Shown here piece by piece: positions 1-46,456 of a DNA stretch of 46,456 nt; position 1 is the stretch's first letter; every line of letters begins with the position of its first letter. Source of the DNA: Cochliopodium minus (lineage: Eukaryota > Discosea > Himatismenida > Cochliopodiidae); the NCBI GenBank assembly GCA_024220525.1, contig JAMYWO010000139.1, positions 68,412 through 114,867 on the forward strand, given 5' to 3'. A model generated the notes under the pieces. That model made no database searches, had not been told where the DNA came from, and saw only the letters and a program-made list of their open reading frames with translations. The position numbers and the translations under genes were made by a program.

Positions 1-75
1 AATAAAAAATAAAAAATAAAAAATAAAAAATAAAAAATAAAAAATAAAAAATAAAAAATAAAAAATAAAAAAAAA
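1..75. repeat. (A6T)n heptamer tract
   Basis: Near-perfect tandem heptamer of six A and one T, in the 3' flank of the minus-strand kinase gene. The same heptamer recurs at about 420-470, 1430-1545, 5826-5895, 36826-36895 and, as T6A, at 46385-46456. Confidence 0.95.
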
Positions 76-79
76 GTTT

Positions 80-1270
80 TTATTTTACCACACGAGCTAG
101 TGCAAACTCATTTTCTTCTACTTCAATGACGGACCAGATGTAGTTCTTGGCGTACACTGAAAAGCAGATGCAAAAAATCTTGGGAAAGAAGATCACTTTG
201 AGAGGAGTGATCTCATTCTTTGATACAACTGCATCCAAATCAAATGCTCCCAAACAAGGTGCACCTAACGGAAAAAAAATTAAAAATTAAGTTTCATAAA
301 AAAATAATTAAAAATTTAAAAAAATGTAAAATAAAACCAAATTTTTGAAAAAAGTTATAAAGAATAATTGAAAAAAATGAAATAATTTTAAAAACAAAAA
401 ATTAAATAAATATAAAATAAAAAATAAAAAATAAAAAATAAAAAATAAAAAATAAAAAATAAAAATAATGAAATTTATTTAAACACCAAAATTCTTTGAT
501 TTCTTTTACCTGAAGCTACCCACAACTCTTTTTCGATAATAAATAATTGGGACCTGGTGAACCCGTGGTCCCTGTCCCCAAAAATTCCGAACTTCTCCAA
601 AGTGCATCTCACCTCCATCTGAACCAATTTGGAATCAAACAAATACAATTCTCCTTTAGTGGAAAGTAATATCTAAAATAAAATAAAATAAAATAATTAA
701 AAAATTAAAAAATTGAAAAATAAAAAATTGAAAAATTAATGAGTGTAATAAAATAATTAAAAAATTAAAATTGAAAAATAAATGAAATGAAATGTCATAA
801 AATTAAAATATATTAAAATAATTTTCAAAAATAAAAATTTAGACATGTCCAAAATTTACAACTTTGTTGGCGGATATAAATTAATTGCTAACAAAATTTG
901 AACTGTTGTAAAATTTTGAACATCTCAAATAAAAATTAAAAAATAAAATTAATTAAATAGATATAAAATTATGGAAGTTTAGAATAAAAATAATAAAATA
1001 ATTTTAAAAATAAAAAATAAAAAAATAATTTTAAAAAATAAAAATAATTTTTTACACAAAATTGCTCATGGGCAATTCCAGAAGTGTAAGTGATTTTCTT
1101 GCTCACTTCAGTTCTTTTGCAAACCATCACATCGTCAACGATGTTGTGGGTCGTCTTGGTGGGGAAGTTGAGAGTGTGGGTCATGAGGATTAGTTGTTGG
1201 AGAATCTCTGCAAAGCTTGGACGCTCCAATGGATTGAAGCTCCAACATTTCTCAAGAAGTGTCAAATATC
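80..1270 (-). CDS. C-terminal part of a TKL-type protein kinase with propeller-like tail (5' end missing)
   Basis: Three exons, 1270-1056, 672-510 and 264-80, join in phase (phases 0 and 1) and encode 186 residues. The first starts YLTLLEKCWSFNPLERPSF, the last kinase subdomain (CW..P..RPSF), typical of TKL and tyrosine kinases. What follows (ILLSTKGELYLFD, then ELWVASGGAPCLGAFDLD) reads like beta-propeller blades. Kinase followed by propeller is the arrangement of Roco/LRRK kinases, but no Roc or COR part is visible, so that assignment is inference. The remaining kinase domain (at least 200 residues) should lie above 1270 on this strand, yet a plus-strand transporter gene occupies 1675-2604. 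The gene is therefore 5'-truncated here, by rearrangement or by an assembly fault. Intron 1 (1055-673) carries a hairpin at 841-926. Confidence 0.75.
841..926. repeat. Intronic inverted repeat, possible MITE relic
   Basis: The arms 841-862 and 905-926 are about 80% complementary. The pairing continues inward (TTTGTTGGC near 864 against GCTAACAAA near 887), giving one imperfect stem over about 86 bases. It lies wholly in an intron of the kinase fragment. A degenerate look-alike sharing TTGCTAACAAA is at about 37485-37560, in an intron of a GLUG gene. Confidence 0.5.
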
Positions 1271-1482
1271 CTAAAAAAATTGCGTTAAAAAAAATTCAAT
1301 GAAAAATAAATGAAAAAAAGTTAATAAACGTGACAAATTAAATATTTATTGGAGAAAAGAAATAATTAAATAAGAAATTGAAACTTAAAAATGTAATTAA
1401 ATATATGGTGCACCAAATTTTCAAACAAAAATAAAAAATTTTAAAATAAAATCAAATAAAAAATAAAAATAAAATAAAAAAT

Positions 1483-1519
<37 letters not shown>

Positions 1520-1674
1520 AAATAAAAAATAAAAAATAAACATTAAAATGAAATTAAATTATAATAAAAATAAAAAATAATAATTTATGAAAAATAAAAC
1601 ATTTAAAAATCAAAAAATATTAAAAATAAAAATCAAATAAAAATAAAAACAAATAATTAAAAAACCAATATTAG
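1271..1674. other. Low-complexity junction between two 5'-truncated genes
   Basis: A/T-only sequence with a long (A6T)n stretch at about 1430-1545. No exon could be supported. The kinase fragment (-) ends its readable sequence at 1270 and the transporter fragment (+) begins at 1675. Both should have 5' exons here and neither does. Confidence 0.7.
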
Positions 1675-2604
1675 GTCTAATTTGGTGCTTTTTGTACACT
1701 TGTGGAATTTTTCCCTTTGCAATTTTGAACGTTTTCCAAGAAAAATATTTGAAATCAAGGAAAATGGAGTTTTTAGATAACATCAAGAGGCAACAAAAAA
1801 AATTAAAAAAATAAAATATACGTATAAAATGAAAAATAAAATAATAAAATAAAAAATAAAAATAAAAAAATAAAATAAAAAAATAAAATTAGAAAAATAA
1901 ATAAATTTTTTCAAATAGATCTCGTGTGTATGACATGTTGTCTTTTATGGCCCATCAATACATAATTTCTTTTATTTTTATCATTCCTTTGTTCATGAGT
2001 GATCTCGTTCCCCATTTCGGCTATTCACATAGCTTTGAAGAATTTTTCAACAATTTTAGCACTTCCTTTTCTTGTTTTTTCAATGCACATCCTAACTGCT
2101 CTAAAGTTGAACAAAAATTTTATTTTTATTCTTTTTTTATTTTTTATTTTGACTTTTATTATTTTTTTTTTTTGTTTTAATTATTTTTTTTTTTATTTTA
2201 ATTATTTTTTTTTAATAGGTATGGTGGCATGGCTTGTTGTCTATTGCTGGAAACATTATTGCATCTTGTTCAATAATTGCACTAAACGAATCTTCAGCCA
2301 ATTATGGTATCATTGCAAGGTAGAAATTAATTTATTTAAATTGATTTGACAATATTTTTTTCTGTTAAAAATTTTTTATTTTTTAATTTTCTTTAGCATC
2401 GCTTCAAGCCCTATTTCAGCCTTGTTTTGGGTTATTTTCAAAGATTTGAATCCTGACGCCAAACGCAACCCTCTCTGGTCAGTCATTCCCGCTTTCATCC
2501 TTCTCATCGTAGGTTCAGGAATGTGGAGATTGTGGGAAAACAAATCTGTCAGAAAAGGAATGGAAATTCAAACAAGTTTTGATAAAAACGATTCAATTTT
2601 GTGA
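1675..2604 (+). CDS. CRT-like transporter, C-terminal half (5' exons missing)
   Basis: Exons 1675-1768, 1919-2105, 2219-2319 and 2397-2604 join in phase with GT-AG introns and end at TGA. The first reads CGIFPFAILNVFQEKYLKSR, the mid-protein P.A..NV..EK.LK signature of the chloroquine-resistance-transporter-like (CRT) branch of the drug/metabolite transporter superfamily. The next exon has a hydrophobic segment and a Cys-containing loop (FFNAHPNCSK), and the last two contain three to four membrane segments and a short polar tail. These proteins export amino acids, peptides or thiols from acidic organelles in relatives; the substrate here is unknown. The N-terminal five or so membrane segments are absent because the region upstream holds only low-complexity DNA and the kinase fragment. 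Naming as CRT-like is from motif memory. Confidence 0.7.
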
Positions 2605-2690
2605 AAAATAAAAAAAATAAAAAATTCTCCTTATTTTTTAAATTTTTTTTTTTTACAACATAATTTTGGTTTTTTATTTGTGATAAAAGT
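2530..2690 (+). repeat. Direct repeat copy 1 (3' end of transporter gene)
   Basis: Holds the last 25 codons of the CRT-like gene plus its 3' flank. It recurs at 5449-5612 in the same orientation with only a few substitutions over the coding part. The two copies bracket the GLUG gene at 2879-5084. Confidence 0.9.
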
Positions 2691-2878
2691 AAAACTTCCA
2701 CACTATTTCTTTTTGTGGAAATAAAATGATCTCCATTAATTAAAATTATAGATTTAGGGAAGGATTTTTTAAAGTGTATGGGTGACAATTTTTATGAGGA
2801 TAAAAGATATTACAAAAAACGTAAAGATGGAAGTCAAATAAGAGAAAAGATTAATGACAAAAAATAAAATTAATTATT

Positions 2879-5084
2879 TCAAATATTGTCCATCTCATTT
2901 TCATTTCCTTTCCAGATAGTTTTATTGGTGTAGTTTTTGTTCTCAACAAACTCTTCAACTTTGTCTTGTTGTTCTATTTGAAACTTGATTGATTCTGATT
3001 TTGTTTTATATCTTAATAATAAAATCAATCCAACAACCAAAAGAAGCAAAAAGGAAGGTATAATATATAACAACAAGTCCAATAATCAATCCCAATGGTC
3101 TTTTGCAATTCGAATCCAAAGAAGTGTTCAAGGAAACTGAAAAGGTAGAATGAGTGTTTGAAGAAGAAGGTTTTATTTTGTCACAATTACTTTTTTTGTA
3201 TTTTGGAGAAATAATAATATTTGGAGAAGAATTTGCGATATTTAAAGTTGAATTTTGATTGCATGAGAAAGAAATCAATAAAAAAGAAGAATTTCCATCC
3301 TGAGGTCTTGAAGGAAGAATTATTTCAATTTTTCCATTGAGTTGAATACAACCTGAAACAAAAAGAAGAGAAGAATTAAAATTTGATTCAATTACAAAAA
3401 TAAGAGTGCCTTGATTTGTTTGTTTGAAATTCCCTTCAAAGAAGGTTGAATTCCCTTTTATATCGAGAATTACATCATTTATGAAAGTATTTCCTGTTTT
3501 ATTTGTGAATAACCAGAACCAATTATTTCCAATCAACTGACATGATATATTGAATTCATTAATATCCAATATTGTTGGATTTGGTAAGCAATTTGAACAA
3601 TTTAAAACATTGTAAAAACAATTATTGTTGGGAGGAATAGGAGTGGTAGGAGTAGGCGTGGTATGAGTAAGCGTGGTATGAGTAAGCGTGGTAGGAGTAA
3701 GTGTGGTAGGAGTAAGCGTGGTAGGAGTAAGCGTGGTAGGAGTAAGCGTGGTAGGAGTAAGCGTGGTAGGAGTAAGCGTGGTAGGAGTAAGCGTGGTAGG
3801 AATTGGGCAACTTTGACAAGAATAATTGAAATAATTCTCAAAAATTAATTTATCTGCATTCCAAATTGATTGAGGAAAAGTATTAATTATCATATTGCAT
3901 AGACCAGAGAAATTAAATCCTTGAGGTATTCCATTTCTTGTATAATTAGTTGCTCCAAAAAAACTTCCGATTGATACATTATATGTATCATTATTGTAAA
4001 AAATATTATTAAAACTAATAATATTATTATCATTGGAAAAATAAAATTGCCCTGCGATACTTCCCACAGATACAGCCGTAGAATTTAAGGTTGATGTAGA
4101 ATATATATTTGAAAAATTTGCATTTACATTAAATGCTTGAAATTGGAAAATACCAAAAATACCTCCAACATTTCCATTTCCATTAATTGTTGCTTTCGAA
4201 TAGCAATTATACACGTTGTAAATACCATCATAGTAAGGATAATATGTTCCAATAATACCTCCAGCTCTTGAATCTGCATGAGAAGATGAAATTTTTACTA
4301 AGCAAGTAGAATAAAGTTCATTAAATAGACCAGCAGCACTATTATATCCAATTACTCCCCACTTCTCTGCTAGCAGATATAACTCCTCTTATTGTCCCAC
4401 ATTTGGATATTGAAGATCTATCCAAACCTCCTACAATACCTCCAACTCTTTGTACTCCATTAAAGCACTCGAATTTGATATTATTCCTGAATTATAGCAA
4501 TTGATTATATTTGAGGAAACACCAACCCCTATCAATCCTCCGACATTAATTCCTGTTGCGTTAACAAATGTATTTTGAACACTACAATTTGAGATCGTTG
4601 TACTTATTTTAATCACTCCACATAAACCTCCAACACCATTAATACCTTGAATTAAGTTGATTATACTTGAATTTGTAGTGGAAGATGTAATGTTAGTAAT
4701 CATGCAATTATCACATTCTCCAAATAAAATTCCTACACTATCATTAGATGATATTATCTTCACATTGTTGAAATTTATATTTGATGCAATCACCCCACTT
4801 CCATATCCAAACAATCCCACAAATTGTGAAGATGATGTTATTGTTAAATTATTTATTAAAAACCCTTTTCCATTAAATCTTCCTTTGAATGGAGTGATTA
4901 TATTTCCAATTGGATTGTAAGTAATGTTATAACAATCAATGGATGTATTTAGTTGGTATTGAATTGTATTATTGTCCAAAACAATGTTTTGAAAATCTGA
5001 GCAACTAGAAATGTTGAAGAGTTGGCTATTAATTGTTGTCAATCCAATAATAGAAAGTAATTGAGCTAAAATAAAATAATTCAT
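2879..5084 (-). CDS. GLUG-repeat beta-helix surface protein with Thr/Pro stalk and membrane anchor (frame-disrupted)
   Basis: Intronless as read. From ATG 5084 there is a signal peptide (NYFILAQLLSIIGLTTINSQ), a Cys/Asn-rich start with PIGN..TPFKGRFNGKGF, then GLUG-type repeats (hydrophobic GG(I/L).G followed by N/C/S-rich strands), typical of right-handed beta-helix adhesins. A TPTTL pentapeptide stalk lies at about 3650-3806, then a Cys-containing domain, a membrane segment (IIPSFLLLLVVGLILLL) and a charged tail ending at TGA 2879. Three reading-frame changes are needed: near 4480 and 4390 inside the repeats, and near 3070 just before the membrane segment. It is either a decaying paralogue or a gene with base-call errors in homopolymers. 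Paralogues lie at 35481-38543 and 38647-44906. Role inferred: adhesion or recognition at the cell surface. Confidence 0.8.
3650..3806 (-). repeat. 15-bp minisatellite encoding TPTTL stalk
   Basis: About ten near-identical 15-bp units (plus-strand GTAGGAGTAAGCGTG), each coding five residues of a Thr/Pro-rich stalk that would be heavily O-glycosylated. Unit length is a multiple of three, so copy-number change would keep the frame. Confidence 0.95.
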
Positions 5085-5448
5085 ACTTTCTTTTTTTTTT
5101 AATTTTAACCTTTCAAAATAAATATTTTTAAAAAACTTCAATTTTAAAAAAGAAACAATTAAAAGGAAAGCAAGGATAGAAGATGAGAAATTTAATTTAA
5201 AAAACTTGCCACATCTTATTTCTTTTATTAAATATGCAACACTTTTCAAAGTTAGAGCCATTTTCAGACATTTAGATGAAACATTTATTACAAACAAAAA
5301 AATTATGAATTTGAATTGAATGAGAAAAAGTGTGAAATGAAATTCTTTTTTGAAATAAAAGGAAGGAAATTGAAAACAATTATTTAAAATAAAAGAATTA
5401 AAAAACAGAAATTCAATAAAAATCTTCTTATTTTTTAAATTTTTTTTT
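5085..5448. other. 5' flank of the GLUG gene, no gene seen
   Basis: AT-rich DNA upstream of ATG 5084. Long open frames running through it on the minus strand are low in complexity and lack coding character. It probably holds the promoter and 5' leader of the GLUG gene. Confidence 0.5.
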
Positions 5449-5612
5449 TTGTGGGAAAACAAATCTGTAAGAAAAGGAATGAAAATTCGAACAAGTTTTG
5501 ATAAAAACAATTCAATTTTGTGAAAAATAAAAAAAATAAAAAAATTTTTCATATTTTTTAAATTTTTTTTTTTTTTTACAACATAATTTTGGTTTTTTTT
5601 TTGTGATAAAAA
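5449..5612 (+). repeat. Direct repeat copy 2 (orphan 3' end of transporter gene)
   Basis: Begins GTGGGAAAACAAATCTGTAA, runs through the equivalent of the transporter's last 25 codons and TGA, then the same 3' flank with its ACAACATAATTTTGG motif. No transporter sequence precedes it. The ZIP gene's stop codon follows 32 bases later on the other strand. Confidence 0.9.
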
Positions 5613-5643
5613 TAATTATTTTTTTTTTCCCCCATTTATTTTT

Positions 5644-5811
5644 TTATGCATCTTCATCTATCCAGAAGGTCAAAAAACTAATGAAGGTGATCCCCAAAAT
5701 GAGAAAGAAAAACTTTGCCCATTTTTGAGATGGGTTGGAGAACTCTGTCAACAAAATATCAAAAAGAGAAATGTATAAAAATGATCCTGCCGCAAAAGCC
5801 AAAATGAAGGC
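5644..5811 (-). CDS. ZIP-family metal transporter, last exon only
   Basis: The exon starts after an AG acceptor at 5813-5812 and ends at TAA 5644. Its 55 residues begin AFILAFAAGSFLYISLFDIL and end FLTFWIDEDA. The AxxAGxFLYI.L.D motif followed by a final membrane helix is the C-terminus of ZIP (SLC39) transporters, which bring Zn or other divalent cations into the cytosol. The intron that should lead to upstream exons is an (A6T)n tract that runs straight into the N at 5896. Beyond it lies a different gene on the other strand, so all other exons are missing from this window. Confidence 0.8.
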   Translation of the reverse strand, partial: AFILAFAAGSFLYISLFDILLTEFSNPSQKWAKFFFLILGITFISFLTFWIDEDA

Positions 5812-5825
5812 CTTTTTAAAAAAAA

Positions 5826-5895
5826 TAAAAAAATAAAAAATAAAAAATAAAAAATAAAAAATAAAAAATAAAAAATAAAAAATAAAAAATAAAAA
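5826..5895. repeat. (A6T)n heptamer tract ending at an N
   Basis: Uninterrupted heptamers within the first readable intron of the ZIP gene. The strand carrying A6T fits a minus-strand intron. Confidence 0.95.
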
Positions 5896-5896
5896 N
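5896..5896. other. Single N: likely assembly join
   Basis: The only ambiguous base in the window. To its left is ZIP intron repeat DNA (-). To its right, without spacer, is the middle of a collagen-gene exon (+). Both genes lose their 5' parts at this base. Confidence 0.85.
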
Positions 5897-8277
<2,381 letters not shown>

Positions 8278-8470
8278 TTAAAATTAAATCATAATTAAAA
8301 CATTCATAACTTGACTATCGAGAATTAATGAATTCAACAACTTGAATTGGAAAAACTCTTTATGTTCAGGAGTTTTCAGTTTAGTCTTTTTGAGTGCACA
8401 CTTTCCAATATAGAGATTGCCTTTATTCAAATTTTCTTTATGTAAAAATAAAAAAAATTGTGCTCAAAAA

Positions 8471-10797
8471 ATGTCAAACAACAATTCTGAAGAAAATGTA
8501 AATTATCAAACAAAATGAAAAAATTTAACACATTTGTAAAATTATTTCAAGGATGATGACTTATTTCTTGGGGATGTAAAAGAACAGTAAGAAAAATTTG
8601 TTATATTCTTCATTAAATTATAAAGCTTTGAACAAGAAAAATTATCAATTTATCCAAATATAATGTCAGTAAAAATAATTATTTTAAACAGAGATGAGGA
8701 GGAAAATAATGAGAGAAGAGATGATTTCGAAGAGGATATAGAGCTGGGGAAAACAGATATAGACCATCATAACAGAGATCTCAAATTATTCAATGAAGAT
8801 GAGCTCTCCAGTGTGATGACATTCACCCAGGTTGATCAACCTCATCCAAATCATGACGATGAAATTTTTCTCACAAAATTATCCTCCAATATCAGAATTG
8901 AAAGTGCTCCATTCGATAGGTATAATAATTTTTAGCTTTTTTAAATATATATATTTTCAAAATATTGCAAATAAAAGAATATTTCAATATCTCAACAAAT
9001 CTTTCGAAAAATTTGTTCAAGAATAAAAAAAAAATGATAAGGAAATGATGAGATATTATATATAAGGATTCAATTAATGGCAGATACTGTATAATTGATC
9101 TCAATATCTTCATAATTCCTTGAAATGATTTTTTGGGATTAATATATTCTTTTTTAGAAAGAATTATATAATAAAGAATTAAAATAAAATAATTAATCTT
9201 GATGCAAATCTGCTTTACTGTTTGCTCGATAAATTTTTCAAATTAAACATTCGAATTAATTTAGATTAATTTAGATCTCCTATCTTGAGAGATAGAAATT
9301 GACGAAGATCATATTCAAAAAAATTACTAATATACAATAATTTATTACCTCAGTTTCAATACATAGAAACAAGAAGCAAATTGAATATAAATCTTCATTT
9401 CACTTACTCTTATTTAGAGAAAGATTTTTTATATTTATCTCTAAGAGATAAGGAAATGATTTACTTTTCAAGAAATCATTCTCTGAAAAGATATATTCAA
9501 ATTTCTACAAATTATTTTCATTGATGAAATAAGCGTTCTATTTATAGAACTAGTATCCAAAATATTACTTTACCTTTTTTTTTATTTTTTGTTTATTTTT
9601 TTTATTTCCACGAAAAAGGTTCCAATATAGATCTATGTACAACAAACGCAAAATCAAAAACAAAGATGCAGAGGGAGTAATTAGATGGAGGTACAAAGAA
9701 GACAAGAAAAACACCAACAACGAAGACAAAGAAAGAACCAGTAATGCCAAAGTAAAAAATATTAGATTCACAATATGTTATACATTTACACCGTTCAACA
9801 AATTTATTTATTCCTTTAAATTATTAAAAAAATTATTCTGATTATTTTTTAAATTATTATTTATTAATTTTTTTTTTGTTTATTATTTATCGTTTTATTT
9901 TTATTCATTTTTATTACATTTGTTGAGATTGTGGAATGGGAAGACGGGACGATGAACTTGTTCATAGGAGACAAGATTGTTTATCAGTTGGACAAGAAGC
10001 CACTCACTCGTGGTGTCAATGACTTGTTTTGCATCCCTTACTCTGCCAAAACAACCTATGTCTGCGATGGGATCCTCAAAGATAAAGTAAAAAAATATTA
10101 TGGAAATAACAAAATATTTTTAATTAATAAAATGTAAAAAATTATATTTTGTGGAGATAAAATAATTTAAAATAATTAAAAATTTGGGTGGTTGTTTGAT
10201 TATTTTTTTATCATACAATAGTTGCACATCAGAAAATTGGGTTCAACTAACTTTGGAAGTTTCGAAAAGAAGACCCGTTCATTGAAGCTCCAAGAAACTA
10301 TTGATGATCCAGAATACTTGAAGCGCCAAAAGGAGAAGGAATCCTTGGATCGCAAGAAGAGAAAGCCAAAAAGCAAACCCAAACCCAAGATCTCTCGTAA
10401 GAAGTCTTCAGACAGTCCTAAGCATCATGATGATGAGGAGGAAGAAGAGGAAGATGTCTATGAGGATGATTTTCCACAAAAAACAAGTGAAAATTTTTAT
10501 AATTTTTTTAATTTTTTATTTTTTATTTTTTATTTTTAATTTTTTATTTTTTATTTTTTATTTTTTATTTTTCAAAAATGTTTAAAAGGAGTGATTGATG
10601 AAGAATCTATTTATTCAGCCAAATCTAATCCCTCTCAATTGAACGTCTCCTACAAAAAGCGCAGAACCAGGGACTTTGATGACGATGAAGACAAAGAAGA
10701 TATCGTTGTGTACGATGACGATGATGATTCTGATGCTCCAAAAGAAAGAGAAAGGGACGCCCTCATCATTGATGATGACGATGATGATTTTAATTAA
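8471..10797 (+). CDS. LEO1: RNA polymerase-associated protein LEO1 (Paf1 complex)
   Basis: Seven exons (8471-8497, 8552-8586, 8692-8919, 9631-9751, 9928-10086, 10222-10486, 10589-10797) splice in phase to 347 residues, ATG to TAA. The N-terminus is acidic. The LEO1 core then reads IFLTKLSSNIRIESAPFD, VIRWRY, and SNAKIVEWEDGTMNLFIGD, matching the family's FVKLP..L.VEPRPFD, IRWR and SNARIV.W.DGSM.LH.G blocks in order. A Lys-rich segment (QKEKESLDRKKRKPKSKP) and alternating basic and Asp-rich tails follow, ending in DDDDDDFN. LEO1 is the Paf1-complex subunit that with Paf1 links elongating RNA polymerase II to chromatin modification; it acts in the nucleus. Intron 3 (8920-9630) is far longer than the others and carries several dyads. 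The gene sits between two inverted collagen-like genes. Confidence 0.93.
8920..9630 (+). other. Long LEO1 intron with nested inverted repeats
   Basis: 711 bases against roughly 50-180 for the other LEO1 introns. It holds the dyad AACAAATCTTTCGAAAAATTTG.. at 8994-9017, enclosed by AATATCTCA (8986-8994) and TGAGATATT (9049-9057), and a 19-bp imperfect stem 9039-9057 with 9103-9121. The motif GATAAGGAAATGAT occurs at about 9036 and again at about 9449. No coding exon fits here. Confidence 0.5.
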
Positions 10798-10931
10798 ATT
10801 TTTTTTTTGTTCTAACCCTCAGGGTTTGATTTTCAAATCATTTGATTTCCTGGATGGTTCATAACTTTTGTTTTTGAATAGAAAATTCATATAAATTTTT
10901 GAAGAGTAATATATTCATTTTTTAATTATGA

Positions 10932-13113
10932 TTATAACTTAAATTTTTCTTTCAATTCTTCATAAACTTCTTCATAGATGGTTTTTCCAAGCGTAGATTG
11001 TCTACTATTGATGTCCTCAATTTTTTCTTTGAATTCTTTGATTTCTTTTTCTTGTTCCTCTTCAATGTGTTCTAATTTGAGATTCTTAGATTTGAGCTCT
11101 TGGATCTCTTCTTCTTGTCCTTGGATCTTTTGTTCTTCTCTCTTTTCGATTTTAAAAGATTGTTCTTTTTGGGTCTCACTATCTTGTTTGAGGAGATCAA
11201 TCTCTTTCTTTTGGACATCAAGATCCTTTCTCAATTTTCTGGTGAGTTCTGAAGATCTTCTTCTAAGATTGTTGTCATCTATAACTCTAGATCTTTGGTA
11301 GACGTGGTAAATGTAACCAGGTGCCCCTAAACAAAAAAGAAACAATTAATTTTGATAATAAAATCAATTTGTTGAGATATACAAATAGAGTTCAAAAATT
11401 CTCACCATTTCTTCCTATTACTGATTCTCCCCTATCACCTTTATTTCCTTTGTCTCCTTTATTTCCATTGTCACCTTTGTCTCCTTGTGGCCCGTTTGGT
11501 TCTCCTTTGTTACCTTTATCTCCTTTGTCTCCTTACTTCCCTATCTCCTTTAAGCTTCCTTTATCTCCTTTATTACCTTTATTACCCTTGTCTCCTTTAC
11601 TTCCTTTGTCCCCTTGTTACCCTTGTCACCTTACTTCCCTTGTCTCCCTTACTTCCTTATCTCCCTTTATCACCTTTATTTCTCTTGTCTCCTTATCACC
11701 CTTATCTCCTTGTCACCCTTACTTCCTTTATCTCCTTGTCACCTTTGTTTCCTTATCACCTTATCTCCTTTGCTACCTTTATCACCCTTATCTCCTTTAT
11801 CACCTTGCTTCCCTTGTCACCTTTATCACCTTTGTTTCCTTTATCACCTTTATCTCCTTTGTCACTTTATCACCCTTACTTTGTCACCTTTATCACCTTT
11901 GTTTCCTTTATCTCCTTATCACCTTATCTCCTTTGTCACCTTTGTTTCCTTTATCACCTTTATCTCCTTTATCACCTTTATCTCCTTTGCTTCCTTATCT
12001 CCTTTGTCACCTTATCACCTTTATTTCCTTTGTCTCCCTTATCACCTTATCTCCTTTATCACCTTTGTCTCCTTCATCACCTTTATCCCTTTTGATACCT
12101 TTATCACCTGTGTTACCTTTATCTCCTTTTTCTCCTTTATCTCCAGTATTACCTTGTCTCCCCTTGTCTCCATTATCTCCTTTATCTCCTTTGCTTCCGT
12201 CTGAACTCCAGGAACAACAAATCTAAAATAAGCCTTTCATTAAAAAAGAAAATTAAAAGTTATAGAAATTAAAATTAAAGAATTTAAAATTGTTAATCTT
12301 TACAATTTGATTTTCAGCAACACTATCATCATTTCCATTCGCTTGAGCTTCTGCATTGGTTGCATAAGCTTTTGGATTATTCAGTCCAATTTGTCTTTGA
12401 TCAGCCCAAATGAGGGATGCACATTCTGAAATCCCTTGATATGCACCAGTTGTTGTACTCTCATAGCCAACATCATTTCTTGGATAAATTACATATGCTC
12501 CCCACCAATTCAGATCTGCTTCATAATTAATTGAAAACCACGATGATCCTTTTTGATCAACGCTGGGTGCTGAAGTATTACTTCTAAAGTTTTTTTATTG
12601 AGGATTGAAAAAAAAGATAGAAAAAAAAAAGTTTTTGAGTTGATTACATAGTTGCAATCCAACCATTTGTTGAAGTTGTGTAAAGTGCAACTGCTGTTCT
12701 AATTTCTGCAATAAGAATGGCAGGATTAAATTTATTTTGAGGATCTGCTTTAGGACCATTCTGTGCTTTTATCGCAATCACAGTTCCTGGGAGGATCGTT
12801 CTAGCTAATTGTTTTGTATTCCTCCAATCACTTCCATCATTATTATTTGGTTGAGGGCTCAAATTAGCAGTGACATCAACCCCATCAACATAGATTTCGA
12901 AAAGGTAATTATCAACAGTTAAACTTATTCCTAAAATTTATGATAAAGAAACAGGAAATCAATTTTATCTTTTTTTTTATTGTTTTATCGAGTCAAATTT
13001 TATATACCTTGACCAGTTGATCCACTTGTGCATGTTGAATTTACACTTCCAGATAGAATCAAAACCAAAAAAAATATTACAAAAGAAATGGATCTATTCA
13101 AATGTGGTGCCAT
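10932..13113 (-). CDS. Collagen-like protein B with sugar-binding-like head (collagen exon frame-disrupted)
   Basis: Exons 13113-13008 (signal peptide [19 protein letters not shown]), 12930-12648, 12583-12304, 12233-11406 (collagen) and 11326-10932 (coiled-coil tail). All boundaries match copy A in position and phase. The head (about 200 residues) has the pattern [17 protein letters not shown]...[24 protein letters not shown] and ECASLIWAD, which resembles galactose-binding-like beta-sandwich domains (DN..YVNG...G.NVIAI...W...WIW); no database match could be run. The collagen exon is 828 bases, half that of copy A, and its length breaks phase. It has well over ten one-base losses, mostly in A runs of Lys codons, while head and tail exons are intact. 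The tail differs from A by many residues, so B is a true paralogue. Alternative: the frame breaks are consensus errors in a repeat. Confidence 0.8.
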
Positions 13114-13405
13114 TTTCAATTTTTTTTTTTTATATTTTTGACAAAGGGAAATAATATTTTTTTCTTTTTATTTTTTTTGACAACATATTTTTTTTTCCTG
13201 TAGAAATTGAGAAAAATAAAAAAAAAAAAAATTGAAAATAAAAAAAAAAAAGATTATCATCAAGTATTATGAACAAAGAAAGGGGGTTGAAAAAATAGGG
13301 ATAAGAAATTAAAAGTGACAAATATACAGAAATCATTTGATTATACTTGTAGATTACATCCTTTTTTGTTTATTATTTTTGATTAAATTAAATTAATATG
13401 ATAAT

Positions 13406-14690
13406 TTAATTTTGTTGATATTTGTTCATGATTTCAAAATTATCCTTGATATAGTTGTAAGAAAAAAAATCCAACAAATAATCACTGACAACTCCAAGAT
13501 GAACCCCGAACCAAGTCTCCCAAGTCATGAAAGGCATACGTTGGCGAGCAGGAATCAAAGAAGACAAACGTCTAGCACATTCATCAGTAGACATAGCAAT
13601 GTCCTGATTTTTAGGTTTGAGATTGTCCAAAGCAGTTTCGGTGGCAACATAAGGAACAGGTACGATAGTGATGGTGAATTTATTTCGGGTTTCGAGGCGG
13701 AGTGACTTGAAGAAGCCGTGGATTGCGTGTTTGGAAGCACTGTAAGCGGTGGAACCCCAGTTCCCGATGAGGCCCGCAACGGAGGAGATGGCTACAAGAA
13801 CCCCTGTTGGGTTTTTATTTAAAAAAAATTTAGTTTAAAACCTTAATTATGGTAAAGAACTTTTAAGAAAATGATTTATTTTTGTTTCAAATTTAAGTTA
13901 AAAACAATTAAATTTTATTTTTAAACATGTTAGAATATAATGAATCAAAAAGTTTTTTTTTTCCAAACAATAAAAGGATTTGTTACCTTTGGATTTAATG
14001 AGATGCTCAACAGCGTACTTTGAAAAGTATACGGATTGCATCAAATTGGTATCGATAGTTTGTCTCATCAAAGCAACAGGATCTTTGGAAGCTTCAAAAG
14101 GTTCAACAACACTGAAAGCTGCGTTCAAAATCAAAACATCCAAGCGACCAAAAGCTTCGATTGTCTTGTTGACCAAGTTTTGGCAATCTTTCTCTTTGGA
14201 AACATCCGCTACGACTGATAACACGTTTTGTGTATACTCTCTGCATTTCTTCTCGACTCCCACCAACTTTTCTTTGCTTCTTGCTGAAAGGACAACTCTT
14301 TTGGAGATTTTAAAAAAGTTTCAAAGTGATAAAATCACAATTAATATTTTTGATTATTTTCATCAATTGATGCATTGGTTTTTGCAAATGTAATGATTAA
14401 AATTATGTATTACATTTAAAGTAGATATATCTTTCTATATTTTTTCAAAAAAATTTACGTGGCATTATTCTTGCATAGCTCGATAGCCAATTCTGCGCCA
14501 ATCCCGTAAGATGATCCAGTTATAATGACAACCTTTCCAGGATAATATGCTGATTATGGAAATTAGGTTATCCATTAAAATAAACAATAATAATACCATT
14601 TGGAGTGGGGATGGAATTGATCACAAAAGTGGTGTAATAAAAACCATAAGCCAAAGAAAAAAACAAGATAGTATTGAACAAAAACTTCAT
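13406..14690 (-). CDS. Membrane-anchored short-chain dehydrogenase/reductase
   Basis: Exons 14690-14597, 14549-14459, 14297-13987 and 13803-13406 join in phase: 297 residues. An N-terminal hydrophobic anchor (KFLFNTILFFSLAYGFYY) is followed by the SDR NAD(P) site TGSSYGIG at about residue 43, ARSKEKL (an Arg after strand 2 favours NADPH), DVSKEKDC, the LNAA motif, the catalytic SS in AISSVAGL and YSASK (Tyr-x3-Lys). The layout matches the 11beta-HSD1/DHRS7 group of endoplasmic-reticulum SDRs acting on steroids, retinoids or other lipids. The substrate cannot be read from sequence. It lies directly downstream of the START-domain gene on the same strand. Confidence 0.88.
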
Positions 14691-14817
14691 TTTTTTTTTA
14701 TAAATTTTTATTAAGGAAATCAAATAAAATAAAAGATTAATCAATCAATAAAGAATATACAAGTAAATTGAGTGTATATTTTTTGGATCATGATTAACGT
14801 ATTTTTGGAAAGAAATA

Positions 14818-15746
14818 TTATTTTTTTTCGAATATTTTGCGCAATTCTACAATACGATCAGCAAATTTGGTTTTGAACATATTGACAACCATACCAGGAA
14901 CCCATCCTCTTGGATTAACCTATTTATTTTAAAATTTTAAATTATATGATATTGCGAATAAATTGAAGGATATATTCTATATGTTTAGACAACTTAATTT
15001 GGGTGAAGGAATTTTTTTTTTGATATGGGAATTATAAAAATATTAAATAATTTTGAGCGTACCTTTCCTACAAAAGTCAAATGAATCGCATTTTGTCCTT
15101 GAATAGGTCTCATAATCATTCCAGACATGTTAGTTGCTCTTACACAACCACTACTTTGTGGAATATCGCAATTAATAGAGTTTGTCATGAAGATGATTGT
15201 TCCATCACTTTCTTTAGAAAAACATCTTGCATCAACAAATTCTCTGTGGGATACTAAGAGAGGAAATATATTTTATGATAAAAGAATAAGAAATAAAAAA
15301 TAATATTTTTATTTATAATCGCTTTCAAATAAAATAAATATTTTTAATATTTTACCTGGATAAGGAGCAGATATTCTTGATTGTGTTACTTCAGTTGTTT
15401 CATTGATAGTTTTTACTAATTTTAAATCTACAAGTTCTTTATCCCAAGGTCTCTTTTTGAGATCCATTTCCCAATTTATGTTGAGGAGTTCTTGTGGAGA
15501 ACAGTTATAAATGATTCCTGCTGCTTTCATACAATAAATACCGCTATTATCAGAAAATTCTTGTTCATATAAAGTGATGTCATCGTATGTTACATCTACT
15601 GGTTTCCATTCCTCAGTACCTTGTTCCCATTTCAATACGTTTTGTTTTGTTTCTTGAAAGATTTTAATATAGTCCTCATCAGTGACTGGTGTTGGGATAT
15701 CATCATAATGTACTTTTTGTTCACCTCCAAATCCAAGAAGATTCAT
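14818..15746 (-). CDS. START-domain lipid-binding protein
   Basis: Exons 15746-15356, 15253-15063 and 14919-14818 join in phase: 227 residues. START-family blocks appear in order: LYEQEFSDNSGIYCMKAAG, RPWDKELVDLKLVKTI, the SHREFVDARC strand, NMSGMIMRPI, then GWVPGMVVNMFKTKFAD in the C-terminal lid helix. There is no signal peptide or membrane segment, so it is probably a single-domain cytosolic lipid carrier like small STARD proteins. The bound lipid is not evident. The adjacent SDR gene may share a lipid theme, but that is inference. Confidence 0.85.
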
Positions 15747-16017
15747 TTTTTATTGCTTAATTAACAAGATTTTTTTTTATTTTATATTTTCTATATTTAA
15801 CGTATGAATTATTTATAGGATATTTATAATTTTTTATAAAATGGGAGAAGCATTATATACAATGCGATACTTCTCATAAAAAACATTGAATAGTATTCAG
15901 AATTTTATCAAAAGAGGAAAAAAGGAAATATTTATTATACAAAGCTTTGTCAGAAAAAAGATGGAATATAATTTGAAAGGTGGGAAAATCATAATAGACG
16001 TCAATATTTCGTGATTT

Positions 16018-17767
16018 CTATAACAATTTGAATTCTTTTGCATTGATGAGATATGATAAAGGTTTGACCCTGAATTTGTTTGAAAAATGAGATACAGCAT
16101 CCGAGATTGAAATAAATGAAGAATCACCAATAAAAAACCTCTTTTCTTCATTCTTGTAAGAGATACGGGAATGTTGTACCTTGTTGTTACTTCCTTTGAA
16201 AGAAACAGTAAAAGTGCCTTCAATGGAACCTTCACGGACCAAAAATGAAGGAGGATTGGTCTGAGCTAAAATTTTTTCGCAAAGTGGACGAGGGATCGTT
16301 CCATAGAACCATTCTTCTTTAAAAAGAGTAACGAGAGAATCAGGAAAGTTGTTATCAAAGGGTCCATAGAAGGACATGGCGCTAGAAAACTTTTGCAAGG
16401 TGATAGTTTGTGCTTTGATTGGCAAAAAAATAAACTTAAAGGCTTGTAAATGATTAAAAGAAAACATGCGAGAATAATGAATCTGAATTTTCTCTTCAAA
16501 CTTCTTCCAACTGACTGAAGGACAGGTTTTGCCGAAAGATTCTACCCAAAAGTTGATGCAATCACTATTGTTCTTCATCAAACGTTTGATTCTACGAAAG
16601 TTGAAAGAAGTGTAAGATTCTCTCCACATCTTGCAAGTTAAAATTACATTATACAAGTCTTTAGGAAGCAAGTACTCCCAAATTAATTCAGATGGAAGGT
16701 TTGTGTAAAGGGACTCCTCGTTGGAGGGAGCCAATTTGTTTTCGTAGTGAATGAAAACTTCTCTGAGAGAGTGTTTTTGATCGATCACGTCGGTCCAATG
16801 GTTGATGTTCCTTATCTTTTTGATGTGATTGATGGAGTTTATACATTGGTCGAGATTGATGTCATTGTCTATCAAAAACTTGAACACTTTTTTACAACCA
16901 TATTCCATCTTACTAAAAATAGAATACAGGTACAAAGTGGATACAATTTGAAGTGTGGATCTTTGTTTGTTGGGGTGGATTTTTTGGGAATATGATTTCA
17001 GATCATCCACTTCTCTCAAGTAGCAATATTCAATTAGTTTCATCACATTTGTTTTCAATTCTCTTGTGGTATCCAATGATGGAAATATCTGCATCGCTTG
17101 CCTCGAAATTTTATCTGTCAAAATTTGCTTTGATATTTTCCACCATCCCTTGCAGACTATCGATATTATCGAATGTTTGAAATTTTCCTTCTTGATTATT
17201 TGATGGAATAGTTTGTCATGATCCTTGTTGCTATTCAGATTATATTTTAGATTGGGTGGATATTCTATAAAAGTTAAATAGTTTGTGAAATTTGATGGAA
17301 TATCTCAAAAGATTTTGTAAATGAGGATCTAAAAAAATAATTTATTCTGAACAGTTTTATTACCTCTTATATCTGCTTCTATGAACCATCTCCTTATTTC
17401 ATTTGTCAAAAATTTTGATTCTGGCATTGATCTTTGAACTTTGACTGAAAATAAAAAATTCAATATTTCTACATTTCCTTTATTAGCTGCGATCGTATAT
17501 GATTTCTCTATGAATAAATCAATAAGTTTAATATTTTATCCGATATACATAAATTTTTTTACCGTTGAATGGTGCTTTGGTAGTTTTTCTGAGATATTCC
17601 AAAGTTTTGATAGATGAAATATCCAAAGATATCTCTATCAAAAAAGGTAACAACCAGCTTTCATTTGTATTTTTTTCGATAATTCTGGTGATCCTTTCAA
17701 AGTTGCAATCAACAATAGCATCTTCAAGATAATTTAACAAAGCTTCATTGCTAGAGCTGCTACTCAT
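16018..17767 (-). CDS. Ankyrin-like / F-box / SH2 domain protein
   Basis: Exons 17767-17563, 17507-17364 and 17264-16018 join in phase: 531 residues. The N-terminus has ankyrin-like helices (YTIAANKGNVEILNFLFS). An F-box sits in the middle (LPSELIWEYLLPKDLYNVIL, then CKMWRESY). The C-terminus is an SH2 domain: WFYGTIPRPLCEKIL, the FLVRE motif with its phosphotyrosine-binding Arg, HSRISYKNEEKRFFIG, and FISISDAVSHF. F-box with SH2 suggests an SCF adaptor that recruits Tyr-phosphorylated targets for ubiquitination. An F-box/SH2 pairing is known in dictyostelids, but function here is inference. A second, weaker F-box-like CKGWW segment lies early in exon 3. Confidence 0.85.
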
Positions 17768-17903
17768 CCAAATTTTTTTTTTTTTTTTGAAGGTGTGAAA
17801 AGGATATATTTTTGTTCATAAAAATGTAATTGTGGGAACAATATTCAATATTTCAAGGATCTAATAAAAGTTATAAATTTGGATTTTTCTTTATCTTTTT
17901 TTT

Positions 17904-20373
17904 TTAACAATTTGCTGTGACATTATTTTCTCCATTCAAAAATTCACGAAGATGGGACATAGAAGATATACATTGAATGACATGAGCAGCAGCATCAGAG
18001 ATGACATCCAAGCAGACTTTGTTGATGTTAAATGGAGTGTCACAAGCTCTGTGATAACAGGAGTCCAAAGGAGTGTCAGCAATACCACCATATGAAATGA
18101 CGTCATTTGCAGATTTACTAGAACCAGCTCCAGCAGCCATACCTTGATAAAAAAAGTCAAACAATAATTGTTTCAAAATAAAAAATCAAATTAAAAAGAA
18201 AAGAAATTATTTAATAAGAAAAAGTAGAATAATTTAGGATTAGTTTACCACTGGCAGGGATACCCGCAAGGACGAAAGGGTAAAAATCTGATCCACCAGT
18301 CATCGGAGTACCAGTGACATTGGCACCTTTGGTCTTGTTGACATAGTTCTCGAACAAAGGTTGCAGGTTTTCAGAACCTTTTCTACTTGGATTATCTAAA
18401 AAAAAAGAAAACAAGAAAATTTAAAACAATCTTGTATTAAATTTTTTTAAAAAAAAATTACTTGAAGGGATGGTGGAACCGTTGTACACCATGAAGATGT
18501 AGTTAGGAGAGGCCACCATATCGAAATTGAGAGCCATGGCAGTGTTTTGGAACTGGGTGGCGTTTTCAGTTTGGAGGTGGTTGACGTAGTGTCTTGAACC
18601 AAGAAGTCCTTTAAAAAATGTCAAAATAATATTGGAAATGTTCATAAAAAATTAAAAAAAAAAATGATGTTTTTTGAATTTTTTTTACCTTCTTCTTCTG
18701 CACCCCACCATGCAAAAATGAGCTTGTTGGTGGGTTTAAACTTTACACGGTACATGGCCAACAAGATTTCCAAGATGGTTGCACTGCCCGAAGCGTTATC
18801 GTTGATTCCTGGTCCCTGTTCTACAGAGTCCAAGTGAGCTCCTAATATAAATAAAAATTATTAAAATAAAAAAGTTGTTTAAAATTAAAAGAAAGTAAAT
18901 GAAATGGGATGACTATAATAAAAAAATGAAAAATTGAATGAAGAAAGATGATTTTCTTGTACAGTAACAATTTTTTTTGTTTTGATTAAAAAAGGTGTCA
19001 TAAACTTGTTTACCTACAATAATGGTATTGGAAACATTTCCTTCTTGAGATTCACAAAAAATGTTGAAGGTGTTGGTAACGAAAATGGTTGTATCTGCGT
19101 GAATTTCGACAACTGCATCGGGGAGACTGGCAAGCAGAGAACCAGAGGAGGAGGTCATAGAGAAGACAGGCAAGTTAGCCAATGGATCACCTGGAACCCA
19201 TCCATCGTTACGTACACGTGCACCCAAGAGAGCTGTTCTGCTTGGTGAGTTGTAGAATATTAGTGCTGAAGCGGATACCTATGTGTTTGTGTTTTAGTTT
19301 AAATAAAGATCAAAATTTGAATTTTTTTTAAAAATTTTATTAAAAAAAAAATGTTGAGTAACATCTTGACTTTCACGTACTTTTGAAAATCTATTGAGAC
19401 ATTCTCATTGTATTTAAGTGTTTGGCTTACAAAATTATAAAATAAAAAAGAAATTCTTATAATATTGTGTTGTAAAAATACTTTAGAAACTAATACTTGT
19501 GTTTTTAAATTTCTTCATTGATATTATTTTAATATAAGATCTAGAATTTTTTAAAAATTTTTTTTTCAATAAAAAAAAGGTTTACATTTTCTGCATTCAA
19601 AGCAATGCTTAAAATGGTACAATTTGTTGTGTACAATACCAAAGCAACATCACCAGCATTCAACTTTGAGAAATCGGATACATTGCATCCATCATTATCA
19701 ACAAGTTTGAGATTAGCATTGACTATATCGAAGGTCCCATTACCTCCGTATCTTAATGCGGTGAAATCGTAGTTGTATTGGTAGCTGATGGAGTATGGTG
19801 TGTTCAGCTGGAAGGTCGGAACTTTGTTTTGTCTCCAGGATACTGCATCGAAATTTTGGGTCCATAGCTAGTTAAGTGATAAAAAGAAGTTTTGTTAAGG
19901 AATTTTTTTCAATTGAAAGCATTGATTTTTTTTTTTTTATTCTTTTTCAATTTAATTGTTCTTATTTCTTCATTTAATAAAGGCAAAAAATATGTATGAA
20001 AATGAATATAAATAAATATTTAACAAATATAATATCTATTTCAATAAAAATTGAATATTACATTACAATCACTTTGATTCTTGATTGTATCCATAACATA
20101 TTGTGCACTCGCAGTAAATCCATATTTGATGGATCTGCTATAGGAATAATCTTTCGAGATGTCGTAGAATTTATTCAAATGGTCGAAGATCTTTGTTACT
20201 GTCACATCATTCTCCAAATATACTTTTTTTCTGGTCAATGTAACCACCAAAACAACCAACACCACAAATAATGCGAAAAGGGTAAAAATGAAAAGGTTTC
20301 TTCTTGAAAATATTCTTTCGCATTTGGATTTGTTTGTATCATAGTCCTCTATTATATCATCATCGTCATGCAT
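17904..20373 (-). CDS. M28-family metallo-aminopeptidase, type II membrane protein
   Basis: Exons 20373-20062, 19867-19586, 19278-19014, 18841-18689, 18608-18462, 18395-18249 and 18142-17904 join in phase: 514 residues. An acidic cytosolic N-terminus (HDDDDIIEDYD) precedes one membrane helix (LFIFTLFALFVVLVVLVVTL). A PA-type insert (GDVALVLYTTNCTILS, FYNSPSRTALLGAR) precedes the catalytic core. The di-zinc residues are all present: HLDSV.QGPGINDNASG (His, Asp), WWGAEEEG (catalytic Glu and ligand Glu), NFDMVASPN (Asp) and DSCYHRACDT (last His). It resembles Streptomyces-type and plant or fungal M28 aminopeptidases. Many N-glycosylation sequons fit a lumenal or extracellular domain. ATG 20373 is chosen; codons further 5' in frame lack an ATG. 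Confidence 0.92.
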
Positions 20374-20435
20374 CTTTTTCAATTTTTTTGGATTAAAAAA
20401 AAATAAAGTTCAAAAGAACTTTCAAAAAAAAAAAA
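20374..20435. promoter_or_regulatory. 62-bp divergent promoter region
   Basis: The only DNA between the start codons of the M28 peptidase (-) and the small phosphatase-fold gene (+). Both promoters and 5' leaders must lie here or overlap the genes. It is A/T-only apart from a few bases; no specific factor site was recognised. Confidence 0.5.
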
Positions 20436-21153
20436 ATGTAAATTCTTTTTAACCTTTAAATTTCACTTTATTTTTATCTTTATTGCAGGAAAAACGCAGA
20501 AATTTTGTATTTGACAGAGGAGATATTTCTTTCTGCTCAACCATCCACTGCACAATTAGAGAATTTGGAGTTGATAGGAATCAATTCAGTGATCAATATG
20601 AGAGATAAAACTGAAAAAGATTATGTAGAAGAAGAGGAATTGATGAAGAAAAAGAATATACAGGTATAATAACATAATTGAACTAGTTCGTTGAATTCAA
20701 TTCAAAGATCTTAATTAAAAATCTATAATTTGTCATATGAGATCGAATATTCTTTAATATCTTGGATGAAAATAGTTCAAATTTAAAGATTTATTTAATT
20801 TCTTTAGTATATACATGCACCAGTATTGGAGGCAACAGATATAGATTTGAAATATATGGAACTGATAGAAACAAGCCTAAAAGATGTGAAAAAGCCAGTG
20901 TTGATGCATTGTTACGTAGGATTATGCTGTAAATCATTTTTTCTTTCAAAAATATATATATTCAATCCAAAAAAACAAATTTAAAAATGTTCAAAAAGCT
21001 GTAATGTGCGGAGTTATGATCGAAAGTAAAAAAAATGGGGAGACTAGTGGTGATGTGTTGAAATTGGCTGGAGAAATGGGTTACAACCTAGCAGAGAATT
21101 TCAAAATATACAACTTTGTTAAGGAGTACATGGGAGATAATGAGAAAAAATAA
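20436..21153 (+). CDS. DUF442-type phosphatase-fold protein, catalytic Arg missing; start codon split by an intron
   Basis: Exons 20436-20437, 20489-20663, 20808-20928 and 20999-21153 total 453 bases: 150 residues. The only upstream ATG has a GTAAAT donor starting at its G, and the 51-base intron ends TTGCAG before a G that restores ATG in frame, so AT|G is split. The protein reads YLTEEIFLSAQPSTAQLENL, GINSVINMRD, YIHAPV and PVLMHCYVGLCSV, the order of the DUF442/Blh beta-lactamase-inhibitor-like branch of dual-specificity phosphatase folds. The active-site loop should be HC-x5-R; here the Cys is present but the Arg position is Ser, so catalysis is doubtful. Alternative: a donor choice that shifts the loop by a few residues. 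Confidence 0.78.
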
Positions 21154-21262
21154 AGAGATTAATAAAGTGTTCATAAATAATTATGATTTCTTTGAGAATT
21201 AAAATTAAAATTAAAATCATTTTTATTATAATATTAAATAAATTAAATTCAAAAAAAAAAAT

Positions 21263-22864
21263 TCAAATCTTTTTTTGTTCATTCTGATTAATCTCTTCCT
21301 TTTGATCTGCGTTTTCGATTTTGACGCCTAGATCAGAAAAGTCGCCCTCTTCAGGAGACTGATCAACAAAACGCTTGTACTCCTCCTTGACGCGGTAATA
21401 AAACAATTTACCGTCAATCTTGGGGATTTCCTCCACATACAAAACCTGCCAATCAGGAATCCTCATCTCGCTAGAAATGACGAAAGAACCCACACTAGCT
21501 TCTTTGGCCAATTTTCTTTGCATTTGGGCCATGTGATCAAAGGTAGTACAACTTATTACGATTACAGAATAATCGGAGAGGGGGTGCTCCCACATGTTTT
21601 CTTTGAGAAAGGTGACATCTTTGGCGACAGAGGATTGTTTGGCGTACTTTTTGGATCTGAAGAGCAGCCATGTGTTGATCTCCACTCCAACAGCCTTCAT
21701 TCCCCTCTTAGCTGCTTCCACCACGATTCTTCCGTCTCCACTTCCCAAATCCACCAGCTTTTTTCCTTTGATGGAGGATTCTGGAATGATTTGATTGATA
21801 AACATTTCATCCACAAGCCTGAAATCTTTTTTTTGAGTAAAACAAAATTTTGATTTGATTTTTTTCAACAATCTTGGTTAAATTTTTGATCATGATAATG
21901 AATCTTTAATTTTATTCATCAAAATTACAACATATACAAATAATATTATGATAATTTAGACCAATATTGTCTTTTGTTGAGATATCTCAACAATATAATA
22001 TAATATATTCACATGAAGATTAAATTTTGACAAAGAGAAATTTTCAATGATAGTATTTTGATATTTTGAATTTGGATAAGTTGAATATATTTGGTTTTTA
22101 CGTGTTGGAATGAAAGGTACTTTGCCAAATTTTTTTCTGTTGGTATTGAAAAAAGGCATAGCCATGAAATTAAAAGCCAAAAAGCCAACAATCAAACCTC
22201 CAAACATCATGATTCTGGAAGTTAAAGAGGCTTCATCCTGAATAGATTTCAATTTTTGATAAACAGTCTTCTCTTTGGTTCTGATTGGGACTGTCTCCAC
22301 TGTTTTCTCTCCCTCTTCTCCATCTTTCTTCCTTCTGCGTATCACTTTTATCATTTTTTGCTGATCTTGTTGGGGTTGCTCATCATTTCTTTTCATATCA
22401 CTTGATTCGACCACTTGGAAAAGAGATTTCTTCACATCTTTTTTTTGGACCTGATTGGGATCCTCTTTAATCTCTTTACCTGTATTTTCATCATCTGATC
22501 TTATATTCTCTTTATTTGATTGAATATTAATACTGGATGCATTATTTGAATCAGATGCATTATTTGATCCCATATGATTATCCTCTTTATCATTTAATTG
22601 ATCCTCCAAAGATTGTTTCTTCTCTTTTTCTTGTTTTCTTACTTTGGCTTCTGCCAATCTCTTCGCTCTTTGCTGCTGGATTTTATGAGATTCATAGATA
22701 TCTGTTACTGAATAGGCTGCAACTCCCATCCCCATCAAACCACTGATTATCATCAATTTATTGAATTTTTCCTTTGAGATTTCAATGAAGCTTCTCTTTT
22801 GGAAGAATTTGAAAGAGTAATTCTTTGATTTATCCACTATAAATCTTTTTGTAAATTTAATCAT
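21263..22864 (-). CDS. ATPSCKMT/FAM173-like mitochondrial lysine methyltransferase
   Basis: Two exons, 22864-22102 and 21825-21263, join through a C|GTAAAA donor and AG acceptor: 441 residues. The first starts like a mitochondrial presequence ([18 protein letters not shown]) with a hydrophobic stretch ([17 protein letters not shown]), a 150-residue disordered Lys/Glu/Asn-rich region, then a membrane helix and [10 protein letters not shown]. The second has HFRLVDEM and the SAM-binding motif [17 protein letters not shown], with GVEIN as motif II. Helix plus (L/V)PF.P plus SGDGR is the layout of FAM173 enzymes; the mammalian members methylate the ATP-synthase c subunit or the ADP/ATP carrier in the inner membrane. 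The long N-terminal extension is unlike the short animal enzymes. Taken separately, the two exons look like two unrelated ORFs. Confidence 0.85.
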
Positions 22865-23069
22865 TTCAATTTTTTTTTATTTTTATCATTTTAACTAAAT
22901 AATGTTTAATTTTTTGAATACAAATGTTAAAATAAATAATTTGATTCAAGGTTAGTAATCTCTAGATCTTGGTTCATTTTGTTGAATAACGTTGATATCA
23001 GCTCCAAAAAAAGATTTTGTTTTTCTCTTTATAAACCAATATTTATTAATTTATTAATTAATTTTAATG

Positions 23070-24800
23070 TTACAAAATTGTTAATTTTCTTTTTCTTCTC
23101 CTTTTCTTTTTATTGTGGGTTCTTGTAGAGTTGGTACTATTTCGAATGTTTTGTATATTTTGAATATTTTGGATGTTTTGTTTGTTTTGAGAGAAAAGAG
23201 AAGAAATATTATAAAAAACAAAGTGTTGGATCATAATATAAAGAAGATATTTAGGAAATTTGATTCTCTGATCCCTTTTGGAAACTATTTTTAAGGAAAG
23301 AACAAAATGAAAAATGTCGATTTTAAGTTTTCTCGAAAAGAAACGATGATTGTCGACATTCCACAGGATTGTATCACAATCTTCGAAAAACTCTTTACAA
23401 TCTGCGAATTTTTGACTTTTCAAAAGATACAAGGGTGAATAATTCTCCCCATTTTTGCTGTAATAAAAATTTGCAAGGTTTGTGAAACACAAAATCAAAA
23501 AATTTTCCAAGTTTTCTTTGAGAACCCGAGGATCAGCTTTATAAATAAAATTGTAAAGAGATGAGTATCCATTTTCGTCCAATTCGTTCAAATCGAAAGT
23601 ATATCTGTCAAGCAATAAATGGAAACAATCGAATGTTGGGGACCTTTGGCAAAAAAATTTGAAGAGAGAATAACCTTTGGGATCTACCCACTTCAAATCA
23701 AAATTTTTATAATCAATCAAATATTTGAGTATTTCATAGTGACTATCCCTAAGGACGATATGAGAAAAACTCTCATCCTCGTGCAAAGAAGCACTGATAT
23801 TAAAATCATAATCACCTTTGTCCAACAAAAATCTCACAACTTCGATGTTATCATTGTACAAACAAAGCAGAAGAGTTTGTTTTCTTTCTTCCTCACTTTC
23901 AAAGCAAGTGCGCCCAAGAAGATATTCAATAATATCCACATCGTTATTTCCTACCAGCGCTGACGATAAAGAAGATAATCCTTGGTTATTCTTTTCGTTC
24001 ACGTTGGATTTTTGTTCAACCAGATATTTAATGATTTGTGGCTTTTTTTTCCAACATGCAATATGCAGGGGAATCGCCCCGTTCCTAGCTTTGTGATCAA
24101 AAACACATTTTTTTTCGATCAAATATTTCAAGATCTCCAAGTTTTCATTTCCATAACAAAAAATTCCTATCAAATCTTTGCTTTTTTCTTTTGATTCGAA
24201 AAGATCATATTTCAGTTCTTCAACGAAATATTTTATTATTTCCAAATTCTCATTTTTTTCTATGGCACATATGATTGGAGAATTTCCACTTTTATTTTTC
24301 AAATATAAGTCCATATCTTTTTCATTTATTAAATACTTGATCACTTCCAAATTTTGGTTGCACAAGCATGCATTGTGCAAAATCGAATTCCCATAACCAT
24401 TAATCAGATTTGTATCAAAATCAAATTCTTTCAACAATTCCATTGGATATTCTCCATCCTTGCCAAAAGCAAAATGAAGTGGCGAATGGAACATAAAACT
24501 TATAGCATTCATATCGCATTTGTTTTCAATCAAAAACCTTATCTTTTCCAATTCATAATTCTTTTCTTTATTCATGAATGCCTTATGCAATGGAGTTCTA
24601 TTTTGTTGATCTTTACTAAATAATAAATATATATCAAATTCTAAATTCACTATACCTTTTAAAGAAGATAAATCTCTCTTCTCCAATGCCTCTTTAAATT
24701 CATTTATCTCACCTAAAATAGTTTTTTCTCCATATTCATTTTCTATTGCTTGTAATTCAAGAAGGAATTGCAATTTATCAAATCCCTGATCTTCTCTCAT
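23070..24800 (-). CDS. Intronless ankyrin-repeat protein
   Basis: 576 residues, ATG to TAA, one exon. About ten ankyrin repeats span residues 60-400, the clearest being NRTPLHKAFMNKEKN, GNSILHNACLCNQNLEVIKY, GAIPLHIACWKKKPQIIKYL and ...HYEILKYLID. There is no signal peptide or membrane segment. The C-terminal 150 residues are of unknown fold and end in a run of Asn-Ile-Gln units and a very basic tail (HNKKKRRRKRKLTIL) that could act as a nuclear signal. Partner unknown. Lack of introns contrasts with nearly every neighbour and would fit retro-copying or a recently amplified family. Confidence 0.85.
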   Translation of the reverse strand: MREDQGFDKLQFLLELQAIENEYGEKTILGEINEFKEALEKRDLSSLKGIVNLEFDIYLLFSKDQQNRTPLHKAFMNKEKNYELEKIRFLIENKCDMNAISFMFHSPLHFAFGKDGEYPMELLKEFDFDTNLINGYGNSILHNACLCNQNLEVIKYLINEKDMDLYLKNKSGNSPIICAIEKNENLEIIKYFVEELKYDLFESKEKSKDLIGIFCYGNENLEILKYLIEKKCVFDHKARNGAIPLHIACWKKKPQIIKYLVEQKSNVNEKNNQGLSSLSSALVGNNDVDIIEYLLGRTCFESEEERKQTLLLCLYNDNIEVVRFLLDKGDYDFNISASLHEDESFSHIVLRDSHYEILKYLIDYKNFDLKWVDPKGYSLFKFFCQRSPTFDCFHLLLDRYTFDLNELDENGYSSLYNFIYKADPRVLKENLENFLILCFTNLANFYYSKNGENYSPLYLLKSQKFADCKEFFEDCDTILWNVDNHRFFSRKLKIDIFHFVLSLKIVSKRDQRIKFPKYLLYIMIQHFVFYNISSLFSQNKQNIQNIQNIQNIRNSTNSTRTHNKKKRRRKRKLTIL

Positions 24801-25096
24801 AAACTATTTATTGTTTGGAAGAGGTCGATTTTTTTTTTTAATTTAATCATCAAATTCAATAATAAGGACCTCTCCAATTCTTTTACCTGTTAATTCCGAG
24901 CATTGTAATCTTTTTTGATTTATCTAATTCAATACCCTCTTCTATCATTTTCCCCACTATATATTCCCAAACCTTAAATAAATAATTTTAAAATTGAATT
25001 CAAATTTTTTTTTGTTGGGCAATCTATTATTCTTTCATTTTTTTGTCAAACACCAAATAATCAATCGAATGAATTTTACGTGAATAATAAAAAAAA
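24801..25096. other. Divergent intergenic region with one orphan exon-like stretch
   Basis: Separates the ankyrin gene (-) and the SDR39U1 gene (+). At about 24865-24985 on the minus strand there is a denser, protein-like stretch between an AAG acceptor and a CAG|GTAAAA donor (WEYIVGKMIEEGIELDKSKK) that could be spliced, but it does not join the ankyrin ORF in frame. It may be a remnant exon or a regulatory leader. Confidence 0.35.
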
Positions 25097-26446
25097 ATGA
25101 AAAGAATCAAACCAGTTAAAAAAATTTTGATAGCTGGTGGAAGAGGTAAATTTAACTATTGAATTCATGTTGTATTTAATTTAATTTTGAAAGTATAAAG
25201 GATTACTTGGACAGCATCTTGGCAAAGCATTGAAAGAAAAATATCCTGAATGTATTGTGCAATCATTATCAAGGAAGGAGGGATTGTTGAATTGTATCAC
25301 ATATGACGAGATTAAAAAATTTGGATTGCCAAATGATTGTACAGCTATCTATAATGTGATTGGAAAGGATAGTTTCAAAAAAGATTTCACATTGGAAGAA
25401 AAATTTGAGATGATAGACGCTAAAGTGACCATAAATGAAAATATTGTCCAAGCGATAAATGAGAGAGGTGGTGAATCAGAATTGGAAATGTTTTGTTCAA
25501 CCTCTTCTGCATTATATTCATATAATTCTGATTTGACATACAATGAGAGCTCTTCATTCGATGAAAAAGTTTTCCTATCAAGTTTGGCGAAAAAAACAGA
25601 AAATGCAGCAACTAAAGTAATGGGAAAGGAAATCAGAATAATCAATGCAAGAATGGGTATAAATAATTCAAAATTATGTTCTTATGATGATAAGATTTGA
25701 TATTTTTATAAATTTTTAATCAATTTATCTTTTGATGTGTATGGATATGAGGAAATTTGATTATCAAATATTATCAATCTCAGATAATATAATTCTTGAT
25801 TTCGCACATGTTTTGGTTTCGTTATTATTTTTTTTTATTTTTCCAATTTACAGTGTTTTAAATAAGAGGTATGGTGCTTAAACATTCAAATTTTAATGTG
25901 ATATTTGATTATATAAAATGCATCCCAAAATTATTCCTATATAGATTATCCAATGCACCAAAAATCATTGTTCCCTTTTATTTTAAAAATAGAAAGCATT
26001 TATCTATTGATTCAATAATCTTAGGGTTTATAATCGCTAAAGATGGAGGAATAATGAAAAGCATCAAATTTCCCTTCAGTTTGGGTCTTGGTGGCGTATT
26101 TGGTAATGGATTGAGATATATGCCATGGATTCACATCGAAGATGCGACCAGCATGTTCATCCGTTGTTTGGAGGATACAAATATGAAGGGTCCTTATAAT
26201 TTTGTTGCTCCAGATATAGTCAGCAATATGGAATTCACTGCTGATCTCTCTGCAGTTTTGAATAGGCCCATCACTCGATCAATAGAGAGTAATATCTTTT
26301 CTTATCTTTTGAGCGATGAGGATGCCCAGACCAGCTCTTATACTATACTCGAGGGTTGCAAGGTTGAGCCCAAGCGTATGAATGAGCTCAATTTCGAATA
26401 TAAGTTCCCGAAAATGAGAAAGGCTTTGTTTGATCTTTATTTATAA
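25097..26446 (+). CDS. SDR39U1: SDR39U1-type NAD(P)-dependent epimerase
   Basis: Exons 25097-25145, 25201-25656 and 26025-26446 join in phase: 308 residues. The start reads KKILIAGGRGLLGQHLGKAL, a Rossmann GGxGxxG. Exon 2 has IYNVIGKDSF and the region equivalent to the family's catalytic part (FCSTSSALYSYN). Exon 3 gives GFIIAKDGGIMKSIKFPF, GLGG.FGNGLRYMPWIHIED and ILEGCKVEPKRM, colinear with the SDR39U1/YfcH family (VL...GG.M, LGLGG..G.G....PWIHI.D, EG..V.P.R). Eukaryotic members are of unsettled function, often mitochondrial or plastid. Intron 2 must end at the AG before 26025. An ORF that starts earlier, at 25871, reads intron sequence and is not part of the protein. Confidence 0.88.
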
Positions 26447-26974
26447 AAAAAAAGAATTTATTAAATTTATTTATTGAAGAGGAAAAGAATAGAATATAAC
26501 CATCAATATTTCCAAATAATTATAACCCAAAAGATCAGGATTATCGTCAAAAAAAAAAAGATAAAGGATAAGAAGAAATTAATTAAATTAAATAAATAAA
26601 AAAAAAAAAATTTGATAAAAAGATATATACCAAGGAATTTGAAAAATAAAAAGAAAAATCCCTTTTTAAGATCAATTTTTAAACTCCAATTCGAGAAAAA
26701 GATCAACCCTAAGGTGAAACTAAACAGGATAAATTCCTCAATGAAATATATATGATTGATCAAAGAAAAGCAGGAGTTGATTTGGGTTTGGAATCAATAG
26801 AAGATAGATTTAACAGAAAGTCATCATTTTTTGATTGGGAAAATCGAGTTTTCTGCAGAGAAACTAATTATACCTTTGTTCCGAGGTTTGAATAATTGAT
26901 TTTTGAAAAAAATTAAAAACTTTAAGTTTTAATGAAAGATATTTTAATGAACTTTTTTGTCAATTTAAGGTTCC
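26447..26974. other. Intergenic region with two doubtful small ORFs
   Basis: Between the convergent ends of SDR39U1 (+) and the SPRY/UBR gene (-). On the plus strand 26752-26895 is open for 47 codons with mixed composition (DLGLESIEDRFNRKSSFFDW). On the minus strand 26763-26503 is open but strongly hydrophobic and poly-T driven. Neither has support from family or splicing. Confidence 0.35.
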
Positions 26975-29900
26975 TTATTTGTTACATTTTGTGCAATCAC
27001 AATACACAGTTTCTAACTTGGCGGGTCCCAAATCATGTCCCAAGTGGCATGTTTCTTTGAAATAAATAAAATTAGGTTAAAGAAATTTCTTTTATATAAA
27101 TTTATTACTTGAACATGTAACACAAACTCCTAAATTGTCGTCATCAAGAAAGCAATCCCTGCAGTGAAACCACACCTGTATAACTATTTTTTAAAAAAAA
27201 AATTTGGAGAAATAAAAAAAAATAAAAAAAATGTACAAACAAAACCAATCACAAAAAAAAATAAAAAATAAAAATGGATTTACCATGTCCTTGTTTTGTG
27301 TAACTTGAGGTACATTTTCCCTCTGAAATACAACATTCAATGGATTGTTTGTTATTGTTAGGGTTAGATGATTGCTCCACTTGGTATTTGTCAAAATCAA
27401 AAGAAGAGAGGATTTCTTTTTTATCCAAAAATTTGCAAATCTCAAAAAAAGACCACCCATCATTGTTTTCTGACAATAAATAAATTTAAAAAATTAAAAT
27501 TTAAAAAATGAAATTAAAAAAAATTAAAATTTAAAATTTTTACCTTTTTTGGGGTTCAAACCATTATCAATTAGGAGTTTAACAGATTCAAGACTTATCT
27601 GTGATTTATTAAGTAAGGAATGGAGCAGAGTATCTCCTTTTGTAATAGTAACTATATTGACATCTGCTCCCTTCTCGATGAGGAATTTAGGAACATCTGG
27701 TTCACAAACTGAAAAAGCAACAAAAAGAATACTTTCTCCCTTTTAAAAAAGTTGAAATTATTTACAAAAAAAAATAAAACAAAAAAATTTAAAAAATAAT
27801 TAAAATAATTTAAATTGAAAAATTAAAAATAGAAAAAAATAACGAATAAATTCAATAAAAATAAAAAATAAAAATGAATAACTATTAAAAAAAAAAAATT
27901 AAATTTACTTCTAAATTAACGTAATTGAGATCTGTTTTCTCGTTGACAAGCAATTTAACGGTTTGTAAAGTGGGTCTAAAGAGCAATATGGAAGAGAGGG
28001 GATTATAATAGCCCTTTTTGTTGTTTGAATTGATGTTTGCTCCGTTTTCCACCAAAAATTTGATTTTTTCATGAGGGAGATTATTTGTGCAAGCCAAGTA
28101 AATTGGTTGATAACAAGGTTCGGGGTTCACTTTTGCACCATTTTCTATCAGGTACTGTTTTTTGTCAAAAATTATTTATTAAAAATTATTTATTAAAAAT
28201 TATTTATTAAAAATTATTTATTAAAAATTATTTATTTATTAAACTAAATAAAAATTTAAAAAAAAATAATTAATTATTTCAAAAAAAAATAAAAAAAAAA
28301 GTTTTTACCTTCATTACTTCGACATCTGCGTTAACTTGGCAACATGCACCAAGAAGTGTGACTCCCTTTTTAAAAAAATAAAAATTAAAAAATTAAAAAA
28401 TTGAAAATTGAAATATTAAAAAATTAAAAAATTAAAATAACATTAAAAAATTAAAAAATAAAATTAATTTACAAAAAATAAAAAATTGAATAATTAAAAT
28501 AATTTAAATTGAAAAATTAAAAATAGAAAAAAATAACGAATAAATTCAATAAAAATAAAAATAAAAAATAAAAATAATTGTTTTAAATAAATGAAAAATA
28601 AATACATATTCATTAAAAAAATTGAGATCTGTTTTATCGTTGACAATCAGCTTAACGGTTTCCAACTTGTGTCCATTGATCAACAAATAGAAGAGGGAAG
28701 AAATTTGGGTGCCTCTATAACTGTTCAAATTGATGTCTGCTCCATTTTCCACCAAAAATTTGATTTTTTCATGAGGGAGATTATTTGCACAAGCCAAGTA
28801 AATTGGTTGATAACAAGATTCATCGGTGTTCACTTTTGCACCATTGTCTATCAGGTACTGTTTTTGTAAAAAATCGTTAATTAAAATTTTTTATTTAAAA
28901 GTAAATTATTTTAAGCTTTTTATTTAAAAAAATAATTAATTATTTCAAAAAAAATTAAATTTAAAAAAATGATTATTTATTTCAAAAAAAATTTATTTAA
29001 AATTGAATTTGTTGTGAAATTATCTTAAAAAAAATTTTTTTGCGAGTTTTTACCTTCATTACTTCAACATCTATGTTAAATTGGCAACATGCACCAAGAG
29101 GTGTGATTCCCTTTTAAATAAATATTGAAAATTAAAAAATTAAAAAATTAAAAAATTAAAAAATTGAAATATTAAAAAATTAAAAAATTAAAATAACATT
29201 AAAAAATTAAAAAATAAAATTAAAAAATAAAAATAAAAAATAAAAATTAAATATTTAAACAATTTTTTTTAAGAAAATAGGTACCTGATAATTAGGGATG
29301 TTCAAGTCTGCCTTAGAATCAACCAACAATTTTATTTTATCAAAGTTCAGTTTGTTGATACAAGAATAGTAAATGGGAGTGTATTTAAATTCTTGGCTGA
29401 CAAAGTTTACATTAGCACCTGAACCGACCAACAGCTGTTTTGGAAAAAATTAAAAATTAAAAATTTAAAAATAAATTATTCATTCTTTAAAATGAGAAAA
29501 TAGTAAATAAATAGTAAATAATAAATAATAAATAATAAATAATAAATAATAAATAATAAAATAATAAACAATAAATAATAAATAATAAATAATAAATAAT
29601 AAATAGTAAATAATAAATAATAAATAAATAAATAAAATCAAAAAAATAAAATTTATAAATAAATAAAATGTTCCAAAATATAAACCTTCATTTTTTCTAT
29701 GTCAATTTCATTTGAAGAACAAGAACAACACAAAGGGGAGATGTAGCGATCGTGAAGAATAGTGTAGGTTTCATCGCTACTTTCGTAGTCATCATAGTCA
29801 CCGTCATCTTCACTGTCGAAACATTCTCCACTGTCTTCCTCGCTGTCTTCCTCATAGACTACTGGTACATTTCCTTCCACTTTCTTCTCTTCCAAAGGAT

Positions 29901-32900
29901 TTTTGTTGGAATTTTCTAAATCAGCTCCAGAATCGATCAAAAACTGAAAAATTAAAAAAATTAAATTAAAAAATTAATCAAAAGAAATAAAAAAGGAAGA
30001 GATCAAAAAAAAATAGTTTTAAAAAAATTGAAAATAGTTTTAAATAATAGAAATAAATCAAAAATTTTTTAAAAAATTTACTTTGATTTTTGCAATGTCA
30101 ATGTTATACTGGATGGCAAGGGAGAGCGGGGAATTGGTTTCAGAATTTTGATGATTGATATCCACTTTGTTTTGGAGTAGTAATTCAAAATATTTGATGT
30201 CGGAATTTTGGCGGCAACAAATGTGGAACAAGTTTTCTCCTGTCATGTCCGCAATGTTTACGTCTGCTTTTCTTTCGATCATATTGGAAATGATTTCAAG
30301 ATTTATTTGGTTTCTAAATGCATAGTGAAGAGGAGTGTGTCCTTTTCTATTTTTCTTGTTGAAATCGTCTTGTGAAAGGTCCTTTGTCAACCTCAGAAAG
30401 GATTTCGTTTGGAGATTGGGAGAAATACAGAAAATGTGAATTGGGGAAACTTCTTCAAACTCACATTCATCTTGATTTGAGAAAATGAGAGCTTTCTCTT
30501 CTGTAAGAAAGTATTGGGTTATAGGAATGTTGTTTTTCGTTTGTTTATCAACAAAAAAGTCATGAAACTCAACAACAGTAGCACTTTCACTCATATCATT
30601 CAAGTTGTCATCCATCAAAGCACCGATCACTTCCAATGCTGCGAAATGCAAGTTAAAGTCTCCAAGGTGTTTTGAGAGTCTTTCCTTGAAGTAATCCATT
30701 TTCACTTTGAGATCTGTCGAAAAGTTGTTGATCCACCATTTGTGGTTTTCTTCACACAAACTTTGAAGTGCATTCTTTCTGACGATTTCTTTTTTGCTCT
30801 TTTTGATTTCATTCTCTCTTCTTTTTTCCAACTTCCTTTTATACTCTTCAACAGGATGTTCAGATGTAATTTCCTTCTTTGCTTTGTCAACCCACTCCGA
30901 AGGTTCGTACTCCTTTCTTTCCCCTTCGATGTACTTTTCTATTTCTTTCTTTTCGTTGAGGTAATGAGAAACAGTAACAACGGAATGTCCAATAGAACAA
31001 AGGAAAACAACAACATTACTTGCAAAGTTCTTGAAGACAACAACAGGTTTTTCATTTCCGACAATATAACTCAACTCTTTTGTTTCAAGATCAACAATCA
31101 TCGTTATTTTGTTTGATTCTCCAAAAAAATCTTCTTTTGGGTTCCCAACAATGTCACCACGAGAATTTGAAATGACAGAAGGACCCAATGCCCAAACACC
31201 ACTGTTCGAAGATTTAGGACAACAATCAAAGTTGAGATTTTTGATGACACCAACATCAATAACTCCAAGAAAAATGTTCCCATCGAGTTGATCAACAGTA
31301 AATTCAATGAGATGAATGCCATTCGTCAAAATCTTTTGAGAGAGAACAATGTTGGAAGGAAATCTTCCACAATAAAGAGATGTTCTTTCCTTGTTTATGA
31401 CAACCTTGCTTCCTTTCCACTTTAAGCTCCAACAAACTGAATGGGTGAGATCTTTGGGAGAAATTTCTTTATTTTCGAAAATATGCTTATCAATGTGTCT
31501 GTGAGAACTGAGATACTTATTGAATGTGAGGGTCAGTGGACTTGCAGTTGAAACAAAGAGATGGACTCCACTTGGTATTCCAGTGAAAGCAACATACTTT
31601 TTGTTGTCAAGGAGGTATGAAAACTCCAACTTTTCAAGATCGATTATCAATCCCACTTTCATATTATCACCGAAAATGAAATCTTCAAAAAAAGAAATGT
31701 TGCATGCTTTTGCTAATTTATTGCAGATCATTTTCCTTCCTTTTAAACAAATAAATAAAGTAAAATATTAATAGAGTATAAATAATTGATTCAAAAGAAA
31801 AATTATTACCTCCAACAGCCCAAATTGTATCATCATCATTCGGTTGTTCACTAAAAGAAATTTGTTTGCTATTTTCATCATTAATATTTTTTTGAGCAAT
31901 CCCAATGAAAGTAGTTTCGTTTGACTTTTCAATATAAATTTCGACAAAATGAACACCAGCATCGAAATGTTGTTCGGATAAAGCAGAATTGAAGAACCCC
32001 TTTGTATTTCTTTTCAACTGTTTAAGGTTTGTGCTCACCAAAAACTTTTTGCCACACTTCACTTGACTCCATTTGACACTTTTGAATATTTTGTTCTCTA
32101 AAATCAAAGGTTTGAATTCTTTTTGAGAAAGTGTCCTTTGATCATTTCTATCCAAAAGATATTCATCGATGAATTTCTCATTGTTGATGTATTTTGTCAA
32201 AGTTACGACATTGTTTTTTGATAGGCAAGCAAACAGTCTCACTTGATTCGCCAATTTTCCAAAAATAAATTCTTTTCTGATAATGGTTTTTCCATTTTCA
32301 AAGAGATAAACAAAAACTTCTAAATTCTTCATATCTATCAAGAATCCCACAAACGAACCATCTTTAAATTTGATTGCTTTTCCATTTCCAAAAGATTTTC
32401 CAATGAATGAATTGCAAATAAGATCATTTCCTTTTTTGGGAAAAAAAAAGTTATAAATGATGGATGTTGTTAAATATGAATCTATAGAATGATGGGACAT
32501 GATTGAAGAAAAATTTTACCAATTACACAAACTTTTTCAGATTCTCTTACTTCCAACTCACAGTCTACTTCTTTTGAAATAGCAGAACCAATTCCCAAAT
32601 ACAATCCATCACATTTTTGGAGATAAAGTTCTACATAATGAAGATAACATTTTTCTTCATCTTCCTCTTCTTCTAGTTTATAGCTTTTGTATTTTGCATC
32701 AGGAACTAAAACAAAGTCTTTTGGATCCGAAGAAGCTGTATGAACATGTTGAGAATCAGAAGACGGTAAATGTATTTGATCTTTTGAATCGGAAGTAGGT
32801 GTATGTATTTGATCTTTTGAATCAGAAGTAGGTGTATGTATTTGATCTTTTGAATCAGAAGTAGGTGTATGTATTTGGTCTTTTAAATCAGAAGTGGGTG

Positions 32901-35056
32901 TATGTATTTGATCTTTTGAATCAGAAGTTGGTGTATGTATTTGATCTTTTAAATCAGAAGAAGGTGTATGTATTTGAGCACCAGAATTAATTTCTTTTTG
33001 ATCAATAGCAGATGGGCTTACTTTTGCACGAGATCCTGCAGATACAATTTTTGCTTGAACTCTTTTTGGAGCAACAAAGACTTGTTCAGACAGAACGCCA
33101 TTGTATGTTACCTTTTCGTCTTTGATGGCAGTCGTGTTGTGGTTTTTGAGTTCAATTTTGCTTCCCTTTCTTTCATTCAATGTACTCCAACTTATCTTGT
33201 CATATTTTCCGTTTGATAAGACAAAAGGAGATGCTATGTAACCACTTTCCACTTTGAAGTTTTCAACAAACTTATTTTTTTCGCTTTCACTTTTGAATTC
33301 TTTGTATTTTGTGAATGTGATCATTGTTCCATCACTTGAAGATGCAAATATATGGAATGGAGCAACAAAAGAAATCTTTAGGAATAATTTAGTGGTATTC
33401 CCATAACAGATTGATATTTCTCCTTTTCCAAAGTCAAAAAGAAAACCAATATCATTTGAATTTTTCAACTCTTTTGAAACTTCCTCAAGATCCTTTTAAA
33501 AAAAATCAAATTAAAAAAAAAATTAAAAATTTACTTTCAAAAATAACCTCTTTCTTTGAAATTTCGTTATTGCTTGAAGAATCAAAAATATTTTCATCAG
33601 GTCCTATCGCCCATATTTGTTCAGAGTTTCTCGGAAATCCTTCAAAACTAACCTTTCCAAGCAAACAAACTCCCAAAAATAACTTGTTTTCCTCCTGTTA
33701 TAATAAAAATTAAAATCATTTACCAACTAATCAACCAAAAAATTTTTTTACTAATTTATCAAGGTGGATTTCAACATAATGTATTCCTTTATCATATGAT
33801 TGTTCTGAAACTACTGAATTCATTCTTTTCCCATCTTTTAAAATTTTTTAAAAATTAGTATAGTCTACTATTATAATACAACATCTACTAAATTATATTG
33901 AAATAGAATGTTAAATTATTTTACTTGAAATAAATGTCCTTTTATCATTGGATAAAGAAATCATGTTTCCTTTTTGTTTTGAGCTCCACTCAATCCCATC
34001 TTTATGAGCCTTTTCAACTTCTACGAATAACATCCTCATTATTTCGTTCAACACAACGAGAATTCCTTCCTTGAAAATATTTGCAAAACACTGACTCTTC
34101 ACTTTTGTTGAAGGAACCAACATGTTTGGTTTTTTGAGTTCTACTTTGAGTTTTTCGAAATCATTCTCAGAGATCAAATCTTTTCTTTTTTCTTTTTTCT
34201 CGAGTATTTTAATGTGACCTTTGAAACTGAATTCAAGAAATATAATATTTTTTTTTTAAATAAAAATTCTGTAAAAATCAAAAACTTACATTTCAAAAAA
34301 TTCATCACAATCAACGTACAATTTTTCTCCATAATTCTTCATCCAAAATTTAGTTGCTTTTATATTATTTAGTAAAATAATAACTGAAAAATATAATATA
34401 ATTTTTTATTTTTTATACTTTCTTTGTTTGTTGAAATGAAAAAGGTTTGGTTCATTCCTTTTTTGATGTTTTTATCAAGTTTATCATTAGCATTTTCATC
34501 AGATAAACAGAGGATCTCAGTGATTTTTTCTTTGAATTCTTTTCCTTCAAGAAATTTATCCACTTTAATTAGATCCACAATTTTCTTCTCTTCTCTTTCA
34601 TAGATGATTTCAGTTCCCAAATATACTCTCACTGTATTTTCTTCATCTGATGTTATTTTCCCTCTAAAATAAAAAAGGTTTATTGAATGAATATATAGGG
34701 AAGGCTATTGGATGAAATGATATTATCAGATCTCCAAAATATTTTGCATTCCAAATTGTATGTATAAGATAAACGATTATCTGGATATATATTTGGTCTG
34801 ATCATATCTTTTTCAACAATTTGAAAAAAAATTTTCATTTTACTCTAGCTTTTGTCTGTAATATTTGAAGAACCTACAAAAAAGAATTATAAATCATCAA
34901 TTTTAAATTTTTATTTTAATTTAACTGATTGCAGAAAGAATTAAAATCTGTTTCCACTGTGCCTTCAAAGCATTTGGACCAGAATTCTCTCAGGTTTTCA
35001 TTTTTTATCGTCTTGATCATCATGTTTGCCAATTTTGCATGCATTTTTCCACTCAT
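26975..35056 (-). CDS. Giant SPRY(x4) / ankyrin / UBR-box protein
   Basis: About 20 exons, roughly 1,945 residues; all junctions from 34226 down to 26975 were checked for GT-AG and phase. N-terminal exons (35056-34926, 34873-34844, 34663-34419, 34383-34290, 34226-33925) have no recognised domain and their first joins are uncertain. Four SPRY domains follow (about residues 268-1130), with repeated SEQ...(H/I)(Y/F)VE, (L/I)G(I/V) and (I)WA(V/I)G motifs. SPRY2 is interrupted by an 11-residue repeat array. A Lys/Glu linker leads to about ten ankyrin repeats (residues 1290-1835; exons 29943-29686, 29434-29285, 29110-29054, 28857-28606, 28365-28309, 28154-27909, 27739-27544). The last exons (27469-27284, 27183-27109, 27054-26975) give a UBR box: GKC, HCRDC, GVCVTCSKTCHLGH, LETVYCDCTKC. 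UBR boxes bind N-degrons; SPRY and ankyrin bind other proteins. Inferred role: ubiquitin-pathway adaptor or receptor. No RING or HECT domain is visible. Confidence 0.85.
27909..29110 (-). repeat. Tandem duplication of an ankyrin exon pair
   Basis: Exons 29110-29054 plus 28857-28606 are repeated as 28365-28309 plus 28154-27909, offset by about 700-745 bases. Short exons read GITPLGACCQ.. and GVTLLGACCQ.., both ending in EVMK. Long exons share YLI(D/E)NGAKVN, CYQPIYLAC.NNLPHEKIKF and LVENGA(D/N)IN. Introns are alike too, so the duplication is recent. Confidence 0.9.
29512..29633. repeat. (AATAAAT)n-type intronic tract
   Basis: Runs of AAT, AAAT and AGT units in the intron between two ankyrin exons of the SPRY/UBR gene. 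Confidence 0.9.
32770..32980 (-). repeat. 33-bp minisatellite coding DQIHTPTSDSK
   Basis: About six to seven units of 33 bp, coding an 11-residue repeat inserted between two conserved strands (LSEQ and HYVELYL) of the second SPRY domain. The unit size keeps the frame. Confidence 0.93.
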
Positions 35057-35277
35057 TTTTCTTTTAGTTATTTTTTGAAAGTTGATTTTTTTTTTTTAAA
35101 TTTTTATTTTCTTTTTTATTTATTTTATTTAAAATTTTTTAAATTTATGTTAACATAATAAATAAATATAATTGTTTTTCAATCTTAAATAAAGCATTTA
35201 TGTCAACATAGTCACAAAAAATCTTCAGAAATGGCAAATATACTGATTGCATAAGGGGAAATTTTTTTTTCTTTTTT

Positions 35278-35307
35278 AATATGTGTCTGTACCTCCAGAC
35301 ACATATT
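35278..35307. repeat. Perfect 12-bp inverted repeat hairpin
   Basis: AATATGTGT CTG (35278-35289) and its exact complement (35296-35307) surround a 6-base loop, TACCTC. The right arm is also the start of R2. It could be a transposon end, a transcript-end structure or a small-RNA hairpin. Confidence 0.8.
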
Positions 35308-35424
35308 TTTAACACGATAAAAAAAATCATTCATCTCTAAATTGGAGATATAACTTCTAATATACAAATGATATTACAGTGACATGGTGATTCGCATAAT
35401 TATGCAAATTATTTTCCTTATGAT
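35298..35424 (+). repeat. Dispersed repeat R2, copy 1
   Basis: About 125 bases shared in the same orientation with 44084-44208. Common blocks are GACACATATTTTTAACAC, AAAAAAATCATT.ATCTCTA, ACTTCTAAT.TACAA.TGATAT and CATAATTATGCAAATTATTT. A weaker third copy may lie at about 44946-45050. Confidence 0.8.
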
Positions 35425-35480
35425 AAAATTATATTCACTGATTAAAAACAATTTTGGACTAATATTTAAACAAAGTATAT

Positions 35481-38400
35481 TTATTTGTTATTTGGGGTTT
35501 CCATTTCAATATCATTTGTCATCATTTTTTGATTAAATTCTTTTTTTTTCTTGCAAATTATGATGGAAACAATAATCGTGGTCACGATAGATGCAAAAAA
35601 AGCCAAAATAATTCCTGTTATGGCTCCAGCTGAAATTCTAGACTTGGTAGATGGAGTTGGTGTAGATGGAATTAAACTTGATGGAAAAGAAGTAGATGGA
35701 GTTGATGTAGAAGGGATCATGGTTGATGCAGTTTCAGTTGATGGAATTTGTGTAGATGGAATTAAACTTGATGGAAAAGAGGTAGATGGAGTTTCGGTTG
35801 ATGGAGTTAATGTTGATGGAATTAAACTTGATGGAAAAGAAGTAGATGGAGTTGATGTAGAAGGGATGTTTGATGCAGTTTCAGTAGATAGAGTTGATGT
35901 AGAAGGGATCATGGTTGATGGAGTTTCAGTTGATGGAGTTTGTGTAGATGGAATTAAACTTGATGGAAAAGAGCTAGATGGAGTTAATGTTGATGGAATT
36001 AAACTTGATGGAGTTAATGTAGAAGGAGTTTCAGTTGATGGAGTTTCAGTTGATGGAATTAAACTTGATGGAAAAGAGGTAGATGGAGTTTCGGTTGATG
36101 GAGTTAATGTTGAAGGTTTTAAAGTTGACGGAGAAGTTGTAGTAAGAGAGGTGGGAACTAATTATAGAATAAAAACAAGAAAAAAAAAATTAAAAAAAAA
36201 AAATCTACCCACTGTTGAAGGACATCCTTCTGTTTGTTTTAAATGAAAAAAAAAAAATGTATTATTATAAATTATAAATTATAAATTAAAAAATACCTAT
36301 GCAATCACAAATACCAGGAGAATAATCATTTTCAATCAACAATCTATCGTTTCCCCAAATTGTATTTTGTGGAAAAAAAGAACTCACATTCTTGAAAAGA
36401 TTTGCACAACTCATTCCGTTTCCTTCTGTACTATTCCCCGCGATTGTGTTATCATAAAAAACGGTACTAGCATTTACTATGGCGCCTATCATACCGAACT
36501 GTTTTTTTTTTTATAAATATTTTTTTTTGAAGAAAAAATTCTGTTAAATTTTACTAATGCTCCGACATTATAACTTCCCAACGTGTTAGTGGCAGAATAA
36601 CAATTTGAAATAACAAAATTATTTATTGATGCGCCATATGTTCCTGAAATTCCTATAAAATATTTTATCATCAAATTTTATTAATTGTTTTAAATTATTG
36701 AAAATAAACCTCCTACTGCAAATTCACATTTTACATACTTTGTTCTTGAATAGGAATTTGAAAAATAAATGGTTTCATCAGCATAAAAATCTCCAAATAA
36801 TCCTCCACACTTTTTTTTAAAAAAATAAAAAATAAAAAATAAAAAATAAAAAATAAAAAATAAAAAATAAAAAATAAAAAATAAGAAATAAGAAATGAAA
36901 AATAAGAAAAAAAAAAATCTACAATACTTTTTCCTAAAACAATAACTTCTTTTTTTGAGAAAATTTGGTCTACATTTGACAGACAATGTTCTCCAATGAC
37001 TCCTTTTGATTGAAAACAAGTAAATAAGAAAAAGTGAAAGAAATTTAACATACCCCCCATTACTCTATCCGAAAAAATGGTTCCTCTTAAAATTCCTGAA
37101 TTGGAAATATTAGATCTTACTTTTTAATAAAAAAAAAATTTAAACATAAGATAAAAAAAAAAAAAAAAAAAAGAATTGCTTAAAATGCCAACTAATCCTC
37201 CGACGCTAGCTTTGTAATCAAATTAATTTTTTTAAAAAAAATTTTTTGAAAAAAATTTTAACCTAAGCCGTTGATTATTGCTTGGGATTTATTCGAAGGA
37301 AATCCGTTGTTGAACAGGTAACTCAAATTTGATGAATCTGCATAACCAATCATCCCTCCCACATAGATTCCCTCAGATTTTATAGTTGTATTTGTAATGG
37401 TACATCGTGACATCGAGCCTTTTTTTAAAAAAAATTGTTTTTAAAAATCTTTTGTACATTTTTCGAAATAAATTAATACTTTTATAGTAGAGATGGACAA
37501 ATTTAAAAAGTTTAAACTTTTTTAGTAATAAATTGCTAACAAAGTCTAAATTTTTGACATTAAATTATATTAATTTTACCAATATTAAAAACTCCAGCCA
37601 AACCCCCATAATAATTCCCCCCCATTGATTTTGTACTAATCAAATTTTCCGAGCTGTTTTTCGTAGTTAATTGGACGTTTTGAACAATGCAATAATCGCA
37701 ATAGCCAACCAATGAACCAATGTAACTTGTTACATCTACATTTGTTGAACTTACACTGATATCTTGTAATGTAAGATTGGTAATTGTACAATTTTCTCCA
37801 CTGGCAAACAACCCTATGTACTCTAAAATATTTGTTGAGATGTTTACATTCGATATTACAAAGCCTTTTCCATCAAAATTTCCTTTGAATGTTGATGATG
37901 AGCTTCCAATTGGAATGAATGGATTATTTGTCGAACAATCCTAAAAAAAAAATATTTATATTTTTAAACTAGCTCACAAAAATTTCATTGAATTCAAGAA
38001 TTTTGAGTATTCAATGTAATATGAAATTTTTTTTATAAACTTTATCGAGTAAAAACCAAGAATCGCATCGAAATTAAAACAAAAAATAAAATATTTTTCT
38101 TTCTAATTAAGATATGTTATTCTCGGGCATAATGAGTACCCACACTAAAATTTTTTGTAAAATCATTTGAATGCATTATAAAGATAAAGTGATTTCAATT
38201 ACACATTAATCACCATGATTTTAAGCATTATACTTGAAATGATCTGATATAAACAGAACTCAAATTTGATGCAAAGAAATTTCGAATAATTCAAGATTTT
38301 TGCAATTTTTATAAAAAATATCATATTTCAAAATTATACTATGTAATTTTTGATAAAATTGTTTACAATGTTTGAAGCCAATTGATAACTAACAGTATAA

Positions 38401-38543
38401 TCATTCAAAATGATATTATTCATCAAATAAGTACAGTCCGGAATAGTGATGGTTTGTTCGCTAGAAATAGGAATTGAATTCAACAAAATGAACATATATA
38501 GAAAGAAGCAAATGTTAATTTTTGACAAATCAAGAATCACCAT
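35481..38543 (-). CDS. GLUG-repeat surface protein with Ser/Thr/Pro stalk and membrane anchor
   Basis: Exons begin 38543-38367 (signal peptide, CFFLYMFILLNSIPISSE), 37940-37580 and 37418-37263, then several short exons down to about 36300, and a long last exon to 35481. Exon 2 has IDCS.NN..PIGSSSSTFKG.F and DGKGFVISNVNI, matching the start of both other GLUG genes. GLUG strands (VGGMIGY, GGLVGIL, GALVKF) alternate with Cys/Asn/Ser-rich turns. A paralogous Cys-containing close (FFPQNTIWGNDRLLIE, ICDC) precedes a stalk of about 150 residues of PSTxTPST repeats, a membrane helix (ITGIILAFFASIVTTIIVSI) and a short KKKK tail. Not every middle exon join was verified. Intron 1 contains repeat R1, and intron 2 a degenerate hairpin. 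Likely a cell-surface adhesin or receptor. Confidence 0.8.
35640..36140 (-). repeat. Ser/Thr/Pro stalk repeats
   Basis: Degenerate units of 15-30 bases coding PSTETPSTSFPSSLIPST and relatives. The opposite strand is open for 231 codons as an artefact of the repeat. Confidence 0.92.
36826..36895. repeat. (A6T)n heptamer tract in GLUG intron
   Basis: Same heptamer as at 1-75, in an intron of the minus-strand GLUG gene; the transcript strand is T-rich. Confidence 0.9.
38019..38300 (-). repeat. Dispersed repeat R1, copy 1 (inside an intron)
   Basis: Complement of 45067-45339. The 110 bases from 38019 differ from the other copy at one or two positions, the rest by scattered changes and a roughly 14-base indel. 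It lies wholly within intron 1 of the GLUG gene. It has no ORF. Its ends are only weakly complementary (ATTCGAAATTTC against ATATGAAATTTT). Confidence 0.88.
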
Positions 38544-38646
38544 CCAATATATTTTTTTTTTTATAATTTTTTAAAAGAAGCTGATAATTCCATAATTCCA
38601 TTCTTTGGATGAATAAATTTAATTTATTTTTCAATTTTTATGTACA

Positions 38647-41600
38647 TTAAATTGTAGAACATCCAATCTCACTTCCTTGGGCAACACATTCTCCAACAAT
38701 AGAAGAATTGAGAGAGTTCGAGAAAAAAGTACAATTAGAAAGTGAAGCTTTGTTGACACCCATGACACCTCCAACAATGTAACCTTTTGAAATTAAAAAA
38801 TTAATTATAATTCATTTTTTAATTTTAATTTTCTTTTTCTTTTTCATTTTACCTTTAATAACGTTTTCTTGTGAAATACAATTAGAAACATTTCCCTTTG
38901 AAAATCCAATAACTCCACCACAATAAGAAAAAGAATAGGAAGAAGAAAGTAAATTGAAATAAGAGTCGCAATTTGAAACAACACCAAAATTAAATCCTGT
39001 TATTCCCGCATTGTAAACTATGAAAGAAAAATAAACAATATTAAATAAAAAATTAAAAAAAATTTACCAAGTGAATAATAGGTATTTATTGAATTGTTGA
39101 AAGCTTTTGAATCCAAAACATATCCTTGGAGGTTATTATATCCTATCATTTCATAAATTAAAAAAGGGTTTTAAAGTGAATATAAAAAAAAAGAGGATTA
39201 CCAGTAATTCCGCCCAAATAAAAAGAAGAAGAGATAGACAAAGTTTGAGAAGAATTAAAATTGAAAAAAAGAGAAAGACATTCTTTTATTTTCGCTTCTC
39301 CATTCAACCCAGTAATTCCTCCCAAATAAATGGTGAAAGCGGAAGTTAAACATGCAAAACTATTGTTGATGGAAGAAGAGTGTGAAACGGATGATTGTTT
39401 GTCATTGTATGCTGATATCCCTCCTCCATACAACAGATATGATGTTGATGATATAAATGTGTTGTTTTCGGAAAAACAATTCAAAATCGAAGAATTAACG
39501 ACATTATATCTAAAATAAAAAGTAGATAAAAAAATTAAAACGAGAATTTAAAGATTGTAACTAAAAAAAACAAATTAGAATTTTTTTAACAAAAAAAAAT
39601 TAAAATTTATATTAAAACATTCAAAAAGTATTTTTTACCCACTTATTCCACCAAAATAAAAATTGGAGTTTGAATAAAAAGAAGTAAATTGGTTTGAAGT
39701 AGAAGTGCAATTTGAAATTTGAGTGTTAGAACCATAACCTACAACACCCCCAACATATGTGTCACTTGAAGAAGAGATAGAAACGATTATGTTGTTTTGA
39801 GAAGAACAATTAAAAAGAAATCCGTGCACACTATTCCCAACAATACCTCCTGAATAAGTAAAAGGAGAAGAAATGGTGTTGTTGAAACTTTCACAACCAT
39901 TCAAAAATCCATTCAAAATATTTCCGCAAATTCCGCCAAAAACACTGATTTCAAATCCTCCTGATGAAGGTCGAAAGAGATTGTTGTATGCCCGACAATT
40001 AGAAACGTTTCCTTCTGAGTTCGCAACTATTCCTCCTCCATAATATGAAAACAAAAGAGAATTGTTGAATGCTTCGCAATTTGAAATAGTGCCTCTTTCA
40101 TTGTTAAGTGCTGAAACACCTCCCGTGAATGATGTCGTCAATGACAAAACTTTTATTTTGTTTTGATGTGATGAACAGTCCGAAATAGACCCACTTTACG
40201 AGGAAATAATTCAATTAATTGAAAAATATTAAAAAATAAATTTTTTTTTCTTTTTTTGAATAAAATCAAAATAAAAAATTTGTTTATTTCTCCACCAAAA
40301 TAGAAAAAAAAAAATTGTTTGTCCTTAGCAATGAAATAAAAAATAATAATAAATAATTATATTTATTTTCAAAATAATAATTTTGAAAAAAAAATGTTAA
40401 ACAAACCTGTTTTCAGCATTTATTCCACCGGACAATGCATAATAAAATTGGGATGATGGAGATGAAAAAATGGTGTTATTGTATGAACTACATCCTCTAA
40501 TAACCCCCTTATTGTCAGAAACTATCCCTGATGCATATAATAGAGAATAGGAATTTAAAAATGAAAAATATGAGGAAATCAAGTTGTTGTGAGAATTTGA
40601 ATTGTCCACTGTTCCAAAATTCTTTTTTTAATAAAGTTGAAAAAAATGTAGTTAAAATGATTTTCTTTTAAAATGATTTTCTATTTAAAATGATTTTCTA
40701 TTTAAAAAATTCTTTTATTTTTATTAGTTTTTAATTTTTTTAAAGAAATTTAGTCAAAAAAATTTTTTTTAGTTTTTTACCTGAGAACTTATTCCAGCAG
40801 AATTTGCTGATGAAATAAAATTGTCGTGTGAGTTTGAATATGAAATGGTCCCATTGTTGCTCGAACAAATTCCAGAAGAAGTAATGCCAATAATTGTGTT
40901 GAAGAAAGAATTGGAATTGAGAATAAGAGCATGTTTGTCATTAAAACCAGTGATTCCTGATGTAAAAGATAGTGTAGAATTTGAAAATAGAAGGAATTTA
41001 GATGTGATATTGTTGAATGAAGAATTTGAACTTTCAATCAACGCATTGTTACTGTATCCACTTATTCCTCCTATTTAATTAAAAGTTACAAAATTATTAA
41101 ATTTAAACGTTGATTGTAAAAATTAAGTAATAAAATAAAATAAAAATAAAAAAAAAAATAATTAAATTCAAAATAATTTAAAAAATATTGTTTTATGGAA
41201 AGAAAAAATATTTAAACCTGAAAAGAAATAGTTGTTTGAAGTTGATTGAATCCTATTATTGTAAGAATTAGTGCTTCTAATGCAAGATGAATTGTAATTA
41301 TAACCTGTTATTCCCGCTTGTAAAAAAAAAATTTCTAATTTGAAAAGAGAAATTGAAAAGAATATTTAAAATTACCAGAATAACAAAAACTATTTCCAGA
41401 TGATGAAATAATATTGTCGTGAGATTCACATTGGACAATAGATCCTAAATCATTATATGAAGAAACACCCCCTGAATAACTAAATTAATTGTGATTAGAA
41501 GAATTATAACCAAATTTGAATTCTGTTTATTTAAATTTATCCAAAATAAAAATTAAAATGTACCTGTTTAAATTTGAAGAAGTGGAGATTGTGTTGTTGT

Positions 41601-44600
41601 AAGAAAAAGAATAATAAAGTTTTCCATTGTCAATGTATGAACACAAACCAGATCCATAGCTTTCGAAAAATTAAAAAAATGGAGATTAACTAACTTCAAA
41701 AAATTATAATGAATAAAAACCTGTTTTGAATCAATGAAGAACTCACGATTTGATTTGAAAAAGAAGATGTGTTCATTATTTGAGACCCCGGAGAGGTGTA
41801 CGCACATAATCCCGAAGCAAAACTATCACAAACAATGAAAATTGACAAAAAATTTAAAAAAACTAAAATTAATAAATTAAAATTTTTTTTAAACCTATCT
41901 AATTTTAGAGAAGTGGAATTAATATAGTTGTTGTATGATTCGACATTGATGAGACTTGCATTATCAACTGAACTATAATACTCATTTCTACCACAAAACC
42001 CTCCTGAAAAAGAGTTGTTGATTGAAGATAATGAAGAAATGATATTTCCATGGGAAATTGATTTTGAAATGTGGCCTAAAAATTAATTGAAAAAAAGGGA
42101 AAAAAATAAATTAAAATTTTTACCAGAATTGCGACCAATGAATCCTCCACTAAAACTTATTTATAAATTAAAAATTATTTCAATCAATGATTCGAAAATT
42201 TTTTTTTTACCTGAATGAATCTGAAGTACTAGAAATCGTATTTCCATACGATACAGAATCAACGATACACCCTGAATCAACAAACGCAATGACACCTCCT
42301 GCCATAGCATAGAGAATTGCATTTGAAGAAATAGTATTGTTGTACGAAACACAATTTTCAACTAAACACTTTTCACTTTCATCATTAATTAAGATAGAAC
42401 TTACACAACCACCACTGAAGGCACTAATTATTGAAAAAATAATTTTTAAAAACAAAAATTTGAAATAAAAATTGAGAAAAATAAAAAATAAAAAAATAGA
42501 CTTTAAAATAAAAACAATTTACTTACTTACAGAAGAATCTGAAGTAATAATATTATTATAAATGACACTGTTTGTAAATATTCCATAGTTAAAACAAATT
42601 CCTCCACTCGAATAAGAGAATTCAAGAGAAGAAGAATAAATTGTGTTGTTATAAGATGTTATAAAAACAATTCTTGAAACAGGAACTCCTTCATTAGTTG
42701 CTGTAAAACCTGCTGCTAATGCAAAAAATCCAACAGAATTCGAAGATAAAATGTTGTTGTGAGAACTACAATTAAATATGGAGCCTTTTTTGTTTTAAAA
42801 TAACAAACAATCAAACTATTAAAAATTTATCCCATAATGAAAAAAAAAATTATTTTCAATTTATTTTTTTAAAATTTTGCAAAAAAAATTATTAATATGC
42901 TAATTTTCAATAAAAATTTACCAAAATTATGCGCGTTAAATCCTCCACAAGAGCTGAATTTTTTTGAATATCAATATTTTATAGAAACATCTTTTCAAAA
43001 TTACCTAAATACTACAGCAAAACAAGTGATAATATTTTCATAAGAATGTGAATTGTAAATTGATCCGTAATTTCTTCCATCTAACCCTCCCGATGTTGCA
43101 GTCGAATAAGAATTTGTAACTATGGTATTATTGTATGAAACACAATTTTTGGTGATTAAATAGTTTACTCCTACAACACCACCACTACAAGCACTATTTA
43201 TAAAGAAGAAAAATAAACAGTTTTGTATGTAAATTTTTTAAAAAAAACAGTGTGGAGTCTGTATTTGTAGAGTGAGAACTGACAAAATTATTGTGAGAGG
43301 TGATATTTGTGATTGTTCCTAAATTATATCCTACACCTCCACCTGAGACGGACATTGTCCCAGCAGTAGAATATATACTATTATTGTATGATCTGAGAAG
43401 TTCCACGCTTCCATTATTGTATGTTACAGCGCCAGCATAAGGACTATATGATGAAACTGACAAGAAGACATTATTGAATGAGGTTAGATTATATATTGAA
43501 GCTCCTTTCAAATTATTTGTTGTTATTCTGTTTTAAAAATAGATATTTTTAAAATTTACCAGCTTCATTGCATGCAATAGAACCAGAATAAGAAAATACA
43601 ATTGAATTTGACGAAATAATATTGTCATTTGAAATTGTATTATTGATTGATCCGAAATAATTATATCCGCATATATCTTGTAAAAAATTTATTAAATGTA
43701 AGTACTATTTTAAAAAATATAAGGATCCTTTTTTACCCCCAGAAAAAGAATATTTATCAAGTGTTTTCGATGTTATTGAGTTATTATTGGAATTTGCTTC
43801 GAGGATGAAAGATTGATAATTATATCCAACTATTCCCGAACTGATGGCCCAACGGCTCGACATACTTGTTATTGTATTATTATGAGAAACAACATTCTTG
43901 ACTACGGACCCATTTCGATTATCTCCACATATAACTCCACTACTGGAAAGATCAATTCCAGTGGAAGAGATTAAATTATTGAATGAATATGCTGTATCAA
44001 TAGTACTGCAATTATCATTATATGCAACAATGGAAGATGAATAAGAGATCTATTTTTTTATTCAATAATGTTTAGTAAAAAATGACACATATTTTTAACA
44101 CAATAAAAAAAAATCATTTATCTCTATATTGTTGATAGATATATCTTCTAATTTACAATTGATATTTTATGTGATTAATCATAATTATGCAAATTATTTT
44201 TCCGTATGAAAAAAAAAGAAAACTTTACAATATTGGAAATTGATGTGACATCATTATCATGAGATGAAACATTTGATATAGAAGAATATTCTGAATAACC
44301 AATGAATCCTCCAACACAACTAAAAAATAAAGAAAATGATTATTTTATTTGGTATATAGTTTTGGAATAATATTGCCTGAAGGTATTTGAAAAGCCATAA
44401 ATGTTATTATTATGGGAATTTGAATTTGTTATTGTAGAAAGAAAATCAAATCCAACAAAAATACCCACATATAGATTTGTCTTTATTATTTTTGAAATGA
44501 GACTTGATTGAAAAATATCCACTCTATCAATTGAACATCCTTTGCAATATCCAAACAAAGTAGAAATATATGGAGAATCAGAAAAGGATACACTGATATT

Positions 44601-44906
44601 CCTAAATTTTAAATTTTGTATATTTGCATTCCAACCATAAGCAAACATACTCGTATAAGGCAATGAATTTGTTAACCTCACATTTGAAATTGTAAATCCC
44701 TTTCCAATAATTGTTGCCCTGAAATAAGAATTAACTCCTCCAATGGGAGAAAAATTGGAAGAGGAGCAATCAATGTTGTTGATGATGTTATAAATCAGAT
44801 CTGTATTATTTGTTTTCATATTTTGGAGTTCTTTGCAAGTTCCAATATTTATTGTCTGTCCCACAACCATCGAAATAATCAAGGAGAAAACAAATGAAAT
44901 GATCAT
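38647..44906 (-). CDS. Large multi-exon GLUG beta-helix protein, apparently secreted
   Basis: Runs from ATG 44906 to TAA 38647 in about twenty or more short exons. Exon 1 (44906-44377) has a signal peptide (MIISFVFSLIISMVVGQT), the family start (IDCSSSNFSPIGG, IGKGFTISNVRL) and a CKGC turn. It joins 44319-44229 through a GC donor in phase. Later exons (for example 44049 to about 43737, 43511-43256, 42455-42213, 41041-40783, 40609-40410, 40147-39640, 39484-39203) are strings of about 30-residue units of the form S(H/Y/F)NN.I.S......(G/S)GI.(G/S).N.G.I.(N/D)C. The last exon ends NSSIVGECVAQGSEIGCSTI with no stalk or membrane helix, so it is probably secreted or held by other proteins. Exon joins between the listed blocks were only partly checked. 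Repeat R2 sits in an intron. Confidence 0.78.
44084..44208 (+). repeat. Dispersed repeat R2, copy 2 (intronic)
   Basis: Within the second intron of the large GLUG gene. Same orientation as 35298-35424, sharing GACACATATTTTTAACAC at one end and CATAATTATGCAAATTATTT at the other. It lacks the left arm of the hairpin seen at copy 1. Confidence 0.8.
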
Positions 44907-45358
44907 TTCTCTTCAATTTTATATTTTGATTGGAAATTATCATTATAAAGGGAATAATATATTTTTAACATTATATTAAAAAATCAAACCTCAAATATAC
45001 TGTACATTTGTTTCATTTGTTTCATTTGGTATGCAAATAATTTTTGAATAATATATATGTTATCATAAAATCTTGAATTATTCGAAATTTCTTAGAATCA
45101 AATTTTTGAGTTCTGTTTATATCAGATCATTTCCAAGTATAATGCTTAAAATGTGTAATTGAAATCACTTTATCTTTATAATGCAGTTAAATGATTTTTA
45201 AAAAAAAATTTTTGTGGGTGCTCATTATACCCGAGAATAACATATCTTAATTAGAAAGAAAAATATTTTATTTTTTGTTTTAATTTCGATGCGATTCTTG
45301 GTTTTTACTCGATAAAGTTTATAAAAAAAATTTCATATTCAAAAATTAAAAAAATAAA
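44907..45358. other. Divergent intergenic region holding R1 and a degenerate R2
   Basis: Between the start codons of the large GLUG gene (-) and the CRT-like gene (+). 44946-45050 resembles R2 weakly. 45067-45339 is R1. Both promoters must lie in or around these repeats. Confidence 0.7.
45067..45339 (+). repeat. Dispersed repeat R1, copy 2 (upstream of CRT-like gene)
   Basis: Ends only about 20 bases before ATG 45359. The most conserved part is the 3' third, including CTCATTATACCCGAGAATAA and TTTCGATGCGATTCTTGG. It is either a mobile element that landed in a promoter or a promoter that was copied elsewhere. Confidence 0.88.
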
Positions 45359-46108
45359 ATGGAGTCAAAGAATCTCATTGAAGATTCCTCCATCAACAAA
45401 GATATTCATATCAATACCGCCAACTGGCAGGTTTATGATGCCAAGAGATTGAAGGGATTCGACTGGAAGGTATATAATTATATATCTACAAAATAATGAC
45501 ATCTCTAAATATCCTTTTATAGAGCCCAATATTAACATTATTTGTGATCATAGGAAAATCAATGAATGCTATAGCATTGCCACTTTACATATCCAGCTTT
45601 GTAAATTTTTTTTTTTTTTTTTTTCAGCGAATTTATTTCATTTAAAAAGGAATTAACCAATGCTACTTATTTCATCACATTCTTCTCTGGAATGCTTTTT
45701 TCAGTTTTGTATACAGTATTGGCCTCTTTGTATTATGTGATCAAAGGCAGTTCACTCAAAAAAAAAAAAAATTGTAATGAGTGATTTTCTAATTCATTAT
45801 TTTTTAGGGCCTTTCATTACAAGTCCCATCAGAGTGTATTGGAAATATTATTTGATTACTGGTTGAAAATTTTTTTTTTTAAATTTATTGTATTGAAAAA
45901 AATCTTTTTTAAAAAAATAAAGGTTCATTTTTTTCTTTGTCAGCCATTTTCATTGGTAAATTTAATTTCACTTATTTATTTTATTTTAATTTTAATTTTT
46001 TTGTACACAGTTTACAGCAGTGTAAAAAATATTGATCTTTTGAATTTCACAAAATTAACATAAGAACGGAAAAGAACCCAACCAGAACAAGTCCTTTGTT
46101 ACAAGCAA
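45359..46108 (+). CDS. CRT-like transporter, N-terminal half (runs off the readable window)
   Basis: Exons 45359-45469, 45523-45600, 45628-45749, 45808-45861, 45923-45955, an 11-base exon 46011-46021 and a doubtful 46065-46108. An acidic cytosolic start (ESKNLIEDSSINKDIHINTA) is followed by a membrane segment (SPILTLFVIIGKSMNAIALP), another with FITFFSGMLFSVLYTVLASL, then WKYYLITGSFFSLSAIFIGV, as in the first half of CRT-like drug/metabolite transporters. The complementary C-terminal half is seen for a relative at 1675-2604. The join of exons 2 and 3 is out of phase by one base with the only GT and AG available, so either a base is wrong or the gene is damaged. The rest lies beyond the window. 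Confidence 0.65.
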
Positions 46109-46456
46109 GTAATAAAATTTAAAATTTTAATTAAAGAAATATTAAATAAAGAAATAAAAAAAAGTTCTTGCAAATGTAAGTTTTTCCATTTTAAAATTTT
46201 TTTAATTTTTTTTTGTTTTTTTATTTTTTCATTTTTTTAATTTTTATTTTTATTCATTATTTATTATGATGTAGCTGTTTTTACTTTATTTATTTTTATT
46301 TTTTTAAATCATTTTTTAATCTATTTTTTTATTTTATTATTAATATTTCTTTATTTTTATATTGGTTTTTTTAATGTTCATTTTTTTATTTTTATTTTTA
46401 TTTTTTATTTTTTATTTTTTATTTTTTATTTTTTATTTTTTATTTTTTATTTTTTA
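46109..46456. repeat. T-rich low-complexity end with (T6A)n
   Basis: No exon could be supported. The last 70 bases are a T6A heptamer array, the complement of the array that opens the window. Probably an intron of the CRT-like gene. Confidence 0.8.

Follow-up and report, generated by a model that had tools for sequence, protein, structure and literature searches.

A predicted SPRY–ankyrin protein of Cochliopodium minus ends in a UBR box and belongs to a family with apparently exchangeable front ends

The analysed window, a 46,456-nucleotide stretch of the Cochliopodium minus contig JAMYWO010000139.1 (positions 68,412 to 114,867 of the forward strand), holds on its minus strand a gene of 20 exons and 19 introns (26975..35056) that reads as a single frame of 1937 amino acids, from an ATG at 35056 to a stop at 26975, exactly the extent given in the original prediction. 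All 19 introns are of the GT-AG type, internal stops are absent, and the DNA has a G+C content of 21–34%. The spliced-frame model places exons 1–7 at 35056-34926, 34873-34844, 34663-34419, 34356-34290, 34226-33925, 33834-33752 and 33694-33548, exons 8–14 at 33492-32520, 32430-31810, 31739-30082, 29943-29686, 29434-29285, 29110-29054 and 28857-28606, and exons 15–20 at 28365-28309, 28154-27909, 27739-27544, 27469-27284, 27183-27109 and 27054-26975. An open stretch at about 34820-34680, in the interval between exons 2 and 3, was rejected as an extra exon; no frame-keeping GT donor was found in it, and exon 2 joins exon 3 directly in frame. From N- to C-terminus, the encoded protein comprises a weak EF-hand-like part, four SPRY units, ankyrin repeats, a linker of about 50 residues and a UBR box, and all of these features lie on the minus strand.

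The N-terminal region (aa 1-234; 33998..35056), with an EF-hand-like stretch at aa 132-171, gives a weak Cbl_N2 match (18.7 bits, below the cut-off of 22). It is followed by SPRY unit 1 (aa 235-398; 33304..33997), unit 2 (aa 434-740; 32189..33198), unit 3 (aa 776-942; 31513..32083) and unit 4 (aa 966-1127; 30958..31443). For the whole protein, Pfam reports SPRY at 32.5 bits against a cut-off of 26.3, in two stretches, the best of which (aa 823-940) falls in unit 3. Scanned piecewise, unit 3 (19.1 bits) and the exon of unit 4 (19.9 bits) both stay below that cut-off, and no SPRY row was returned for unit 1 (in a query of the N-terminal 398 aa) or for unit 2, which was queried as its two exon fragments. 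Profile A1, built from eight units, three of this protein (with unit 2 left out) and five of two paralogs, matches the SPRY domains of TRIM9 (2.2e-11) and TRIM67 (5.3e-11); unit 1 is a member of this profile and unit 4 its first row. Unit 2 is recognized by its place and its likeness to unit 2 of the paralogs C482 and C235, and it is broken by an insert of 11-aa repeats of the IHTPTSDSKDQ type, encoded by 6.8 copies of a 33-nt repeat (32753..32977). A single-sequence structure model of the unit 4 region reached a pLDDT of 35. TRIM proteins carry a RING, whereas the present protein has four tandem SPRY units and no reported RING.

A charged, possibly EF-hand-like linker (aa 1128-1300; 30439..30957) separates the SPRY units from the ankyrin repeats; EF-hand rows were obtained only in the equivalent part of C482, at 12-18 bits and all below cut-off, and the assignment is accordingly weak. 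The ankyrin repeats (aa 1301-1820; 27557..30438) match Pfam Ank_2 at 155.4 bits in nine stretches. Two ankyrin exons are duplicated in tandem (29110-28606 and 28365-27909), with a dN/dS of about 0.84 between the copies, so that purifying selection is not shown for them. The stack is joined to the UBR box by a conserved linker (aa 1821-1874; 27321..27556; alignment A2), of which nine further genomic loci carry a counterpart.

UBR boxes are zinc folds, which elsewhere recognize the ends that become exposed when proteins are cleaved. Here, the box occupies the extreme C-terminus (aa 1875-1937; 26978..27320), is encoded by three exons and is identified by a Pfam match of a trimmed query, by similarity to UBR4 and by its zinc ligands. 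The 69-aa tail matches the human UBR4 box with an E-value of 1.5e-10 and that of FBXO11 with 8e-7 (phmmer). Pfam zf-UBR (PF02207) is reported at 31.8 bits against a cut-off of 25.2 for a 60-aa trim only; the row is absent for 63-, 69-, 179- and 1937-aa queries of the same protein, presumably through the composition filter of HMMER, and the pass thus depends on the trim. A full set of UBR-box metal ligands had been claimed for this C-terminus, and all ten Cys/His of the stretch aligned to the UBR4 box are indeed present. According to PMC10687169, UBR4 Asp1715 binds the amino group of the ligand, and Cys1724 is a further UBR4 ligand. D1931 aligns with Asp1715 in the CDC motif and is preceded by an aromatic residue, Tyr in place of UBR4 Phe1713, whereas the position of UBR4 Phe1671 is occupied by His. 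UBR4 Cys1724 lies beyond the compared stretch; C1935, three residues past the CDC motif, could serve in its stead, and the C508 and C492 boxes have no Cys at that spacing.

Taken at the level of sequence, the combination of four SPRY units, ankyrin repeats and a C-terminal UBR box in one protein, as first proposed, is confirmed as real and beyond chance, and the locus is best described as a real gene for a scaffold-like protein with no recognized catalytic domain. The absence of RING and HECT also stands: Pfam, searched with the full 1937-aa sequence at E-values up to 1, reported no RING, HECT, F-box or PHD, in a scan that also missed the UBR box and that a small zinc domain could therefore escape. 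Likewise, no BTB, SOCS or other ligase-docking domain, no NACHT, NB-ARC or caspase domain and no beta-helix repeats were reported by Pfam for the protein. The premise that RING or HECT domains normally accompany a UBR box was, by contrast, too narrow. UBR6/FBXO11 is described as an F-box protein that acts through SCF without RING or HECT, and UBR7 as one with a PHD finger (PMC8346999); in UBR4, the module is an atypical ‘hemiRING’ (PMC10873205).

Among known systems, the human UBR4 box (PDB 8j9r, 8j9q) is the closest solved sequence, with the ten Cys/His and the amine-binding Asp in common. UBR4, however, forms whole chains of about 5200 aa that include a catalytic module (for the module, PMC10873205), whereas the box described here closes a SPRY–ankyrin chain. 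FBXO11/UBR6 is alike in that it has a UBR box but neither RING nor HECT, and differs in its F-box and action through SCF; neither an F-box nor beta-helix repeats were reported in the 1937-aa protein. In FBXO11, the UBR box is C-terminal and beta-helix repeats are present. A separate FBXO11-like gene, with a weak F-box match, is located at C258 of the same genome. Among the papers searched, none combined ‘UBR box’, ‘ankyrin’ and ‘SPRY’.

Together with C504, C482, C235, C373a, C373b, C300, C508, C492, C148 and C149, the 1937-aa gene forms a family that numbers at least 11 in this genome. Its members have an ankyrin stack, a linker of about 50 aa and, close to the C-terminus or right at it, a UBR box of the UBR4 type. 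The paralogs were considered too far apart in sequence for a dN/dS estimate. In three genome searches, the linker was common to ten loci, the 1937-aa gene included, with C482 the weakest (E 0.05, 2e-4 and 0.07); C235 was found via SPRY similarity, outside the linker-search set. UBR tails with in-frame GT-AG splices were obtained for 10 of the 11 genes (nine of the ten relatives), the exception being C373b, for which no splice of the tail could be resolved. All ten spliced members share the column and phase of the first intron in the box, and eight share those of the second, an agreement that is not wholly independent, as the relatives’ splices were picked by likeness to the tail of the 1937-aa gene. 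Nine Cys/His positions are invariant in the ten boxes and the tenth nearly so. Three of the nine other boxes exceed the zf-UBR cut-off (C504, 28.8 bits; C492, 29.0; C148, 31.1), two fall below it (C508, 18.5; C482, 19.4), and C149, C300, C373a and C235 gave no zf-UBR row. The pocket Asp is retained in only three of the ten boxes (the 1937-aa protein, C504 and C149) and is replaced by Asn in three, Ser in two, Cys in one and Gly in one, so that N-terminus binding of the known type may be missing from the majority of the family. Further UBR-box matches exist elsewhere in the genome. Viral contigs scanned with the UBR tail yielded no relative, and of two pattern matches neither was confirmed.

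Upstream of the shared end, the members diverge. SPRY domains precede it in C504, C482, C235 and C373b. In C300, one open frame spans a caspase domain (45.5 bits, cut-off 21.4), NACHT (52, cut-off 26.7), ankyrins (56.4, cut-off 27.3), the linker and the first UBR exon. C149 has an ATPase frame upstream on the same strand (34.1 bits, cut-off 33.2), which may or may not be continuous with the ankyrin–UBR part. The frames upstream of C148 resemble SPRY by eye, yet the joined query gave no SPRY row in Pfam, and no front domain was seen by eye within 5 kb upstream of C492; C508 and C373a are located at contig edges. At another locus, C466, SPRY and part of the ankyrins were found, and the contig ends about 840 bases further. 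The ankyrin–UBR part thus has the look of a module at the C-terminus to which various, in part NLR-like, front ends can be attached; these include tandem SPRY units (four in the 1937-aa protein), caspase plus NACHT and possibly others.

Two readings question the gene itself. The first, which assigns the UBR exons to a different gene, could be argued from a model that rests on sequence and from the other UBR-box matches in the genome; however, the frame and the GT-AG sites fit, nine other loci yield an in-frame UBR tail whose first box intron keeps one column and phase, and in C300 a single open frame holds caspase, NACHT, the linker and the first UBR exon. On these grounds we reject such a two-gene artefact and assign it a very small chance. 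Decay, or a non-expressed copy of a repeat-rich family, is very improbable as well: the dN/dS between the duplicated exons and the unspliceable tail of C373b would suit it, whereas 1937 stop-free codons over 20 exons in such A+T-rich DNA, and the retention of every aligned zinc ligand, would not.

The remaining readings concern function. The best explanation as a whole, which we hold tentatively and at somewhat less than an even chance, is that of an ankyrin–UBR receptor or adaptor family whose UBR box reads N-termini in some members, and the presence of a caspase–NACHT protein in the family shifts weight toward the receptor role. A possibility to be taken seriously is that the box is instead a zinc-stabilized interaction or capping module that ends the ankyrin stack without reading N-termini, the family being scaffolds. 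This would agree with invariant zinc ligands in a family where seven of ten boxes lack the amine-binding Asp, including the Pfam-passing C492 and C148, and with a linker conserved as in a single folded unit; it agrees less with the three members that keep the Asp, or with the nearness of the tail to the UBR4 box, whose binding of N-terminal residues was measured (PMC10687169). Somewhat doubtful is the more specific proposal of an NLR-like receptor class with the UBR box as its recognition end, in which the zinc scaffold would be fixed, the N-terminus pocket would vary among paralogs, and protease-exposed ends would be read directly and coupled to SPRY scaffolds or a caspase–NACHT trigger. We consider it quite unlikely that the protein serves only to bring substrates to a separate E3 ligase of the Arg/N-degron pathway, as an FBXO11-like adaptor without the F-box; the UBR4/FBXO11 kind of box, the TRIM9 type of SPRY and the pathway genes matched in the genome (ATE1-type ATE_C, 74.3 bits; PRT6-type PRT6_C, 116.7 bits) speak for such an adaptor, but Pfam reported no ligase-docking domain, be it F-box, BTB, SOCS or another, anywhere in the protein, which speaks against it, and C300 is ill-suited to the role.

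Under the receptor or adaptor reading, the ankyrin–UBR end would be the ligand-reading end of an intracellular protein. In the 1937-aa protein, the UBR box would bind proteins by their free N-terminus once they are cut or exposed in the cytosol, and the SPRY units would bind a second partner. The bound target would then go to a separate ubiquitin ligase, or a signal would be relayed; in the caspase–NACHT member, binding would trigger oligomerization and the protease. That the box binds N-termini, that the protein acts as a receptor and that either is linked to ubiquitin or cell death are inferences. The roles suggested in the original prediction, an N-degron receptor for a separate ligase or a sensor of cleaved proteins, may apply and do not conflict with the data.

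Seven UBR-box proteins have been counted in mammals, all in the ubiquitin pathway (PMC8346999). A UBR box that ends ankyrin proteins with SPRY or caspase–NACHT front ends would be an exchangeable receptor part. C300 resembles NLR receptors, which combine NACHT with a repeat sensor, in having caspase, NACHT and ankyrins ahead of the same linker and UBR box, whereas NACHT was not reported in the 1937-aa protein. In the mammalian case reviewed in PMC7483925, the N-degron pathway reaches an NLR through a separate ligase, UBR2, which acts on cleaved mouse NLRP1B; with a single chain that combines caspase, NACHT and UBR box, the direct sensing of protein ends would become testable. Ankyrin–RING ligases of the XB3 type offer another parallel, with ankyrins and a C-terminal zinc domain in many copies in a protist, and differ in that this domain is a RING, not a UBR box. 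Thirty of them are reported in Giardia, in an inventory that includes one zf-UBR protein, matched to UBR1 (PMC7029713).

The gene model predicted from the sequence runs on the minus strand of the window (C139:68412-114867) from an ATG at 35056 to a stop at 26975, with 20 exons in a single frame of 1937 aa and GT...AG borders in 19 of 19 introns. Both ends are identical to those of the original prediction, and the joining of SPRY, ankyrin and a C-terminal UBR box in one protein that it had observed is confirmed. A Pfam scan of the whole protein gave Ank_2 at 155.4 bits over nine stretches, SPRY at 32.5 bits (cut-off 26.3) over two stretches; a Cbl EF-hand-like match was weak, its 18.7 bits falling below the cut-off of 22. 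The same scan reported no RING, HECT, F-box or PHD domain, in keeping with the earlier remark that RING and HECT were not seen. Scanned as separate pieces, the SPRY units reached 19-20 bits at best, under the cut-off, and units 1 and 2 returned no SPRY row. A profile of eight units (window units 1, 3 and 4, and five from relatives on contigs C482 and C235) matches the solved structures of TRIM9 (2.2e-11) and TRIM67 (5.3e-11). Unit 2, into which a 33-nt repeat is inserted, is called a putative SPRY from its position and its likeness to paralogs. An ankyrin exon pair is duplicated in tandem (28606-29110 and 27909-28365, with similar introns), and between the copies dN/dS is ~0.84 over 101 codons, a value that indicates no strong constraint and no clear diversification either.

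A phmmer search of solved structures with the 69-aa tail gave the human UBR4 box at 1.5e-10 and FBXO11 at 8e-7; the further matches were the plant BIG protein and a 'UBR-type domain-containing protein'. Trimmed to 60 aa, the box scores 31.8 bits against Pfam zf-UBR (cut-off 25.2); at query lengths of 63, 69, 179 and 1937 aa the zf-UBR row is missing, probably through HMMER's filters. All ten Cys/His of the stretch aligned to UBR4 are kept, as is the CDC-motif Asp. In UBR4, Asp1715 and the Phe1713 backbone are reported to hold the ligand's amino group, Phe1671 and Phe1713 to contact its side chain, and Cys1724 to be a further zinc ligand (PMC10687169). Asp1715 is matched by Asp1931 in the window protein, Phe1713 by Tyr1929, and the Phe1671 position holds His1886. 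The Cys1724 position falls outside the stretch compared; Cys1935 of the window protein lies three residues after the CDC motif, a motif that no Cys follows in the boxes of C508 and C492. Searched against viral contigs, the tail gave no relative.

The protein belongs to an ankyrin-UBR family in its own genome (44.65 Mb, 598 contigs), which its spliced genes show to be eukaryotic. Three queries with the conserved linker between ankyrins and UBR box returned the same ten loci, namely C139 (the window), C504, C508, C492, C300, C149, C373 (two, a and b), C148 and C482, the last being the weakest (E 0.05, 2e-4 and 0.07). C235, the eleventh locus, was reached via SPRY similarity and has a UBR tail; the count of at least 11 is a lower bound because only the best candidates were scored. 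The UBR tail can be spliced in frame at GT-AG borders in the window and in nine of the ten other loci, the exception being C373b, and since the splice most like the window tail was chosen among GT-AG candidates this agreement is not wholly independent. The first intron of the box agrees in alignment column and phase among all ten spliced members, the second among eight (missing in C508 and C373a), and one additional intron, in a single column, is common to C492, C300 and C148. Cys/His are invariant at nine positions of the ten-box alignment and nearly so at one more. The spliced boxes of C504 (28.8 bits), C492 (29.0) and C148 (31.1) pass the Pfam zf-UBR cut-off, C508 (18.5) and C482 (19.4) fall under it, and C149, C300, C373a and C235 gave no zf-UBR row.

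Front ends are assigned for some members only, the others reaching a contig edge or being of unproved continuity or nature. SPRY units lie upstream of the ankyrin-UBR part in the window, C504, C482, C235 and C373b; in C482, SPRY scores above cut-off (30.6 bits), and EF-hand rows between SPRY and ankyrins stay below it (12-18 bits). A single 1182-aa open frame in C300 holds caspase (45.5 bits, cut-off 21.4) and NACHT (52 bits, cut-off 26.7) domains and, after them, ankyrins (56.4 bits), linker and the first exon of the UBR box. NACHT domains are frequent in this genome, with 26 match rows, 25 of them above cut-off. Upstream of another ankyrin-UBR gene, an ATPase frame (C149:12966-10598, minus strand, locus L069) scores 34.1 bits (cut-off 33.2), and the frame after it recalls CRN-type proteins by eye, with no Pfam row.

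Together, the repeat stack, the ligand-reading zinc box and the interchangeable front ends make these proteins look like an intracellular receptor or adaptor family. The genome probably has an Arg/N-degron pathway, since it holds an ATE_C match (74.3 bits) and, at C73, a PRT6_C match (116.7 bits) that lies ~4 kb from zf-UBR matches sharing its contig and strand. The window box has the pocket Asp that corresponds to UBR4 Asp1715, which makes it plausible that this member reads free N-termini. Over ten family boxes the same column holds D in three, N in three, S in two, and C and G in one each. The boxes may have come to recognise different things, or else most of them may be purely structural.

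In the literature searched, no paper names UBR box, ankyrin and SPRY together, nor UBR box, NACHT and ankyrin, nor SPRY, ankyrin, NACHT and caspase in connection with a protist. Matches for UBR-box architectures with ankyrin repeats concerned other subjects, and a Giardia inventory lists zf-UBR and ankyrin for different proteins (PMC7029713). As far as these searches go, the architecture is a new combination of known domains that may already be annotated without a paper, and the family context raises its interest beyond a single protein.

Other UBR-like loci occur in the genome. At least five UBR-box-like units stand in tandem at C190:60534-58698 (minus strand, L044 and L052), as judged from frames by eye, and at C77:45640-46333 (plus strand, L043) a UBA domain above cut-off (34.6 bits) has a UBR-box-like frame close by, likewise on the plus strand. 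An FBXO11-like order is seen at C258:51594-49871 (minus strand, L046), where a weak F-box (13.9 bits, below cut-off) is followed by beta-helix-like frames by eye and, after these, by a UBR box that also stays below cut-off (17.5 bits). Within the window, a 568-aa open frame at 6038-7744 (plus strand) consists almost entirely of collagen-like GDKGNT repeats (18-nt unit, 86 copies), and a second array at 11433-12192 (9-nt unit, 86 copies) would give collagen-like GDK units on the minus strand. The frame adjoining the SPRY-ankyrin-UBR gene (35481-36161, minus strand) carries TPST/IPSS repeats of the PST type and, as judged by eye, has a membrane stretch at its C-terminus. On C492, a frame of similar make-up, with repeats and a membrane stretch (11016-9331), immediately precedes the ankyrin-UBR gene.
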